From Exiguobacterium acetylicum DSM 20416 (lineage in GTDB: Bacteria; Bacillota; Bacilli; Exiguobacteriales; Exiguobacteriaceae): DNA of 64,000 nucleotides. Positions 1 through 64,000 of this stretch are shown piece after piece (within the stretch, counting starts at the first letter, position 1; every line of letters starts with the position of its first letter). The DNA is taken from contig NZ_JNIR01000001.1 of NCBI RefSeq assembly GCF_000702605.1, forward strand, positions 2,160,501 to 2,224,500. The letters run 5' to 3'. The translations under genes and the position numbers were made by a program. The notes beneath the pieces were generated by a model that was given only the letters and a program-made list of their open reading frames with translations, did no database searches and was not told the origin of the DNA.

Positions 1-259
1 GTTTATAACGGACGCGTTGTTTGATATCGGTTAATCGCGTCTGCAAGACGTGGTCATAATCGGCATGCTCGAGATTTGCTTCGAGTGCCCACAAGATATC
101 GCCTTCTGTCAGCGTTCCTGCGTATTTCCCTTTATTGTCAACGAGTGGGACCGACGTAAAACGATGATGTTTCATCTTTTCTAGTGCTTGTCTGACCGTT
201 GACTCAGGATCTAAATATTTCACCTCATCTTTAGGTAATAAGAAAAAAGCAATATTCAT
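1..259 (-). CDS. CBS-domain protein (3' end outside window)
   Basis: The visible 86 codons begin at an ATG preceded by a GGGAGGAAC-type ribosome site. They encode MNIAFFLLPKDEVKYL, then a CBS motif with the FTSVPLVDNKGKYAGTLTEG stretch. Small Bacilli and Clostridia proteins with this same MNIAFFL...P start consist of paired CBS modules and are thought to sense adenine nucleotides. No catalytic domain is visible in this part. The gene runs off the left edge, so its length, second CBS motif and downstream partner cannot be judged. The family call rests on the CBS signature; the ligand is unknown. Confidence 0.8.
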   Translation of the reverse strand, partial: MNIAFFLLPKDEVKYLDPESTVRQALEKMKHHRFTSVPLVDNKGKYAGTLTEGDILWALEANLEHADYDHVLQTRLTDIKQRVRYK

Positions 260-360
260 TTCTGTTCCTCCCTAGCCACTCTGTGACACCCTTTTCATTT
301 TATCATGAACCCCGCGTTGATTCATTTCTCAAATGATGAAAATCTCTACATAATTCCTTC

Positions 361-596
361 ATATTTAGCTATACTATTTCGATGTTCCAAGATGAAAGAT
401 GAACTGACCGGTAACATCAACGGGTTGATGCAAGCAACGGAAGAAGCCTTGCCGACTAGATTCTTACTTTGACAGATGAATCCATTTAAGAGATTACCTG
501 TTGAGAAGAAATATTTTTGTGTAAAGAATCCATTCTCGCACTACTGGACGATGAAAGATTCAAAAGATCCCTCGGCTTTTCCGATTGCATGTGCAG
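361..596 (+). other. Unassigned transcribed-looking segment before a strong terminator
   Basis: The 445-base gap between the CBS gene and the AraC gene contains a TATACT box (370-375) with only a weak upstream -35 match, and a perfect 10-bp terminator at 597-628. Something on the plus strand therefore seems to be transcribed and ended here. The only ORF starting inside it and ending before the terminator is a 26-codon one at 392-472 (begins MKDELTGNINGLM, with no ribosome site). It may be a small RNA or a remnant of a small gene. No known RNA family was recognised. Confidence 0.35.
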
Positions 597-628
597 ACGA
601 AGCCTTTTTCGGAAGGCTTCGTTTTTTC
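597..628 (+). terminator. Intrinsic terminator
   Basis: Perfect 10-bp stem ACGAAGCCTT / AAGGCTTCGT with a 6-base loop, followed by a T-rich tail. It lies upstream of the AraC gene, so it must end a transcript that starts further left. Confidence 0.8.
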
Positions 629-704
629 TTGGTTCGTTCTCGACTATCCGTGAAAGAGGACATACACTAGAAGCAATCCACTTTATTTCGAAAGGAGTCG
701 TGTC

Positions 705-1862
705 ATGAATCGCTTGTCGACATCTGACTTGACGCAAATCGCAGAGCACCTTTACGGGATGACCGGTTTTTTCGTCACGTACCGAGATCATCATGGTACT
801 CCGCTTGCATTACGTCCAGAAGCTCCACCTCATCCCGGAACCTTGCCGATTGAGAACGAATGGCCAGTACTTAAGAAGACTCCTCTACTCTATACCCTGA
901 AAGATGGAACAGCTTACCTCTTTTTAGACGTTCCGGAACAAGGAATGTACCGGATTGGACCTGTTTTATTGCAATCCGCTCTTTTTCGGGCGCACATTCA
1001 AGACGAAGCGTATCATCAGTTTTATAAGGTCTTGCCGCGCACGACGGAGAACCGATTGATTGATTGTGCCCATCTGATGTATCGCTTGTTGCACGGGGAA
1101 GCATTGCCGAAGCGAGAAATCGAACAGCTGTCTGAGATTCAGGAAGCTGAAATTCCGCTCGTCGCAGATGCTCCCTCGCATACTGGTGTGACCGCGTATC
1201 GTAAAGCATGGCAACGGGAACAACAAATCATCGATTGGATCGCAACGGGTCAAAGTGAGCGACTCGCAACGACCTACTCCTTACCTGCTTATGGTGAATT
1301 TGGAACGCTCGCGCGACATCAGCCGTTACGTGCAGAAAAGAATCTGTTGCTTGGAACTGTTCTGTTGAGCGCACGCGCTGCGATTCGCGGAGGACTCGAA
1401 CCCGATGAAGCGTTCTCTTTAAGCGACCGGATGATCGAGACGATCGAAGCAGCGACGAGTATTGCCAAACTCCGCAATCGTCACGTCCGTATTACGGTGT
1501 CATTTGCAGAAGCCGTCAAGGAACTTCAGGCGCTACGGCATTCCCCACATGTACTGGCTGCGATTCGCTATATTCAGCAACATCTCTATGAACCATTGTC
1601 TGTCTCATCGATCAGTCAAGCCATCCATGTCTCGTCTAATTATTTGTCCGTTCTATTTAAAGATGAAACAGGGTTACCACTTGCCCGATACGTCATCCGG
1701 GAACGCATCCGGGAAGCGAAGCGCCTCTTACGTTCTTCCGACGACTCGCTGCTTGACATCTCAAACAAGTTGCATTTCTCGAGCCAAAGTCATTTTAGTC
1801 AAGCTTTTAAACAGACGACCGGTGAGACCCCAACGCATTATCGACAACGAAGTGAATTTTAA
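705..1862 (+). CDS. AraC-family transcriptional regulator
   Basis: 385 residues. The last ~100 residues form the double helix-turn-helix of the AraC/XylS family. They include IRYIQQHLYEPLSVSSISQA and the second-helix region LLDISNKLHFSSQSHFSQAF followed by the typical GETPTHYRQ ending. The first ~250 residues match no sensor domain I recognise; they have no membrane segment and no response-regulator aspartate motif, so they probably sense an intracellular ligand. The start is supported by AAAGGAG eight bases upstream. The gene stands alone between a terminator and a glycosyltransferase gene 101 bases downstream on the same strand. Its regulon is unknown; the cell-wall gene next door is a candidate target by position only. 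Confidence 0.85.
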   Translation: MNRLSTSDLTQIAEHLYGMTGFFVTYRDHHGTPLALRPEAPPHPGTLPIENEWPVLKKTPLLYTLKDGTAYLFLDVPEQGMYRIGPVLLQSALFRAHIQDEAYHQFYKVLPRTTENRLIDCAHLMYRLLHGEALPKREIEQLSEIQEAEIPLVADAPSHTGVTAYRKAWQREQQIIDWIATGQSERLATTYSLPAYGEFGTLARHQPLRAEKNLLLGTVLLSARAAIRGGLEPDEAFSLSDRMIETIEAATSIAKLRNRHVRITVSFAEAVKELQALRHSPHVLAAIRYIQQHLYEPLSVSSISQAIHVSSNYLSVLFKDETGLPLARYVIRERIREAKRLLRSSDDSLLDISNKLHFSSQSHFSQAFKQTTGETPTHYRQRSEF

Positions 1863-1919
1863 GAGAGTCGTGCCTTTTTTTCGTTTTGTGATATCCTATT
1901 CAACAGGAACTATTTTCGT

Positions 1920-1943
1920 GAATCCGTTTTTGACGGATTCTTT
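1920..1943 (+). terminator. Possible weak terminator
   Basis: Inverted repeat GAATCCGT / ACGGATTC around a 6-base loop, followed by only three T before a C. It lies between the AraC gene and the glycosyltransferase gene and may only partly stop transcription. It ends 20 bases before the next start codon. Confidence 0.4.
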
Positions 1944-1963
1944 CATCAAAAAGGAGAATCAAC

Positions 1964-4093
1964 ATGAACTCAATTAGTGTCATCATTCCTGTCTATCAAA
2001 CTGAATCACAAACGAAGGCAGCCATTCAATCCGTTCTCGACCAGAAGGTATCTATCCCGGTGGAAATCGTCGTCGTCTTTGATGGTCCGAGCACATACAT
2101 CGATGAGCTCCGTTCCCTCTATCCGACATGTACGATCGTGGAACAGGCGCATCAAGGAACTTACGCTGCACGTCGACGCGGTCTTGAAGTCGCGACAGGT
2201 GATTACGTTACCTTCCTCGATAGCGATGATATCCTCGCACCACGTGCGCTCTATACGTATATCAAAGCCTATGAGAAATCACGCGGTGAAGTCATCATCG
2301 GTAAAGTCTCGCCCGTCTACAACAAGAAGAAATGGCTCATGCCGATCGATGATGATCGTTATTTCTTCTATACCCGTACAAAGTTCAGTTCACGTCATTT
2401 GACGACGATTCACGGTTGGATGATTAAAAAGGACTTGCTCAATGATCTACCTGTTCTTGAGACACGATGGTTCGCCGATACGATCATCGCCCATGCGATC
2501 ATCTCGAAATTGACGAACCTGACATCGGTCAGTTACGTTGTCTATGGTCGAAACTCACGCAGTACGCCACTCGAAGGACAATCGCTCTACCAAGCACGCG
2601 ATATCACGACTTTGTCCGATATCTCACGAATTTATGGCATGTTATCTGCCCATACGCAGGATCATGACGTTCAAAAGTTCTTGAATACATGGTACAAACG
2701 TTTCATCTCAAAACGTGGTCGCGCATTGCTTGAGCGAAGCTCTTCAAAAAGTCAGCAGGCAGACGTCTTCCGTCATGTCGCTTACGATTTAAGACGAACG
2801 AAGGCACAGAGTAAGTACCTGCAAGCATGGTCAACGGGTTCGTATATCATGTTCCGTTCATATATCACTGCTGTTAAGACAAAACAAACGTTACGGACGG
2901 CACGACGTAAAAAAATCAAGAACGGTCTCATGCTCTATCGTCTGTTCCAAAAGATGCCGGTCAAAGAGAACCTTGTCTTATTCGAGAGTTTCCTCGGACG
3001 AAGCTACTCCGATAATCCGAAGGCTCTTTATCTGAAATTAAAAGAACAACGTCCTGAACTTGAGCTCGTCTGGATTTTTGCGAATGAGCCTTCAGATGAC
3101 GTCAAGGAAGCTTGCCCGAACTGGGTGCTCAAAAACAGCTTCGCATACTACCAAGCGATGGCACGTGCGAAGTACTGGATCTTCAATACGCGTCAGCCAC
3201 TCAGCTTAACGAAACGCGAAGAGACAATCTACCTTCAAACGTGGCACGGTACACCATTAAAACGACTAGGTCTCGACATGGAAGAAGTCCATATGGCAGG
3301 AACGAATGCAACCCGCTACAAACGGAACTTCTACAACCAAGCACAGGAATGGAACTACTTGATTTCTCCGAATGCCTATTCGAGCGAAATTTTCAAGAGT
3401 GCGTTCGGTTTCCAAAACACGATGCTTGAGGCGGGATACCCACGAAACGACCTCTTGTATGCAGACGATCAAGCTGGTCTCATCAGTGAAATCAAAGCAC
3501 GCCTGGACATCCCTGCTGAAAAGAAAGTCGTCTTATATGCACCGACATGGCGAGATGACGAGTTCATCGCTCGTGGAAAATATCGTTTTGATCTCCAGCT
3601 CGACTTGAATGAGATGCAGGCCCGACTCGGTGACGATTATGTCGTCTTGCTCCGGATGCATTACTTGATCGCGCAAAACATGGACATCAGTGGACACGAA
3701 GGATTCGCCTATGACGTCTCTTCGTACGGCGATATCGCAGAGTTGTACTTGATCAGTGACGTACTGATCACTGACTATTCGTCTGTCTTCTTCGATTACG
3801 CCCACTTACAGCGTCCAATGATCTTCTTTACGTATGACTTAGAGAAATACGCGTCGACGTTACGTGGATTCTACTTCGATTTCGAAGCAGTCGTTCCGGG
3901 ACCACTCTTGAAAGAGACAGATCAAGTCATCGATTATATCGAACAGATCGATACGAAATCCATCGCTTACCAAGAAAAGTACGACCGCTTCCTCGAACGG
4001 TTCTGCAGTCTGGACGATGGTACGGCAAGTGAACGTGTTCTTGCTGAGTTGTTCCCGAATACAAGCTCAGCAGATGTTGAAGATGCTGAATAA
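1964..4093 (+). CDS. Bifunctional GT2 glycosyltransferase / CDP-glycerol glycerophosphotransferase
   Basis: 709 residues, two enzymes in one chain. Residues ~4-110 are a family-2 glycosyltransferase: SVIIPVY start, the VVVFDG motif, and TFLDSDD as the DxD-type metal site. Residues ~330-690 are a TagF/TagB-type CDP-glycerol polyglycerophosphotransferase, shown by FESFLGRSYSDNPKAL, TWHGTPLKRLG, YAPTWRDDEF, LITDYSSVFFDYA and GFYFDF. The enzyme should build or decorate a glycerol- or ribitol-phosphate wall polymer at the inner membrane face using nucleotide sugars and CDP-glycerol. AAGGAG lies seven bases before the ATG. No other wall-polymer gene is adjacent, so the exact polymer is not known. 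Confidence 0.9.
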   Translation: MNSISVIIPVYQTESQTKAAIQSVLDQKVSIPVEIVVVFDGPSTYIDELRSLYPTCTIVEQAHQGTYAARRRGLEVATGDYVTFLDSDDILAPRALYTYIKAYEKSRGEVIIGKVSPVYNKKKWLMPIDDDRYFFYTRTKFSSRHLTTIHGWMIKKDLLNDLPVLETRWFADTIIAHAIISKLTNLTSVSYVVYGRNSRSTPLEGQSLYQARDITTLSDISRIYGMLSAHTQDHDVQKFLNTWYKRFISKRGRALLERSSSKSQQADVFRHVAYDLRRTKAQSKYLQAWSTGSYIMFRSYITAVKTKQTLRTARRKKIKNGLMLYRLFQKMPVKENLVLFESFLGRSYSDNPKALYLKLKEQRPELELVWIFANEPSDDVKEACPNWVLKNSFAYYQAMARAKYWIFNTRQPLSLTKREETIYLQTWHGTPLKRLGLDMEEVHMAGTNATRYKRNFYNQAQEWNYLISPNAYSSEIFKSAFGFQNTMLEAGYPRNDLLYADDQAGLISEIKARLDIPAEKKVVLYAPTWRDDEFIARGKYRFDLQLDLNEMQARLGDDYVVLLRMHYLIAQNMDISGHEGFAYDVSSYGDIAELYLISDVLITDYSSVFFDYAHLQRPMIFFTYDLEKYASTLRGFYFDFEAVVPGPLLKETDQVIDYIEQIDTKSIAYQEKYDRFLERFCSLDDGTASERVLAELFPNTSSADVEDAE

Positions 4094-4105
4094 GGAGACA
4101 CAATG

Positions 4106-4147
4106 AAAAAGGAGAAAGATGCGCTTTTGCGCTCTTTCTCCTTTTTC
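4106..4147. terminator. Bidirectional terminator
   Basis: A 14-bp stem AAAAAGGAGAAAGA / TCTTTCTCCTTTTT capped by an inner GCGC stem separates the convergent glycerophosphotransferase and DUF1643-like genes. T-tracts lie on both strands, so it can serve both. Confidence 0.85.
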
Positions 4148-4150
4148 GTA

Positions 4151-5074
4151 TCATCGTCTACGATACGGTGCAATCCGTTCTTTAAACTCAGGATGGACGA
4201 AACTAGGACGTAACGATAAGACGACCTCACCGAGGAGATGTTCTACCACGTCGTCCCATCGTTCGACGATTTCAGAAGAGGTCTTCGCAGATACATCCCC
4301 CTCTTCGAGTAATGCTGTCTCATCCGTTGTTCTCATGAAGACCCACGTATCGTCAGATCGTTTGCGTCCCATTAAGGTGATACGTCCACCTTCCATCCGG
4401 TACAGAAGGATTCGCTCCCATTGACGCTTCCGACTCGGTACCATGACTTCACGATGTCGCGCGATGATTTGCTCTTTGATCATTTTCTGACTAGCATCGA
4501 GATTCGGACACAGATGATAAAAATCATCTGTTCGTGGGTGCTTGATACCAAAGTGCGGAATACCTGATGCTTCGAGACGCTTCATCCACTCCACTTTCGC
4601 TTGTCGTAAGTGTATCCAACGGATAAGATGTCTCTGCACTCCCCATCCTGTAATCACGAAAGGATGTCGACGCAATTCTTCGACTGACGCAAACAACGTC
4701 TGCTTTTCAAAGGAGGTTTCCTGACAGAGTTCTTCGAAACGATTGATCGATGTGACATCATTGCCGTGTTGCATAGGGAATAAATTGTATAGATGAAAGC
4801 GCCCCGATAAGGCTTGTCCTTCGTAGATTCCTTCTACGATACGAACAATCTGACACATCGTTTTATCTAATTGTCCAACCTCACCAGTCGCTTGTCCTAT
4901 CATCTCAAGTTGTGGACGTAATGCCGGATCCACTGTCGCAGATCCTGGATTCAACATCAGACATGCCCCTAGTGACGTCTCACTTTCCCCCCACTGAATG
5001 TATGTATGATAGCGATACAATACGTCTTGTTCCAATCGGAATGTTGCGTACACTTGAACATCGTTAGCCGTCAT
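4151..5074 (-). CDS. DUF1643-like protein of unknown function
   Basis: 307 residues, soluble, no signal peptide. The N-terminal half carries GACLMLNPGSATVDP and, ~80 residues later, FHLYNLFP. These resemble the LNPSTAD and VVNLF signatures of DUF1643 proteins. The C-terminal third has an ERILLYRMEGG...ITLMGRKR stretch that I do not recognise. The start at the second of two adjacent candidates (GTG-ATG) is chosen because GGAGG lies seven bases from the ATG. It is a single gene, convergent with the glycerophosphotransferase. Biochemical role unknown; the family assignment is only moderately secure. Confidence 0.6.
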   Translation of the reverse strand: MTANDVQVYATFRLEQDVLYRYHTYIQWGESETSLGACLMLNPGSATVDPALRPQLEMIGQATGEVGQLDKTMCQIVRIVEGIYEGQALSGRFHLYNLFPMQHGNDVTSINRFEELCQETSFEKQTLFASVEELRRHPFVITGWGVQRHLIRWIHLRQAKVEWMKRLEASGIPHFGIKHPRTDDFYHLCPNLDASQKMIKEQIIARHREVMVPSRKRQWERILLYRMEGGRITLMGRKRSDDTWVFMRTTDETALLEEGDVSAKTSSEIVERWDDVVEHLLGEVVLSLRPSFVHPEFKERIAPYRRR

Positions 5075-5161
5075 CACGAATCCTCCTATATTTTTATATA
5101 TAAATTGATTATTTTACCATATTGAGGTTCTCATTTACTTTCGTTTATACACCAAGTCAAT

Positions 5162-5195
5162 CAAAAAATGCCTCCTTCCTAATGGAAAGAGGCAT
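5162..5195 (-). terminator. Terminator of rlmCD
   Basis: On the minus strand ATGCCTCTTTCC / GGAAGGAGGCAT with one G-U pair and an ATTA loop, then TTTTTT. It directly follows the rlmCD stop codon. Confidence 0.85.
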
Positions 5196-5202
5196 GAACG
5201 AT

Positions 5203-6561
5203 TTAGTTCCGGACGAACAAGGCAATGCTCTCGACGTGTGTCGTATGTGGGAACATATCGACTGGTGTCACTTCAACGAGTGTATAACCGAGTTCTGTTA
5301 ACAACTTCGCGTCACGCGCTTGTGTTGACGCATTACACGAGACGTAGACGATTCGCTTCGGTGCAACATCTGCTGCAGCACGCAAGAACTCTTCGTCACA
5401 GCCTTTACGTGGTGGGTCAACGACGATGACGTCCGGTTGGATACCGGCTTTAACGAGATCCGGCATGACTTTCTCAGCTGCACCGTACTCGAATGTCACG
5501 TTCTCGATACCGTTCGCTTGTGCGTTCCGGCGGGCATCATCGATTGCTTGCGGTACGATTTCGATGCCGTAGACGTGCTTCGCTTGTTTAGCGAGTGACA
5601 ATGAAATCGAACCGATACCACAGTAGGCATCAACGACTGTCTCATCGCCTGTCAACTGAGCATACTCGAGCGCTTTTGCGTAGAGTTTCTCTGTTTGCAG
5701 CGGGTTGACTTGGAAGAACGAATGCGGTGAGATCTCATACGTCAATCCAGCGATCTGATCGCGGATGACAGACGGACCGTACAAGACGACGTTCTTTTTC
5801 CCGAGAATGACGTTCGTATCATCCGGGTTGATGTTGTGCTGGATCGAAGTGACGTTTGGTAACGCCTTTAAGATCCCTTCGACGATCTTATCGATCCCAC
5901 GAAGTTGTTTGACCTTCGTGACGAGCACGACCATCAATTCGTTCGTATGGTAGCCATGACGCGCCATGATATGACGGATGACGCCTGCTTTTTTCTTCTC
6001 GTCGTATGCTGGGACTTTTAAGTCGGCGAGGACTTTACGCACCGCTTGGACAGCTTCGTCGTTTTCTTTGTTTTGAATCAAGCAGTAGTCCATGTCGATG
6101 ATCCGGTGACTTCGTTTTTGATAGAAGCCAGCCATCAATTTGTTCGATTGGAATGCAACCGGTACTTGTGCTTTGTTACGGTAACCCCACGGATCTTCCA
6201 TCCCGATCGTCTCGTGGACCGGAATTTCAAGACCTGCTAGGCGTGCGAAAGCATCACGAACACGGTTGTGCTTGAACTTGAGTTCTGCATCGTATGATAA
6301 ATGTTGCAATTGGCAACCGCCACACTGGTTGTAAACCGGACAAGGTGGCTCGACACGATCGACACTCTTCGTCTTTTGACGGATGATGCGACCGAATCCG
6401 TAAGACTTCGTCGTTTTCGTGATTTTGATCTTGACCTGCTCCGTCGGCAATGCGCCTGGGATGAAGACCGTGTACCCATCGATACGCGCGACCCCCGACC
6501 CTTCATGTGTCAGGTCGACGATTTCGACGACGTGTTCATCGTTCTTTTGTACTGGAATCAT
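5203..6561 (-). CDS. rlmCD: 23S rRNA (uracil-5-)-methyltransferase, RlmCD/RumA type
   Basis: 452 residues, normal for the TrmA/RumA family. An N-terminal TRAM domain (residues ~10-65) is followed by the iron-sulfur cysteines CPVYNQCGGCQ. The SAM-binding domain has VDAYCGIGSISLSL, the catalytic cysteine motif VSCNAST and the IVVDPPRKGC motif. The enzyme methylates C5 of uridine in 23S rRNA. In Bacilli a single protein of this type modifies both U747 and U1939, so the dual name is used; the sequence alone does not prove which sites. It lies 25 bases downstream of dagK, with a hairpin in the gap, so it is probably partly co-transcribed with dagK. Confidence 0.93.
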   Translation of the reverse strand: MIPVQKNDEHVVEIVDLTHEGSGVARIDGYTVFIPGALPTEQVKIKITKTTKSYGFGRIIRQKTKSVDRVEPPCPVYNQCGGCQLQHLSYDAELKFKHNRVRDAFARLAGLEIPVHETIGMEDPWGYRNKAQVPVAFQSNKLMAGFYQKRSHRIIDMDYCLIQNKENDEAVQAVRKVLADLKVPAYDEKKKAGVIRHIMARHGYHTNELMVVLVTKVKQLRGIDKIVEGILKALPNVTSIQHNINPDDTNVILGKKNVVLYGPSVIRDQIAGLTYEISPHSFFQVNPLQTEKLYAKALEYAQLTGDETVVDAYCGIGSISLSLAKQAKHVYGIEIVPQAIDDARRNAQANGIENVTFEYGAAEKVMPDLVKAGIQPDVIVVDPPRKGCDEEFLRAAADVAPKRIVYVSCNASTQARDAKLLTELGYTLVEVTPVDMFPHTTHVESIALFVRN

Positions 6562-6573
6562 GAATATCCTCCT

Positions 6574-6598
6574 TAAAAACCTCGCTTCACGCGAGGTT
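6574..6598 (-). terminator. Terminator/attenuator spanning the dagK stop codon
   Basis: On the minus strand AACCTCGC, a 5-base loop, GCGAGGTT, then T5. The upstream arm is dagK coding sequence, the TGA stop lies in the loop, and the tail runs straight into the ribosome site of rlmCD. It should reduce read-through into rlmCD. Confidence 0.75.
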
Positions 6599-7549
6599 CG
6601 TTTCTGCTTCTTGTAGTTGTGTATTGATTTGTTCCATCTCTTCGATCCGGAACTTTGGTGTCATGACTTCGAAATGAGAGCGAAGATTCGTCATCTCGCC
6701 TTCGCAAATGCCGCCAAACTCACCATCGATGTTCAAGCTCATCTCTGATGTATTCTTCATGCGGACGAATGAGGTCGTGACATGCTCGATGCAAGGGTCC
6801 GAGAAATGATCCCCTTTCAAGGCAAGACGCATGACACGAATCAGTTCGACGAGGTTACATTTCTTGAGAATGAAGAGATCGAACCGACCGTCATTGAGTG
6901 ACGCGTTCGGTGACAATTTCTCGAATCCGCCGACGGAGTTCGTATTGGATGTCAAGAACAACATGACTTCTCCTTTGAATATACCCTTTTCATGCTCCAG
7001 TTCGACATATGTCGGTCGGATTTGCGGAAGTTTCTCCATCCCTTTGACGTAGTACGCGAGCTGTCCGAGTGCCGTCTTCAGCTTCGAAGGCACTTCGTAC
7101 GACAGTTCTGTCATGATGCCACCGCCAGCGATATTGATGAAGTAATGGACGCCTGCGGAGCCTTCGATCTTACCGATATCGACCGGCATCGTATGTCCTG
7201 TGCAGATGACATCCATCGCCCCTTCAATCGTCAATGGAATACGCATCGCCCGACCAAAGTCATTCGTCGTTCCAACAGGTAATACACCAAGCTTTGGACG
7301 TTTATTGTAGGCAGCCATTCCACTGATCACTTCGTTCAACGTACCATCGCCGCCTGCTGCGACGACGAGATCAAATTCTGCTTCGCATGCTCGTGCTGCT
7401 TCATACGTCGCATCGCCGACCGCTTTCGTCGAGTAGACAGATGTCTCATAACCCGCTGCTTCGAGTCGGTCGAGGATATACGGTAAATTTCGTTTAACCA
7501 TCTCTTTCCCGGAAGTCGGGTTATAAATCACGCGCGCTCTAGGTCTCAT
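6587..7549 (-). CDS. dagK: Diacylglycerol kinase, DagK (YerQ) type
   Basis: 320 residues from the ATG that follows AAGGAG by eight bases; an upstream in-frame ATG would add eight residues but has no ribosome site. The chain starts MRPRARVIYNPTSGKE and carries the nucleotide-binding GGDGTLNEV motif and GVLPVGTTNDFGRA, hallmarks of the soluble DAGK catalytic family. It phosphorylates diacylglycerol released by lipoteichoic acid synthesis, returning it to phosphatidic acid; it is essential in Bacillus subtilis. It sits upstream of rlmCD, an arrangement also common in other Bacilli. Confidence 0.94.
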   Translation of the reverse strand: MRPRARVIYNPTSGKEMVKRNLPYILDRLEAAGYETSVYSTKAVGDATYEAARACEAEFDLVVAAGGDGTLNEVISGMAAYNKRPKLGVLPVGTTNDFGRAMRIPLTIEGAMDVICTGHTMPVDIGKIEGSAGVHYFINIAGGGIMTELSYEVPSKLKTALGQLAYYVKGMEKLPQIRPTYVELEHEKGIFKGEVMLFLTSNTNSVGGFEKLSPNASLNDGRFDLFILKKCNLVELIRVMRLALKGDHFSDPCIEHVTTSFVRMKNTSEMSLNIDGEFGGICEGEMTNLRSHFEVMTPKFRIEEMEQINTQLQEAETNLA

Positions 7550-7631
7550 AAGATTTTCTCCTTTTTGACTCAACCGTTCATTTGATACATAACTGTTTTA
7601 TTTTACATGAACTCTCGAGACATTACAAAGC

Positions 7632-7685
7632 CAAAAAAGACAGCGTCCGTTTCCTCGCAGAAGTAAAGGAGGAACGAACGCTGTT
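7632..7685 (-). terminator. Terminator of the gatCAB operon
   Basis: Long imperfect minus-strand stem beginning ACAGCG and closing ACGCTGT, with a GAGGAAACG inner arm, followed by CTTTTTT. It lies just after the gatB stop codon. Confidence 0.8.
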
Positions 7686-7696
7686 TGATCAGGTAC

Positions 7697-9130
7697 TTAT
7701 TTTAATTTTTCAAGCTCTTCATAGAAGAGTTGATCAAGGAGGGCAGGGTTCGCCATTCCTTTTGTTTTCTTCATGATTTGACCGATGACGAAGCCTTTCT
7801 TCCGGTCACGTCCACCGAGTAATTCCTCGACGACGGCTGGGTTCGCTTCGAACATCTCGACGATGAGACCACGTAGCAACCCTTCGTCCGAAATTTGTGC
7901 AAGACCGTTTGCTTCGACGTATGCACGTGGCTCGACACCTTCTTCGATGACGGCCGTGAAGACTTGTTTAGCGATCTTCGAAGAAATCGTTCCGCTTGCG
8001 ATCAAGTCGATCATTTCTGCCAGACGAGCTGGTGTCATCTTGACTGTTTCGAACGTTTCCGTCGATTTATTCAAGTGACCTTGGATCTCACCGACCGTCC
8101 AGTTGGCTGCTGCTTTTGGTTCTGCGCCTGCTGCCAGTGTCGCTTCGAAGTACTCTGCCGTCTCACGTGTAACTGTCAATTGTTTCGCATCATACGCCGA
8201 AAGACCGAGTTCTTCTTGGTAACGAACGCGACGTGCATCTGGAAGTTCTGGGATACCCGCACGAATCGCTTCTTTCCAATCGTGATCAAGTACGAGCTTG
8301 ACGAGGTCAGGCTCTGGGAAGTAACGGTAATCCGACGCCCCTTCTTTGACACGCATGAGGACGGTTTGTTTTTTCGTCTCATCGAAGCGAAGTGTTTCTT
8401 GACGCATCACACCACCTGCAAGCAACAACTTACGGTGACGATCTTCTTCGAACTCAAGACCTTTTAAGACGTTTCCGAATGAGTTCAAGTTTTTAAGTTC
8501 TGTTTTCGTACCGAACTTCTCTTGTCCGTATGGACGAACGGAGATGTTACAGTCACAACGAAGTGATCCTTCTTCCATCTTGACGTCCGAGACGCCTGCA
8601 TATTGCAAGACTTCCTTGAGACGTTCGAGGTAGGCGACCGCATCTTTCGGTGAACGCATGTCCGCTTCACTGACGATCTCGATGAGCGGTGCACCTGTCC
8701 GGTTGAAGTCGACGACCGAGTGGTTGGCACCCGTGTGGTTCATCTTACCAGCATCTTCTTCCAAATGGACACGTTCGATTCGGAAGCGTTTCGTTTTGCC
8801 ATCGACTTCCGCATCAATATAGCCATCGAAGCCGATCGGTTGATCGAACTGTGAGATTTGATACGCTTTTGGCGTATCTGGATAAAAGTAGTTCTTCCGG
8901 TCAAATTTCGTTTGATCGGCTACTTGGCAGTTGAGTGCCATTGCTGCACGAACAGCGAGTTCGACGGCTTTTTCGTTGACTTTCGGCAGGACGCCTGGGT
9001 GTCCAAGACAAATCGGACACGTTTTTGTGTTCGTCTCCGCGCCGTATTCCCGCGCACAACCACAGAACATCTTCGTGTTCGTGCTCAGTTCGGCGTGGAC
9101 CTCGATCCCGATGATCGTTTCAAAGTTCAT
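7697..9130 (-). CDS. gatB: Asp-tRNA(Asn)/Glu-tRNA(Gln) amidotransferase subunit B
   Basis: 477 residues, the usual GatB length. It starts [16 protein letters not shown] and has [20 protein letters not shown], which supplies the zinc-binding cysteines, plus [15 protein letters not shown] and [14 protein letters not shown]. The C-terminal tail domain ends near [16 protein letters not shown]. It is the kinase/tRNA-binding subunit that activates glutamate or aspartate misacylated to tRNA before transamidation with ammonia delivered by GatA. Third gene of gatCAB, 14 bases after gatA. Confidence 0.98.
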
Positions 9131-9144
9131 GATACATTCGCTCC

Positions 9145-10587
9145 TTATAACTTCGGAAGCGCGAATCCGCCTGTCGCAAGCTCAAACGCATGCGCAGCGC
9201 GATAGATCGTCGCCTCATCGAAATGTTTTCCAATGATTTGTAAGCCGACCGGAAGACCGTCGACGAATCCAGCTGGAACCGAGATTGCTGGAACACCCGC
9301 TAAGTTGATTGGAATCGTCAAGATGTCATTCGCATACATCGTGACGGGATCATCCAGTTGTGCACCGAGTTCGAATGCTGGTGTCGGTGCTGTTGGTCCG
9401 ATGATGACGTCATAGTTCGCAAGGACATCGTCGAAGTCTTTTTTGATCAACGTCCGAGCTTGTTGAGCTTTTTTATAGTAGGCATCGTAGTAACCTGAGC
9501 TGAGCGCGTACGTTCCGAGCATGATCCGGCGCTTGACTTCGTCTCCGAATCCTTGTGAACGGGAATACTTGAAGACATCTTCAAGTGCATCCGCTTCGGC
9601 ACGGACTCCGTAACGAATGCCGTCAAAGCGTGCGAGGTTCGATGATGCTTCCGATGAAGCAAGTAAGTAGTACGTCGCAAGCGCATATTTCGAGTTCGGA
9701 AGTGACACTTCATCGACTGTCGCACCGAGTGCTTCGAGTTTTTGGATTGCTTCCCGGATGTTGGCTTTGACGCCTTCACTGACACCCTCACCGAAATATT
9801 CTTTCGGAACAGCGATCTTCAACCCTTTGATATCACCTGTCAACGCTTGTGTGTAATCCGTTGCTGCGACGTTCGCAGACGTCGAATCCATCTCACAGTG
9901 TCCTGCGATCGCGCTCAAGAGATACGCGTTGTCTTCGACTGTTCGTGTCAACGGACCGATTTGGTCAAGCGACGATGCGAACGCAACGAGACCGAAGCGT
10001 GAGACGAGACCGTATGTCGGTTTCAACCCGACGACACCACAATAGGCAGCCGGTTGACGAATCGAACCACCTGTATCCGAACCAAGGCTGAACAAGACTT
10101 CGCCTGCTGCGACAGCTGCTGCTGAACCACCCGAAGAACCACCTGGAACGTGTTTCGTATTCCATGGGTTGCGGACCGGTTTGTAGGCTGAGTTCTCGTT
10201 TGAAGAACCCATCGCGAACTCATCCATGTTCAATTTCCCGATCGTGATCGCTCCTGCTTCATGCAGACGCTCGACGACCGTCGCATCATGAGCTGGTACG
10301 AAGTTCTCGAGGAATTTCGAACCACATGTCGTCGTCATCCCTTTCGTGACGATGTTATCCTTGACGCCGATTGGAAGACCAAACAATGGATTTGCTTCAT
10401 GTTTCGCGACATCATCCATTCGTTTTGCTTGCTCGAATGCTTCTTCGTTCAATGAAAGAAACGCACCGATTTTTCCATCGACGCGGTCGATTTGATCAAA
10501 GGATTCTTGGACGAGTTCAGAAACTTTGACTTCGCCATCCTGAATGAGTGTGTGTAGTGTTTTGACACCATGTTCAAAAAGTGACAT
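9145..10587 (-). CDS. gatA: Asp-tRNA(Asn)/Glu-tRNA(Gln) amidotransferase subunit A
   Basis: 480 residues. The amidase signature with the Ser-cisSer-Lys triad is clear: the lysine in PIGVKDNI, the serines in [14 protein letters not shown], and the downstream [17 protein letters not shown] segment. This subunit hydrolyses glutamine and passes ammonia to GatB. It is the middle gene of gatCAB, spaced 15 bases from gatC. Together the three proteins make Gln-tRNA(Gln), and often Asn-tRNA(Asn), in organisms lacking the direct synthetases. Confidence 0.98.
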
Positions 10588-10602
10588 CGGGTCATTTCCT
10601 CC

Positions 10603-10893
10603 TTATTCGAACACCGCTGGGACGCGGACTTGTCCGTCTTCCCAATCGGGTGCGAGTCGTTCTACTTCCGTACGCGGAAGTGATGGACGTACTTCGTCCT
10701 TACGTAGGACGTTCTTTAAATCGAGGACATGAGTCGTCGGTTCGACGCCTGTCGTATCGAGTTCATTTAATTGTTCAGCGAACCCAAGAATCTTCTCGAG
10801 TTGTCCTGTGAATTGTGCTACTTCTTCATCTGTCACGGCAAGGCGTGCCAAATGCGCCACGTGGCGGACTTGCTCCTCATTAATCTTTGCCAT
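10603..10893 (-). CDS. gatC: Asp-tRNA(Asn)/Glu-tRNA(Gln) amidotransferase subunit C
   Basis: 96 residues. Characteristic GatC start ([20 protein letters not shown]), the [15 protein letters not shown] centre and an LRKDEV segment. It is the small belt-like subunit that stabilises the GatA-GatB complex. GGAGG precedes the ATG. As the first gene of the operon it defines the promoter side; the ~70 bases upstream follow directly after the mntH terminator. Confidence 0.97.
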
Positions 10894-10962
10894 GTCATTC
10901 CACCTCCGGAACTTTTGCGATATATTTTACACTATTTCTAATCATAGCACTTTTCGTCCAGA

Positions 10963-11006
10963 CAAAAAAGACGATGGTGCATCGGGGGGAGGTCCGCACC
11001 ATCGTC
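10963..11006 (-). terminator. Strong terminator between mntH and gatC
   Basis: Perfect 11-bp stem GACGATGGTGC / GCACCATCGTC with a 15-base loop, then T6 on the minus strand. It can end mntH transcription, or act as the terminator of a gatCAB leader if a promoter lies between 11010 and 11093. Confidence 0.85.
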
Positions 11007-11011
11007 CTTAT

Positions 11012-11060
11012 AGGGGTAGCAAAGCTTCCGGGCGGAAAGCTTCTAGTTATGAAATACCCG
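11012..11060 (-). other. Structured element preceding the mntH/gatC terminator
   Basis: Outer stem GGGTA / TACCC encloses an inner stem AAGCTT-CC / GG-AAGCTT. It lies immediately before the strong terminator on the minus strand, an aptamer-then-terminator layout. No riboswitch class was recognised and it may simply be mntH 3' UTR. Confidence 0.35.
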
Positions 11061-11093
11061 CTTTAAATCAGACGAAACAAAAATACTGAATAT

Positions 11094-12311
11094 TCATACT
11101 AAGACATCGACGAGCAGATAGACATTGAAGACGATGACAATCGAGACGATGATCCAGGCTAACGCGTTCATGAACCGACTGTTCCGGTGTTCTCCCATGT
11201 ACCGCTCACTTGCTGTCGCCCGAATCAACGGAATTAGCGCGAACGGAATCCCGAACGATAAGGCAACCTGGCTGAGAACGAGTGCCCGTGTCGGATCAAA
11301 ACCGGAGAACAGCAACAAAATCGCCGGTAACATCGTCACGGTCCGTCGAACGAACAACGGTAATTGGAGATGAAGGAATCCACGCATGATCGCGTCACCT
11401 GACATCGTGCCGACGCTTGAAGAAGCGAGACCCGAGACGAGTAAAGCAATCGCAAACAGATATGGCGCAATGCCACCGAGCGTGACATGAAGTCCCTCGT
11501 AGATCGCTTCAAGCGAACCCGCTTGATACTTCGTGCCATAAAAGACACTTGCCGCAATGACGAGCATCGCCCCGTTGACCGCTCCGGCAATCAGCATCGC
11601 TCCCCAGATGTCGAAGCGTTGGATGTGTAACATCGACGCTTTATTCGCAATGTGCCCCATCCGCCGTTTCGTTAAATCGGAATGGAGATAGATCGCGTGT
11701 GGCATAACGGTCGCACCAAGCATGCCGGCAGCAAGGACGATGCTCGATGTGCCTTCGAATCCCGGCATTAGTTCTGCTGATAGATCACGGAAGACCGGAT
11801 GGACTTCAAAGACTTCAATCGCAAAAGCCGCTGCGATGATTAAAACAAGAACGGCGATGACGGCTTCAAAATGTCGAAGTCCCTTCTGCTCAAATCCGAG
11901 GATGACGAATGATAGAACTGCCGTCAGTAATGCTGCCATCCGTAAATCGATCGCAAACAGTAAATGAAATCCGAGTGCGGCTCCGACGAACTCGGCGAGA
12001 TCGGTCGCCATCGCGACGAGCTCCGCTTGGACCCAGTAGAAAAAGCGAAAGACCGGCGATAACTCTTCCCGGATCACCTCCGCTAAACTGAGATTGCTGA
12101 CGATTCCGAGCTTAGCTGATAGGAACTGAATGACGACGGCCATCAAGTTCGAGGCGACGATGACCCAGAGCAGTAAGTAGCCATACTGGGCACCTGCCGT
12201 CATGTTCGTCGCGAAGTTTCCCGGATCGAGATACGCGACGGCAGCGACGAACGCTGGTCCAAGATATGTCCGTTTTTTGGGTAAATCTTGTGTAAGTGGC
12301 TGTGTCGCCAT
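11094..12311 (-). CDS. mntH: Nramp-family Mn(2+)/H(+) symporter MntH
   Basis: 405 residues from the ATG preceded by GAGGTGA; the reading frame continues 26 codons upstream but without a ribosome site. Eleven hydrophobic segments and the Nramp metal-site motifs are present: AYLDPGNFATNM in the first membrane helix and GATVMPHAIYLHSD in the sixth. The protein imports manganese, and sometimes iron, across the cytoplasmic membrane with protons. It is transcribed alone, with a promoter containing a possible MntR operator, and ends at the terminator before gatC. Confidence 0.96.
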   Translation of the reverse strand: MATQPLTQDLPKKRTYLGPAFVAAVAYLDPGNFATNMTAGAQYGYLLLWVIVASNLMAVVIQFLSAKLGIVSNLSLAEVIREELSPVFRFFYWVQAELVAMATDLAEFVGAALGFHLLFAIDLRMAALLTAVLSFVILGFEQKGLRHFEAVIAVLVLIIAAAFAIEVFEVHPVFRDLSAELMPGFEGTSSIVLAAGMLGATVMPHAIYLHSDLTKRRMGHIANKASMLHIQRFDIWGAMLIAGAVNGAMLVIAASVFYGTKYQAGSLEAIYEGLHVTLGGIAPYLFAIALLVSGLASSSVGTMSGDAIMRGFLHLQLPLFVRRTVTMLPAILLLFSGFDPTRALVLSQVALSFGIPFALIPLIRATASERYMGEHRNSRFMNALAWIIVSIVIVFNVYLLVDVLV

Positions 12312-12336
12312 CTCGTTCACCTCACTTTTGGTTTTT

Positions 12337-12364
12337 ATTATACGCTTATTTTGCATAAGAGCAA
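12337..12364 (-). promoter_or_regulatory. mntH promoter with candidate MntR operator
   Basis: Minus-strand TATAAT (12337-12342) sits 16 bases downstream of a TTGCTC -35-like hexamer. The hexamer is part of a TTGC-N6-GCAA dyad (12351-12364), similar in form to MntR/DtxR-type operators. Binding there would block the -35 region and repress uptake when manganese is sufficient. The operator call is an inference. Confidence 0.5.
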
Positions 12365-12402
12365 CAAATATGTTTATGGTAAATAACAACGTATGAAGTG
12401 AA

Positions 12403-12440
12403 CAAAAAAGGGGGGTCTCCTGTAATCAGGAAACACCCCT
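12403..12440 (-). terminator. Terminator of putP
   Basis: Minus-strand arms AGGGGTGTTTCCTG and CAGGAGACCCCCC around an ATTA loop, then T6, just after the putP stop. Confidence 0.85.
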
Positions 12441-12448
12441 TCTGTTAG

Positions 12449-13960
12449 TTAGACAATCTTCCGCTCAGGTTCTGCACCTTTTAGCTGTGCTTGCACTTGA
12501 TCAAATTCATCATAGATGGCTTGACTCGGTTCCTTCGTCACGAGACTACCGATGACGAGCGCGATCGTCGAAGCGATGAAAGCTGGAATCATCTCGTACA
12601 TCTCAGAAATGTAGAATGGTAATCCATCAACATTTTGGTTAATGAGAATCCAGGCGATGACGACGACAGATCCCGTAATCATCGAAGCAAGTGCTCCTGT
12701 CTTGTTCATCCGGCGCCAAAGCAAGCTGAACAGCACAACTGGTCCGAACGCGGCACCGAAACCAGCCCACGCATAACCAACGAGAGTCAAGATCGACTTC
12801 TGTGCACCGAACGATAAGAGAATCGCTAGAGCAGCGACGACAAGGACCATCACGCGCCCCATGACCATCAATTCACGATCCGAAGCATCACGCTTGAAGA
12901 AACGTTGATAGAAATCATTCGTTGCCGCACTCGAAGAGACGAGTAGCTGTGTCGAGATCGTCGACATGATCGCAGCAAGTAATGCTGCTAGCAACAGTCC
13001 CGTAATGAACCCAGGGAAGAGATCTCGTGATAACTGAATGAAGACATTCTCTGGATTTTTTAGTCCAGCACTTTGTTGTGTGAAATAGGCATAACCGATT
13101 AAACCTGTCACCATCGCACCAACGATCGAGAACGTCATCCAGATCATTCCGACGCGACGTGCTGACTTCATCTCATGTAAGTTACGGATCGCCATGAAAC
13201 GAACGATGATATGCGGTTGACCGAAATACCCGAGTCCCCAGGCGAGGAGCGAGATGATACCGATCGTCGTCGTTCCTTTGAAGAGTTCCAGTTTCGAACC
13301 GTCCGTCGACCGGATCGTCTCGAGTGTATCGTTGATACCGCCACTGAAAGCGAGGGCAACGCCTGGTACGATCAGCAGGGCAATGACCATGATCATCCCT
13401 TGGACGACGTCCGTCCAACTGACGGCAAGGAAACCACCGAGGAAGACATAGGCGATGACGACGCCCGCTAGAATCCAAAGACCTGTCGTATACTCGAGAC
13501 CAAAAACGGCTTCGAACAAACGACCACCAGCGACAAAACCACTTGATGCGTACATTATAAAGAATATTAAGATAACTCCAGCTGAAACCGTACGCAAGAC
13601 GCCACTTTTATCGTGGAATCGTTTTTCAAAGTAATCGGGAATCGTGATCGCATCTCCTGCATGTGCCGTATACGCACGCAGACGCGGCGCGACGAGTAAC
13701 CAGTTGGCGTAAGCACCAAGCAATAAACCAACGACAATCCATCCACTGGACAGACCAGTTGCATACATCGCACCCGGTAATCCCATCAACAACCAGCCAC
13801 TCATGTCACTCGCTCCAGCAGAGAGCGCTGTGACGACGGGACCAATCGTACGTCCCCCAAGCATGTAGTCATTCATGTTCTTTGTCCGATAATACGCAAT
13901 GACGCCAAGTGCGACCATCAGTCCGAGATACAGCAAAATCGCAAACCACATTCCGTTCAT
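12449..13960 (-). CDS. putP: Sodium/proline symporter PutP
   Basis: 503 residues from the ATG preceded by GGGGGAG; a longer reading frame upstream runs through a terminator hairpin and is rejected. About 13 membrane segments of the SSS family. Diagnostic stretches include DYMLGGRTIGPVVTALSAG, MSGWLLMGLPGAMY and an AAIMSTISTQLLVSSSA segment typical of the sodium site. It imports proline with sodium as nutrient or osmoprotectant. It follows pruA by 78 bases, which hold only a hairpin and the ribosome site, so uptake and breakdown of proline appear to share a transcript. Confidence 0.94.
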   Translation of the reverse strand: MNGMWFAILLYLGLMVALGVIAYYRTKNMNDYMLGGRTIGPVVTALSAGASDMSGWLLMGLPGAMYATGLSSGWIVVGLLLGAYANWLLVAPRLRAYTAHAGDAITIPDYFEKRFHDKSGVLRTVSAGVILIFFIMYASSGFVAGGRLFEAVFGLEYTTGLWILAGVVIAYVFLGGFLAVSWTDVVQGMIMVIALLIVPGVALAFSGGINDTLETIRSTDGSKLELFKGTTTIGIISLLAWGLGYFGQPHIIVRFMAIRNLHEMKSARRVGMIWMTFSIVGAMVTGLIGYAYFTQQSAGLKNPENVFIQLSRDLFPGFITGLLLAALLAAIMSTISTQLLVSSSAATNDFYQRFFKRDASDRELMVMGRVMVLVVAALAILLSFGAQKSILTLVGYAWAGFGAAFGPVVLFSLLWRRMNKTGALASMITGSVVVIAWILINQNVDGLPFYISEMYEMIPAFIASTIALVIGSLVTKEPSQAIYDEFDQVQAQLKGAEPERKIV

Positions 13961-13988
13961 CCTTGCTCCCCCTTTTTCCGTGATATAA

Positions 13989-14020
13989 GAAAAACGGGCA
14001 TGCAGGTCGCACACCCGTTT
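13989..14020 (-). terminator. Terminator/attenuator between pruA and putP
   Basis: Minus-strand AAACGGG / CCCGTTT stem with a 15-base loop, then TTCTT. Only 28 bases separate it from the putP start, with no room for a promoter. It probably sets the pruA:putP ratio and does not end the operon. Confidence 0.7.
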
Positions 14021-14038
14021 CATCTATTAAACACCATT

Positions 14039-15583
14039 TCAGAACATTTCTGAAGTTGTTTTTGCTTGAAGATGTAAAGTCAAGTAATCCGGTCCGCCCG
14101 CTTTCGAATCCGTACCTGACATGTTGAATCCACCAAATGGTTGGTAGCCAACGATTGCGCCTGTGCAACCACGGTTGAAATAGAGGTTACCGACGTGGAA
14201 GTTCGCACGCGCGTACTCTTGGTTCGTCCGGTCTTGCGTGATGACAGCACCTGTCAAACCGTATTCCGTGTTGTTCGCGATATCGATCGCTTCTTTGAAA
14301 TCCTTCGCTTTCGTGAAGGCGACGACTGGTCCGAAGATCTCTTCTTGCATCAAACGATCCGTTGGTTGAACGTCCGCGACGACTGTCGGTGAGACGAAGA
14401 ATCCTGTTGAATCGTCTGCCGTACCACCTGCGACGATGCGTCCTTCTTCTTTTGCGACGTCGAAGTACGACGTGATTTTCTTGAACGCTGCCGCGTCGAT
14501 GACCGGTCCGACATTGTTTGAAACGTCTGTCGGGTTACCGATGCTGAGTTTGTTCGTGTTCGCGACGACTTTTTCGAGCAACTCGTCATAGACAGAGTCG
14601 AGTGCGACGACACGTGAACAAGCTGAACATTTTTGACCCGAGAAGCCGAATGCCGCTTTCGTGATCATGTCCGCTGCGTAATCGAGGTCAGCCGACTCAT
14701 CGATGACCATTGTATCTTTTCCACCCATTTCCGCGATGACGCGTTTGAGCCAGATTTGACCTTCGTTTAGTTTCGATGCCCGTTCGTTGATACGAAGACC
14801 GACATCACGTGATCCCGTGAAGCTGATGAAACGTGTTTTCGGATGATCGACGAGGTAGTCACCGACTTCTGCTCCTGAACCGGGTACGAAGTTCAAGACG
14901 CCCGCAGGAAGACCTGCTTGCTCCATGACTTCGACGAATTTCGCCGCGACGACCGGTGTCGTTGATGCGGGTTTCAAGAGGATCGGGTTCCCTGCCACGA
15001 TTGCTGCGACAGCTGTTCCAGCCATGATCGCGAGTGGGAAGTTCCATGGTGAGATGATGACACCAACACCGAGTGGAATGTAATCGTAACGGTTGTATTC
15101 GCCTGGACGACTCTCGACTTTTTTGCCGTCTTTTAAGACGAGCATCTGGCGTGCATAGTACTCGAGGAAGTCGATCGCTTCTGCTGTATCGGCATCGGCT
15201 TCGTTCCAAGGTTTCCCTGCTTCTTTGACGAGGTAGGCAGAGAACTCATGTTTCCGCTTACGGATGATGTTCGCTGCTTTGAATAGGACGTCCGCACGTA
15301 CAGACGGATTGACGAATTTCCATGTTTCGAAAGCTGTGACTGCTGCTTGCATCGCTTCTTCTGCATGTTCCTGTGTCGCTTTCGAGACACGTCCGACGAT
15401 CTCTTCTTTGTTAGCCGGATTGACGGAGACGATTTTATCTTCCGTCGTCACATGTTTTCCACCGATGACGAGCGGATAATCTTTGCCGAGTTCTTGCGTG
15501 ACGAGTGCAAGTGCCTCTTCGAACGCTTTCTTGTTTGCTTCTTGTGAGAAGTCCGTGAATGGTTCGTGTTTGTACGGAATCAT
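14039..15583 (-). CDS. pruA: 1-pyrroline-5-carboxylate dehydrogenase (RocA/PruA)
   Basis: 514 residues starting [14 protein letters not shown], the standard start of Bacilli RocA, with AAAGGGGG upstream; the frame is open 97 codons further but crosses the promoter. Aldehyde dehydrogenase motifs: FEVS-type [17 protein letters not shown] around the general base, and the catalytic cysteine in [13 protein letters not shown]. It oxidises glutamate-5-semialdehyde/P5C to glutamate with NAD+, the second step of proline breakdown. No proline dehydrogenase gene lies in the window, so that step is encoded elsewhere. Confidence 0.96.
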
Positions 15584-15628
15584 CTCTATTCCCCCTTTAA
15601 TCTCTACTTTAAATCGCTTACATTCTCC

Positions 15629-15657
15629 ATTGTACAGAAGCATGAGTCCGCTTACAA
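15629..15657 (-). promoter_or_regulatory. pruA-putP promoter
   Basis: Minus-strand TTGTAA, 17-base spacer, TACAAT. The spacing is ideal for the housekeeping sigma factor and the site lies 46 bases upstream of the pruA start. Confidence 0.7.
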
Positions 15658-15668
15658 TTATTCTAGTC

Positions 15669-15704
15669 AAAAAAATAGAGGAGAGACCGATTTGGTCTCT
15701 CCTC
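15669..15704 (-). terminator. Terminator of the HesB-like gene
   Basis: Perfect 11-bp stem GAGGAGAGACC / GGTCTCTCCTC with a 5-base loop, then TATTTTTTT on the minus strand. Confidence 0.88.
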
Positions 15705-15713
15705 AGTTCTCGA

Positions 15714-16001
15714 TTATTCCTTTGCTTGTGAAAAGACGATCTCTTCATGTTCAATTGAAACTTTGACGTCTTGTCCTTGGAATAACCAGTCATCTTGATC
15801 CGAGACGACGAAGTGGATGCCGTCGACAACTTCTTCGACCGCTGCCCGTTCGACTTCTTCCATATGAACACCAACCGAGAAACCTTGTGTTAAATCCGTT
15901 GAGCCACCATATTTTGCAAAGAAGCGAATCGTATCTCCTGATTTTGCTTCCATCTCATCTTTAAAGTATTGTAATGCCTCATCTGTAATATGAATTTTCA
16001 T
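15714..16001 (-). CDS. HesB/IscA-like (YneR-type) protein
   Basis: 95 residues from an ATG eight bases after AGGGGAG; a GTG nine bases earlier is in frame but too close to that site. [27 protein letters not shown] and the GFSVGV segment match the small HesB/YneR proteins related to iron-sulfur carriers. The three metal-binding cysteines of true IscA are missing: there is no cysteine in the chain. It is therefore probably not a cluster scaffold, and its role is unknown. Monocistronic. Confidence 0.75.
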
Positions 16002-16123
16002 ATCTATCACTCCCCTTTCGTTTAGTGTACCGATATCCTACTCAAAAAAGCGAATTTCCTGTATGGTAGAGACAAGATTAGCTAAGGAATCACCATGAAA
16101 CATTCATCTTAGGAGGAATTCGA

Positions 16124-16963
16124 ATGAAACGATCGCTCGTAGTGCTGCTTGCGACCAGTCTCGTACTCGTCGGTTGCGGAAACGACTCCTCGTCTTCTAC
16201 AGATACCAAATCCCCGAAGACGACGGAAACGAAACAACAGAAGGCTGAACAAGCCGTTATTGACGTCTATCAAACATACGAAAAAACGCTCGGTCAATCA
16301 GGACGAGCAGATGCAAAAGACCTTGCATCGATTGAATATACGGGTGACGAAAAACAACTTGAGCCGCTCGCCGTCGGTGCGAAGAACTTGAATGTCGTTC
16401 CCGGTAAGGTCGTCAAGTCGTTCCAAAAAGGCGATGTCGCCTACATCATCCACGAATTCAAGGATGCGAAAGGATCGATTCTCCCGAACCGAGGATCGAA
16501 GCTGTTATTGAAGAAAGACGATGAATGGAAGATCGTCCTGACACCGACGACATTCGATCCGTCCGTCTTCTCGACGCTTGGCGACATGTTCACTGGATTT
16601 AACGCTGACGAGTATGGTGTCAATGCGAAGGCGGCCGACGAGATCGGAAAAACGGATGAAAAAGAGCAGGATGCTGTCTTCTCTCGCGTCAATGCCCAAA
16701 CGGATTATATGGCACTCGAGATGAACAGTAATATCCTGATGATTTACGGTGAGGCATTGAAGAACGAAGGAAATCCTGAGACGCTCGTTGATTACTATCA
16801 AGACTATGCAGACTGGTATGAAGAAGAACAGCCACTCCTCATGAAGACGGCGAAAGCCGGAACGGATTATGAGAAGTACTTGATTGCCCTCGATTCCTTA
16901 AAAGAAAGTCTTCAAAAGAAGCTTGAGAAATATGCGGATCAATTAAACATGGAATTAGGATAA
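16124..16963 (+). CDS. Lipoprotein of unknown function
   Basis: 279 residues. The lipobox LVGC, with cysteine ~18, follows a short hydrophobic signal, so the mature protein should be anchored on the outer membrane face. A Ser/Thr/Lys-rich linker (to ~residue 45) is followed by a soluble domain rich in Lys and Asp, with a KLLLKKDDEWKIVLTP strand pair reminiscent of NTF2-like or DUF4878-type lipoproteins, but I cannot assign a family. AGGAGG-like site upstream of the ATG. It is followed after 13 bases by bcp, probably in one transcript. Confidence 0.8.
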   Translation: MKRSLVVLLATSLVLVGCGNDSSSSTDTKSPKTTETKQQKAEQAVIDVYQTYEKTLGQSGRADAKDLASIEYTGDEKQLEPLAVGAKNLNVVPGKVVKSFQKGDVAYIIHEFKDAKGSILPNRGSKLLLKKDDEWKIVLTPTTFDPSVFSTLGDMFTGFNADEYGVNAKAADEIGKTDEKEQDAVFSRVNAQTDYMALEMNSNILMIYGEALKNEGNPETLVDYYQDYADWYEEEQPLLMKTAKAGTDYEKYLIALDSLKESLQKKLEKYADQLNMELG

Positions 16964-16976
16964 GGAGGAGTTTTTC

Positions 16977-17426
16977 ATGCAAGCACCTACATTTACCCTT
17001 CCGAACGCACAAGGAGAAACGATTTCCCTCGAGGATTATCGTGGAAAAAAAGTCGTACTCTATTTCTATCCGAAGGATTCAACGCCTGGTTGTACGACCG
17101 AGGCATGTGATTTCCGTGATGCGACGCAAGCGTTCGAAGAAAATAACACGGTCATTCTCGGTGTTTCTGCTGATAGTCAGAAACGGCATCAAAACTTTAT
17201 TGCAAAATACGAATTACCGTTCCAATTGTTATCAGATGTCGATCACGAAGTGTGTGAGCAATATGGCGTCTGGCAACTGAAAAAGAATTACGGTAAGGAA
17301 TATTTTGGAATTGTTCGTTCGACTTTCCTGATTGATGAGTCCGGTGAAATCGTCAAGGAATGGCGCAGCGTAAAAGTAAAGGATCACGTCGCAGAAGCAC
17401 TCCAGTACGTCCAAGAGCAGAAATGA
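16977..17426 (+). CDS. bcp: Thiol peroxidase, BCP/peroxiredoxin Q type
   Basis: 149 residues. The active site reads YFYPKDSTPGCTTEACDF, with the peroxidatic cysteine first and a resolving cysteine five residues later, the pattern of atypical 2-Cys BCP enzymes. It reduces hydroperoxides with thioredoxin in the cytoplasm. AAGGAGGAG lies just before the ATG. Second gene after the lipoprotein and closed by a strong terminator. Confidence 0.95.
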   Translation: MQAPTFTLPNAQGETISLEDYRGKKVVLYFYPKDSTPGCTTEACDFRDATQAFEENNTVILGVSADSQKRHQNFIAKYELPFQLLSDVDHEVCEQYGVWQLKKNYGKEYFGIVRSTFLIDESGEIVKEWRSVKVKDHVAEALQYVQEQK

Positions 17427-17431
17427 GTTCA

Positions 17432-17465
17432 AGAACCAGTTGTTTTATACAACTGGTTCTTTTTG
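17432..17465 (+). terminator. Terminator of bcp
   Basis: 11-bp stem AGAACCAGTTG / CAACTGGTTCT with a 7-base loop and a T5 tail. Confidence 0.9.
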
Positions 17466-17581
17466 TATTCAATCCTTTTAAAAACTCCTAATTTTATCCT
17501 TACATAAAAATAATTTTTCGTGAAAAAACGTTGGTATCACACATAAATTTAATAATTTTGAAATAATCTGAAAATATTCTA

Positions 17582-17610
17582 TTGATTTTTCTGAATATTG
17601 TATTTATTAT
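17582..17610 (+). promoter_or_regulatory. oppA promoter
   Basis: TTGATT, 17-base spacer, TATTAT, inside a very AT-rich stretch. The predicted start site near 17617 gives a leader of about 140 bases that begins just before the inverted repeat. Confidence 0.65.
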
Positions 17611-17622
17611 TGATAACAAGTT

Positions 17623-17692
17623 GATCCGGTGCTTTCCTTAGCTTAAGAATAAAAGGCGATGACCCCTCTTATTTTTAGTCGGACACCGGATC
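17623..17692 (+). other. Structured 5' leader of oppA
   Basis: A perfect 9-bp inverted repeat GATCCGGTG / CACCGGATC closes a 52-base domain containing GGCGATGACCCC and flanking AT tracts. It lies fully between the promoter and the oppA ribosome site. No U-tract follows, so control of translation or RNA stability is more likely than termination. No known riboswitch class was recognised. Confidence 0.5.
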
Positions 17693-17756
17693 GCTATCCT
17701 ATCGGTTCTTATCGTTTCACCAGATATATCTATTTCTTTTGGGAGGGATTTACTTT

Positions 17757-19406
17757 ATGGAAAAGAAAAAGGCACTTGCACTCGTCGGAGCACTGACAAT
17801 CGCTGGATCAAGTCTTGCGGCATGTTCGACGACAGATGAAGGTAAAAAAGAAGGCGGTTCGACGTCAGGAGATAAATCTTCAGACAAACAAGTCTTGAAT
17901 ATCATCAGCGGTTCGGATATTCCAGCACTTAGCCCGACAGTCGCAACAGACTCTGTATCCTTCACAGTCTTGAACAACGTTCAAGAAGGTCTGTTCCGTC
18001 TAGACGAGAATCAAGAAGCAACACCAGGTGTTGCGGAGAGTGTTGATGTTTCTGAAGATGGACTTACATACACGTTCAAACTTCGTGATTCGAAATGGTC
18101 GGATGGCAGCGATGTCACAGCAAAAGACTTTGAATACGCATGGAAACGCGTCCTTGATCCGAAGAGTGGTTCGCAGTATGCATACATCATGTATATCATC
18201 GATGGTGCAGAAGCTTACAACACAAGTAAAGGAAAAGCAGACGATGTCGCGGTCAAAGCGGTTGATGACAAAACACTTGAAGTCAAGTTGACTCAACCAG
18301 CTGAATACTTCAAATCGTTGACTGGTTTCGGTTCATTCATGCCACTAAAACAAGAATTCGTTGAGAAACAAGGTAAAAACTTTGCTTCGAAGCCGGACAC
18401 ATTCCTTTACAACGGACCATTCGTCCTCTCAGATTGGAAAACGGATGTTGGCTGGAGCTATAAGAAAAACGATCAGTACTGGGATAAAGATAATGTCAAA
18501 CTTGAAGAAATCAACACGAAAATCGTTAAAGAAGTCTCTACAGGCGTCAACTTATACGAAAAAGGTGACATCGATCTAGCTGGTTTAACGAGTGAGTTCG
18601 TTGATCAATACAAAGACAAAGAAGACTTTGATACACGTCTTGATGCAGCAATGTACTATATCCAAATGAACTTCAAGAATGACCTCTTGAAAAACAAGGA
18701 TATCCGTAAAGCGATCGACTCAGGATACGATAAGAAGCAGATGGCTGATGTTCTCTTGAACAACGGTTCGATCCCTGCTTACTACTACGTACCAAAAGAC
18801 TTCGCGAAAGGTCCAGACGGTAAAGATTTCCGTGATGGCAACGAAGGTTTCGGTTCATATGACGCATCATCTGCAAAAGCATCATTCGAAAAAGGGCTGA
18901 AAGCCGTCGGCAAGAAGTCTCTCAAACTCGAACTTCTTTCATACGATGATGACAACTCGAAAAAAATCTCGGAATACCTCAAAGGCGAGTGGGAGAAAAA
19001 CCTTCCAGGTCTTGAAGTCACGATCAAACAACAACCGTTCAAGAACAAGTTGGATCTCGAGTCTAAAGGTGAGTTCGAGCTATCGTTCGCAGGATGGGGA
19101 CCTGACTACCAGGATCCGATGACATTCCTCGATATGTGGGTAACTGGTGGACCGTACAACCGTGGTAAGTACTCAAGCGATAAGTATGATTCACTCATCA
19201 AATCGGCTCAAAAAGAAGTAGATGCTGAGAAACGTTGGCAGGCCCTCAAAGATGCTGAGAAAACACTCCTTGAAGAGGATCAAGCGATCTCAGTCATGTA
19301 CCAAAAAGGTGTTTCACTTCTTCGTAAACCGTACGTCAAAGGAATCGTCAACCACAAAGTTGGTGCCGATACTTCGTACAAATGGGCTTACATCGAAGGA
19401 AAATAA
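17757..19406 (+). CDS. oppA: Oligopeptide ABC transporter substrate-binding lipoprotein
   Basis: 549 residues from an ATG preceded by GGGAGGG. The signal ends in lipobox LAAC (cysteine 23), giving a membrane-anchored external receptor. The body is an SBP_bac_5 protein: GLFRLDENQEATPGVAES, YTFKLRDSKWSDGSDVTAKD and FAGWGPDYQDPMTF are typical OppA segments. It captures peptides for import. No oppBCDF genes are adjacent, so it must use permease and ATPase parts encoded elsewhere. Its leader carries a conspicuous stem structure. Confidence 0.92.
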   Translation: MEKKKALALVGALTIAGSSLAACSTTDEGKKEGGSTSGDKSSDKQVLNIISGSDIPALSPTVATDSVSFTVLNNVQEGLFRLDENQEATPGVAESVDVSEDGLTYTFKLRDSKWSDGSDVTAKDFEYAWKRVLDPKSGSQYAYIMYIIDGAEAYNTSKGKADDVAVKAVDDKTLEVKLTQPAEYFKSLTGFGSFMPLKQEFVEKQGKNFASKPDTFLYNGPFVLSDWKTDVGWSYKKNDQYWDKDNVKLEEINTKIVKEVSTGVNLYEKGDIDLAGLTSEFVDQYKDKEDFDTRLDAAMYYIQMNFKNDLLKNKDIRKAIDSGYDKKQMADVLLNNGSIPAYYYVPKDFAKGPDGKDFRDGNEGFGSYDASSAKASFEKGLKAVGKKSLKLELLSYDDDNSKKISEYLKGEWEKNLPGLEVTIKQQPFKNKLDLESKGEFELSFAGWGPDYQDPMTFLDMWVTGGPYNRGKYSSDKYDSLIKSAQKEVDAEKRWQALKDAEKTLLEEDQAISVMYQKGVSLLRKPYVKGIVNHKVGADTSYKWAYIEGK

Positions 19407-19414
19407 GTTATATC

Positions 19415-19456
19415 AAAAGACCAGATTCGCTGACGAGCGTGTCTGGTCTTTTTTTC
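19415..19456 (+). terminator. Terminator of oppA
   Basis: AAAAGACCAGA / TCTGGTCTTTT stem followed by a T-tract. Confidence 0.88.
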
Positions 19457-19675
19457 CATCTAAGTCGTTTGTCCTATTTTTCTGAATAGCATTAAAATTT
19501 CGTGTCATTCTGTTTTCATTTCCATGACTTCCATTTATACTAAGCAAAGAATCCGATTCACTTTATTTACAATATTTTGCGGGAATTATTCATAATTAAT
19601 GGAAATGTACCGATATATCTAATACAGAGGACTTTTGCCTCAATACTACATCGAACTAGGAAGGAGGACTCACTC

Positions 19676-20326
19676 ATGAAGCAACGTGTACTTACGAGTC
19701 AACAGAGTTATACAGAAGAGCAACTTGAGATGATTGAAGCCATCCGTGCGGTCGGTGAACTCATCCAGGACCGTCCACGCCGTACTGTCTATCGCCGTTA
19801 TGCTTTAGTTAATGACTGGCCTCAGCCGGAAAATATCATTCGTCAATTCGGATCGTGGCCGGAAGCTTTGTCTGCTGCTGGATACGAGTGGAATGTCGAT
19901 CAACAGCCGGAGGAGCTCGAGCGGGCACCGAAATATACGAAAGACGAAATCTTAAAGTCGTTCGAACGGTACGCACAAGACGTCGGCTCTACGATCACAC
20001 TCAAGAAGTACCAGATGTGGCGTAAATCCGTCCATCATGCACCGAGTCACTATCACATCGTCAAGATGTTCGGTTCGTGGCACGATGCGTGTACCGCTGC
20101 AGGACTTGAAGCGAGCGTCACTTATTCGAAAGCTGAACTTGCTGCTTCTCTGCGTCAAGCAATCGAGGAAGTCGGCTTTGCCCTCTCTTTTGAAGCGTAT
20201 CGGGAATGGGCAAAACGGAACAACAAACCGTCGACGAAAGCTTTACTTCATCGTTATGGTTCTTGGTCAGCTGCAATTCATGCGATCGAAAACGAGATTC
20301 GTCGCAGCAAACAACAAGCACAATGA
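19676..20326 (+). CDS. Protein with three homing-endonuclease-associated (HNH_repeat-like) modules
   Basis: 216 residues from the ATG after AAGGAGG; a longer frame starts further up without a ribosome site. Three ~55-residue repeats each have a helical start, a basic middle and a (F/Y)GSW..A..AAG-type end: IIRQFGSWPEALSAAG, IVKMFGSWHDACTAAG and LLHRYGSWSAAIHAIE. Such repeats are associated with DNA binding beside homing nucleases, but no nuclease catalytic motif is present here. A stand-alone DNA-binding or regulatory role is likely; the target is unknown. Confidence 0.75.
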   Translation: MKQRVLTSQQSYTEEQLEMIEAIRAVGELIQDRPRRTVYRRYALVNDWPQPENIIRQFGSWPEALSAAGYEWNVDQQPEELERAPKYTKDEILKSFERYAQDVGSTITLKKYQMWRKSVHHAPSHYHIVKMFGSWHDACTAAGLEASVTYSKAELAASLRQAIEEVGFALSFEAYREWAKRNNKPSTKALLHRYGSWSAAIHAIENEIRRSKQQAQ

Positions 20327-20341
20327 ACTTATTCTTTTTCG

Positions 20342-20376
20342 ATCCTTCTCGTTCATCTGAACTGGGAGGATTTTTT
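20342..20376 (+). terminator. Terminator of the repeat-protein gene
   Basis: ATCCTTC / GGGAGGAT stem with one G-U pair, 15-base loop, T6 tail. Confidence 0.65.
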
Positions 20377-20381
20377 ATATC

Positions 20382-20414
20382 AAAAAAGAAGATAGCGTCT
20401 CTGCCACCTTCTTC
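20382..20414 (-). terminator. Terminator of the GGDEF gene
   Basis: Minus-strand imperfect stem AGAAGG..GC / GC..CTTCTT with T6, immediately after the stop codon. Confidence 0.6.
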
Positions 20415-20422
20415 TACTTGAT

Positions 20423-22120
20423 TTAAATAACCTTCTCTTTCCACTCCTGATACGATGCGACACGGTCGCGTCCTTGGAACTTCGCTCCGACGTACATCGC
20501 GCGGTCGGCATTTCGAATCAAACTCGCAAGATCACCAAGTTCTTTTAATGTATCGATTCCGATACTAGCCGTAATCCGGAGCGTATGTCCTTCGACTAAA
20601 ATCGGATTTGCATGCAACGTCTCGCGGATTCGTTCTGCGACGATTTGGGCAGAATCAAGATCCGTATTCGGAAGTAAAATGACGAATTCCTCTCCCCCGT
20701 AACGCGCGACAAGATCCGTGATACGTGTTGCCTGCATCAATAACTTCGCAACTTCAAATAGGACGACGTCTCCGACTTCATGCCCGTACGTATCATTAAT
20801 TTGTTTAAAATGATCTAAATCGATCATTAAGGCTGAAAACGGATAAAGATCGCGTTGTTTAATACGACGATCGCCCCACTCTTGCAAGGCACGATAGTTC
20901 GGTAGTTTTGTCATCGCATCCGTCCGACTGTCTGTCAACAAGCGCTCTCGTTCGTGTGCTCGTTCCACTGCCCACGACAGAACACGTAAAGCGCGGTATA
21001 GCTCATATCCGAAATCCTGCGTGAATTCACCACTTGCGTTCGAGGCAAGGAGCAACGAGCAGTTGATCGTCTCTGTCGCTTCCGGTTGAATGAAGAGGAC
21101 GGACTGTGTCTCTTCCGGCAAACTATCGTAAAGACGGATATCCCACTCCTGTTGCATCCCGTAAAGAAGCACTTCTTCTTTTTCGATGATGTCTTCAATG
21201 ATTCGCCCTTCGACATGATCGGCTTTTAACTTTCGTCCGTCCTTCAACGAATAGTACACGCTTTGCTTTCCTTCTTTGAAATCGAATTTAATCCAAGCGA
21301 TATCCGGTTTGACGAATTGATTGAGCTGTCGTAAATACCGCTCAATGATGAACTGCGCATCACCGTCCTTCCAAGCCGCTTCTTTCAATCGCTCAATCTG
21401 TTCCCAATGTTCAATCCGATCCGTCGCTTCGACCGAACTCCCCAGTGCGCGTTTGATGATGAATAAGGCAAAGGCCGCCATGACAAGTCCACTATTTCCG
21501 TTTCCTTGAACGACGAGCGTACTGAAAATACCGTATAACAATTCTGCCGTGATGACGACCGCTTCAAAACGTAGCAGCTGGAACATGACGTCACTTGGAA
21601 TGTTTTCTCCAAGAAGAAATCGAGATAACTGATATTGCAATAAGAGGACGATCCAGAGAATCGCGACCATCGCCGGTAACGGCACGATGTTTTCTGTCAA
21701 TACGAACGCTTTGCCATGCGTTCCACCGAGTGCATTATAAGCAAGACCTGCTGGAACGATCAAAAACAATTCGAGGGCAACGTTGAACGGATAGTTATGT
21801 AACATCCGTCGACGTCCGATTGGTGTATGAATCGTTCGTAATTGATAAATAAGCATCGTCAATTGCCCGACAAAAATCGCTGATAACAATCCATACGTTA
21901 AGAATGTGAAGAGGACGAATCCAAAATGGAAAGTAAAACTCATATGGCGACGGCGTACAGGGTCGACGACAAAAATCGTCGATAAGGCGGCAATCAATAA
22001 GAATGTAAACAAATCGATGCTGAGACTATAATCCTTCGACTTCGCAAAAAGATCGATGCCAATGACGATTACGAAAAAAACAACCCAGCTTCGAAGGAGA
22101 TATTGTTGAAAACGACGCAC
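20423..22120 (-). CDS. Membrane-bound diguanylate cyclase (GGDEF)
   Basis: 565 residues from a GTG start that follows AAGGAAGGGG by eight bases; the frame is open 50 codons further upstream but would overlap the divergent gene. Residues ~1-190 hold about six membrane segments, ~200-390 a GAF-like region, and ~400-565 the GGDEF domain with SRTDAMTKLPNYRAL, ALMIDLDHFKQINDTYGHEVGD and an intact RYGGEEF active site. An inhibitory RxxD site (RITD) lies five residues before it. It should make c-di-GMP and be subject to product inhibition. Monocistronic, divergent from the DUF1054 gene. Confidence 0.93.
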   Translation of the reverse strand: MRRFQQYLLRSWVVFFVIVIGIDLFAKSKDYSLSIDLFTFLLIAALSTIFVVDPVRRRHMSFTFHFGFVLFTFLTYGLLSAIFVGQLTMLIYQLRTIHTPIGRRRMLHNYPFNVALELFLIVPAGLAYNALGGTHGKAFVLTENIVPLPAMVAILWIVLLLQYQLSRFLLGENIPSDVMFQLLRFEAVVITAELLYGIFSTLVVQGNGNSGLVMAAFALFIIKRALGSSVEATDRIEHWEQIERLKEAAWKDGDAQFIIERYLRQLNQFVKPDIAWIKFDFKEGKQSVYYSLKDGRKLKADHVEGRIIEDIIEKEEVLLYGMQQEWDIRLYDSLPEETQSVLFIQPEATETINCSLLLASNASGEFTQDFGYELYRALRVLSWAVERAHERERLLTDSRTDAMTKLPNYRALQEWGDRRIKQRDLYPFSALMIDLDHFKQINDTYGHEVGDVVLFEVAKLLMQATRITDLVARYGGEEFVILLPNTDLDSAQIVAERIRETLHANPILVEGHTLRITASIGIDTLKELGDLASLIRNADRAMYVGAKFQGRDRVASYQEWKEKVI

Positions 22121-22253
22121 AAAACATTCCCCTTCCTTTAAATTATGTAGTTGTATATTACTGGAAATCGATATGTCCATTATTCTACTTTTCGAGCAAA
22201 AAGTCGAACTTCGATGGTCTCCTTTGATACAATTGACGCGAGGTGATTTTTTC

Positions 22254-22862
22254 ATGACAAAAACATTCACGCAACACGCATTTGATACATTTCAGATCGA
22301 TGGACTAGAACCACGGATGGAAGCGATTCGCGAACGCATCCAGCCGGTCTTTCGAGACATCGGTCAGGAAGTCGCACCTGACTTAACGGTCGCAACAGCA
22401 GAAGATGTCCATGTTCACATCGCGCAACATGCCCGTCGGAAGGTCAACCCTCCGAAGGATACATGGATGGCCTTCTCCCCCGATAAACGTGGATACAAGA
22501 AACATCCGCATTTCCAAGTCGGTCTGTTTGATGATCATCTGTTCATTTGGCTCGCCTACATTTACGAGTTGCCGAATAAACAACAATACGCATCGAAACT
22601 ATTACAGCATACAGAACTGCTGACATCCCTTCCGGATGATTTCGTCGTCTCATACGATCATATGAAAAAAGACGCAGTCTCCGTTCATGAGGCGGATATT
22701 GAAAAAGGATTACAACGTTTCCACGACGTCAAAAAGGCAGAATTCCTTGTTGGCCGCCATATTCCGGCAGAACAAGTGCATCACCTGTCACGCGAAGAAT
22801 TACTGGAAATGATTCGAAATACCTATTCGTATCTCGTACCACTCTACAAAACGATTAAATAA
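22254..22862 (+). CDS. DUF1054/UPF0637 family protein (YktB-like)
   Basis: 202 residues from the ATG after GAGGTGA. The chain (FDTFQIDGLEPRMEAIRERI, KVNPPKDTWMAFSPDKRGYK, HFQVGLFDDHLFIWLAYI) matches the YktB family of cytoplasmic Bacilli proteins with known fold but no established activity. Single gene; shares its upstream region with the divergent diguanylate cyclase. Confidence 0.88.
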   Translation: MTKTFTQHAFDTFQIDGLEPRMEAIRERIQPVFRDIGQEVAPDLTVATAEDVHVHIAQHARRKVNPPKDTWMAFSPDKRGYKKHPHFQVGLFDDHLFIWLAYIYELPNKQQYASKLLQHTELLTSLPDDFVVSYDHMKKDAVSVHEADIEKGLQRFHDVKKAEFLVGRHIPAEQVHHLSREELLEMIRNTYSYLVPLYKTIK

Positions 22863-22891
22863 AAAGGATGGCCGAATCGGTCATCCTTTTT
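22861..22891. terminator. Bidirectional terminator
   Basis: AAAAAGGATGGCC / GGTCATCCTTTTT hairpin between convergent genes. Confidence 0.85.
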
Positions 22892-22894
22892 ACA

Positions 22895-23404
22895 TTAGTT
22901 ATATTTTACTAGAATTGACATGACTTGTGTACGGTCGGAATTCAAATTTAGATAAATGTTGACCTGTTTTGAGGAAACCGTCATGACGTTGAATGTTTTA
23001 TCGAGTTTCGCTGTCGGATACGCTTGTTTAACTTCCTTGACCGTCACAGTCCGTTTAACCTGCTTCGGATCATAGACGATAGCACTGACTTTCGCTTTTG
23101 AATCTTTCACACCATACGTAGAACAGTAATGGAGGGCACGATCCGCTGAGGCGAGACCATTTCCGCTTTGACACCAATTCGAGTTCTTTTCCCCCTTGTA
23201 CGCTTTATGTACTTGTGCAAGTGTCGTTTTTTCAAGTGCAACTTTTCCATCGAGTGAACGCGCTTGTTTTGCTTGTGTTTGAATTTCTTGCAACCATTTG
23301 ACGTCTGTCTGTTTTGTTGCTTCGACCGGTTGGTTATATGAAGTGCCTGACACGATGCTGACAGTGAGTGCGGCAGTTAAGATGATTCCTAAGACTTGTT
23401 TCAT
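22895..23404 (-). CDS. Secreted protein of unknown function
   Basis: 169 residues. A classical signal peptide (MKQVLGIILTAALTVSIVSG) ends near VEA. The mature part has two cysteines (NWCQSG and HYCSTYG), likely a disulfide outside the cell, and a VKEVKQAYPTAKLD repeat-like segment that faintly recalls DUF4309 (YjgB-type) proteins. That similarity is weak and I leave the protein unassigned. GGAGGACATC precedes the ATG. Single gene. Confidence 0.75.
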   Translation of the reverse strand: MKQVLGIILTAALTVSIVSGTSYNQPVEATKQTDVKWLQEIQTQAKQARSLDGKVALEKTTLAQVHKAYKGEKNSNWCQSGNGLASADRALHYCSTYGVKDSKAKVSAIVYDPKQVKRTVTVKEVKQAYPTAKLDKTFNVMTVSSKQVNIYLNLNSDRTQVMSILVKYN

Positions 23405-23526
23405 GATGATGTCCTCCTCGGCGCCTATGAAAGGCGTTGATAATAAACTGATTCCCCTATTTCAAAAAATTATTCAGTTTTTATAGTTTTTTTCTGGGAA
23501 CTTATATTTATTTTTTTGATGAGAAA

Positions 23527-23562
23527 TAAAAAAGAACCTAGTGTCGCATGACACTAGGTTCT
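23527..23562 (-). terminator. Terminator of the pot operon
   Basis: Perfect 13-bp stem AGAACCTAGTGTC / GACACTAGGTTCT with a 4-base loop and T6 on the minus strand. Confidence 0.92.
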
Positions 23563-23565
23563 GCC

Positions 23566-24639
23566 TCATTTCTTATGCATCTTAAACTCCAAGAACAACT
23601 CATTGTAATGCGCGAGCATTTTCTTTCCGAGGTTCTCATAGACTTCAAGCGTATCAGTAACTTGTTTATCAGGATAGAATCGCTCATCGGTCCGAACCGA
23701 TTTATCGAGCAGTTTCAAGCCTTCTTTGTTTGGTGTCGAATAGCCGACGTAGTCTGCGTTCTTCGCTGAAATATCAGGACGCAACATGAAGTTGATGAAC
23801 TCATGTGCCCCCTCGACGTTTTTCGCTGTCTTCGGAATGACGATGTTGTCGAACCAGACGTTTGATCCTTCTTTTGGAATGACATAGTCGAGATTCTCGT
23901 TTTCACTCATGATCTCGTTTGCGTCACCAGACCAGACGACACCAAGTCCTGCTTCTTCATTTGCGAGCAATAACTTGATTTCGTCCCCGACGATTGCCTT
24001 GACGTTTGGCGTCAGGCGCATCAAGTTCGCTTTGGCTTCCTGTAGTTTCGACTCATCCGTTTCGTTCAACGAATAACCTAGACTATTCAGGCTCATCCCC
24101 ATGACTTCACGAGCACCGTCAGCGAGTAGAATCTGATTCTTTAGCTTCGGATCCCAAAGGTCCTTCCAGCTCGTCGGTTTTTTCCCACCAATTAAGTCTT
24201 TATTGTAAACGATACCGACCGTTCCCCAGAAATACGGAATCGAGTACTTGTTGTTCGGATCGAACGATAAATCTAGAAAGCGTGAATCGATGTTTTTGAG
24301 ATTCGGAATCTTTTGATGATCGATCGGAACAACGAGCTTCTCATCAATCATCTTCGCAATCGCATAGTCGGACGGAACGGCGATATCGTATGTCGTTCCG
24401 CCTTGTTCGATCTTCGTCAGCATCGCTTCGTTTGAATCGAATGTTTGATAGACGACCTTGATGCCGCTCTCTTTTTCAAACTGTTTGATCAGTGCTGGAT
24501 CGATGTAATCGCCCCAGTTGTAGATGTTCAGGACATTTTTACCCGAATACCCTTGTGTCTCGTTCAACTGATTCAAGGTGAATAGGATGACACCTGAAAT
24601 CAAGAAAATCGCGACGAACAATTGAATCAATTTTTTCAA
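23566..24639 (-). CDS. potD: Spermidine/putrescine-binding protein PotD
   Basis: 357 residues. An N-terminal hydrophobic segment (LFVAIFLISGVILFTL) without a lipobox acts as membrane anchor or signal. The mature protein has LNIYNWGDYIDP, VVYQTFDSNEAMLTKIEQGG and YDIAVPSDYAI, all typical of PotD/PotF receptors. It delivers polyamines to PotBC. Last gene of potRABCD, three bases after potC, followed by a strong terminator. Confidence 0.95.
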   Translation of the reverse strand: MKKLIQLFVAIFLISGVILFTLNQLNETQGYSGKNVLNIYNWGDYIDPALIKQFEKESGIKVVYQTFDSNEAMLTKIEQGGTTYDIAVPSDYAIAKMIDEKLVVPIDHQKIPNLKNIDSRFLDLSFDPNNKYSIPYFWGTVGIVYNKDLIGGKKPTSWKDLWDPKLKNQILLADGAREVMGMSLNSLGYSLNETDESKLQEAKANLMRLTPNVKAIVGDEIKLLLANEEAGLGVVWSGDANEIMSENENLDYVIPKEGSNVWFDNIVIPKTAKNVEGAHEFINFMLRPDISAKNADYVGYSTPNKEGLKLLDKSVRTDERFYPDKQVTDTLEVYENLGKKMLAHYNELFLEFKMHKK

Positions 24640-24642
24640 CGG

Positions 24643-25446
24643 TCATTTCACCTCCGGTCGCGAAAGCTTTGTAGCAGCTCGTTGGTTCAAGAAGTAGTAG
24701 CCGATGACGAGTAAGAACGTAAACAAGAAGATGACAGTCGACAAGGCGTTGATCTTCATCGAAATCCCTTGACGGGCAAGAGAGTAGATTTCTACAGATA
24801 ATGTCGTAAAGCCATTTCCTGTCACAAAGAACGTCACCGCAAAATCATCAAGTGAGTACGTCAATGCCGTGAAGAAGCCGGCAAAGATACCTGGTGTAAT
24901 GTACGGCAGGATGACTTTCGTCAGAACGTCCCAACGGCTTGCGCCTAAGTCACGCGCTGCATCAACGAGCGTCGGACTCATCTCCTGCAACTTCGGCAGG
25001 ACGAGAATGACGACGATCGGTACCGAAAATGCGATGTGTGACAGTAAGACCGACGTAAACCCGAGCTGGATGCCAAGTAGCGTGAAGAAAATCAAGAACG
25101 ATGCCCCGATGATGACATCCGGACTGACGATCAAGATGCTGTTCAGTGTTAATAATGACGTCTCGACGCGCTTCTTGCGCACGGCTTGAATTCCGATCGC
25201 TCCGAACACGCCAAGAATCGTCGAGATCGCTGCGGATAACAAGGCGATGACGAGTGTGTTCAAGACGATGATCAACAAGCGTGAGTCTTGGAAGACTTCC
25301 TTGTACCAGTCCCACGTGAACGAATCGAAGTTCGTCATGTTATCAGCACTATTAAACGAATAGAATGCCAAGTAGAAAATCGGAGCATACAAAATGATGA
25401 AGACACCGATTAAATAAAGATTTGCTAGTTTCAGACGTTTCATCAA
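24643..25446 (-). CDS. potC: Spermidine/putrescine permease PotC
   Basis: 267 residues with six membrane segments. The permease EAA loop reads [20 protein letters not shown], the contact site for PotA. Forms the membrane channel with PotB. Its ATG overlaps the potB stop by four bases, implying translational coupling. Confidence 0.95.
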   Translation of the reverse strand: MMKRLKLANLYLIGVFIILYAPIFYLAFYSFNSADNMTNFDSFTWDWYKEVFQDSRLLIIVLNTLVIALLSAAISTILGVFGAIGIQAVRKKRVETSLLTLNSILIVSPDVIIGASFLIFFTLLGIQLGFTSVLLSHIAFSVPIVVILVLPKLQEMSPTLVDAARDLGASRWDVLTKVILPYITPGIFAGFFTALTYSLDDFAVTFFVTGNGFTTLSVEIYSLARQGISMKINALSTVIFLFTFLLVIGYYFLNQRAATKLSRPEVK

Positions 25447-26252
25447 GTCGTCGCTCCTTTCTTCCGTTTCGTGCTCGTTAACGCAAGGATGATTGCCATC
25501 GCGATGATGAGGAAGACGGCAATCGTCGCTCCCATGCCCCAGTTTTGCGTTACGAGGAACTGCTGTTCAATCGCTGTACCGAGCGTGATGACGCGGTTCC
25601 CGGCAATCAGACGCGTAATCATGAACAGCGATAATGCCGGAATGAAGACGAGCTGACAGCCCGATTTCACACCATCAAGCGTCAACGGGAAGACGACACG
25701 GCGGAACGTCGTGAAGTTCGATGCTCCAAGGTCACGTGCAGCGAAGACGAGTGACGGACTCAATTTTTCGATCGCGTTGAAGATCGGTAGGATCATGAAC
25801 GGAATGAAGATATAGACCGATACGAAAACAAAACTGAAGTCGGTAAAGAGAATCTGTTGTCGCCCGATCCCAATCGCTTCAAGCGTTTGGTTCGCGAGAC
25901 CATACGTACTGAACAATCCGATGAAGGCATAAGCTTTCAGCAATAAGTTGATCCACGTCGGCAAGATGATCAGCAATAGCCACAACTGTTTATGCTTCGT
26001 TTTCGTTAACAAGTAAGCGGTTGGATAACCGATCAAGAGCGAAAACACCGTGATCAAAAACGCATACCAGAACGAGCTGAGTGTCATCGTCAAATACGTC
26101 GACGTAAAGAAGTTCTGGTAGTTCTCAAATGAGAAGTTGCCATCCAAATCAAGGAACGAATAGTAGACGACGAGTACGATTGGTGCAATGACAAACAAGG
26201 CAATCCAGAATAGATACGGAATGAGATACCAGTTACGTGATTTTTGCATCAT
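25443..26252 (-). CDS. potB: Spermidine/putrescine permease PotB
   Basis: 269 residues with six membrane segments and the EAA loop [20 protein letters not shown]. Channel partner of PotC. Overlaps potA by four bases at its start and potC by four at its end. Confidence 0.95.
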
Positions 26253-27343
26253 AACACCCCGTCGTAAGATTCCAGACGCTTATCGAATTCTTCTTCCGTC
26301 TCGTTCAATCGCATGACGTGAATCGCTTCCGGATCAAATGTCAGACCGATTTGCTCACCCACCGTCGCCTTTTTCGTACTGTGAACGAGCCATTCGTTGC
26401 CGACTTCATCCATACAAGCGATCTCATAGTGCACGCCACGGAAGAGTTGCGAATCGACCGTGACTTGTAGTTTCCCTTGTGTCACGTTCGTGATTTCAAG
26501 ATCCTCCGGACGGATGACGATCTCGACCGGTTCGTTTAGTTCAAGACCACGGTCGACACATTCGAATTCCTTTTCTGCGAACCAGACTCGGTAATCTTCC
26601 ACCATTCGGCCTGGAATGATGTTCGACTCACCGATGAAATCAGCGACGAAGCGGTTGATCGGTTCGTCATAGATATCTGTCGGTGTTCCAGACTGTTGGA
26701 TGACACCGTGATTGAGGACGAAGATTTCATCTGACATCGCGAGTGCTTCTTCTTGATCGTGCGTGACGAAGATGAACGTGATCCCTAGACGACGTTGTAA
26801 GTCGCGGAGCTCATACTGCATCTCCGTCCGTAGTTTTAAATCGAGTGCTGAGAGTGGTTCATCAAGCAGGATGACTTCCGGCTCATTGACGATCGCCCGA
26901 GCAATCGCAACACGTTGCCGTTGTCCACCCGACATCTCGGTGATTTCTCGTTTCTCATACCCCGACAAGTTGACGAACTTCAACGCGTCGGTCACGCGTT
27001 TTGCGATATCCGCTTCTTTTACCTTCTTAATGCGAAGACCGAAGGCGATGTTTTCGAAAACGTTCAAGTGCGGGAAGAGTGCATAGTCTTGGAAAACAGT
27101 ATTGACTTGACGTTTGTTCGCCGGCACATCGTTGATTCGTTTTCCGTTGAAGATGATGTCTCCTTCTGTTGCTTCCGAAAAGCCAGCAATCAGTCGTAAG
27201 ATCGTCGTTTTCCCACAACCCGATGGTCCGAGTAACGTATAGAACTTCCCGCGTTCGATTTCAAAGCTGACTTGGTCGAGGACGGTCTGATCGTCGTATC
27301 GTTTCGTGACGTCCTTGAATTGAATGATCGTAGTATCTGCCAA
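26249..27343 (-). CDS. potA: Spermidine/putrescine ABC transporter ATPase PotA
   Basis: 364 residues. Walker [11 protein letters not shown]-loop [10 protein letters not shown], signature [15 protein letters not shown], Walker [13 protein letters not shown] and the switch histidine FVTHDQEEA are intact. A C-terminal TOBE-type domain (~residues 280-345) is expected for regulation by substrate. Powers polyamine import from the cytoplasmic side. Starts 13 bases after the regulator gene. Confidence 0.96.
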
Positions 27344-27356
27344 TCTAGTTCCTCCT

Positions 27357-27902
27357 TTATAAGTATGAGTCAGTCGCAGTCACGAGGACCTTCGTCTCTT
27401 GTGTCGACTCATTGCGTAATTGATGAATTTCTGAAGCCTTATAGTAAAGTGTCTCCCCTTGATTCGCTACAAAAGACTGATGACCAAGCGTCAGCGTGAC
27501 GCTTCCTGCCAGCACGTAGACGAATGTTTCAGCACCCGACGGTTCATATGTCTTGAATGCTCCATCTGGTGCGAGTGTCAGCAAGACCGGTTCCATCTCT
27601 TTTTCGTTCGATTCTGGAATGAGCCATGTGACATGATACCCTTGCTCCTCATCGGCATACGTCGTGACATCCTCTTCCCCATAGACGACTTTTTGATTGA
27701 GTGTGTCCTCATCAAAAAAATCCTTCGGGGAGATGCCAAGGACCTCAAGGAGATGAAACAGCGTCTCGATCGACGGTGAACTGATTTCCCGTTCGAGTTG
27801 CGAGATATAACCTTTACTCAGGTCTGTTCTTTCCCCTAGTTCCTCTTGCGTCAATCCCTTTTGAAGACGGAGGTTCTTGATTTTTTGTCCGATTGAGTAC
27901 AA
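27357..27902 (-). CDS. XRE-cupin regulator of the polyamine operon
   Basis: 181 residues. A TTG start is chosen because GAGGAGG lies eight bases before it; an ATG six codons upstream overlaps that site. The N-terminal helix-turn-helix reads [20 protein letters not shown] and [12 protein letters not shown] cupin_2 domain fills residues ~105-178 ([18 protein letters not shown]). Proteins of this PuuR-like class sense polyamines or related metabolites. As first gene of the operon it likely represses its own promoter. Confidence 0.88.
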
Positions 27903-27919
27903 TCGACGTCCTCCTCTCA

Positions 27920-27996
27920 TCGGCTTAGTTTAGTATAAGATGACTAAAAGTTTACTAATTACGTACCGATTATAGCGTATTTCATTATTTAATCAA
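27920..27996 (-). promoter_or_regulatory. potR-potABCD promoter region
   Basis: Minus-strand TTGATT, 16-base spacer, TATAAT (27969-27974) gives a good promoter. Downstream there is a second TATACT box and two TTAGT direct repeats ten bases apart, plausible operator half-sites for the XRE regulator. Confidence 0.5.
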
Positions 27997-28026
27997 CTAA
28001 AACGTTCAATATTTTTTAATGTTCAT

Positions 28027-28055
28027 TTGACAGCGAGAACGCTTACACCTACAAT
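28027..28055 (+). promoter_or_regulatory. Promoter of the DegV gene
   Basis: Consensus TTGACA, 17-base spacer, TACAAT, followed by AAGGAGG and the ATG at 28090. Confidence 0.8.
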
Positions 28056-28089
28056 TAATATCAGGTACTAATTTAAGGAGGAACTTGTT

Positions 28090-28935
28090 ATGCGGATCGC
28101 TTGGATCACTGATAGTACAACGATTTTACCGGATACGATTGCTCAGCGCGATGATCTTTCGGTTGTCCCTTTACTCGTCATGAAGGATGGTGAAAGTTTC
28201 GTCGATGGTGTCGATGTTAATGCGGAGACTGTCTACAGCTGGATTGATGCAAAACACAAGGTAACAACGAGCCAACCTTCGATCGGTAGTTTCACCGAGC
28301 ATTATGAACGGTTGAAAGAAGAATATGATGTCGGTTTTGCTGTTCACTTATCGAGTGAACTGAGCGGAACGTACAGCGCTTCCGTTCAAGGGGCAGAGAT
28401 TGCTGGTTTTCGTCTGATTGCGATCGATTCCCGCTGTGGCATTTACCCAGCCGGTCAACTTCTGGCAGAAGCAATTGAACTCGTCGAAGCGGGGCACTCG
28501 ATCGAATCCGTCGAACAGATCATTCTCGAGCGTCGTTTCGATCACCACATTGAATTCACGGTTGCGAACCTCGATCAATTACAAGCAGGAGGACGCATCT
28601 CTTCGACGAAGGCATTCGTCGGTAACCTATTGCAGCTTCGCCCGTTATTCCACTTTGAAGAAGGAAAGATCGTTCCTTATCAAACCGTCCGGACATTCAA
28701 GAAAGCCCATTCGAAGATTTTTGATCATCTCGTCGCGATTATTGAACAGGGTCAAGTGACCGATATTTCTTTATTCCATGCGACAGCGCATGAACTGGCA
28801 CTCGAATGGAAACAACGCCTCGAATCGAAGTACGATGTGCGTGTCCGCATTGATGACTTAACACCGGTTCTCGGTTCGCATACGGGGAACCCAGCCATTG
28901 GGATGTCCTTTTTGAACCCGACGCGCCGACCTTGA
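28090..28935 (+). CDS. DegV-family fatty-acid-binding protein
   Basis: 281 residues. DegV hallmarks: IAWITDSTTILP, KVTTSQPSIGSF, AVHLSSELSGTYSAS and an HTGNPAIG end. These proteins bind a fatty acid and in Gram-positives present it to the fatty-acid kinase FakA as FakB subunits. No fakA gene lies nearby. Strong promoter and AAGGAGG site; transcript ends at a hairpin whose 3' arm holds the ribosome site of the next gene. Confidence 0.92.
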   Translation: MRIAWITDSTTILPDTIAQRDDLSVVPLLVMKDGESFVDGVDVNAETVYSWIDAKHKVTTSQPSIGSFTEHYERLKEEYDVGFAVHLSSELSGTYSASVQGAEIAGFRLIAIDSRCGIYPAGQLLAEAIELVEAGHSIESVEQIILERRFDHHIEFTVANLDQLQAGGRISSTKAFVGNLLQLRPLFHFEEGKIVPYQTVRTFKKAHSKIFDHLVAIIEQGQVTDISLFHATAHELALEWKQRLESKYDVRVRIDDLTPVLGSHTGNPAIGMSFLNPTRRP

Positions 28936-28960
28936 TGACTAATGAAAATGATTTTTGGGT

Positions 28961-28992
28961 AAACCTTCTTTAGAGAATAAAGGAGGTTTTTC
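28961..28992 (+). terminator. Terminator containing the next gene's ribosome site
   Basis: 12-bp stem AAACCTTCTTTA / TAAAGGAGGTTT with a GAGAA loop and a T-rich tail. The AGGAGG used by the TTG start at 28995 lies in the downstream arm, so read-through RNA would fold its own Shine-Dalgarno into the hairpin. Confidence 0.75.
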
Positions 28993-28994
28993 GT

Positions 28995-29726
28995 TTGAAA
29001 AATAATAAATGGATTTGGCTCAACTGGGTCGGCTTCATCTTCACGATTGCCGTGAACGCTCTCGATGGAGGAAAGACGGGACGGATTTCCGACTCGATCA
29101 TCACATTGTTCAAACCTGCTGGGTATGCATTCTCGATTTGGGGATTGATTTATGCGGTATTACTCATCTGGTTGATTTTACAATCGATTCCGAAATTCAA
29201 GGAACACGAACTCGCGAAAAAAATCGGACCATGGTTCTTAATCAGCTGTCTGTTCAACGCGGGTTGGATCGTCTCGTTCACGTTTGAACTGTTCGTTGTC
29301 TCGGTCGTCGTCATCGTCGGTCTATTGCTGTCATTGATCGTGATCTACTCAAAAATTGATCGTGAGACGAAAGGGTTACGCTTCAAGTTACCCTTCTCGC
29401 TTTATCTCGGCTGGGTATCAGTCGCGACGATTGCTGATATCTTCCTGACGATCAACGCAGAAGGTGTGACATCTTGGCTCGGAATCGGAGATGCGGGTTG
29501 GACGATGATCATACTTGTCGTCGGAGTCATCATTGCGCTTCTCTTCATGTTCGCTAACCGTGATCCGATTTATCCGCTCGTCTTCGTCTGGGCATACATC
29601 GCGATCAATTTCGAGTCCGATAACGGTCTCGTCGATACGACGGTTCTCGGTAGTGTCGTCTTATTGTTAGCCGGTTACATCTTCCTTCTCGTCCGGATGC
29701 GCCGCCAGGTCAGCGTGAGCAAGTGA
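28995..29726 (+). CDS. TspO/MBR-like tryptophan-rich membrane protein
   Basis: 243 residues, TTG start set by AAAGGAGG. About seven membrane segments and many Trp residues (WIWLNWVGF, FSIWGLIYAVLLIWLI, FNAGWIVSF, YLGWVSVATIAD). The FSIWGLIY and LGWVSVA segments recall the TspO/MBR family, but the chain is ~80 residues longer than classical 5-helix TspO. This matches the larger Bacilli paralogs. Ligand unknown; tetrapyrrole binding should not be assumed. Its ribosome site lies in the degV terminator. Confidence 0.8.
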   Translation: MKNNKWIWLNWVGFIFTIAVNALDGGKTGRISDSIITLFKPAGYAFSIWGLIYAVLLIWLILQSIPKFKEHELAKKIGPWFLISCLFNAGWIVSFTFELFVVSVVVIVGLLLSLIVIYSKIDRETKGLRFKLPFSLYLGWVSVATIADIFLTINAEGVTSWLGIGDAGWTMIILVVGVIIALLFMFANRDPIYPLVFVWAYIAINFESDNGLVDTTVLGSVVLLLAGYIFLLVRMRRQVSVSK

Positions 29727-29777
29727 CGTTCTTTTCCGCTACAAACGGCGTATACTAAGGTAAAGGAGTGAATGACC

Positions 29778-30125
29778 ATGAACATCACATTTACACCATC
29801 TGCTCAGGAGCGGATCCGCCAATTACGCGGTGAAGTATCCGGTCAACTGCACCTCTATTACGATACAGAGGGTTGCGGTTGCGGAAACTCTGGTATTTTC
29901 AGTATTCGTATCGTCGATGAAGCGACACCGGAAGACATGACGATCGACTCGAACGTTGGTCCCGTTCTCGTCAAACGGTGGTCGAGCCATTTCCTCGATC
30001 AAGAAATGACACTCGATTACAACGCAGAGAAAAAATCCCTCATCTTAAAAAGTGATGGACAATACTTCAATACGAATGTGCTCGTGACGGATCAGACAGG
30101 CTGTGTGCTGACGGTTCGTTCATAA
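29778..30125 (+). CDS. HesB-like iron-sulfur biosynthesis family protein (YqkB-like)
   Basis: 115 residues. The second of two in-frame ATGs is preferred: AAGGAG is nine bases from it but only three from the first. MNITFTPSAQERI, LYYDTEGCGCGNSG and FLDQEMTLDYN match YqkB of Bacillus subtilis. A CGC pair is present, but the IscA three-cysteine pattern is incomplete, so iron-sulfur binding is uncertain. Probably its own short transcript. Confidence 0.82.
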   Translation: MNITFTPSAQERIRQLRGEVSGQLHLYYDTEGCGCGNSGIFSIRIVDEATPEDMTIDSNVGPVLVKRWSSHFLDQEMTLDYNAEKKSLILKSDGQYFNTNVLVTDQTGCVLTVRS

Positions 30126-30135
30126 GCACAGATGA

Positions 30136-30170
30136 AAAAGGCAACTTCCGTCGTGGAAGTTGCCTTTGTT
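30136..30170. terminator. Terminator after the YqkB-like gene
   Basis: 13-bp stem AAAGGCAACTTCC / GGAAGTTGCCTTT with a 5-base loop; T-runs on both sides suggest activity for both strands. Confidence 0.85.
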
Positions 30171-30177
30171 TGTGTTC

Positions 30178-30320
30178 GAACAGACAGTTGCTGCGTTGAA
30201 AGCTGGATTGCCTGAGTATAGTTAAATGTACTGGATGTCTGTCTGCATCGTGCACGAGCTGGTGAAACCCAGCGCTTTGCGTCCCCCCAGACGTCGCATG
30301 CATCGTCCTCGCATGCTTAT
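30178..30320. other. Structured convergent intergenic segment
   Basis: The gap between the YqkB-like gene and the MHYT gene holds nested inverted repeats: GACAG / CTGTC arms around 30181-30246, a GCTGG / CCCAGC hairpin near 30258-30275, and two GCATGC copies about nine bases apart. On the minus strand GGGGGACGCAAAGC resembles the core of c-di-GMP-I (GEMM) riboswitches, but the partner GGCAAACC motif is absent. It also lies downstream of, not upstream of, the c-di-GMP gene. Unassigned. Confidence 0.35.
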
Positions 30321-30354
30321 CTAGTATACGAACGAAAGTCGTGTTTGGATTGCC

Positions 30355-32397
30355 TCATCCGACATTTAGAACCGTTTCTTCAATCGTCCGCTGGTTTAGA
30401 TCCTTGACGTGCATCGGTCTACTGTAATAGTAGCCTTGACCATAATCGCAACCGAGGCGTTTCAAGAAAAGATGCTGCTCAAGTGTCTCGACACCTTCCG
30501 CGACGACTTCGATCCCAAGACTTTTCGCGAGTTGGATGATCATTTCCGTAATCGCCGTTCCTCGTTCATCATGCGGTACTTCATCGATGAACGACTTGTC
30601 GATCTTCAGGATATCAATCGGAAGATGCTTCAGGTGCGTTAGCGACGATAGACCGGTTCCAAAGTCGTCAAGTGCAATCGTCAAACTAAGTTGTTTCAAT
30701 TCACCAAGCATCGTCATCGCTCGGTCGAGGTTCTCCATGACGGACGTTTCCGTGATTTCGAGCTGTAGTTGCAATTCACTTCCATTCTTTAAGGAATGGT
30801 GAACGATTTCTTTGATCATTACGTTGTGCGACTCGGACCGGAAGTGCATCGCGGATAAGTTGACAGAGACTTGGCGAATGAAATAATCTTCCTTCTTCCA
30901 AATTTCCATCTGTGCGACGGTCTCTTTTAGTACCCACTCCGTTAAACGATGAATCAGACTATATTTCTCAGCCAGCGGGATGAACTCTGCCGGTGAGATG
31001 AAACCGAACTTCGGATGATTCCAGCGAATCAAGACTTCTGCTTGATCGACCTTTCCTGTAGCGAGTGCGATTTTCGGTTGGTAAACGAGGGCGAACTCCT
31101 TGAAGTCCGTCATCGCTCGGCGTAACGAACCGACGATCAATTGCTCTCTGCGATCCGAGTGTAGCGTTTCATCATACACGATGAAGCGGTCGCGCCCCTC
31201 GTTTTTTCCAGCACGTAACGCACTCTCCATCTGACCAATCCGCATCTCAAGCGATTCCTTCGTATTTGGTAAGATGACGCCCATCGTCGCTGTCAGATGG
31301 ACTGCCTGATCTTCGAGGTCGATCGGTTGACGCACGTCCTCTAAAATCTGTTCGAATACCTCTGTCATATCTTCCTGCGAGACACGTTTGATCAGGAAGA
31401 ACTGCGTACCATTGTAACGGATACATGCTTCATCTTCCTTTAGCGTCCGTAGCATCCGCTCCGCGAACTGGCGGATGACGGCATCACCCTTATCAAAACC
31501 GAATGTATCATTGACCCATTTGTATCCATCCAGATCAAGTAATGCCATCGCCATTTCCTGTTTCGATCGACCATAATGGGTATCGACCTTCGCCATATGA
31601 TGATCGAGCCACCGGCGATTATGCAGCCCCGTCAAATGATCGGTATACGCCATCATTTGCAGTGCTCGACGTTCAAGATGAATATAAAGACCTGCAATCA
31701 AGATGACGATCAAGAAGACGGGAATCGCGACTTCGTTCAAGATATTCGACGTGATCGGAGTATCCCCGATGATTCCGGCATTAGTAGATGGAATACAAAA
31801 CGAGGTGCCAAGCATCCCGACATAATGCATCGACGAGATGGCAAACCCCATCACGATCGCGATGGGAATCAGAATGCGTTTCTTATCGACATGTCGCAAA
31901 CGATGAAGTAGTAGCAAGGCGATATAGGCGACCGTGACAGCAATCAAGACTGATAAGAGAAATAAGCTTGTCTCATACCGGACGGTTCCGCCGAACTCCA
32001 TTGCCATCATCCCGAGATAATGCATCATGGCGATTCCGCCCCCCATCAGTCCTCCCGCTAAAATGACTTTCTTGCGTGTAATCACCGACGAATACAACAG
32101 ATGGAAGGCAATGAAAGCAGCCAAAATGGCGGGAATAACGGACAAGAACATTAAAAACCAATCATAGCGAACCGTAACCGACAGCGCGAACGCGCCCATC
32201 CCGACGAAATGCATTCCCCAGATCGATAATCCCATCGTTAACGACGATAGAAACAAAGCACGCTTCTTTAAGGCAGTGGCCTTCGCCAGACGCCGATTTA
32301 ACTCTAGTGAGCCGTATGATCCAATGATGGCAACAAGCACCGACAACACGACCAATGTCACTTCGTAATGTTTCGTTAAGATAATCCATTCATTCAT
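30355..32397 (-). CDS. MHYT-GGDEF-EAL c-di-GMP phosphodiesterase
   Basis: 680 residues from the ATG nine bases after AGAGG. The N-terminal seven-helix MHYT sensor has three repeats (MHFVGM, MHYLGM, MHYVGM), thought to bind a metal and sense a gas or redox signal. The GGDEF domain (~240-410) is degenerate: NGTQF replaces GG(D/E)EF, so it should not make c-di-GMP. The EAL domain is intact (AEVLIRW, VSVNLSAMHF, EITETSVMEN, ALDDFGTG, VVAEGVET). Net activity: c-di-GMP breakdown, possibly modulated by GTP bound to the dead cyclase domain. Single gene. Confidence 0.93.
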   Translation of the reverse strand: MNEWIILTKHYEVTLVVLSVLVAIIGSYGSLELNRRLAKATALKKRALFLSSLTMGLSIWGMHFVGMGAFALSVTVRYDWFLMFLSVIPAILAAFIAFHLLYSSVITRKKVILAGGLMGGGIAMMHYLGMMAMEFGGTVRYETSLFLLSVLIAVTVAYIALLLLHRLRHVDKKRILIPIAIVMGFAISSMHYVGMLGTSFCIPSTNAGIIGDTPITSNILNEVAIPVFLIVILIAGLYIHLERRALQMMAYTDHLTGLHNRRWLDHHMAKVDTHYGRSKQEMAMALLDLDGYKWVNDTFGFDKGDAVIRQFAERMLRTLKEDEACIRYNGTQFFLIKRVSQEDMTEVFEQILEDVRQPIDLEDQAVHLTATMGVILPNTKESLEMRIGQMESALRAGKNEGRDRFIVYDETLHSDRREQLIVGSLRRAMTDFKEFALVYQPKIALATGKVDQAEVLIRWNHPKFGFISPAEFIPLAEKYSLIHRLTEWVLKETVAQMEIWKKEDYFIRQVSVNLSAMHFRSESHNVMIKEIVHHSLKNGSELQLQLEITETSVMENLDRAMTMLGELKQLSLTIALDDFGTGLSSLTHLKHLPIDILKIDKSFIDEVPHDERGTAITEMIIQLAKSLGIEVVAEGVETLEQHLFLKRLGCDYGQGYYYSRPMHVKDLNQRTIEETVLNVG

Positions 32398-32535
32398 TGT
32401 ATGAGGCCTCTCTTTGTGGATTGTCATTCTCCTAACTATCGTCTGCTCGGTCTCATTTCTTCAGTAAAAATTAGAAATTCATTCGATTTCTTATCATTTC
32501 AACGCGTATTTACTTATTCCATTCAGCACCTTGCA

Positions 32536-32569
32536 CAAAAAAAGCGAATCCGTACGAGACGGATCCGCT
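32536..32569 (-). terminator. Terminator of the sigma/anti-sigma operon
   Basis: AGCGGATCCGT / ACGGATTCGCT stem with a CTCGT loop, then T7 on the minus strand. Confidence 0.9.
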
Positions 32570-32580
32570 AAACTTCATTC

Positions 32581-33318
32581 TTATAACGCAACCGATGCGA
32601 CGATTTCGCCTGTCGGTTTTTCTAAATCCGGTTCGGGTTCAACCGTAATGGCGACCGCGTCCACTTTGCCGTCTCCTTTAAGTGGGAAGACAGCTGCTGC
32701 TTCTCCATCTTTTTCGATGACACCGTTCGCAGTAGGTGTTTCGCCTTCGATCGTCCATAACTGATAAAGTTGCCCTTCTTGAAGGGGTGGTAAATCTTTT
32801 AACTGAACCAGCATGTACGATTTATCGTTTTGTGTGAAAATCATGCTCGATCCTTTGATGGACTCTGTGCTTTCGAAGTTCCCCATCCCTTTGATTTCAT
32901 CCATCGCTAACGTCTCAGGTGTATCCGTACTTTCTTCCTGTGAGAGGAAGTAGGCATTCGCACCAAGTGAGAGAATCAAGGCGGCGGCGATACTCATCAA
33001 CCAGCCGAGTGGGACACTCTTTTTCTTCGTTTGTTGCTGACGTGCTTGTTTGATGTCTACCGGAGTAGTCATCGGTGCTTCCTTCGGAGATGCTGTCTCT
33101 GCTGAACCAAGGACTTCTCCAAGAATCCGTGCTTTCATACCTGCAGGAACGGGTCGCTCCGGAAGCGATTCAGCGATGGGAAGCATGAGTTCTTCCATTT
33201 CTAAAAGCGCTTCACGACATTCTTCGCACGTCGCAAGATGCGCTTCGAACGCGTCGCGATCTGCTGCGGATAATGTTCCATTGAAATAATCGATTAAGTC
33301 ATGACAACGTTCTTCCAT
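32581..33318 (-). CDS. Anti-sigma factor with zinc-finger and RskA-like domain
   Basis: 245 residues from the ATG after GGAGGG. An N-terminal zinc-binding anti-sigma motif (HLATCEECREALLEMEE), one membrane helix (LGWLMSIAAALILSLGANAY, ~residues 115-135) and an outer RskA-type domain (YMLVQLKDLPPLQEGQLYQL, AITVEP). It should hold the ECF sigma factor at the membrane until released by signal-dependent proteolysis. Its start lies 20 bases inside the sigma gene, so production is translationally coupled. Confidence 0.9.
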   Translation of the reverse strand: MEERCHDLIDYFNGTLSAADRDAFEAHLATCEECREALLEMEELMLPIAESLPERPVPAGMKARILGEVLGSAETASPKEAPMTTPVDIKQARQQQTKKKSVPLGWLMSIAAALILSLGANAYFLSQEESTDTPETLAMDEIKGMGNFESTESIKGSSMIFTQNDKSYMLVQLKDLPPLQEGQLYQLWTIEGETPTANGVIEKDGEAAAVFPLKGDGKVDAVAITVEPEPDLEKPTGEIVASVAL

Positions 33319-33862
33319 CTCGTTCCCTCCCATCCATTCGTTTTCGTAATGCTTGAATCGCGCTCCTGATTCGCGTCTTGACCGTTCCAAGAGGTAAATC
33401 GAGCTGCTCTGAAATCTGTTGCTGCGTCATACCCTGGAAGTAAACGAGTTCAATCAGCTCTTGCTGTTCGGGTTTCAGTTCACTAACCGCCCCGCGCACT
33501 TCAGCAGCCGTTTCCCGCTGCATGACCGTCCGCTCGACCGGCTCGTCATATCCACCATCGCGCTCCTCGACTTCGATTGTCGGTTGTCGTTTTTCGCGAC
33601 GGAGACAATCAAGTGCCGCGTTACGTGTAATCGTTAAAATCCACGATGAAAACTTTCCTTTTTGTGTATCAAAATCAACACGACCATTCCAAATCTTCAT
33701 CCATACTTCTTGTATGACTTCTTCGGACAACCGGTCATTATTCGTAAAGCGATGGGCGAATGAGAACAACAGCCTCTCGTACTTATCGTACAATGTCTCG
33801 AGAGCTTGCTCATCACCGCTACGCATCAGATGATAAAGCGATTCATCGGATTGAGTGTGCAT
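33299..33862 (-). CDS. ECF-type RNA polymerase sigma factor
   Basis: 187 residues from the ATG after AAGGAGGAGAAGG. Region 2 (ALETLYDKYERLLFSFAHRF, EEVIQEVWMKIWNGR) and region 4 (LKPEQQELIELVYFQGMTQQ, LPLGTVKTRIRSAIQALR) are clear. There is no region 1 or 3, as in ECF factors. Paired with an RskA-like anti-sigma factor, it belongs to the SigK/ECF19-type arrangement. A TATACT box just upstream may be its promoter. The regulon and inducing signal are not visible here. Confidence 0.92.
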   Translation of the reverse strand: MHTQSDESLYHLMRSGDEQALETLYDKYERLLFSFAHRFTNNDRLSEEVIQEVWMKIWNGRVDFDTQKGKFSSWILTITRNAALDCLRREKRQPTIEVEERDGGYDEPVERTVMQRETAAEVRGAVSELKPEQQELIELVYFQGMTQQQISEQLDLPLGTVKTRIRSAIQALRKRMDGRERDGRTLS

Positions 33863-34012
33863 CCTTCTCCTCCTTCTGATGTCAGCCTTATCATATAGTA
33901 TACGCAAGCTGACACCAAATCGTTTTCGATTTTATCAAATTTCTAAGTAAAAAACTTCACCACATCCATATTCCCTCATTCTATCAAAAATATAGCTTAA
34001 AATTCTGTTGAA

Positions 34013-34042
34013 TTGACAGCGATACCGTAATGGGCATAGCAT
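34013..34042 (+). promoter_or_regulatory. Promoter of the CsoR/CstR-like gene
   Basis: TTGACA, 18-base spacer, TAGCAT, about 47 bases before the start codon. Confidence 0.6.
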
Positions 34043-34088
34043 AAAGATACTACATGACGTCAGGTCAACGGGAATCGGAGGAATAATA

Positions 34089-34352
34089 ATGGATTATGAT
34101 CGGAAGATGAAGAACCGTGTTAGTCGGATCGAAGGACAGCTACGAGGCATTTTACGGATGATGGAAGAAGGGCAAGATTGCCGCGATGTCATCACCCAGC
34201 TTTCCGCTGCCCGTTCCGCGATTGACCGGACGATCGGCGTCGTCGTCAGTTCGAATCTAATTGAGTGCGTCAAGGACGCCGAACAAAATGGCGATGGACA
34301 AACCGAGGAACTCGTCAAGGAAGCGGTCAACTTGCTCGTTAAGAGCCGCTGA
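34089..34352 (+). CDS. CsoR-family (CstR/YrkD-like) repressor
   Basis: 87 residues, all-helical DUF156/CsoR family: RVSRIEGQLRGILRMMEEGQ, DVITQLSAARSAIDRTIG and a LVKEAVNLLVKSR end. One cysteine lies in GQDCRDV and one in LIECVKD. The copper-binding histidine four residues before the second cysteine in true CsoR is Asn here (NLIEC). This is the pattern of CstR/YrkD persulfide sensors, not of copper sensors. No rhodanese or sulfur-oxidation gene is adjacent, so its target lies elsewhere. GGAGG ribosome site; own promoter and terminator. Confidence 0.85.
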   Translation: MDYDRKMKNRVSRIEGQLRGILRMMEEGQDCRDVITQLSAARSAIDRTIGVVVSSNLIECVKDAEQNGDGQTEELVKEAVNLLVKSR

Positions 34353-34367
34353 TATAACGCTCGTAGG

Positions 34368-34399
34368 ATAGTCTGCTTTGATAGCAGGCTATTTTTTTT
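34368..34399 (+). terminator. Terminator of the CsoR/CstR-like gene
   Basis: ATAGTCTGC / GCAGGCTAT stem with a 7-base loop and T8. Confidence 0.88.
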
Positions 34400-34408
34400 A
34401 GACGTTTA

Positions 34409-34466
34409 TTTAGTATACCAGCTGTTTGATCCAGGTTTGATTGCGCGTCAAAACAGGTATACTAAA
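34409..34466 (+). promoter_or_regulatory. Promoter and mirrored TTTAGTATACC repeats of the SMP-30 gene
   Basis: TTTAGTATACC (34409-34419) is repeated exactly, inverted, as GGTATACTAAA (34456-34466), with 36 bases between. The right copy contains the TATACT -10 box (34458-34463), with TTTGAT 16 bases before it as -35. The left copy lies upstream of the -35. Two operator half-sites bracketing a promoter would suit repression by a dimer or by looping. Confidence 0.5.
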
Positions 34467-34520
34467 TTGTTATTATCTGGACTGCTCGTAAAAGGTGTCC
34501 ACTTAGGAGGAAGAGTACTT

Positions 34521-35327
34521 ATGACCGTTTCCCTATTCATTGATGTCGCATGTAAGACAGGCGAATCTCCTGTTTACGACGCAAAAACAAAGCGCTTTTA
34601 TTTCGTTGATATTCCGAATCAACTTCTTTTTTCATATGACCTCGTCACAGAAGCGCTCAAACCGTATACGTTACCAAGCGCCATCACATCGATTGCCTTG
34701 ACCGATGCACCGGATTTATTACGTGTCACGGCTGAACACGGATTCGGAACGTTTGATCTCAAAGAAGGACACTTGTCTCTTGAGCATCAACTGTCGTTAC
34801 CCGATTCCGACCGAATGAACGACGGAAAGCTTGATCCGACCGGACAATATGTTGCCGGTAGCATTAATGAAGAAGACGGCAAGACCGCTGGATTGTTCCG
34901 TCTGCGTCACGATGGTTCCATCGATGTCTTGCACGAAGACTTAACGAACTCGAATGGACTCGTCTGGTCAGAAGATGGCAAGACGCTCTATCACATCGAT
35001 ACACCGACGAAAAAAGTCTATGCCTTTGACTACGCTCCAGACGCACCACTTTCGAATAAGCGTGTCGCCGTTGACCTTGAAGAGGAAGAAGGGTTCCCGG
35101 ATGGTATGACGAAGGACGCGGAAGGTCACGCTTGGATCGCACATTATGCTGGATCATGCATCACCCGGTGGGATCTTGCGACAGGCGAAAAATTGGATCA
35201 TGTCGACTTCCCAGTCGCAAATCCGACGTGTCCGATTTTCTATGAAGATCGATTGCTCGTCACGACCGCTGCTAATGGAGATGATGCACCACACGCTGGT
35301 GCCGTCTTCGCCGTAACATTTGAATGA
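34521..35327 (+). CDS. SMP-30/gluconolactonase family protein
   Basis: 268 residues from the ATG after AGGAGG. Six-bladed propeller signature: CKTGESPVYDAKTKRFYFVD, DRMNDGKLDPTGQYVAGSIN, LTNSNGLVWSEDGKTLYHID and GFPDGMTKDAEGHAWIAHY. The metal ligands fit the family (Glu in GESP, Asn in SNG, Asp in PDG). It hydrolyses a sugar lactone or related ester in the cytoplasm; the substrate is unknown. No sugar dehydrogenase lies next to it. Confidence 0.9.
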   Translation: MTVSLFIDVACKTGESPVYDAKTKRFYFVDIPNQLLFSYDLVTEALKPYTLPSAITSIALTDAPDLLRVTAEHGFGTFDLKEGHLSLEHQLSLPDSDRMNDGKLDPTGQYVAGSINEEDGKTAGLFRLRHDGSIDVLHEDLTNSNGLVWSEDGKTLYHIDTPTKKVYAFDYAPDAPLSNKRVAVDLEEEEGFPDGMTKDAEGHAWIAHYAGSCITRWDLATGEKLDHVDFPVANPTCPIFYEDRLLVTTAANGDDAPHAGAVFAVTFE

Positions 35328-35332
35328 TTCGT

Positions 35333-35372
35333 AGAGGAGGGATCATCTTTTTAGAGGTGATGCCTCTTTTTC
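35333..35372 (+). terminator. Terminator of the SMP-30 gene
   Basis: AGAGG...ATCA / TGAT..CCTCT imperfect stem with a T5 tail. Confidence 0.65.
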
Positions 35373-35453
35373 CACACAATTCGTCTAGACGCATCTAAAA
35401 AAACAGACGATACTAAAGAAGAAGACTATTCATTTTTTAAAGGAGTGAAGCCG

Positions 35454-36182
35454 ATGCGTGTCACGACAATCGAACGTTTACACCAATTGCAGACGACCCC
35501 ATCCTTTTTCCCGGTCAACTGCTACCTGTTTGAAGAAGTAGACAGTTTAACATTGATTGATGCCGGACTCGGAATCAACGCAAAGGCGCTCTATCACTAC
35601 ATTCGACAGCAAGAGAAACCACTCGGTGCAATCATCCTGACTCATGCGCACGCCGATCATGTCGGCTCACTTGATTTCCTGGCGAACGCCTTCCCACTCG
35701 CTGAAGTCTGTATCAGTTACCGAGATGCTGCATTGCTCAGCGGGGATGAGACGCTACGAGAAGGTGAAACGACACCCTTAAAAGGGGGCATTCCGAAAAA
35801 CATCAAAACGCGACCGGATCGATTACTCGAGAGTGGTCAACAAGTCGGTAGTCTCAGTGTCATCGCCTCACCCGGCCATACACCTGGCTCAATCTCGCTT
35901 TGGCATGAAGGAAGCCGGACCTTGATCGCTGGAGATGCTTTTCAGACGCAAGGTGGACTTGCCGTCTCCGGTGATGTCCGTTGGCAATTCCCGTTCCCCG
36001 CACTCGCGACATGGGATCCGGACGTTGCCCTTCGCTCAGCTGATCAACTGACGGAACTGTCTCCAGATATTCTTGCCGTCGGACACGGTCCCCTCATTCT
36101 CGGACCGAGTTACGAGATGCGACAAGCCGTCGATCGATTCACTCAGGTCTTACAGACGAAAAAATCATCACCTTTCAAATAA
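35454..36182 (+). CDS. MBL-fold metallo-hydrolase
   Basis: 242 residues; the ATG eight bases from AAAGGAG is chosen over an in-frame GTG three codons earlier. The metallo-beta-lactamase motif THAHADHVG, the downstream GHTPGS histidine, the bridging Asp in IAGDAF and the final GHGP histidine give a two-metal site. Belongs to the broad hydrolase group (glyoxalase II-like or quorum-lactonase-like); the substrate cannot be told. Confidence 0.9.
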   Translation: MRVTTIERLHQLQTTPSFFPVNCYLFEEVDSLTLIDAGLGINAKALYHYIRQQEKPLGAIILTHAHADHVGSLDFLANAFPLAEVCISYRDAALLSGDETLREGETTPLKGGIPKNIKTRPDRLLESGQQVGSLSVIASPGHTPGSISLWHEGSRTLIAGDAFQTQGGLAVSGDVRWQFPFPALATWDPDVALRSADQLTELSPDILAVGHGPLILGPSYEMRQAVDRFTQVLQTKKSSPFK

Positions 36183-36194
36183 TATACGCATATG

Positions 36195-36239
36195 AAAAAC
36201 ATCCGCGAACGTGTTCCTGATATGTCGCGGATGTTTTTT
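36195..36239. terminator. Bidirectional terminator
   Basis: AAAAACATCCGCGA / TCGCGGATGTTTTTT stem between the convergent MBL and glucosidase genes. Confidence 0.85.
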
Positions 36240-36254
36240 CGTTCAACAGACGAC

Positions 36255-37865
36255 TCACTTCTGTTCTGTAACAGTATAACGGTAGACGCGTGCTTCATAG
36301 GGACGCAAGATATCCGGACTATCCGGATAGTTTGATACGAGCAATTTTTCATGTGGTAAAACGAGGGCAGTCTGCATCGGTTCATCATGCACGTTGAGGA
36401 CGATCCGCCAGACCTCTCCCTCTAGTTCCCGCTCATAGATATAGAGATATGGATCATGGAGTGCTAAGTCTCGGTACGTACCGTAGACCATAATCGGATG
36501 ATCCTTTCGCATCTGAATCAACGATCGGTAAAAAGCAAGCACGGACGATGGATCGGCTTCTGCCTGCGCGACATTGATGTCTGTATAATTCGGATTGACC
36601 GCTAACCATGGTTTCCCACTCGTAAAACCGGCTTCATGCGTGTCGTCCCACTGCATCGGCGTGCGGGAGTTATCGCGGGCGAGTAACTGCATCGATGAGA
36701 GTACGACCTCCGGGTCCTCTCCACCAGCAACGCGTTCTTCGTATCGATTGCGAAAGGCGACGTCTTGATAGAGCGATGGATCTGAGAAACGAATCCCCGT
36801 CATGCCGATTTCTTCTCCTTGGTACACGTACGGAATGCCAGGTAACGTATGCAACATCAAACCGAGTAATTTCGCACTCTCGACCCGGTACCGTTCACTG
36901 CCGAATCGTGTCACTTGTCGCGTATGATCATGGTTGTTGAGGAACTGTGAATTGACACCTAGTGGGTATAAGACGTCGTACCAGCGTTTCTGAATTTCCT
37001 TGAATCGTAAGAGATCCATTGCCTCCATGTCGTCCGCGATTTCGAAGTGAAACAGCGTCCGAAGTTCTTCTCGTTCTTCACTGACATATAACAGACCGTC
37101 TTCCGGACCAACGAACGGAATCTCACCGACTGTGAATAAATCTTTTCCCGCAAGGACGTTCGCATGCATCTCCTGCAGGAAGTCATGCACGCCTGGCTGA
37201 TTTCCAAGGTACGATAGATCAAACGGATTGGCGACATCCTCGAACGACCGTTTTTTGATCAAGTTGATGACATCCATCCGGAAGCCGTCAATCCCTTGAG
37301 CGATCCACCAGTTCATCATATCGTAGATCGCTTGCCTCACAGCTGGGTGCTCTCAGTTTAAGTCTGGCTGTTCTTTTGCGAAGGAATGAAAATAATACTG
37401 CCCGCGCTCTTCACTCCACGTCCACGGGCTTGGCGCAAAGTAGGAGCGCCAATTGTTTGGAGGCGTATCTTTCGTGCCATCCTGCCAGATATACCAGTCT
37501 TCCTTATCGTTGATCCGCTCCCGCGACTGACGGAACCAGTCATGCTGGTCACTTGTATGGTTCACGACTAAATCGAGAATGACCTTCAATCCACGGGCAT
37601 GAGCGGTCGTGATCAACTCCTGTAGATCTCCCATCGTTCCGGCTTTTTCCATGATCCCGTAATAATCGGCAATATCATAACCGTTATCGACGTCCGGTGA
37701 ACGATAACATGGATTCAACCAGACGACATCGACACCTAGTGAAGCGATGTAATCAAGCTTGTCGATGACACCTCGCAAATCACCGATCCCATCCCCGTTC
37801 GAATCTTTAAAGCTACGCCAGTAGACTTGATAGACGACTGCCTCTTTCCAGTTAGCTCGCTTCAT
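36255..37865 (-). pseudogene. GH13 alpha-glucosidase (oligo-1,6-glucosidase type) interrupted by TGA
   Basis: A 536-codon frame from an ATG after GAGAGGAG encodes a full GH13 enzyme. The first part runs from WKEAVVYQVYWRSFKDSNGD to KEQPDLN; the rest from EHPAVRQAIYDMMNWW to the C-terminal sheet domain. Between them is an in-frame TGA (37353-37355) where the family has Trp in the DLNW motif. Nucleophile region GFRMDVINL, acid/base VGEIPF and NHDHTR lie after the stop, so the truncated N-terminal product would be inactive. One base change (TGG to TGA) explains it. A GTG downstream (37340) could restart translation but would lack the barrel's first half. Sequencing error is possible. Confidence 0.85.
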
Positions 37866-38013
37866 CTCCTCACTCCTCTCCCTACTCTTTATTCCCGCTC
37901 CACTTATCTGTACCTGTTTATCCGACAATTTTTTTGAATTTCGAAAAAGTTCTTTTCTTTTGACTGAATATTCGTTATCCTTGACGACAATACCACGAAG
38001 GAGGCATTCATCC

Positions 38014-39201
38014 ATGAAACATTTCGCTCCATCCATCGCCATTGATCGGCTTCCTGCTCCCGTTTTCGCTGAGCTCGCAAACCGAATCGGTGCTGTAAAA
38101 GCTGCCGGACACGATGTCATCACACTTGGTCAAGGAACACCCGATCAAACGACGCCCGTACATATTCTCGATGCGTTAAAACAAGCCATCGACGAGCCAA
38201 CAAACCTTCAATATCCACCGTTTCGTGGCCATGATTTTCTAAAACAAGCCGTCGCCAGCTTTTATGCGACTGAATTCGGCGTCACGATCGATCCGGCAAC
38301 GGAAGTCGCGATTCTCCTCGGCAGTAAAGCCGGAATCGTCGCCTTACCGCAGACGATCGTCAACCCTGGAGAAGGTGTCATCGTCCCCGATCCAGGATAC
38401 CCGGATTACCTGTCTGGCGCCGCACTTGCTGGCGCATTCCCGATTACGCTTCCGTTGCTCGAGAAAAACGGTTTCTTACCCGATTACGACTTACTTGATA
38501 CGACGGATGTCGAGCGTGCCCGGATGTTGTTCCTCAACTACCCGAGTAATCCGACAGGCGCTACGGCGACGGCAGAAGCCTTCGAACAGACAGTCGCTTT
38601 CGCCGATGCCCATGATATCTGTGTCGTCCATGACTTAGCATACGGCGGCATCAGTTTCGATGGTCCGACGCGAAGTTTCCTGCAAACGGAAGGTGCAAAA
38701 GACGTCGGGATCGAGCTATTCTCACTCTCAAAACGCTTCAACATGTCAGGCTTCCGGATTGCCTTCGCAATCGGAAATCCGTCCGTCATCTCAAGCATCG
38801 AGACGTATCAGGAACATCTTTACGTCAGTGCCTTCACACCGATTCAACATGCTGCGACCGTCGCTCTGACGAGTGACCAGACATGTGTCCGTGAGTTAAA
38901 TAGCTTGTATGAAACACGACGTGATGCATTGTTCGCAAAACTTGATGCGATCGGTTGGAGTGGACCACGTCCGGGCGGTTCCTTCTTCGTCTGGCTGCCT
39001 GTTCCTGAAGGTTACACGTCCCAGAGCTTCACCGATCATCTGCTTGACGAAGCACATGTCGCCGTGACGCCTGGATCATTCTTCGGCGAATACGGTGAAG
39101 GCTACGTCCGGATCAGTCTGATTGCTGATGTCGAACGATTGGAAGAGGCCGTCGACCGAATCGGAACGCTCAACCTATTCCGGACACCTGTTGCGGAATA
39201 A
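38014..39201 (+). CDS. mtnE: PLP-dependent aminotransferase (MtnE-like)
   Basis: 395 residues from the ATG after AAGGAGG. Class I/II aminotransferase: LGQGTPDQTTPVHILDALK, YPPFRGHDFLKQAV, LNYPSNPTGATAT, the PLP lysine in SLSKRFNMSGFR, and the C-terminal Arg region GEGYVRISL. Overall it looks closest to the MtnE group, which converts ketomethiobutyrate to methionine in the salvage pathway. The metNIQ methionine-uptake operon lies directly downstream, which supports this role. Substrate choice still rests on family resemblance. Confidence 0.8.
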   Translation: MKHFAPSIAIDRLPAPVFAELANRIGAVKAAGHDVITLGQGTPDQTTPVHILDALKQAIDEPTNLQYPPFRGHDFLKQAVASFYATEFGVTIDPATEVAILLGSKAGIVALPQTIVNPGEGVIVPDPGYPDYLSGAALAGAFPITLPLLEKNGFLPDYDLLDTTDVERARMLFLNYPSNPTGATATAEAFEQTVAFADAHDICVVHDLAYGGISFDGPTRSFLQTEGAKDVGIELFSLSKRFNMSGFRIAFAIGNPSVISSIETYQEHLYVSAFTPIQHAATVALTSDQTCVRELNSLYETRRDALFAKLDAIGWSGPRPGGSFFVWLPVPEGYTSQSFTDHLLDEAHVAVTPGSFFGEYGEGYVRISLIADVERLEEAVDRIGTLNLFRTPVAE

Positions 39202-39215
39202 TTCTGAAAAAATAT

Positions 39216-39244
39216 TTGACAGATGGGAATCATTTCCGTTAAAG
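39216..39244 (+). promoter_or_regulatory. metNIQ promoter
   Basis: TTGACA, 17-base spacer, TTAAAG, immediately upstream of the SAM aptamer. Confidence 0.65.
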
Positions 39245-39261
39245 TAAATCCCAACAGCATA

Positions 39262-39370
39262 ACTACTTATCGAGAGCGACCGAGGGATTAGGCCCAACGA
39301 CGTCCGGCAACCACCTATCAGGAACGGTGCCACATCCTACAGAATGGATTTCATTCTGAGAGATAAGTTA
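39262..39370 (+). ncRNA. SAM-I (S-box) riboswitch
   Basis: Closing stem CTTATC...GATAAG, the GAGCGACCGAGGGATTAGGCC core, the CGACGTCCGGCAACC segment, and a GGTGCCACATCCTACAG segment are all present in the S-box order. SAM binding should favour the terminator that follows and shut off methionine uptake. Confidence 0.97.
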
Positions 39371-39387
39371 CGAAATCTTACACTTTC

Positions 39388-39436
39388 GTCGCTTTTTTCT
39401 GGTTGCTCTGCTACTAGGAAAAAGCGACTTTTTTTG
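39388..39436 (+). terminator. SAM riboswitch terminator
   Basis: GTCGCTTTTT / AAAAAGCGAC stem with a 21-base loop, then T7, ending before the metN ribosome site. The TTTCGTC arm can pair instead with CGAAA just upstream as antiterminator. Confidence 0.9.
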
Positions 39437-39453
39437 TACAAGGAGATGAGCGG

Positions 39454-40467
39454 ATGATTGAATTCAAACAGATTACAAAACGGTTCGTCCGAGACCGGAC
39501 TCCGATTTTCGCATTACGAGATGTTGATTTGACGATTCAAAAAGGAGAAATCTTCGGGATCATCGGTGAATCCGGTGCCGGTAAAAGTACATTGCTTCGC
39601 CTGATCAACGGGCTCGAGCACCCGACACAAGGAACCGTCAAGGTCGACGGTGTCTCGCTCGGCGGGATGTCAAAAGCGGACTTACGTCAACTTCGTTTGC
39701 GGACAGGGATGATTTTTCAACATTTCCAATTGATCCAGTCGCGCAACGTCGCGGATAACATCGCTTTTGCACTCAAGGCTGCTGGCGTCAAACGAGCAGA
39801 TTTCCCGGAGCGCATTCGCGAACTCGTCTCGCTCGTCGGACTTGAAGGATTTGAGACGAACTTCCCGAGTCAATTAAGCGGTGGGCAGAAACAGCGCGTT
39901 GGGATTGCCCGGGCACTCGCAAACAATCCGACCGTTTTGTTATGTGATGAAGCGACATCAGCTCTTGACCCGGTCACGACGCTTCAGATTCTTGATTTGT
40001 TAAAAGATTTGAATGAACGACTCGGATTGACGATCGTCCTCATCACGCATGAAATCGATGTCGTCAAACAGATTTGTCATCGTGTCGCCGTCATGTCGCA
40101 AGGGGAAGTCGTCGAAGTCGCCTCTACCTATGACTTGTTCAGCCAAGCCAAACATCCGGTGACGCAACATTATGTCGACACGGCGTTACAAATCGAGCTA
40201 CCGGAACGCATCTTACAAGCGACACCGGGAAAAATCATCCGCTTGCAGTTCACAGGCGAGAAGACCGGCGAGAGTACGTTATCAGAAGCAATCCGCCGTT
40301 ACGATATCTCAGTCAGCATCTTGCACGGCAAGGTCGACTACATTCAAGACGTCGCCTTCGGTGTCCTGATTGTCAGCTTGACGGGATCATCCGACCAAAT
40401 CGCTCCTGCCCTCGACTGGCTCGCGACGGAACTTCACGCACTCGAGGTGATTCAGGATGTGGCTTGA
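39454..40467 (+). CDS. metN: Methionine ABC transporter ATPase MetN
   Basis: 337 residues. Walker A GESGAGKST, signature LSGGQKQRVGIARAL, Walker B VLLCDEATSALD, switch ITHEIDVV. The C-terminal ~90 residues form the NIL/ACT-like domain that binds methionine and inhibits the transporter (trans-inhibition). First gene behind the SAM riboswitch; overlaps metI by 11 bases. Confidence 0.97.
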   Translation: MIEFKQITKRFVRDRTPIFALRDVDLTIQKGEIFGIIGESGAGKSTLLRLINGLEHPTQGTVKVDGVSLGGMSKADLRQLRLRTGMIFQHFQLIQSRNVADNIAFALKAAGVKRADFPERIRELVSLVGLEGFETNFPSQLSGGQKQRVGIARALANNPTVLLCDEATSALDPVTTLQILDLLKDLNERLGLTIVLITHEIDVVKQICHRVAVMSQGEVVEVASTYDLFSQAKHPVTQHYVDTALQIELPERILQATPGKIIRLQFTGEKTGESTLSEAIRRYDISVSILHGKVDYIQDVAFGVLIVSLTGSSDQIAPALDWLATELHALEVIQDVA

Positions 40468-41122
40468 TCGTATTCAAACGATGTTACCTGAGCTCTTGAA
40501 GGCACTCGGCGAGACGGCATGGATGGTCGGAATTTCACTCGCCTTCGCATTGGTCGTCGGGATTCCGCTCGGGATTCTCTTGTTCGTCACCGACCGCGGA
40601 TTATTTTTTCAAAACCTTGCCGTCCGACGTGTTCTTGATTTCGTCGTCAACATCGTCCGGTCGCTACCGTTCATCATCTTGCTGGTTGCCCTCATTCCGT
40701 TAACGAAGTTCTTGCTCGACAATACGATTGGTCCGACGGCAGCGTCCGTCAGCCTTAGTGTCGCAGCGATTCCGTTTCTCGCACGCCTCGTCGAAACATC
40801 ACTACGTGAGATTCCGCCTGGTCTAATCGAAGCAGCGGAAGCCTGTGGGGCGAAACCATTGCGGATCATCGTCAGCGTCCTCTTACCGGAAGCACTCCCT
40901 GGCATCATTCAGGGCATCACATTAACGACGATCAGCTTGATCGGCTTCTCAGCGATGGCTGGTATCGTCGGCGGCGGTGGTGTCGGTGACCTCGCGATCC
41001 GTTTCGGTTACTATCGCTACGATAATCTCATCATGATCGTGACGATCGTCGTGCTCATCGTCATCGTTCAAAGTATTCAAGCACTTGGCAATCAACTGGC
41101 GCGAAAAACAGATAAACGCTAA
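40457..41122 (+). CDS. metI: Methionine ABC transporter permease MetI
   Basis: 221 residues with five membrane segments and the EAA loop IEAAEACGAKPLRIIVSVLLP. Typical start LLKALGETAWMVGISLAFAL and IVGGGGVGDLAIRFGYYRY near the end. Translationally coupled to metN. Confidence 0.97.
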   Translation: MWLDRIQTMLPELLKALGETAWMVGISLAFALVVGIPLGILLFVTDRGLFFQNLAVRRVLDFVVNIVRSLPFIILLVALIPLTKFLLDNTIGPTAASVSLSVAAIPFLARLVETSLREIPPGLIEAAEACGAKPLRIIVSVLLPEALPGIIQGITLTTISLIGFSAMAGIVGGGGVGDLAIRFGYYRYDNLIMIVTIVVLIVIVQSIQALGNQLARKTDKR

Positions 41123-41149
41123 TCATACATATAAAGGGAGAGTGGAATC

Positions 41150-41965
41150 ATGAAAAAACGATATGCCTTTTTAGCAACAGCCTTACTCGGTGCAGGAGTC
41201 CTCGCAGGATGTGGAGACAGCAGTGCTGATGAAAAAGACAAGACGATCAAGATCGGGGCGACGAGCGGTCCGTATAGCGACATGGTCAAACAAGCGATCC
41301 AGCCACAACTCGAAAAGAAAGGCTACAAAGTCGAAATCGTCGAGTTCAGCGATTACATCCAACCGAACATCGCCCTCGGTAGCGGAAACATCGACGCCAA
41401 CTTGTTCCAACACTCGATCTATCTCAAGACGTTTTCTAAAGAAAAGAACCTCGATTTAAAAGGACTCATCACGGTCCCGACAGCACCGATGGGACTATAC
41501 AGCAAGACAGCGAAGACACTCGACGACGTCAAGACCGGTGCTGAAGTCGCGACGCCGAATGATCCGACGAACCAAGCACGGGCACTGAACTTGCTTGCGG
41601 AACAAGGCTGGATTGAACTTAAGCCGGATGTCGATCCACTGACCGTTTCAGAGAAAGATATCGTCAAGAATCCGAAGAAACTCGTCATCAAACCACTCGA
41701 AGCGGCTCAATTGCCACGTGCTGTCGAAAGTGTCGATATCTCAGCTGTTCCAGGGAACTTCGCGCTTGCTGCGAAATTCGACTTACTCGATGCGTTAGCG
41801 CTTGAGACGATGGACGAACAATACCGTAACCTCGTCGCTGTCCAAACGAAAGATGCGGACAAACAAGTCGCAAAAGACTTAAAAGCAGCCGTCGAATCGG
41901 ACGCCTTCAATACAGTCATCGAAAAATCATTTAAAGGCTTCAGCAAGCCTGAATGGGCAAACTGA
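41150..41965 (+). CDS. metQ: Methionine-binding lipoprotein MetQ
   Basis: 271 residues. Lipobox LAGC (cysteine ~20). NlpA family: KIGATSGPYSDMVKQAIQP, YIQPNIALGSGNIDANLFQH, ATPNDPTNQARALNLLAEQG and the final AVESDAF..VIEKSFKG. External receptor for methionine, last gene of the operon, 27 bases after metI. Confidence 0.97.
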   Translation: MKKRYAFLATALLGAGVLAGCGDSSADEKDKTIKIGATSGPYSDMVKQAIQPQLEKKGYKVEIVEFSDYIQPNIALGSGNIDANLFQHSIYLKTFSKEKNLDLKGLITVPTAPMGLYSKTAKTLDDVKTGAEVATPNDPTNQARALNLLAEQGWIELKPDVDPLTVSEKDIVKNPKKLVIKPLEAAQLPRAVESVDISAVPGNFALAAKFDLLDALALETMDEQYRNLVAVQTKDADKQVAKDLKAAVESDAFNTVIEKSFKGFSKPEWAN

Positions 41966-41968
41966 TGC

Positions 41969-42021
41969 AAAAATGACTGGATTTCAAGGAGAGATCATCT
42001 CTTTGAATTCCGGTCATTTTG
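41969..42021. terminator. Terminator of metNIQ, shared with the GNAT gene
   Basis: AAAATGACTGGAttTCAA / TTGAattCCGGTCATTTT long stem with an inner GAGAGATCATCTC arm. T-runs on both sides. Confidence 0.8.
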
Positions 42022-42023
42022 TG

Positions 42024-42524
42024 TTAGAACCGATACCACATCAGTTCTTCATCATGATACGTGTCATCGATTTTCAGCGCCCGTGGTTCAATCGCGTATG
42101 ATTCAAAACCAAGTGAGCGATATAACGCTTTAGCAGCTTCATTCGTCCGGACGACCGAGAGATGGACTTGCTCAATCACAGGACGCTGCTTTAATGTACG
42201 ACGTAATGCCTCTTGTACGAGTTGTCGTCCGACCTGTTGCTTTCGAGTGCGTGGCGTGACGTACATCGCAAATAGATTCGCCCGATGTTTCATCTTCACT
42301 GGCTCTAAACAGACGATGGTGACGACACCGACGAGTTCTCCTTCATGAAACGCACCGAACGTCGATGCCTGTTCACTTTTGAGACGCGTTGCGTACTGTT
42401 CGACCGGTCGATCTTTTTCTGCTTCATAATCAGAACCGAATGCTTCCGGATGATTCTGCAACGCCTCTAATCGTAACGCCTTATACAGTACTGCATCTTC
42501 TGCCGTCAATTGACGTATTTCCAA
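42024..42524 (-). CDS. GNAT-family N-acetyltransferase
   Basis: 166 residues from a TTG start eight bases after AGGAGG; a GTG three codons upstream overlaps that site. Acetyl-CoA fold motifs: VGVVTIVCLEPVKMKHRANL, MYVTPRTRKQQVGRQLVQEA (the Q/RxxGxG/A loop, here QQVGRQ) and NEAAKALYRSLGFESYAIEP. Substrate unknown. Convergent with metQ. Confidence 0.87.
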   Translation of the reverse strand: MEIRQLTAEDAVLYKALRLEALQNHPEAFGSDYEAEKDRPVEQYATRLKSEQASTFGAFHEGELVGVVTIVCLEPVKMKHRANLFAMYVTPRTRKQQVGRQLVQEALRRTLKQRPVIEQVHLSVVRTNEAAKALYRSLGFESYAIEPRALKIDDTYHDEELMWYRF

Positions 42525-42566
42525 CTGTTCCACCTCCTACCTGTATTATAGAATGAACTAATTCAT

Positions 42567-42600
42567 AAAAAAGAGGACGACATCGAGCGATATCGTCCTC
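42567..42600 (-). terminator. Terminator of the CAP-domain gene
   Basis: GAGGACGATATCG / ATGTCGTCCTC stem, CTCG loop, T6 on the minus strand. Confidence 0.88.
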
Positions 42601-42610
42601 CATTCTTCTA

Positions 42611-43489
42611 TTAAGGTGTTCGGAAATTAATCGTGAAGTACGGTGAATCATCTCGGAATGCTACACCGACATCCGCCTGCTTGAAGCTCTTTTGAAGGAT
42701 GTTATCGCGGTGTCCTTTTGAGTTCATCAAGCCCCAATGCGCCGCAAAGACATTCGGATAACCCATCGAGAGATTCTCACCGGCTCCCATGAACTTGATA
42801 CCGCCTTGTTCCATTCGATCGAACGGATCGCGACCTTGTGGATCTGTATGCGAGAAGAAATTATTCTTCGCCATGTTCTCGCTGTGACCGCGTGTGACCG
42901 GCTTCAGTGCCGTGTACGGTGCTAACGGATTCAACTTATAGTCAACCCGTTCCCAGTTCATCAACCGAAGCATCAGTTTCTCATCTGTCGTTCGTAACGC
43001 ATTCGAAGCCGTACCATAGAAGCCTTTTTTCTTCGCTTCGACGTCTTTTGGAATCGCAAGCGTCGCTTTGACCTTATTGCCGTCATGCTGATCGAAGAAG
43101 TACGTCACGTAATTGCCTTTCTTCTCATAGACCGCGGCATGATCCAGGTTCAACATGTAGTTTGTGTTGCCTTTACGGTAGGACTTCACTGCGGTCCAAC
43201 CCTTTTTCTTCAGCGACGATTCCGTATCTTTATTAAGAACGGCACCTTGCGTCGTCACCCCGTTCTTGAAACGATACTTCCCGTAGTCCTTACCATCTTT
43301 CGTCAAGGCGACGAATTCCTCCGTTGATGTCCGTCTGACTTCCCAGTCGTATCCCGGGTACTCACTGCTATATCGATCAATCAGCTTGCCGCCGCTTTTC
43401 GGGTAATCGGCTTCTGCTTGTTCCATTGGAATGTTTTCGTAGCCGAAAAAGGCTACTGCTGCTAATCCGATGATCAACCATTTTTTCAT
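42611..43489 (-). CDS. Secreted CAP/SCP-domain protein (YkwD-like)
   Basis: 292 residues. Signal-anchor MKKWLIIGLAAVAFFGYE. Residues ~30-155 are a CAP-associated domain; ~165-290 the CAP domain with GHSENMAKNNFFSHTDPQGR, GENLSMGYPN and MNSKGHRDNIL, including the paired His and Glu residues of the CAP cavity. Extracellular; function in Bacilli unknown, often in sporulation or surface layers. Single gene with GGAGGCG upstream. Confidence 0.88.
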   Translation of the reverse strand: MKKWLIIGLAAVAFFGYENIPMEQAEADYPKSGGKLIDRYSSEYPGYDWEVRRTSTEEFVALTKDGKDYGKYRFKNGVTTQGAVLNKDTESSLKKKGWTAVKSYRKGNTNYMLNLDHAAVYEKKGNYVTYFFDQHDGNKVKATLAIPKDVEAKKKGFYGTASNALRTTDEKLMLRLMNWERVDYKLNPLAPYTALKPVTRGHSENMAKNNFFSHTDPQGRDPFDRMEQGGIKFMGAGENLSMGYPNVFAAHWGLMNSKGHRDNILQKSFKQADVGVAFRDDSPYFTINFRTP

Positions 43490-43837
43490 GTCCTCGTTTC
43501 GCCTCCTTCTACTTCATTACCTTTATTTTAAAAGAAAATCATTCCTTCGAACAGTCATCGGCTCTCATTTGTCTAAATCACATCTTTCGTCCACAAATCC
43601 GACATATTTCGTGAGAACGCTCCCATTTCAAAAAAGCTTTTGTTTAAACGATTCTTGAAAGAATTTAATATACATTCTAAACTATCTTCCCCTATTGTTG
43701 AAATGTGCGAACATTCTTTTATTTCATTCTCAGCGAATTTTGATTGCTCTCCGATTATCGACTCGGTATCATTAGAATTCGTAAGCCAAACTTTCAATGC
43801 TTTTCCAAATAACAAGATGATATGAAGGAGTTGACCT
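43490..43837. other. AT-rich gene-free stretch
   Basis: About 350 bases clearly richer in A+T than the neighbours. Small open frames exist on both strands but none has a ribosome site or a recognisable product. The right end holds AAGGAG for the next gene. No inverted repeat or RNA element was recognised; it may be a remnant of a lost gene. Confidence 0.4.
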
Positions 43838-44194
43838 ATGGTTTTACTGTATTTCATTTATGAATCCATTGCTTTTTTACCGATTCAACAATACTTATTT
43901 TCCGGCTGGATGATTCTTGTCGTCTTGACCGTATCGTTTAGTTTAGCGAATGCACACGAAGATGTCCGCCTGAATCAACGGCTCGGTTTCGAGTTGCTCG
44001 TACCCGGATCAGGTATGCTTCTCTCTAAGAAATTCATTCCTGGTCTTGCTATCATCCTTTTTTTAATCTTGATCCACTTCACGTATATGTTCCGCGTCAT
44101 TCCTCTACCGATTGCTTTAATTTCGACGCTCTCTATCAGCACCCTCTCACTTCTTTCGCTTTTAATTCCAGCACGCAAAAAAGCGGACCGCTAA
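43838..44194 (+). CDS. Small membrane protein of unknown function
   Basis: 118 residues with four hydrophobic segments (LFSGWMILVVLTVSFSLA, FIPGLAIILFLILIHFTYMF, ISTLSISTLSLLSLLI and the N-terminal helix) and a basic end ARKKADR. ATG follows AAGGAG by eight bases. The stop codon lies inside the loop of the downstream terminator. No family recognised. Confidence 0.75.
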   Translation: MVLLYFIYESIAFLPIQQYLFSGWMILVVLTVSFSLANAHEDVRLNQRLGFELLVPGSGMLLSKKFIPGLAIILFLILIHFTYMFRVIPLPIALISTLSISTLSLLSLLIPARKKADR

Positions 44195-44206
44195 GTCCGC
44201 TTTTTA
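44177..44206. terminator. Terminator overlapping the end of the membrane-protein gene
   Basis: AAAAAGCGGAC / GTCCGCTTTTT stem with loop CGCTAA, where TAA is the stop codon. Symmetrical, so it also serves the convergent nuclease gene. Confidence 0.88.
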
Positions 44207-44209
44207 ATT

Positions 44210-46957
44210 TTATTGATATTTTGTTGTTTCTTTCAACTTATACTTGTTCGACAGTTCAAGCCAAACCGTTTTTCCTTTGATCGTTTTGACTTGAATGTAT
44301 GGACGCCCTTGCGAAACACGGAGTGCAAGCAACTCACCTTGTTGGTCTGCATGTGTTTCACTTGCTTTATCCCAGTTGCGCCCTAGTTTCCGTTCAATGA
44401 AGATATGTTTTCCTTTTTGAACAGCACGCCAGATGCCGACTTCTGCTTTTCCTTTGACAGGTACGGCCGTCTCTGCACCTTGAATCGAGATGATCGCTGG
44501 ATCGTGATCACTCGCGCTACCGTCTGCTTCCATATACTCTGAGTTGATGTTGACGATATCCGACGACGTATACGATTTCAAGTTATTCGAGATCAAGATA
44601 TGGTCGAGCACTTGAGCGTTTCCGTTATAGACATACGAGTACCGCTCTGATTCCGGCAGATCGTCGACTGTGTTCCACAAGTTATCACCTTTTAAGATAT
44701 CAAGTGTTTTCGAGAACTGGAAGTCGTTTAAGTCACCGAGAACGACGACGTTCGAGTCTTTGACTTCCGTCTTCAATTCAGAGACGAAGTCCTGAACGAT
44801 GTTCGCGATCGCATGACGCTGGACTTCACTTTTACGCACGACCGGTTGGTTTTTACCGAAGTCAGCTCCGTCGCCACCTTTTGAGTTGAAGTGGTTGACG
44901 ATGACATGGTACGAATCACCGTTAAAGAGGAATTCTGCGACGAGTGGTTTCCGTGAACTCGCGAAGTTCGGATCCGTCGGCTGGATACGACCTGGGTTTT
45001 TCGTTAACTTACCTTCTTCCACCGCAACGGCTTCTGTCGCGCTACCTTTTTCACCTGGTGCGAGCGATACACGTGCTGGATTGTAGAGGAATCCGACACG
45101 GATGTTTCCGCCTGGCTGTCCACCGTCTTTCTTATCTTCTGGTGCGATGTCTGTGTACGCATACCGGACACCTGTTTTCGCTTCGATCGCTGCAATTAAT
45201 GTCTCAAATGATTTCGAAGCATCAACTGTACCGCTATCCGTCGCACCATCGTTATCCTGCATCTCTGTCAAACCGACGATGTCCGGTGTCTTGAGGAATG
45301 TCGCAATACCTTCTGAGACACGATCGACTTTTCCAGCGTCTGCTGTTGAGGCGAAGTTCTCGACGTTGTACGAAGCGACAGTCAGGCGTGATTCACCCGT
45401 TTCGATGTTCGTCGGCTGACGATTCGCTTCACGCGCAACGAGTTTCGGAAGATCCGCTGCTTTTGAAAGTACTTTATACGCCGAATAGTTGTAGCTCATG
45501 ACCCCTTCAATTGTTCCGTCGAACGTATCACCAGCTTTTGCACGGAACGACGAGCTACCCATCTCAACGAAGAGACGTTCCGGGTTGACGTTGTCCTTCG
45601 TCAAGATTGGAGTTCCGCGTTTCGTATAGACCTTATCCGCAGTCTGCGTCCGAACTGGAATCGTCCGGTTTGCTTGCGGACCTGTGACGATTGCATTCGG
45701 TAAAGCGACACGCATGCCTTCTAAGCTTTCATACAAATCAATCGCATCTTCTTCTGGGTCAAACTGAGCGAACGAGTCGTTATCAACGACTTGTGTCGGA
45801 ATCAAGACACCTTCATCACCGAGAACAATACTCGCTGGTAACCCTTCGTTGAGTGCACCCTTCACAAGATTGACCGTACTGATTTCCGTGACTGCTAAGT
45901 CTGTATCGAACTTATCGCTGTAGCCGCCAAGCAACCACTCTTTGACATATCCTGTCGTCGCGACTTTTTGTCCAACAGCAGCACCGTGGTTTTTTGCATA
46001 GACGAGAATCCCTTCTGATGTCCGGCTGTCGTTATCCGGATTCGGATCCTGCATGTAGAAGTTATTCGCATCAACGACATACGTGACGACACCTGTCGTC
46101 CGGACGAGCTGGTCGGCATATGGTGATGCATGCGCAATACCTTGGATGCTGTTGATTTTCGTGATCGGTGGTGCGATGTAATACTTAAACGTCGAAACAG
46201 CTGACGTTTTACCGTCCTTGACGGCAACTGCTTGAATCGTCACTTCATCGTTGATCGTAATGGGTGATGTGTACACTGGACTGTCGACAGTCGGTGTCGT
46301 GCCATCAACCGTATAATGGATCGTTCCTTCGCCTGACAACGTTACTTGATCTCCACGTTCCACTTCACCAACCGGAGAAGCTGTAGGTGCCGCGAGAACG
46401 TCGCCCGCTTCTGTCTGATGACTGCCGAGATTCGTCAGTGTATCAACCGGGAAGCTCGTCCACTGTGATGGTTCGTACGTTTTAGCACCCGATGTGACGC
46501 CTGATTTCCGGACAAGTGTCGTATCTTTTGCGAAATCCGTCGATGAACCGAGTGGCCCGATGATATCAAGAACGACATCACCCTTTTTCAATGCAATCGG
46601 ATCATTCCCGTTGAAGTTCAATGATCCCGTCGTCAATTGTGCTTTTGCTTTAATATCTGCATTCGCACTCGAGTTCGCGATGACGAACGTCTTCCCTGGA
46701 TCCACTTTCCCCGATAGTGTGATTTTCGCTTCTGACGGTCCAGCATTCGTATACTGAACGAGTGTATAGTCTGCTAAGTCAATGATTTGCCCCGACCCAT
46801 TGTATAGCTCGATTGCCTTGTTGTTGCTTGTTCCTTCTATGTATTCAGACAAGATGACGCCTTCGCCTTCTGCCCCGACAAGACCCGCTTGTGGAAGGAT
46901 TCCTGCTGTTAATACTCCGGCCAATGCCCACTTTCCAAACGTACTGCCGTATTTCAT
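44210..46957 (-). CDS. Large secreted endonuclease/exonuclease/phosphatase (ExeM/NucH type)
   Basis: 915 residues from the ATG after AGGGGG. Signal peptide to ~30. Domains in order: lamin-tail domain (~32-150; ILSEYIEGTSNNKAIELYN), chitobiase-like beta domain (~195-265; TIHYTVDGTTPTVDSPVY), an OB-like domain (~275-400), and the EEP nuclease (~530-850) with TVASYNVENFA, IVGLTEMQDN, VNHFNSKGGDG, VVLGDLNDF and SASDHDPAI giving the metal and catalytic residues. A ~60-residue basic tail follows. It should degrade extracellular DNA or RNA for nutrients or biofilm turnover. No sortase signal at the end. Confidence 0.92.
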   Translation of the reverse strand: MKYGSTFGKWALAGVLTAGILPQAGLVGAEGEGVILSEYIEGTSNNKAIELYNGSGQIIDLADYTLVQYTNAGPSEAKITLSGKVDPGKTFVIANSSANADIKAKAQLTTGSLNFNGNDPIALKKGDVVLDIIGPLGSSTDFAKDTTLVRKSGVTSGAKTYEPSQWTSFPVDTLTNLGSHQTEAGDVLAAPTASPVGEVERGDQVTLSGEGTIHYTVDGTTPTVDSPVYTSPITINDEVTIQAVAVKDGKTSAVSTFKYYIAPPITKINSIQGIAHASPYADQLVRTTGVVTYVVDANNFYMQDPNPDNDSRTSEGILVYAKNHGAAVGQKVATTGYVKEWLLGGYSDKFDTDLAVTEISTVNLVKGALNEGLPASIVLGDEGVLIPTQVVDNDSFAQFDPEEDAIDLYESLEGMRVALPNAIVTGPQANRTIPVRTQTADKVYTKRGTPILTKDNVNPERLFVEMGSSSFRAKAGDTFDGTIEGVMSYNYSAYKVLSKAADLPKLVAREANRQPTNIETGESRLTVASYNVENFASTADAGKVDRVSEGIATFLKTPDIVGLTEMQDNDGATDSGTVDASKSFETLIAAIEAKTGVRYAYTDIAPEDKKDGGQPGGNIRVGFLYNPARVSLAPGEKGSATEAVAVEEGKLTKNPGRIQPTDPNFASSRKPLVAEFLFNGDSYHVIVNHFNSKGGDGADFGKNQPVVRKSEVQRHAIANIVQDFVSELKTEVKDSNVVVLGDLNDFQFSKTLDILKGDNLWNTVDDLPESERYSYVYNGNAQVLDHILISNNLKSYTSSDIVNINSEYMEADGSASDHDPAIISIQGAETAVPVKGKAEVGIWRAVQKGKHIFIERKLGRNWDKASETHADQQGELLALRVSQGRPYIQVKTIKGKTVWLELSNKYKLKETTKYQ

Positions 46958-47032
46958 GATGAGACCCCCTATTGAATTTTCTGACACTTCTTTATAATAT
47001 CAGATTATATTCTCAATAGTGTATATTTTTCG

Positions 47033-47074
47033 TAAAAAAAGATACCATCCTTCGTAAATGGAAGAAATGGTATC
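47033..47074 (-). terminator. Terminator of the YdaT-like gene
   Basis: GATACCATTTCTTCC / GAAGGATGGTATC stem, then T7 on the minus strand. Confidence 0.88.
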
Positions 47075-47086
47075 GCTTACAACTTT

Positions 47087-47266
47087 TTATTGTTCGTCTT
47101 TGTGACTTTCGTACCATTTTTCAGCTTGCGACGTCGCAATCGGGATCGCGCGTCCTTCTTCATACCCTTCTTCTAACAGAGCGTTCGCAATCTCAATCGC
47201 TTTTTTCCGAAGTGGCGGATCAAAATTCTTGAATGACTCTGGATAATCCTTTTCGTTCCATGGCAT
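47087..47266 (-). CDS. Small YdaT-like protein
   Basis: 59 residues from the ATG after GGGGGTGA. MPWNEKDYPESFKNFDPPLR, KKAIEIANALLEEGYEEGRA and IPIATSQAEKWYES match the small YdaT-type proteins of Bacilli (DUF2188-related), linked to general stress in Bacillus subtilis. Function unknown. It is preceded by a ~450-base leader that ends in a terminator 40 bases before the start. Confidence 0.85.
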   Translation of the reverse strand: MPWNEKDYPESFKNFDPPLRKKAIEIANALLEEGYEEGRAIPIATSQAEKWYESHKDEQ

Positions 47267-47720
47267 GTCGTCACCCCCTTCTTTCAGCATTACCCAAAAA
47301 AAGGCACAAAAAAACGCCTCATCAGCGTGTCGTTGTTTTTGGTTGTCATGAGAATCGAGGATTACAGGTGATCAAAACACCTGAAACGACGAAAGCCCTA
47401 CCTCTCTTTCGTTGTTACGGCTCCTTGGCCGCGCCAGCTGAATCAAGCATTTTAGCAAGAATCGTGATGCGTCTGCAACGGACGCATGATACTGGGATTT
47501 TTAGAAATAGCTCGGGAATGAGCGGAAAAGTATCGATTGGAAGGTTTATCTTGCTGGGTCAACTTCTCCTCGTAGTATGAAGAAGGACAAAATAAAAGCG
47601 ATGACTTATGTCTGACTCATTTGTCAGTAGCGGTCTAAAAATCCTGACCTGTCGATTTAATTGTATGATATGGATTGAAGATTCTCACATGAGTGATCAT
47701 CCCCGATTCATGACTTATAT
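47267..47720 (-). other. Long structured leader upstream of the YdaT-like gene
   Basis: From a promoter at 47722-47751 the minus-strand RNA would run ~450 bases without a gene. Successive helices: GATACT / AGTATC around 47487-47534 with an inner GCTC / GAGC, ATGCGTC / GACGCAT (47467-47487), CGGC / GCCG near 47418-47431, AACGACGAAAG / CTTTCGTTGTT (47385-47416), CAGGTG / CACCTG (47365-47383), then the terminator. Layout suits a large riboswitch or other cis-regulatory RNA, but I recognise no known class. Confidence 0.45.
47308..47328 (-). terminator. Leader terminator before the YdaT-like gene
   Basis: Minus-strand ACGCT...AGGCGT hairpin followed by T7, placed before the gene's ribosome site, so it would attenuate and not end the gene. 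Confidence 0.6.
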
Positions 47721-47721
47721 T

Positions 47722-47751
47722 AATCTATCACACTTTCTTTTATAAAGTCAA
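47722..47751 (-). promoter_or_regulatory. Promoter of the long leader
   Basis: Minus-strand TTGACT, 18-base spacer, TAGATT in an AT-rich stretch. Confidence 0.5.
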
Positions 47752-47865
47752 TCTTTCTTTTAAAAAACCGTTTTCTCCTGTCTCAGAATTGGAGTTGCAC
47801 CTGCCGTAAAAGCCGAGTATCGTGAAGAGGAATCATTACTATAGAAGAAACGAGGGAAATCCATC

Positions 47866-49896
47866 ATGCCGAATCGACTTATCCATGAAACGAGTCCCTA
47901 CCTATTGCAACACGCTCACCAGCCTGTCGATTGGTACCCATGGGGCGAAGACGCCTTCACTGCCGCTCGAGAAAGCGGCAAGCCGATCTTTTTATCGATT
48001 GGTTATTCGACGTGCCATTGGTGCCATGTGCTGTCTCATGAGAGCTTTGAGGATGAAGAAACGGCACGACTCTTGAACGAACGCTACATCGCAATCAAGG
48101 TCGACCGGGAAGAACGTCCTGACATCGACCATGTCTACATGACGGCGGCTCAAGTCATGAACGGACAAGGCGGCTGGCCACTGAGCGTCTTCATGACAGC
48201 GGACCAGCAACCGTTTTATATCGGTACGTATTTTCCGAAGACGCCTCAGTTCAACCGCCCGAGTTTTCGTCAGGTGACACTTCAGCTCAGCGAGCAATTC
48301 CGCCGTTCACCAGAAAAAATCGCCCAAGTCGGTCAGAACATGTCGCAGACGCTTCGCGACGTATTACAGCCTGCGACGTCTACCCATACTTGGGATGAAT
48401 CCATCATTCACGATACCTTCGATCAGGCGATGCGACAATTCGACCGTCAACATGGTGGATTCGGCGAGGCACCGAAGTTTCCGTCGCCTGCCCTACTTCG
48501 TTTCTTGCTTGATTATTATCGATTCGCGGAAGACGAGACGGCGCTCCATATGGTCATGCGTTCATTGATCGCGATGCGTGACGGCGGGATGACGGATCAA
48601 GTCGGCTACGGTCTGTTCCGCTATACGGTCGATGCCGAGTGGCAGATTCCTCATTTTGAGAAGATGCTGTACGACAACGCGTGGTTCGCGACCTTATGCA
48701 TCGAAACATACCAAGTGACTGGACAGATTCGGTTCCGACGCTACGCAGAAGAAGTGCTGACATTCATAGAACAGGAACTGACCGCATCGGATGGCACCTT
48801 CTATGCCGCACTGGATGCAGATAGCGAAGGAGGCGAAGGACATTTTTATACGTTCACGGTAGCTGAACTGACGGACTTACTCGGACCAGACGCACTGTTC
48901 CCGCGCTTCTACCATGCTTCACCATCGGGGAACTTCGAAGGACGGAACGTCTTTTATCGAACAGGACGAACACTTGAGGCATTCGCACGTTCTGTTCACT
49001 TGTCGCCTGCTGAAACAGCGGCACAACTCGAACGCGAGCGCCAGCTTCTCCTCAATGCGCGAAATGAACGTCCGCGCCCGTTTCGTGATGATAAACGGTT
49101 GACATCGTGGAATGCGATGATGATCTCGACATTCGCTAAAGCCGGTCGCGTCTTCGGTGAACCGTATTATACTCATGTCGCAACGCGTGCGATGACGTCG
49201 CTTGAACGATTCGTCCGTACGGAGAATCAACTTGCCGTTCATTACCGCGAAGGACAAGCAACCGGACGCGGATTCCTCGATGACTATGCGTATTTGATCG
49301 ACGCACATCTTGAACTGTTCCAATCAACACGACGGGCGCTTCATCTAAAGGAGGCTTTAGCACTTGCAGATGTGCTACAAGAACAGTTCCAAACAGCGGA
49401 TGGTTATTTTTATCTGACGTCTTCACACTCCGACGAACTACTCGTTCGTCCACTTGATCTGTATGATGGGGTCACACCCGCCGGAAACAGCGTTGCCTTA
49501 CATGTCTTCTTCACGCTCAGTCGCCTCACCGGGCGTCTCGTCTATCAAGAAAGTGCTGAACGGGCTCTTTCGGCATTAGTAGAGGAAGTCGAGCAACAAC
49601 CAACAGGCTTTGCCTCACTTGTCAGTACTTTCACCTACCGGCAGATGGAACCGAAGGAATTGATCATCTTGATTCCTGAAGAGTCGGAGATCCCAATCGA
49701 AATCGATCAACTGCAACGGATGCGCTTGCCAGAAGTCGCTTTGTTGATTGGGACGAAACGTGACCTTCTACCGCTTGTACCACTGCTCGCAGATTATCCT
49801 GATCCAAACGTACCTACTGCTTATCTCTGTCATGATTTTTCGTGTGAACGACCAACGACGAATCTGACGGAACTCCTCGCTCGTCTCAATATCTGA
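47866..49896 (+). CDS. YyaL-like thioredoxin-domain / DUF255 protein
   Basis: 676 residues. Typical start [24 protein letters not shown], thioredoxin-like fold with [14 protein letters not shown] (CxxC), [10 protein letters not shown] and [11 protein letters not shown]. The rest is an (alpha/alpha)6-barrel like glycoside epimerases ([40 protein letters not shown]). Conserved from bacteria to man (SPATA20) without a defined reaction; a redox or sugar-related function is only suggested. Weak ribosome site. Terminator follows. Confidence 0.9.
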
Positions 49897-49902
49897 CCAT
49901 AT

Positions 49903-49935
49903 TCCCTCTTGTTTAAAAAAACAGGAGGGTTTTTC
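49903..49935 (+). terminator. Terminator of the YyaL-like gene
   Basis: CCCTCTTGTTT / AAACAGGAGGG stem with a short A loop and T5. Confidence 0.85.
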
Positions 49936-50097
49936 AAAAAACCAGACCCCTTTTTTCAAAAAAATTCAATATTTTGTTCATAAAAATCCGATATTGTCGA
50001 TAGTAAGGATAGGCAATAGATTTCACAACTTAGACTTAGACATCCTAGAAGCCGATTCCGTCCATCCGGACGAATATCTACTAGGAGGAAAGATACT

Positions 50098-53000
50098 TTG
50101 AACACGACATCATTCTCGAAGACCTTGAAGGTGTTCGCAAGCTTTCTCATCGTTTTCAGCATCGTTTTAACATCTTTACCAGTAGCTGAAGCAGCGACGA
50201 CGAAAGCGACGACCTACCGTCTGTCTACCGATAGTTATCTGTACGACAAGACGGCATCTTCTCGGAAACGCTTGTTGACGATCAAGACCGGAACTGTCGT
50301 TTCATCCACGTATGCTTCTGGAGCATTCAGAAGAGTGACATACGCTGGAAAAACGGGATATGTCGCGTCGAAATACCTCACGCTGTACGAAAAGAAACAA
50401 ACCGTTTCTGGACAGCGCTACCTCGTCCTCAAAAAAACACCGATCAAAAAGACCGCAGTGGATACTGCAACGACGATCGGTACGTTGAACGAAGAGGATG
50501 TGTACTACACGTCACAACGTGTGACGAATCCATATGGCGAAACATGGTACCGCGTCACATATGACGGGAAGACGGGCTATGTAGCTGCCGGCGCAAAAGC
50601 AGTTGCCTATAAAAAGGTGACGAACACGACGTCAAGAACGGTCGACGCTTATATCTTGCGCCAATACGCTGGAACAGGTTATCCAAAAGTTCAGACCATT
50701 CCATCTGGAAAAGACGTCAAAATCGTCGGTCGGATCGAGGACTGGGTCAGCGTTCAGTACGATGGGAAAAAAGGCTACATGCATCAAGATGCGTTCGCCT
50801 CTTCTGAAAAGCAAAGTGTGACATTGATTCCACAAACACGGTATCAGACGAAAAGTGTGACACCCCTTTACAGTCAAGCGGAAGCGAAGAATAGCTTAGC
50901 CAGTCTTCCGAAAGACACGATTGTCACATCAAGCGCTAAGACGGCAACGTATCATCAAGTCACATACGCTGGTAAAACGGGTTACGTTTTATCCGCTACA
51001 TTGGCAGAGTACACAGAAAAGACGAAGCTTCCGTCTTCACGCTTCCTGTTGACAGCATCACTTGCCATCAAGACGACACCTGCAACCAATGGAAAAACAC
51101 TTGCGACACTAAGTGCTGGAAACGTCTACTACACGAAGACACGTGTGACGAATCCACTCGGTGAAACATGGTATCAAGTATCGAAGGAAGGTAAAACCGG
51201 CTTCGTATTAGCGAATCAGGCAACACCAATCGCTTACGAATCACAATCAAACCTTTCATTGAAAACGACAGCCGCGACAACGATCCGCTCGTATGCAGGT
51301 CCATCGTATGCTGCAGTGCAAACGATCCCGAGCAATACGATCATCAAAATTTCTGGACGGATCGGCAATTGGTACCGGGTCAGTTATAACAGTAAAACAG
51401 GATATGCTGCTTCCAGCACCTTTACGACGCTTGCAACGAAGCAGAAAATTGCAGGTGCACGCTTTGAGCTTGAAAAAGCAGTTTCCATTAAATCTTCACC
51501 AGATGCAAAAGCATCCACGCTTGCAACACTGCAGATCGGTGACATCTACTACACGACACAACTCGTGACGTCAAACGGTCAGCAATGGCATCGTGTGAGC
51601 AAGGATGGAAAGACAGGCTACATTCCTGTCGGTCAAGGGAAGAGCGTTCGTTATCAATCGGACCGGATCGTCATGCAGACGACGACTTCGACTCCCCTCC
51701 GTTCATATGCTGGAAACACTTACGCGACCGTCAAAACGATTCCTTCTGGTACGAGCATCACGGTCACTGGAATGATCAATGATTGGTATCGTGTGACGTA
51801 CAACGGGAAAACAGGTTATATCGCTTCACGTTACGCTAAGGAAAAAGTCATGACGCAATCGATTCCATCTTCTTCTTATCGCCTTGGACGTACCGTCGAA
51901 GTAAAAACGTCGCACCAAGCCACAGCTGACACTCTCGTTCGCCTCTCTTCTGGAGACGTCTACACGACAAATCAAGTCGTCACGACTGGTCGTTCGGAGC
52001 AATGGCATCGTCTGACGGTTGACGGGAAAACTGGTTACATTCAAATCAATCAAGGTTCACCTGTCACATACGAAAGTGTCAATAACCACCGCTATCAAGC
52101 AACGACGGATACGACACTCCAGTCGGATGCCGGTTCAGCTTATGCGACGGTGACGAAGCTGCCAAAAGCAGCCGTCGTTCAAGTAACAGGTAGTCTCGAT
52201 CAGTGGTTAAAAATCAGCTACGCTGGTAAAAACGGCTATGTTTTAAAATCAACACTGACACCGTACACGGAAACGAAAAAGATTACGGGTGCACGTTTCT
52301 TGGCGAATCAATCACTTGTCGTCAAACAAGCACCGGACGATCAAGCAACAACTGTAACGACACTCTCGTTCGGAAATGTCTATTACACATCTTCTTTGAT
52401 CACGTCCTACACGAACACCTCGTGGCATAAAGTAACGATTGATGGCAAAACGGGTTATATCCGCACCGGACAAAACACGTCATCAATCAAATACGAAGCA
52501 AAACAAAAATTGTACGTACGGGCTACATCAAACGTTGCTTTACGCTCTTACGTCGGTAGCTCATACAATGTCATCAAGACGCTTCCTCAAAATCTCGTCG
52601 TCACTGTCTCTGGTCAAATCGGTGATTGGTATAAGATTTCCTACGATGGCAAAAGTGGATATGCATATAAGGGGGCGTTCGTGACGACTTCTTCTAAATT
52701 AAACGTCTATAACTCCGTCGCGACACCGTATACGTTCGATAGTTTCATCAGCGCACAGATGAAACTAAATCCACCTCCGCAAACGGATATCTACAAAAAC
52801 AAATTGATGTACGTCAGCACGGGTTACGTCCGTCTCGGTGGTGCACTCGATCCAGTCAATGGAACGATTGCGACTGTCACAGCGACGACACCGCTCAACA
52901 TTCGTTCAGGCGCTTCGACAGCAAGTCACGTCTATGGTCAATTCCAGCCTGGTCGGATGATTCGCGTCTATCAATCCGTCAGCGGCTTCTATACGACGTA

Positions 53001-53682
53001 CCCACGTGTCTATTCGAACGCAACGAATTACTCGACGATCCAGTGGCTGAATGCACTCGAAACAGACGTCCGTAACGCTGCTGATCCACTGAAGGTCGAC
53101 CGGAATTCTTCAGACTTCTATCAGTTCCTTGATCTATCGAAAACAACAGGTGCGACACCTGCGACACTCGATAAGATGTTAGCGAACGTCACGAAGGGCG
53201 AAGGAATCTTCAACAAGTGTAGCAACGGTAGTTGTGGTCAAGCGTTTATCGATGCTGGTCAAAAGTACAGCGTCAACGAAGCTTACTTGATCTCCCACGC
53301 TTTGCTTGAGACAGGTAACGGAAAATCGACACTCGCAATGGGTGTGACATGGAATGGACGCAAAGTCTACAACATGTACGGCATTGGTGCGTATGATTAC
53401 GATGCAATCAACACCGGTGCTGCTTATGCGTATAGCCAAGGTTGGTTCACTCCGGAAGCCGCGATTGTCGGTGGTGCTGAATTCATCAGCACGAAGTACA
53501 TCCACAATGCCTATGGACAAAATACGCTTTACAAAATGCGTTGGAGTCCGATGCGCCCTGGTAGCCATCAGTACGCAACAGACATGGGATGGGCCGTCAA
53601 ACAGACGTCACGGATCTATTCACTCTATCAACAGATGGATAGCTATACGGCTACCTTCGATATTCCGGTCTTCGCTCGTTAA
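50098..53682 (+). CDS. SH3-repeat autolysin with C-terminal N-acetylglucosaminidase
   Basis: 1194 residues, TTG start after AGGAGG. Signal peptide ends VAEA-A (~residue 33). Residues ~40-880 hold twelve SH3-like repeats of ~60-70 residues. They mostly alternate between a type ending DGKTGYI with a YYT...W core and a type with LRSYAG.SY..VKTIP and DWYRVSY. A further SH3-like unit precedes the GH73 glucosaminidase (~1010-1170): KGEGIFNKCSNGSCGQAFID, VNEAYLISHALLETGNGKST (catalytic Glu) and YNMYGIGAYD. It should bind the wall with its repeats and cut glycan strands during growth or separation. Own terminator. Confidence 0.93.
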   Translation: MNTTSFSKTLKVFASFLIVFSIVLTSLPVAEAATTKATTYRLSTDSYLYDKTASSRKRLLTIKTGTVVSSTYASGAFRRVTYAGKTGYVASKYLTLYEKKQTVSGQRYLVLKKTPIKKTAVDTATTIGTLNEEDVYYTSQRVTNPYGETWYRVTYDGKTGYVAAGAKAVAYKKVTNTTSRTVDAYILRQYAGTGYPKVQTIPSGKDVKIVGRIEDWVSVQYDGKKGYMHQDAFASSEKQSVTLIPQTRYQTKSVTPLYSQAEAKNSLASLPKDTIVTSSAKTATYHQVTYAGKTGYVLSATLAEYTEKTKLPSSRFLLTASLAIKTTPATNGKTLATLSAGNVYYTKTRVTNPLGETWYQVSKEGKTGFVLANQATPIAYESQSNLSLKTTAATTIRSYAGPSYAAVQTIPSNTIIKISGRIGNWYRVSYNSKTGYAASSTFTTLATKQKIAGARFELEKAVSIKSSPDAKASTLATLQIGDIYYTTQLVTSNGQQWHRVSKDGKTGYIPVGQGKSVRYQSDRIVMQTTTSTPLRSYAGNTYATVKTIPSGTSITVTGMINDWYRVTYNGKTGYIASRYAKEKVMTQSIPSSSYRLGRTVEVKTSHQATADTLVRLSSGDVYTTNQVVTTGRSEQWHRLTVDGKTGYIQINQGSPVTYESVNNHRYQATTDTTLQSDAGSAYATVTKLPKAAVVQVTGSLDQWLKISYAGKNGYVLKSTLTPYTETKKITGARFLANQSLVVKQAPDDQATTVTTLSFGNVYYTSSLITSYTNTSWHKVTIDGKTGYIRTGQNTSSIKYEAKQKLYVRATSNVALRSYVGSSYNVIKTLPQNLVVTVSGQIGDWYKISYDGKSGYAYKGAFVTTSSKLNVYNSVATPYTFDSFISAQMKLNPPPQTDIYKNKLMYVSTGYVRLGGALDPVNGTIATVTATTPLNIRSGASTASHVYGQFQPGRMIRVYQSVSGFYTTYPRVYSNATNYSTIQWLNALETDVRNAADPLKVDRNSSDFYQFLDLSKTTGATPATLDKMLANVTKGEGIFNKCSNGSCGQAFIDAGQKYSVNEAYLISHALLETGNGKSTLAMGVTWNGRKVYNMYGIGAYDYDAINTGAAYAYSQGWFTPEAAIVGGAEFISTKYIHNAYGQNTLYKMRWSPMRPGSHQYATDMGWAVKQTSRIYSLYQQMDSYTATFDIPVFAR

Positions 53683-53726
53683 GGAAACGATGAAGCTGAG
53701 TCTTTAAATCAATGAAATAATTCCAA

Positions 53727-53778
53727 CAAAAAGGAAAGACCGTTCTGGTGACTTCACTGGAACGGTCTTTCCTTTTTG
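53727..53778. terminator. Terminator of the autolysin gene
   Basis: Long 18-bp stem AAAAAGGAAAGACCGTTC / GAACGGTCTTTCCTTTTT with a TGGTGACTTCACTG loop. Confidence 0.92.
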
Positions 53779-53789
53779 ATTAGTGTAGA

Positions 53790-53990
53790 ACGAAAAAAGT
53801 CATCCTCCACTCCTACAGGATAAGAAAGCGCGCTCGGCGCTTTCGTCAGGGTTAGGTAAGACCCGGCAGACCGCGTCACATGCGGGGATGCCGCGGCTTA
53901 CCTCCCGCCTGAGGAAAGGGAGAATGACCGACTCGTTCGTCTTGTGAAACGACAAACTTCGAAGAGAACCCCTGCATTTACGCGGAAGGG
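53790..53990. other. Rod-like structured element between autolysin and kdpD ends
   Basis: In this convergent gap a 200-base segment forms an unusually long rod. Helices TCAGG / CCTGA, GGTAAG / CTTACC, GGCA / TGCC and CCGC / GCGG are nested around the loop GTCACAT (~53846-53924), with small internal loops between. A separate GAAAGCGC / GCGCTTTC hairpin lies at 53824-53845. On the minus strand it follows kdpD and ends near an ATCCT / AGGAT hairpin plus T6. It may be a 3' UTR RNA or an independent small RNA; no family was recognised. Confidence 0.45.
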
Positions 53991-53995
53991 CTCCC

Positions 53996-55084
53996 CTAGC
54001 GTTCCATGTCATCGGCAACGATTTGAATATCGATCCCGCGGACATGACGCATGATTTCATTGATGATCGATCCACGCCGGACTTCCTGCCAACGGGTCCG
54101 TGCAGATTGACCGAGGACGATTTGAGTGATGCGATGATGCTTGGCAGCTGCCGTGATCGCTTGGGCAATCGAGCGCTCCCCTTGGATTCGGATCAGCACT
54201 TCTGCCCCGAACAAAGAGCCACTCTCGCGGACCATCGCTAAAACTTCTTTTTGTTTTGCATTCAATTGATTCTCAACCGTCGGTAAAATCGTCAGTACAT
54301 ATAGATCTGCTTTTAGCCGACTCGCCATCCGAAAACCACGATAGATCAACTTCCGCGCGTTGTCGTTGAGCTGGATACAGACGAGAATCCGTTCTTGTAG
54401 CGACGCTGGATCCTTTTCAATCAACAAGCGTGATTGATAGACTTGATCGTCGACTTCGTCCGCGACCTGACGTAGCGATAACTCACGTAAGCTCGCAAGA
54501 TTCTGAAGCGAAAAAAACGAATTCAAGCTCTGTTCAATCTTTTCCTTCTTATAGATCTTTCCTTGCTCGAGTCGTTCCCGTAACGTTTGTGGCGTGACAT
54601 CGACGAGTAGAATCTCATCGGCTTCACCGAGAAACGGATCCGGGATGCGTTCCCGGACTTCGACGCCCGTCACTTCTTTGACTTTAAAAAGCAAGCTTTC
54701 GAAATGCTGAATGTTGACGGCCGAATAGACATTGATTCCCGCCTCAAGCAGTGCTGCGACATCTTGATAGCGTTTTTTTCGTACCGATCCTGGCGCATTC
54801 GTATGCGCCAGTTCATCGATCAGTACGATATCGGGGCGACGGGCAATGATCGCGTCCACGTTCACCTCGGGGAATGTCTTGTCCTTATAGACGACTTCAA
54901 GTAGCGGGACTTGTTCGAGTTGCCCGACCATCTCTGCCGTCTCTTTTCGACCATGCGTCTCAATCAGACCGATGACGACATCCTTACCTTCAAGCGTCAA
55001 TGTTCGTGCATCGGCCAGCATCTTATACGTCTTTCCGACACCAGGAGCTGAGCCGATGTACAGCTTCAGCTTTCCTCGTGTCAT
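53996..55084 (-). CDS. kdpD: Stand-alone KdpD N-terminal sensor (ATPase-USP, no kinase)
   Basis: 362 residues against ~900 for full KdpD. Residues ~1-210 are the KdpD domain with Walker A GSAPGVGKTYKM and Walker B DIVLIDELAHTNAPGS; ~230-360 the universal-stress-protein domain (ILVCIQLNDNARKLIYRGFR to IVLGQSARTRWQEVRRGSII). The four membrane helices, GAF and histidine kinase parts are absent, and no kdpE is nearby. In Staphylococcus the KdpD USP domain binds c-di-AMP, so this short form may sense c-di-AMP directly at the transporter. ATGA overlap with kdpC. Confidence 0.92.
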   Translation of the reverse strand: MTRGKLKLYIGSAPGVGKTYKMLADARTLTLEGKDVVIGLIETHGRKETAEMVGQLEQVPLLEVVYKDKTFPEVNVDAIIARRPDIVLIDELAHTNAPGSVRKKRYQDVAALLEAGINVYSAVNIQHFESLLFKVKEVTGVEVRERIPDPFLGEADEILLVDVTPQTLRERLEQGKIYKKEKIEQSLNSFFSLQNLASLRELSLRQVADEVDDQVYQSRLLIEKDPASLQERILVCIQLNDNARKLIYRGFRMASRLKADLYVLTILPTVENQLNAKQKEVLAMVRESGSLFGAEVLIRIQGERSIAQAITAAAKHHRITQIVLGQSARTRWQEVRRGSIINEIMRHVRGIDIQIVADDMER

Positions 55085-55602
55085 GACTTACTCCGATCAA
55101 GTGCTAAGTTCAAGCGCAGGACGTTGACGTAATCATGGGTTCCGGCTTCCTTCGTGATTAACTTCCGTACTTCTTCACGCGACAGGTCGCGTGCGGTTGC
55201 GATACGCTTCGCCTGCACCAAGGCATAATCGACTGAGATGTGCGGATCGAAGCCAGAACCGGATGTCACGAGGGCATCGTCCGGAAGCGAAGCGCCGTCC
55301 ACTTGGTTCTGTTTCTGTAATTCCGCCATCTTCGTGCCAAGCTCCGGGTTCGATGCTGCTAGGTTATCCCCAGCAGACGCTCCCGCTAATTGATCGACTG
55401 CTGATGGACGTCCGTGAAAATACTGTTTCGACGTGAACGGCTGGGCAATCAATTCCGATCCGATGAATTTTCCGTTTTCTTGCACTAAAGAACCTTCTGC
55501 TTTATCTGGTACGAGCAATTGACCGAATAATGTCAACAAAGCGGGAAAGACGATCCCGCATAACGCTGCGACGAAGACCGTCACACGAATGGCTTGTTTC
55601 AT
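55081..55602 (-). CDS. kdpC: Potassium-transporting ATPase subunit C
   Basis: 173 residues. One N-terminal membrane helix, then the extracytoplasmic domain with IGSELIAQPFTSKQYFHGRP, NLAASNPEL, DALVTSGSGFDPHISVDYA and TRDLSREEVRKLI. Stabilises the KdpA-KdpB complex and aids potassium binding. 14 bases after kdpB. Confidence 0.97.
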   Translation of the reverse strand: MKQAIRVTVFVAALCGIVFPALLTLFGQLLVPDKAEGSLVQENGKFIGSELIAQPFTSKQYFHGRPSAVDQLAGASAGDNLAASNPELGTKMAELQKQNQVDGASLPDDALVTSGSGFDPHISVDYALVQAKRIATARDLSREEVRKLITKEAGTHDYVNVLRLNLALDRSKS

Positions 55603-55616
55603 GATTCGTTTTCTCC

Positions 55617-57686
55617 TTAGAGGATGCTTGCAAGCAAGACATCGATGATTTTAATCCCAATGAACGGTACGACGACACCGCCAAGACCGTAGATCAGTAA
55701 GTTACGACCGAGTAATTGATCCGCCGTCATCGGTTTGTAAGTGACTCCTCGCATCGCAAGCGGAATCAACATCGGAATGATGATCGCATTGAAGATCAAG
55801 GCAGACAAAATCGCTGTCGTCGGGGAATCAAGACGCATGATATTGAGTACTTCCATCTGTGGAATGGCGACCATGAACATTGCCGGGATGATCGCAAAAT
55901 ATTTCGCGACATCGTTTGCGATCGAGAACGTCGTCAACGCTCCCCGTGTCATCAAGAGCTGCTTCCCGATTTCGACGACTTCGATGATTTTCGTCGGGTT
56001 TGAATCAAGATCAATCATGTTCGCTGCTTCTTTCGCCGCTTGTGTTCCGCTGTTCATCGCGAGACCGACATCGGCTTGAGCGAGTGCCGGTGCGTCATTC
56101 GTACCGTCTCCCGTCATCGCGACGAGGTGACCGGCTGCTTGTTCCTGCTGGATGACACGAATCTTGTCTTCCGGCTTACATTCCGCGACGAAATCATCGA
56201 CGCCTGCTTCGCGGGCGATCGTTGCTGCCGTCAACGGGTTATCTCCGGTACACATGACCGTCTTGATGCCCATTTCACGTAAACGATCGAATCGTTCCCG
56301 CATGCCCGGTTTGACCGTATCTTTTAAATAGATGACGCCAAGGATCGTTGCGTCGATCGCGACGACAAGTGGTGTGCCACCGAGACGAGAGACCGCATCT
56401 ACTTTCTCTTGCAAATCATTCGGAATCGTTCCGCCTTGTTCTGTCACCCAATCTTGAATCGCTTGTCCCGCCCCTTTCCGTACACGGCGTCCATCTCTTA
56501 AGTCGAGTCCGGACATTCGTGTCTCTGCTCGAAACGGTACAATCTCTGCGCCATCTAACCAGTGTTGTTCAACCGGCATTGCGCGAAGTTCAGCGAGTTC
56601 AAGAACGGAACGTCCTTCTGGTGTCTCATCAGCGAGCGAGGCGAGGATTGTCCCCTCGAACGCCTGCTCAGCAGTACGCTCACCGACTGGCGTGATCTCC
56701 GACGCCATCCGGTTACCGAACGTGATCGTTCCTGTTTTGTCCAGGATGATCGTCTGGATATCGCCTGCTGCTTCGACCGCCTTCCCGCTCATCGCGATGA
56801 CGTTGAAGCGGGTGACTCGGTCCATCCCGGCGATTCCGATTGCGGACAGCAAGCCACCGATCGTCGTCGGGATCAAACAGACGAGTAAGGCGATCAAGAT
56901 TGGACCTGACAGATCAAATCCAAGGTAGTTCGTAAAGACAGGTAATGTCATGACGACAAGTAAGAAAATCAATGTCAAGCTCGTCAAGAGCGTTGATAAC
57001 GCGAGTTCGTTCGGTGTCTTCTGACGACTTGCGCCTTCAACGAGGGCAATCATCTGATCGAGGAATGACTCACCTGGATTACTTGTGATCCGGACTTCGA
57101 TCTCGTCACTGACGACGAGTGTTCCGCCGATGACCGATGAGAAATCACCGCCTGCTTCCTTGATGACGGGTGCGGATTCACCGGTGATCGCTGATTCATC
57201 AATCGAAGCAAGTCCTTTGATGATTTCACCGTCACCCGGTACATACTCCCCTGCTCGGACGAAGACAATATCTCCCTTCCGAAGTGTCGCCGACGAGACG
57301 CTTTGAATCAGTTGTCCGACACGTTTACGGGCCATGACGTCTGCTTTCGACGCTTTCAGTGAGTCCGCTTGTGCTTTCCCACGTCCTTCCGCGATCGACT
57401 CCGCGAAGTTCGCGAATAAGACCGTCAAAAAGAGGATGATGCTGACCGTTAAGTTAAAGCCACGCATCTCGTCAATGAAGATCGTATAGCCGATTGCGAG
57501 CAAGCAACCGATCCAGACGACGAACATGATTGGTTGTTTGACCATATTGACGGGATTTAATTTTTTAAAGGCATCGATCGTCGCTTGACGCGCGATCGAG
57601 CCATTGATTGCTGATTTGGATTGGTGTTCCGGCTCCCCGTTCGGTTGGTGTTCCTCGGGCGTCGGATGCATGATTCGTTCCATCAT
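55617..57686 (-). CDS. kdpB: Potassium-transporting ATPase subunit B
   Basis: 689 residues, P-type ATPase of the IA class. [10 protein letters not shown] actuator, [10 protein letters not shown] phosphorylation site, [20 protein letters not shown] and [18 protein letters not shown] hinge motifs are intact. Seven membrane segments. Couples ATP hydrolysis to potassium import through KdpA. Confidence 0.98.
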
Positions 57687-57703
57687 ATGCTTTTATCTCC
57701 TGT

Positions 57704-59344
57704 TCACATCGTCAGCCAATCCGCGACCGGTCCAAGTACGAGCACTGGCAAGAATGTCAATGCACCGACGAGTACGACCGTACCGAGGAAGACTGTTCCG
57801 AAGAGTGGTGTATCTGTCTTAAACGAAAATTCATCTTGAGGAACCGATGGCTTCGCTTTAAGCGAACCCACGATTGCAAGCATCAAGATCAATGGGATGT
57901 AGCGTCCGAAGAACAGCGCGAATGATGTCGAGACGTTCCAGTAGACGTTGGCGTCGCCAAGCCCTTCAAACCCGGATCCGTTGTTCGCCGTCGCGGACGT
58001 GAACTCGTACAAGACTTGCGACAGTCCGTGATAACCTGGATTCGAGATACCGGCAACGCCTGGTGCAGCGTACATCGAGATTGCCGTTCCGACGAGAATC
58101 AGGAATGGCGGTACGAGTAGCGCGATCGCGATCATCTTCACTTCGAACGTCTCGATTTTCTTTCCGAGGAACGTCGGTGTCCGACCGATCAAGAGACCTG
58201 TCAGGAAGACTGCGACGAAGGCGTAAAGCAAGACGTTCAGGAATCCTGCACCTGCTCCACCGTAAACGACGTTAAGCATCATATTGCCGAGCTGGATCAA
58301 TCCAGCAAGTGGATGCAGCGAGTCATGCATCGCGTTGACCGCTCCGGTTTCAGCTGCCGTCGTGATCGAACTGTAGAGCGCCGTTCCGATTTGACCAAAT
58401 CGTAATTCCTGACCATGTGCCGTTGGATTCGCAAGTAAGCTCCCTGCCATCCCGACCGTCATCATGATGAAGAGAAGCGTCATGACATCAAGGAATAATC
58501 GTCCTTGTTTCGCCGAACCGATGATTTTTCCGTAAGCGATCGGAAGTGACATCGGAATCAGTAGCATCAAGAACATCTGGATGAAGTTGACGAATTGGTT
58601 CGGGTTCTCGAATGGATGAGCACCATTGACACCAAAGAAACCACCACCGTTGTTCCCGAGCTGTTTGATGACTTCAAAAGCAGCGACCGGTCCACGGTAA
58701 ATCAACTGCTTCGCTCCTTCGAGCGTCGTGACGCTGACCGCCCCTCCGAACGTCTGTGGTACACCGAAGACGATCATGACCATCCCGAACACGAGTGAAA
58801 TCGGAATCAGGATCCGCAAGATGAAGCGAACGAAGTCGGCATAGAAGTTACCGAGCGGTTTGTTCGCAAGACCACGAATGACAGCGATACAGACCGTGAA
58901 CGCCATCGTTGGAGCGACGAACAACATCGTTCCAAGGACGAACGTTTGCGAGAGATATGAGAGTGCCTCGCCTGAATAGTGTTGTTGATCGGTGTTCGTC
59001 ATGAAACTGATCGTCGTATGCAACGCTGTCGACCAATCGAGATTCACAGCACCGTTCGGATTGAGCGGTAGACTGCCTTGGAAACGAAGTAGCAAATAAC
59101 CACCGATGAAGAAGAAAATATTTACAAGCAACAAACTTTTCGAATAGCCGACCCACGATTGATCGTGTTTCTTTTCATCGACGCCGAGTAACAACAGGAG
59201 CCGTCGTTCGACCTTACTGATTTTATCGACCCGACGCTCTGCGACAGGTGCGAAGTATATCCCGATGTAGCGACCAAGCAAGACCGCCGCGCAAAGTGCG
59301 ATGACGAGTAGGATCCAAAATTGGATCATGAATTGAGTCCACAT
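57704..59344 (-). CDS. kdpA: Potassium-transporting ATPase subunit A
   Basis: 546 residues with ten membrane segments of the SKT fold. Selectivity-filter loops are visible: SFMTNTDQQHYSGE, NNGGGFFGVNGAHPFENPN, TTAAETGAVN and TANNGSGFEGL. Potassium-binding channel-like subunit. 23 bases after kdpF. Confidence 0.98.
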   Translation of the reverse strand: MWTQFMIQFWILLVIALCAAVLLGRYIGIYFAPVAERRVDKISKVERRLLLLLGVDEKKHDQSWVGYSKSLLLVNIFFFIGGYLLLRFQGSLPLNPNGAVNLDWSTALHTTISFMTNTDQQHYSGEALSYLSQTFVLGTMLFVAPTMAFTVCIAVIRGLANKPLGNFYADFVRFILRILIPISLVFGMVMIVFGVPQTFGGAVSVTTLEGAKQLIYRGPVAAFEVIKQLGNNGGGFFGVNGAHPFENPNQFVNFIQMFLMLLIPMSLPIAYGKIIGSAKQGRLFLDVMTLLFIMMTVGMAGSLLANPTAHGQELRFGQIGTALYSSITTAAETGAVNAMHDSLHPLAGLIQLGNMMLNVVYGGAGAGFLNVLLYAFVAVFLTGLLIGRTPTFLGKKIETFEVKMIAIALLVPPFLILVGTAISMYAAPGVAGISNPGYHGLSQVLYEFTSATANNGSGFEGLGDANVYWNVSTSFALFFGRYIPLILMLAIVGSLKAKPSVPQDEFSFKTDTPLFGTVFLGTVVLVGALTFLPVLVLGPVADWLTM

Positions 59345-59367
59345 GTTTTTCTGTTCTCCCTATGCGA

Positions 59368-59448
59368 TTAGAATTTTTCTGGATACATCAGACAATAACC
59401 GAGATACAAGAAGACGAGGCAACCCGTCGCCAGTAAAAACCATGTCAT
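59368..59448 (-). CDS. kdpF: KdpF small subunit
   Basis: 26 residues, too short for most gene finders: MTWFLLATGCLVFLYLGYCL followed by MYPEKF. One membrane helix with the LGY motif and the F/Y-P-E-K/A-F end found in KdpF. Its position directly before kdpA is the normal one. It stabilises the complex in the membrane. Its ATG overlaps the stop codon of an upstream 35-codon ORF (ATGA). Confidence 0.9.
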   Translation of the reverse strand: MTWFLLATGCLVFLYLGYCLMYPEKF

Positions 59449-59552
59449 TTGCGGTCACCTGCTCTCCACTGGACACGCTCGATCAGATGAATCATCCTGA
59501 ACGTCGTACCGAAGAAGAAGGCAAGCAGTAAAATACTCCACAGCTCTCCCAT
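59445..59552 (-). CDS. 35-residue membrane peptide upstream of kdpF
   Basis: ATG after GGGGG (ten-base spacing), 35 codons: MGELWSILLLAFFFGTTFRM followed by a basic tail IHLIERVQWRAGDRK. One strongly hydrophobic helix with a positively charged C-terminal side. It begins after the riboswitch terminator and overlaps kdpF by ATGA, so it should be translated whenever kdp is expressed. It could be a second small subunit of the Kdp complex or a translation-coupling leader. I recognise no family. Confidence 0.65.
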   Translation of the reverse strand: MGELWSILLLAFFFGTTFRMIHLIERVQWRAGDRK

Positions 59553-59599
59553 TATGAAATTACCCCCATATTATTCAATATTTTTACATTTAAACACGA

Positions 59600-59642
59600 C
59601 AAAAAGACGATGTGAGGCAATAAACGGCCCCAGCATCGCCTT
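59600..59642 (-). terminator. c-di-AMP riboswitch terminator
   Basis: Minus-strand GGCGATG / CATCGTC outer and GGGGC / GCCTC inner stems with G-U pairs, then T5. Lies between aptamer and the first ORF, so it is the expression platform. Confidence 0.85.
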
Positions 59643-59683
59643 GATAACTTGGCATACTGAAAAAGAGTCGTTCCCTCCTAAAA

Positions 59684-59813
59684 CGCCTGCGAGGTTAGCT
59701 GTCGGATTCGGGCATACCTAGGAATTCGCCCTACCTTTCCCGTTCGGAAAGGATTCACCCCGTGTCACGTGTCGTGACGGTTGGGTCCCCCGCTTCAATC
59801 ATGAATTCGGCGT
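59684..59813 (-). ncRNA. c-di-AMP (ydaO-yuaA) riboswitch
   Basis: On the minus strand the conserved order is present: CGCCGAATTCATG, GGGGGACCCAAC, GGGGTGAATCC, AGGGCGAATTCC, GCCCGAATCCGACAGCTAAC and CTCGCAGGCG. In Bacillus subtilis this class controls the potassium importers ktrAB and kimA and turns them off when c-di-AMP is high. Here it controls kdp through the terminator that follows. Confidence 0.97.
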
Positions 59814-59860
59814 ACTTTGAGATCGAAGCATTAACATGTTAGTGTTCGTTGATGAGATGG

Positions 59861-59889
59861 ATATTACTCCGATTGTTTGAGGTTGTAAA
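59861..59889 (-). promoter_or_regulatory. kdp operon promoter
   Basis: Minus-strand TTTACA, 17-base spacer, TAATAT, about 48 bases upstream of the aptamer. Confidence 0.65.
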
Positions 59890-59973
59890 TAGAAAAGTCG
59901 AAAAAAAAATAGTCTGATTTTTTAATGACTTACTTTCGAAAAATAGCGTTTTTCCGCCCTATGCTATAGAAGA

Positions 59974-60047
59974 AAAAAACCACAGAAATCGATTCCTTCA
60001 TCTAAAATGGAGGAGCTCCATTTTAGCGAGAATCGTTCCGCGGTTTC
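59974..60047 (-). terminator. Terminator of the DUF2798-like gene
   Basis: Long interrupted stem: AAACC..GG outer, CGATTC / GAATCG middle and CTAAAATGG / CCATTTTAG inner helices, then T7 on the minus strand. Confidence 0.85.
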
Positions 60048-60062
60048 ATGAACGAACAATGA

Positions 60063-60257
60063 TTATGATTGCTGATTCATTTTGGCATGGACCGTCAAAG
60101 GAGCTAGCATCGTCACCCATAGGGCAACCACTCCAGAAACAAGAATCACAATATCGCGTTCGAACCCAAGCGTCAGCAATGTAATACAACTACTGACCAG
60201 GACGAGACAAAGCGTCGCGATCATGACGAACCGCGATTGTTTCAACATTTTTCTCAT
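60063..60257 (-). CDS. Small two-helix membrane protein (DUF2798-like)
   Basis: 64 residues from the ATG after AAAGGAG; a longer frame upstream lacks a ribosome site. Two membrane helices (FVMIATLCLVLVSSCITLLT and IVILVSGVVALWVTMLAPLT) separated by GFERD, ending AKMNQQS. The spacing resembles DUF2798 proteins, whose function is unknown. Single gene. Confidence 0.7.
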   Translation of the reverse strand: MRKMLKQSRFVMIATLCLVLVSSCITLLTLGFERDIVILVSGVVALWVTMLAPLTVHAKMNQQS

Positions 60258-60427
60258 GTGGCATCTCTCCTTTCCTTCCATATTCCTTTTCATCGTAACA
60301 AAGATTCGTCGAAAAAGCGCCGCTGACACCCGATTGTGATGTTTCTGTCATCTCGCAAGTAGCGATAGAAGACGACGAGAAAACGGATTTGTTACACTGG
60401 AGAAGTACTTAAAAAGGGGGAATCGAT

Positions 60428-60907
60428 ATGTTACAAGATCATTCATTTCAACGCGTCGACGGAACGTCGGCATCCTTAAGTGACTACCCAGCTCAAGCAT
60501 GGCTGATCGTCAATACAGCCAGCAAATGTGGCTTAACGCCACAGTTCGAAGGACTCGAGCAATTGCATCAAGACTATCGTTCGCAAGGATTGACCGTACT
60601 TGGTTTCCCATGTAATCAGTTCGCGAATCAAGATCCGGGAACAGACGAGGAGATTCAGTCGTTCTGCCAAGTCAACTACGGCGTGACATTCCCCGTCTTC
60701 TCAAAAATCGATGTCAACGGTGAGCAAGCACATCCGCTATTTGAGGAACTGAAAGCACAAGCACCAACGATGGACGGTACAACAGACGTCGAGTGGAATT
60801 TCACGAAATTCCTCGTGACCCGTGATGGAGAAGTGACGCGGTTCTCACCAAAAACGAATCCAACTGATTTGACGGCAGCGATCGAACGATTGCTCGTTCA
60901 AGTCTAA
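60428..60907 (+). CDS. bsaA: Glutathione peroxidase family protein (BsaA-like)
   Basis: 159 residues. NTASKCGLTPQFEGLEQLHQ holds the peroxidatic cysteine, with the catalytic Gln in FPCNQFANQDPG and the Trp/Asn in VEWNFTKFLV. Bacilli lack glutathione or use bacillithiol; such enzymes usually take electrons from thioredoxin. Cytoplasmic peroxide defence. Ribosome site AAAGGGGG. Single gene. Confidence 0.95.
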   Translation: MLQDHSFQRVDGTSASLSDYPAQAWLIVNTASKCGLTPQFEGLEQLHQDYRSQGLTVLGFPCNQFANQDPGTDEEIQSFCQVNYGVTFPVFSKIDVNGEQAHPLFEELKAQAPTMDGTTDVEWNFTKFLVTRDGEVTRFSPKTNPTDLTAAIERLLVQV

Positions 60908-60957
60908 AAAAATAAGCTTCCCTCCTTCTCTCTTGAAGGAACGGAAGCTTATTTTTA
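60907..60957. terminator. Bidirectional terminator
   Basis: AATAAGCTTCC / GGAAGCTTATT outer and CTCCTTC / GAAGGA inner stems with A/T runs on both sides. Confidence 0.88.
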
Positions 60958-61524
60958 TGTTGTTCCCGGCTCGAGATGACGACTGATCATCTCTTCCGCC
61001 AATCGTTTGACGTCATCGATATCGCGCATTTCTGTGAACGGATGTCCCCAGACAATCAGCTCTTCGATTTCTTCAATCGGTTGCGTCGTGTAGTGTGTAC
61101 CATCGGCAACGAACTCTTGCGCAATCGCGGATTCAAAGGCAGCATATTTCAGGAGCCACGGCTTTTCACTCAAGATTTTTTGCGCATGTTTCGCCTGCTT
61201 GAACGTAACATCACCGACAAGGACGACCGGGTCGAATCGTTCATGGAGCGGATGCGTGTATTGAACAGAGATCAGCAATCCATGTTGGTTCGTTTTTTCT
61301 TGTTGCCGGACATACGTCCGTGTTAAAAAGTGCGGCACGAGTGACTCCGCACTCTCCTTCGTCTGATGGATGCTCAGACCATGTTCCGTTTGGACGACTT
61401 CCGGGAGGACCGGTTCGTATCCACGGTTTGCTAATTGTTGATCGAGCTCTTTGAATAATAGCAGGGTATGTTCGACCAGCGCTCGGACTTGGCGAAACGA
61501 TAATTGAATCGATTGATTGATCAT
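60955..61524 (-). CDS. Protein of unknown function
   Basis: 189 residues, cytoplasmic, no signal or membrane segment. Helical N-terminus (SFRQVRALVEHTLLLFKELD), then a mixed domain with LLISVQYTHPLHERFDPVVL and a Glu-rich end (EEIEELIVWGHPFTEMRDID). No known domain recognised. AAGGTAGG lies before the ATG. It sits between glutathione peroxidase and glycerate kinase; the kinase gene is upstream on the same strand, 63 bases away, so they may share a transcript. Confidence 0.7.
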   Translation of the reverse strand: MINQSIQLSFRQVRALVEHTLLLFKELDQQLANRGYEPVLPEVVQTEHGLSIHQTKESAESLVPHFLTRTYVRQQEKTNQHGLLISVQYTHPLHERFDPVVLVGDVTFKQAKHAQKILSEKPWLLKYAAFESAIAQEFVADGTHYTTQPIEEIEELIVWGHPFTEMRDIDDVKRLAEEMISRHLEPGTT

Positions 61525-61587
61525 ACGATGACCTACCTTCTCTAAAAGTATGGCAATATACAGTTATTTACCCAAACTTTTCCGAAT

Positions 61588-62661
61588 TCATCCCTGTTTC
61601 AGCGAAAGTTCCTCGAGCCACTTACGTGCTTGTTCGCTCATACGAGCCATTGTCTGTTCTCGCTCGAGCGTGATTGCTTGTCCTCCATGGATCGAGCGAC
61701 AATCGAGTGCGTGTGGCATGTTTTCTTCGACGATTCCGGCAAGGATCAGACAAGGGACGTCAGCTGCTTGTGCCATCCGCGTGACCTCACCCGGTAACTT
61801 ACCGATTTGACTTTGACGGTCGACACGTCCTTCTCCCGTCCAGACATAATCTGCTTGCTCCATCCGCTCTGCTACGCGAAGATGTTGCAGGATCGTCTTG
61901 GCTCCTGGAACGATTGTGCCACCAAGCGCATAGATCGCTCCCCCGAGTCCACCGGCTGCTCCAGTTCCTTTAACATTTTCTAGTCCAAGTAACCTCCCGA
62001 TCCGTTCAAGTTGTTGATCAAGCTTTACGATGTTTTCTAAAAGCAGTCCTTTTTGGGGACCGAACAGATAAGCTGGACCATCTGGACCATGATAAAGGGC
62101 TGTCACATCGACGAGCGCTTCCAGTTGAACAGGATACGCCGGGCATTGAATAGTATGCGTCTCAAGTAACGGATTCGTTTGAAATGAAATCGGGTCACCC
62201 AAGGCATCCTGTAACCGACAGCCGACTTCTGCGAGCAAACCAAGTCCTCCATCCGTCGTACCAGTCCCGCCTAAAGCCAGTCGGATCTGCGTGATTCCTT
62301 GATCACGTAACTGAGCAATCAAACGACCGACACCACGCGTATTCATTCGGACGGGATCATCCTCGCTTCGCCGCATCGGCAATCCACAAATACGCGCGAC
62401 TTCGATGACGGCATCTGTACCCTTGACAGCGTACTCTACTTCACACGGACGACCTGCCAAATCCATCGTCATCGCCGTCTTCACGTCATATCCGAGTGCG
62501 AGATAGACATCGAGCGTTCCCTCCCCGCCGTCCGCAACAGGCGAAGAATCGATGATTGCTGTCGAATCATACGCTCGGATTCCGGAGGCGACAGCTTCTG
62601 CCGCCTCGTTCGAAGAAATACTCCCTTTGAATGCATCCATCAAAATCAAGTGACGTCCCAT
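61588..62661 (-). CDS. glxK: Glycerate kinase, GlxK/GarK type
   Basis: 357 residues, normal for the type II glycerate kinase family. DAFKGSISSNEAAEA, SSPVADGGEGTLDV, LALGGTGTTDGGLGLLAEVG, GTGAAGGLGGAIYAL and TGEGRVDRQSQIGK are family signatures. Phosphorylates glycerate, feeding it into glycolysis. AGGGGGAATGG precedes the ATG. Confidence 0.95.
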   Translation of the reverse strand: MGRHLILMDAFKGSISSNEAAEAVASGIRAYDSTAIIDSSPVADGGEGTLDVYLALGYDVKTAMTMDLAGRPCEVEYAVKGTDAVIEVARICGLPMRRSEDDPVRMNTRGVGRLIAQLRDQGITQIRLALGGTGTTDGGLGLLAEVGCRLQDALGDPISFQTNPLLETHTIQCPAYPVQLEALVDVTALYHGPDGPAYLFGPQKGLLLENIVKLDQQLERIGRLLGLENVKGTGAAGGLGGAIYALGGTIVPGAKTILQHLRVAERMEQADYVWTGEGRVDRQSQIGKLPGEVTRMAQAADVPCLILAGIVEENMPHALDCRSIHGGQAITLEREQTMARMSEQARKWLEELSLKQG

Positions 62662-62695
62662 CTGTCCATTCCCCCTAAAAAACTCATATCAAGTT

Positions 62696-62724
62696 TTGAT
62701 TGCGTTTCCAATTAATGTTACGAT
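62696..62724 (+). promoter_or_regulatory. Promoter of the zinc-ribbon gene
   Basis: TTGATT, 17-base spacer, TACGAT, about 70 bases before the start codon, in the gap divergent from glxK. Confidence 0.6.
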
Positions 62725-62792
62725 GATACTAATTTCAAATTACTATTACCTTATCTGACATTTCATTTTACATACACAGGAGGTCTTATTTC

Positions 62793-63482
62793 ATGGAACG
62801 CTGTTCGTTATGTGGTACACCACTTCGTCAACACGATATGACTTGTTCTCATTGCCAACATCCTGTCATCAAAAAAGAACGACCAGTTGAACCACCCGCT
62901 CCGTCCTTTTCACGGGCTTGGCTCATCAGCACCTGTCTTTTGCTCTTTCTCGTCGGAGGGGCCGGTTTCCTGTGGTATTCGTTAAAAGATCCCGTTTCGC
63001 CGGAAGCCGGTCAGACACCTAGCGTCGAAGCACTCGCTCTTTCTGAATGGTCCGATGAACAAACAGCTTACAATCAAACGTATTCGAAAGATCGACCTCC
63101 GACATCCTATGATGTCCTTCGTTTCGTCCGCCAATACACACGAACGATTCCAGAGCTTGCGACGTATTCAAAGAAATACGATTCCATCGAGACGTTTTCT
63201 GCGATCCAGTTTACGACCTTGAAGGTATTCGAATCCGAGTTCGACCATCTTGAGCGGTTGACGAATGCCGTTGATGCGCCTGTCGCTCCAAGTGTTCTTG
63301 CCGTGACATTCCAAAAATTCACGTCAAAAGGCACCACGTATCACTTGCGCACACAGGAAACGTACCAAATCGCGACTGCAGAAGGTTCAAAGCCTGTGAC
63401 CTACCGCGTTCATTATCGTTTGAAAGTGCATACGGATCATCTGCAAATCATTGATGTCAACCGGACGGAGGTGCACTCATGA
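62793..63482 (+). CDS. Zinc-ribbon membrane protein (TcaA/YvbJ-like layout)
   Basis: 229 residues. N-terminal zinc ribbon with CSLCGTPLRQHDMTCSHCQH (two CxxC), a proline-rich linker, one membrane helix (AWLISTCLLLFLVGGAGFLW, ~residues 48-68) and an outer domain. In Bacilli, zinc ribbon-helix-outer domain proteins include YvbJ and TcaA, linked to cell-wall stress; I only claim the same layout. AGGAGG upstream. Its stop overlaps the next start by ATGA. Confidence 0.8.
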   Translation: MERCSLCGTPLRQHDMTCSHCQHPVIKKERPVEPPAPSFSRAWLISTCLLLFLVGGAGFLWYSLKDPVSPEAGQTPSVEALALSEWSDEQTAYNQTYSKDRPPTSYDVLRFVRQYTRTIPELATYSKKYDSIETFSAIQFTTLKVFESEFDHLERLTNAVDAPVAPSVLAVTFQKFTSKGTTYHLRTQETYQIATAEGSKPVTYRVHYRLKVHTDHLQIIDVNRTEVHS

Positions 63483-64000
63483 AACGTGTACTCCTCTGTC
63501 TGCCCCTTTGTCTCCTGATGGCGTGTTCACCCGAAACATCCAAGATTCAAGAACAGCTCGAACAGCAAACCTACACCCGCGCCGTTGAACAATCGAAACA
63601 AGACATCGATGAACCGGCTGCTCGACTGATGGTTCAGCTTGAGCGACAGCTTGCCGGTTATCAACTGCGTGATGTCTTAAAAACGGCGGAGGCGATCGAA
63701 CGCCTTCAACTCGCAGCGGATCATCCCGTCCAAAAACGAGCCGAAGCCATCGCTCTCAGTGCAAGAGAGACGCTACAACAAGTCAAACAGTTCGAAGGAA
63801 CATATGAAGTTGAACGAAGCACGCTCGAAGACGAGCCGTTCGACGGAACTGGGCGCATCGATGTCTCTTTTGATGAGCAAGATACGTTCATCGCGACGCT
63901 TCGCTTTGATCAGTTCGGTCTCCCGGACGCGCTCCGAAACGATGAGGAGACCATCCGTTTCGAACCCGATCTCTCCGCTCGTGTCAGTTTATCTGGAGGA
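63479..64000 (+). CDS. Lipoprotein, 3' end outside window
   Basis: 174 codons visible. Signal MKRVLLCLPLCLLMAC ends in a lipobox (LMAC, cysteine 16), so it is membrane-anchored outside. A helical, Gln- and Arg-rich region (SKIQEQLEQQTYTRAVEQSK) precedes a beta-rich domain beginning FEGTYEVERSTLEDE. Translationally coupled by ATGA to the zinc-ribbon gene, suggesting the two act together at the membrane. No family recognised. Confidence 0.8.
   Translation, partial: MKRVLLCLPLCLLMACSPETSKIQEQLEQQTYTRAVEQSKQDIDEPAARLMVQLERQLAGYQLRDVLKTAEAIERLQLAADHPVQKRAEAIALSARETLQQVKQFEGTYEVERSTLEDEPFDGTGRIDVSFDEQDTFIATLRFDQFGLPDALRNDEETIRFEPDLSARVSLSGG

Follow-up and report, generated by a model that had tools for sequence, protein, structure and literature searches.

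A kdpFABC operon led by a c-di-AMP riboswitch, with a truncated KdpD and without KdpE, has been reported in Bacillus thuringiensis (Wang 2019; PMC6488665). According to the same report, deletion of the short kdpD left kdp transcription unchanged. The PF02702 domain of KdpD, for which "ATPase" is an older name, was later described as an atypical serine kinase that lacks ATPase activity and shuts KdpB; c-di-AMP stimulated the short KdpD of Deinococcus geothermalis, and double control was named there (Silberberg 2024; PMC11018627). Further, a truncated Bacillus KdpD was reported to bind c-di-AMP (PMC11302148). The arrangement is already in print for related bacteria, and the addition here is a count over 121 kdp loci of Bacilli.

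We analyzed a 64-kb stretch of the Exiguobacterium acetylicum DSM 20416 genome (the window). As described for B. thuringiensis BMB171 (PMC6488665), a ydaO aptamer and a terminator come first, a truncated kdpD follows kdpC and kdpE is missing. The locus differs from that of BMB171 in that Exiguobacterium belongs to another family, the kdpD start overlaps the kdpC end by 4 nt, and no other c-di-AMP riboswitch was found (a single RF00379 match in the window and in the whole 3.28-Mb genome). The KdpD of D. geothermalis, by description, likewise consists of the KdpD and Usp domains only, and the kinase residues and the target serine of KdpB are kept; in D. radiodurans, however, kdp is described as being under a separate two-component system rather than a riboswitch (PMC11018627). 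KdpD of Staphylococcus aureus shares homology in both its KdpD and its Usp domain (the Usp fold predicted for Exiguobacterium matches 7ji4) but is a full-length histidine kinase with KdpE, and its c-di-AMP motif is complete (5/5), compared with 1/5 in Exiguobacterium (PMC8214093; PMC4686210). In the KtrAB and KimA systems of B. subtilis, one messenger acts on the leader RNA and on a protein of one system; the transporters are different, and the protein arm is reported there (PMC11018627) whereas it is only predicted in Exiguobacterium.

The kdp leader and operon

The following features were located, all on the minus strand:
59861..59889, minus: promoter TTTACA-N17-TAATAT (consensus scan)
59669..59822, minus: c-di-AMP (ydaO/yuaA) riboswitch aptamer (RF00379, 97.5 bits, E 7.4e-22)
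59596..59642, minus: intrinsic terminator of the expression platform (folding; stem 59604-59642, then a T run)
59445..59552, minus: 35-aa single-helix ORF, overlapping the kdpF start by 4 nt
59368..59448, minus: kdpF, 26 aa (PF09604)
57704..59344, minus: kdpA, 546 aa (PF03814, E 2e-196; TIGR00680 over its cut-off)
55617..57686, minus: kdpB, 689 aa (TIGR01497, 1064.7 bits)
57174-57176, minus: KdpB Ser171, aligned with Ser162 of E. coli, where phosphorylation is inhibitory
55081..55602, minus: kdpC, 173 aa (PF02669, E 7.4e-54)
53996..55084, minus: short kdpD, 362 aa (PF02702, E 3e-89; PF00582, E 1.2e-9)
55028..55054, minus: Walker A GSAPGVGKT, residues 11-19, in the serine-kinase domain of KdpD

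The riboswitch match exceeded the gathering threshold of 38 bits and covered positions 1-134 of the 134 in the model, as expected of a member of the family. The terminator stem has 15 pairs (-20.6 kcal/mol) and runs into five T, two of which lie inside the stem. Both elements stand directly upstream of kdpFABC on the same strand, as in the arrangement examined experimentally in B. thuringiensis (PMC6488665); the original prediction that a ydaO-type aptamer and a terminator precede the whole operon was thus borne out.

When 20 leaders were compared (that of the window, 15 of genus g1 and four of genus g2), the terminator was found at the same place in all of them. TTTACA-N17-TAAYAT was also kept at the place of the promoter in 20 of 20, with AATCGG within each spacer; the consensus scan gave four promoter-like sites in the 1.1-kb region, where 1.8 were expected. 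The right-hand coordinate of the original prediction, 59889, is that of the promoter. Bases of the aptamer are predicted to pair alternatively with the 5' arm of the terminator, at a place that varies between leaders. One fixed antiterminator was rejected, because the best alternative pairing lay in different aptamer segments across leaders. From the family match and the terminator, we infer that the leader very probably acts as a functional c-di-AMP riboswitch controlling kdp.

The order of genes after the leader is the 35-aa ORF, kdpF, kdpA, kdpB, kdpC and kdpD. The gaps from kdpF to kdpD are 14-23 nt or are replaced by overlaps, and the genes therefore likely form a single operon. KdpF scored 21.5 bits against a PF09604 cut-off of 21.2 and was under the NCBIfam cut-offs. 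The 35-aa ORF before kdpF, which had not been listed in the original prediction, is conserved: it is unbroken at 35 aa in all 16 leaders of the genus, each with a Shine-Dalgarno-like stretch recognized by eye. Its differences comprised 132 synonymous and 83 nonsynonymous changes, compared with 41 and 181 under random placement, and none of 1000 simulations reached the observed bias. The ORF had no match in Pfam or NCBIfam at E up to 1.

Search for KdpDE and distribution of the riboswitch

The whole-genome search found no second KdpD, no KdpE over background and no DUF4118 membrane domain of KdpD. The best regulator of the genome scored 241.7 bits against the KdpE profile, within a background of 248.7 or less, whereas KdpEs scored 287.8-372.8. 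Thus, the locus has a truncated KdpD and no KdpE, and the kinase, membrane sensor and KdpE of a KdpD/KdpE two-component system were not detected in the genome. For the histidine kinase of KdpD and for KdpE, originally noted as lacking, a full-length kdpD/kdpE pair elsewhere in the genome, which would have contradicted the prediction, was looked for and not found. A single diadenylate cyclase and a single PgpH-type domain are also encoded in the genome.

Alternatively, kdp might also be under a histidine kinase and a response regulator encoded elsewhere, in which case the two-component system would not have been replaced. Eight of the genome's regulators reach the KdpE profile with E values of 1e-45 or lower, and two loci outside the genus combine a riboswitch with KdpE (see below). 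However, relatives of KdpE match the profile in this way, the best of the eight stays below every KdpE, and DUF4118, found in all four KdpE-bearing genomes searched, was not found here. We consider this explanation improbable.

The riboswitch and KdpD occurred together in 16 of the 19 genomes of the genus, each as a single copy and separated by about 4.6 kb on the same strand (for G212 and G274, KdpD was placed from the frames of the fetched loci); the remaining three genomes gave neither. In the class, PF02702 was over its cut-off in 143 of 398 genomes, 16 of the window's genus and 127 others. We fetched 127 loci from 121 genomes, namely 119 of the 127 non-genus genomes (all except G006, G050, G191, G201, G210, G237, G306 and G379) and G212 and G274 of the genus. 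Six loci without a readable leader were dropped, and the remaining 121 count G287 and G367 twice, owing to overlapping loci. The window's own genome and 13 others of the genus are outside this table and are known from the genus search and the leaders. Histidine kinases were recognized by an H-box pattern, except in the DUF4118 search, which used a domain model.

A riboswitch was present in 62 of the 121 loci. KdpE, counted when inside the fetched locus, was missing in 60 of the 62 loci with a riboswitch and in 9 of the 59 without. The survey of 2019 counted 12 species and arrived at a rule of mutual exclusion (PMC6488665); in the present sample this nearly holds as a law but is broken by G267 and G321 (family f22), which have both riboswitch and KdpE, and nine loci have neither. 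When whole genomes were searched (n = 36, judged by the best score in each genome), KdpE was lacking in 21 of 22 riboswitch genomes and present in 14 of 14 without a riboswitch, 8 of these 14 having supplied their KdpE to the search profile. Among six independent pairs on the KdpB tree, from which five covered loci are absent, KdpE changed in the opposite direction in 3-5 and in the same direction in none (p 0.06-0.25); the test fell short of significance because the pairs were too few. The opposition across the 121 loci, together with the lack of kdpE and of a kinase-bearing KdpD in the genome, supports the earlier proposal that the two-component system has been replaced.

Domains, kinase residues and candidate ligand of the short KdpD

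As originally proposed, the last gene encodes a KdpD with only the "ATPase" and Usp domains. The serine-kinase domain spans residues 3-211 and the Usp domain residues 231-348 (54041-54394); the profile search found no membrane, GAF or histidine-kinase domain and no known domain past Usp. The protein matched the KdpD-like non-kinase profile NF038185 over positions 17-372 of 373 (E 4.4e-152) with the same architecture, although its 506.7 bits are below the naming threshold of 550. Its predicted fold matched 2r8r and 7ji4.

The residues of the serine kinase and its target are intact. Walker A (G-X5-GKT) aligned with G36/K37/T38 of E. coli KdpD, Walker B D90/E91 (54812-54817) with D109/E110, and R171 with R190. 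Trp39, which holds the adenine together with Arg190 in E. coli, is Tyr20 here; an aromatic/Arg pair is retained, but the exchange weighs against the overall reading. In the alignment of KdpB with that of E. coli K-12, E161/S162 correspond to E170/S171, the serine being that of TGES, and D307 to D316. By homology, the short KdpD probably acts as a serine kinase on KdpB.

It is very improbable that the short KdpD is a decaying, functionless remnant. The whole transmitter half is missing, and in L201 (Rossellomorea), which has a riboswitch in its kdp locus, the kdpD frame ends after 293 codons. Against this, the KdpD frame is at least 359 aa in all 62 riboswitch-led loci, all 31 single units retain the Walker B Glu, and the place in the operon is the same across the family. 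The unaltered kdp transcription after kdpD deletion in B. thuringiensis (PMC6488665), which a remnant would also explain, fits a post-translational role, although it does not demonstrate one. KdpD frames of 750-850 aa were rejected as full-length kinases, since the majority consist of short KdpDs in tandem. In one tandem KdpD, the first copy has decayed.

For the Usp domain, c-di-AMP is a candidate ligand. The motif that contacts c-di-AMP in S. aureus, (A/G/C)-X-S-X-S-X2-N...(Y/F), reads C-I-Q-L-N-D-N-A...T here and is kept at one of five positions. This is not decisive, because the short KdpD of D. radiodurans, a congener of D. geothermalis with its c-di-AMP-stimulated KdpD, also keeps one of five as read from the alignment, and a truncated Bacillus KdpD is reported to bind c-di-AMP (PMC11302148). 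The loop G-x2-[GA]-x9-G-[ST], which resembles the motif of ATP-binding Usps (PMC8214093), was found in 29 of the 31 single short units from loci with a riboswitch and in none of 20 kinase-bearing KdpD rows; among second units it occurred in 21 of 33 in tandem KdpDs and in none of 37 with KdpE. The loop was dropped as a mark of riboswitch-led KdpDs, as closely related members of families f4 and f7 deviate.

These features bear on a rival explanation, in which c-di-AMP acts on the RNA alone and the short KdpD, as a serine kinase of KdpB, is constitutive or has a Usp that senses another nucleotide, ATP or AMP. The poor S. aureus motif and the ATP-Usp-like loop speak for it, as do the Usps bound to AMP and to cAMP among the fold matches. 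However, the best match among Usp folds is 7ji4, a KdpD Usp bound to c-di-AMP; other short KdpDs are reported to bind or respond to c-di-AMP (PMC11018627; PMC11302148); D. radiodurans KdpD lacks the motif as well; the loop does not track the riboswitch in the closest contrasts, those of families f4 and f7; and the Asp described as conserved in ATP-binding Usps (PMC8214093) is Gln here. We regard action on RNA alone as possible but the less probable reading, and slightly favor binding of c-di-AMP by this Usp domain.

Proposed control of the Kdp pump by c-di-AMP

Taken together, we consider it likely that the Kdp pump of E. acetylicum is governed by c-di-AMP in place of KdpDE, with the short KdpD as a second off-switch. 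When potassium is ample, c-di-AMP would be high and bind the nascent leader RNA, the terminator would form and kdp would remain untranscribed. When potassium is low, c-di-AMP would fall, an antiterminator would form and the operon would be read. The short KdpD would be the second, fast off-switch, in which the N-terminal atypical serine kinase phosphorylates Ser171 of KdpB and stops pumps already made, under the control of the Usp domain. Of the original proposal that the messenger acts twice, the RNA arm is supported by homology, while the protein arm is more tentative, as the S. aureus c-di-AMP site is not intact in this Usp.

More tentatively, and with slightly less than even confidence, we propose that the short KdpDs of riboswitch-led kdp operons in Bacilli use a Usp site different from the S. 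aureus one to bind c-di-AMP, so that one messenger would close both gene and pump. The leader may be an exchangeable module, in which a c-di-AMP riboswitch and kdpDE have repeatedly replaced each other, with the serine-kinase KdpD retained throughout.

By this count, the arrangement seems to be common among Bacilli, more so than the 12 species counted in 2019 would indicate. Since the sole c-di-AMP riboswitch found in this genome is at kdp and three genomes of the genus have neither riboswitch nor KdpD, the genus is handy for testing the share of Kdp in the control of potassium by c-di-AMP. The locus is apparently a clean example from nature of a two-component system exchanged for an RNA sensor, with the recently found second function of its protein kept.

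The kdp operon and its leader

The kdp operon of Exiguobacterium acetylicum DSM 20416 lies on the minus strand. As originally predicted, it is preceded by a c-di-AMP (ydaO-type) aptamer and a terminator, and its last gene encodes only the KdpD and Usp domains, with no known domain downstream of Usp in a domain search.

59889 downwards (59861-59889), minus: promoter TTTACA-N17-TAATAT (consensus scan)
59822-59669, minus: c-di-AMP aptamer RF00379 (97.5 bits; gathering score, 38; E = 7.4e-22)
59642-59604, minus: terminator stem running into a T run (fold)
59445-59552, minus: 35-aa single-helix ORF overlapping the kdpF start
Then, minus: kdpF, kdpA, kdpB, kdpC and kdpD (product of 362 residues; PF02702 at 3-211, Usp at 231-348)

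The window also contains a SAM riboswitch (39264-39369, plus strand; 80.7 bits) and the small RNA BsrC (47376-47461, plus strand; 73.7 bits).

Exactly one RF00379 match and exactly one KdpD were found in the same 16 of 19 genomes of the genus, separated by about 4.6 kb on the same strand (the KdpD position in two of them, G212 and G274, was taken from fetched-locus frames); neither was seen in the remaining three. KdpD was present in 4 of the 19 sister-genus genomes listed, each with one RF00379 match in the kdp leader (for G248 in this genus, two PF02702 matches were counted and one was placed). The promoter and the terminator behind the aptamer were retained in 20/20 leaders compared. Because of this co-occurrence and conservation, we concluded that leader and gene move as one cassette. 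The spacer bases AATCGG ahead of the -10 box were identical in 20/20 leaders (the window and loci L032-L047, L168 and L171-L173), unlike the first part of the spacer, which varied.

The 35-aa ORF was retained in 16/16 leaders of the genus under strong codon constraint. Whether or not a riboswitch was present, a small hydrophobic ORF (24-45 aa under the rule applied) occupied the same position before kdpF in 106 of the 121 Bacilli kdp loci. No Pfam or NCBIfam model matched the 35-aa ORF. The small ORF is perhaps KdpZ, about which little is known, or a component of the pump that has been missed. Alicyclobacillus has a kdpZ. The literature searched gave no description of a small ORF ahead of kdpF, except for kdpZ as a gene letter in the order kdpZYABCXDE of Clostridium acetobutylicum (quoted in PMC5401905).

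Riboswitch and KdpDE across Bacilli

The original prediction would have fallen had the genome carried a kdpD/kdpE pair at another locus; searches with PF02702 and a KdpE profile found none. The window copy was the sole PF02702 match. The profile was built from 11 response regulators encoded directly after kinase-bearing KdpDs; true KdpEs scored 287.8-372.8 bits (a range including seven genomes outside the profile: G021, G027, G101, G218, G316, G063 and G267), and the best regulator of this genome scored 241.7 bits, inside the background (≤248.7). Further, no DUF4118, the membrane domain of KdpD, was detected in this genome, and 4/4 KdpE-bearing genomes searched were positive for it.

We then considered 398 genomes of the class Bacilli, from which 127 kdp loci were fetched and scanned with a covariance model made from 14 aptamers. 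A riboswitch was called within 1.6 kb upstream of kdpA on the same strand, and 7/7 weaker-scoring leaders exceeded the RF00379 gathering score when rechecked with Rfam. The leader was readable in 121 loci, and 62 of them possessed a riboswitch. KdpE was present in 2/62 of these compared with 50/59 loci without a riboswitch, and nine loci had neither. In all 62 riboswitch-led loci KdpD lacked a histidine kinase, as judged by the H-box pattern (29 single units, of which that of G190 is present as two adjacent genes, and 33 tandems). Searched genome-wide, KdpE was missing in 21/22 riboswitch genomes and present in 14/14 others.

On a 117-row KdpB tree the riboswitch label switched at least nine times, and near relatives within a single group of family f4 differed, four having the riboswitch and others kdpDE upstream. 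A kinship-aware test yielded six usable pairs, none in the wrong direction, too few to reach significance. The two exceptions, the near twins G267 and G321 (loci L084 and L086), possess both transcriptional systems: a riboswitch-led operon with a tandem KdpD, and an adjoining separate histidine kinase (with DUF4118 in G267) and KdpE. No exception was reported among the 12 species of PMC6488665; our survey differs in taking one genome per species and in its use of structure models, so that the counts are not directly comparable.

Tandem KdpDs (KdpD-Usp-KdpD-Usp, about 780 aa) without a histidine kinase by the H-box pattern occurred in L051, L054, L055 and other loci of families f4, f7, f22 and f48. 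In riboswitch-led tandems, the catalytic Glu of Walker B was lost from the first copy in 28/33 and kept in the second in 33/33. The sequences suggest that the tandem is likely a pseudokinase fused to a kinase. No description of it was found in the literature searched, and 'duplicat', 'tandem KdpD' and 'pseudokinase' do not occur in the main text of PMC11018627. Two consecutive aptamers precede kdpA in L069, L073 and L087, and three consecutive ones lie upstream of kdpD on its strand at L184:3339-4209.

Possible c-di-AMP binding by the short KdpD

The window KdpD is 98% identical to that of a named Exiguobacterium MAG locus. Its AlphaFold2 model (mean pLDDT 81.1, pTM 0.57) resembled structure 2r8r of the KdpD N-terminus (TM-score over target 0.94); for the predicted second half, the best Usp among the matches listed was 7ji4 (0.79), the c-di-AMP-bound Usp of S. 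aureus KdpD. The S. aureus binding motif, derived from a crystal structure (PMC8214093), matched the window Usp at 1/5 positions; the essential Ser244 is replaced by Gln, Ser246 by Asn, Asn249 by Ala and Tyr271 by Thr. By that paper's own rule, weak binding is therefore predicted. Single short units of riboswitch loci matched 0 or 1 of 5 positions in 31/31 cases, and 15/20 kinase-bearing KdpD rows (two genomes counted twice) matched at least three.

In alignment, the KdpD of D. radiodurans likewise fails the motif, and a c-di-AMP response is reported for a KdpD of the genus Deinococcus (PMC11018627); DRaCALA screening detected c-di-AMP binding by a truncated KdpD from Bacillus (PMC11302148). 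The motif is thus not decisive for the window KdpD. The double control originally proposed, if true, requires another contact set in Usp.

Two putative arms of control

The riboswitch, the truncated KdpD, the missing KdpE and double control are already reported in PMC6488665, PMC11018627 and PMC11302148. Neither PMC6488665 nor PMC11018627 mentions Exiguobacterium in its main text; their supplementary species lists may include it.

The first arm would be transcriptional, through a leader whose layout is shared with the kdp operon of B. thuringiensis. There, c-di-AMP promotes termination, its level drops when potassium is low, and deletion of the truncated kdpD leaves kdp transcription unchanged (PMC6488665). 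In the second arm, the KdpD domain would act on KdpB as a serine kinase: this domain, a serine kinase of atypical type, is reported to halt the pump by phosphorylating Ser162 of KdpB, as does a short KdpD of Deinococcus geothermalis under c-di-AMP (PMC11018627). The window KdpD aligned with E. coli KdpD at the kinase residues G17/K18/T19, D90/E91 and R171, with Y20 in place of W39, and KdpB E170/S171 aligned with the E. coli residues named in that paper. The genome carries a single diadenylate cyclase gene and a single gene of the 7TMR-HDED (PgpH) type, suggesting that c-di-AMP is both synthesized and degraded. By homology, such two-armed control is the most likely way in which this operon is governed, a c-di-AMP response of its KdpD being the less certain part. 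Outside Bacillota, a c-di-AMP riboswitch (L223:8640-8774, 92.6 bits) precedes a short kdpD divergent from kdpA in Fusobacterium mortiferum, where c-di-AMP would govern synthesis of the serine kinase itself.
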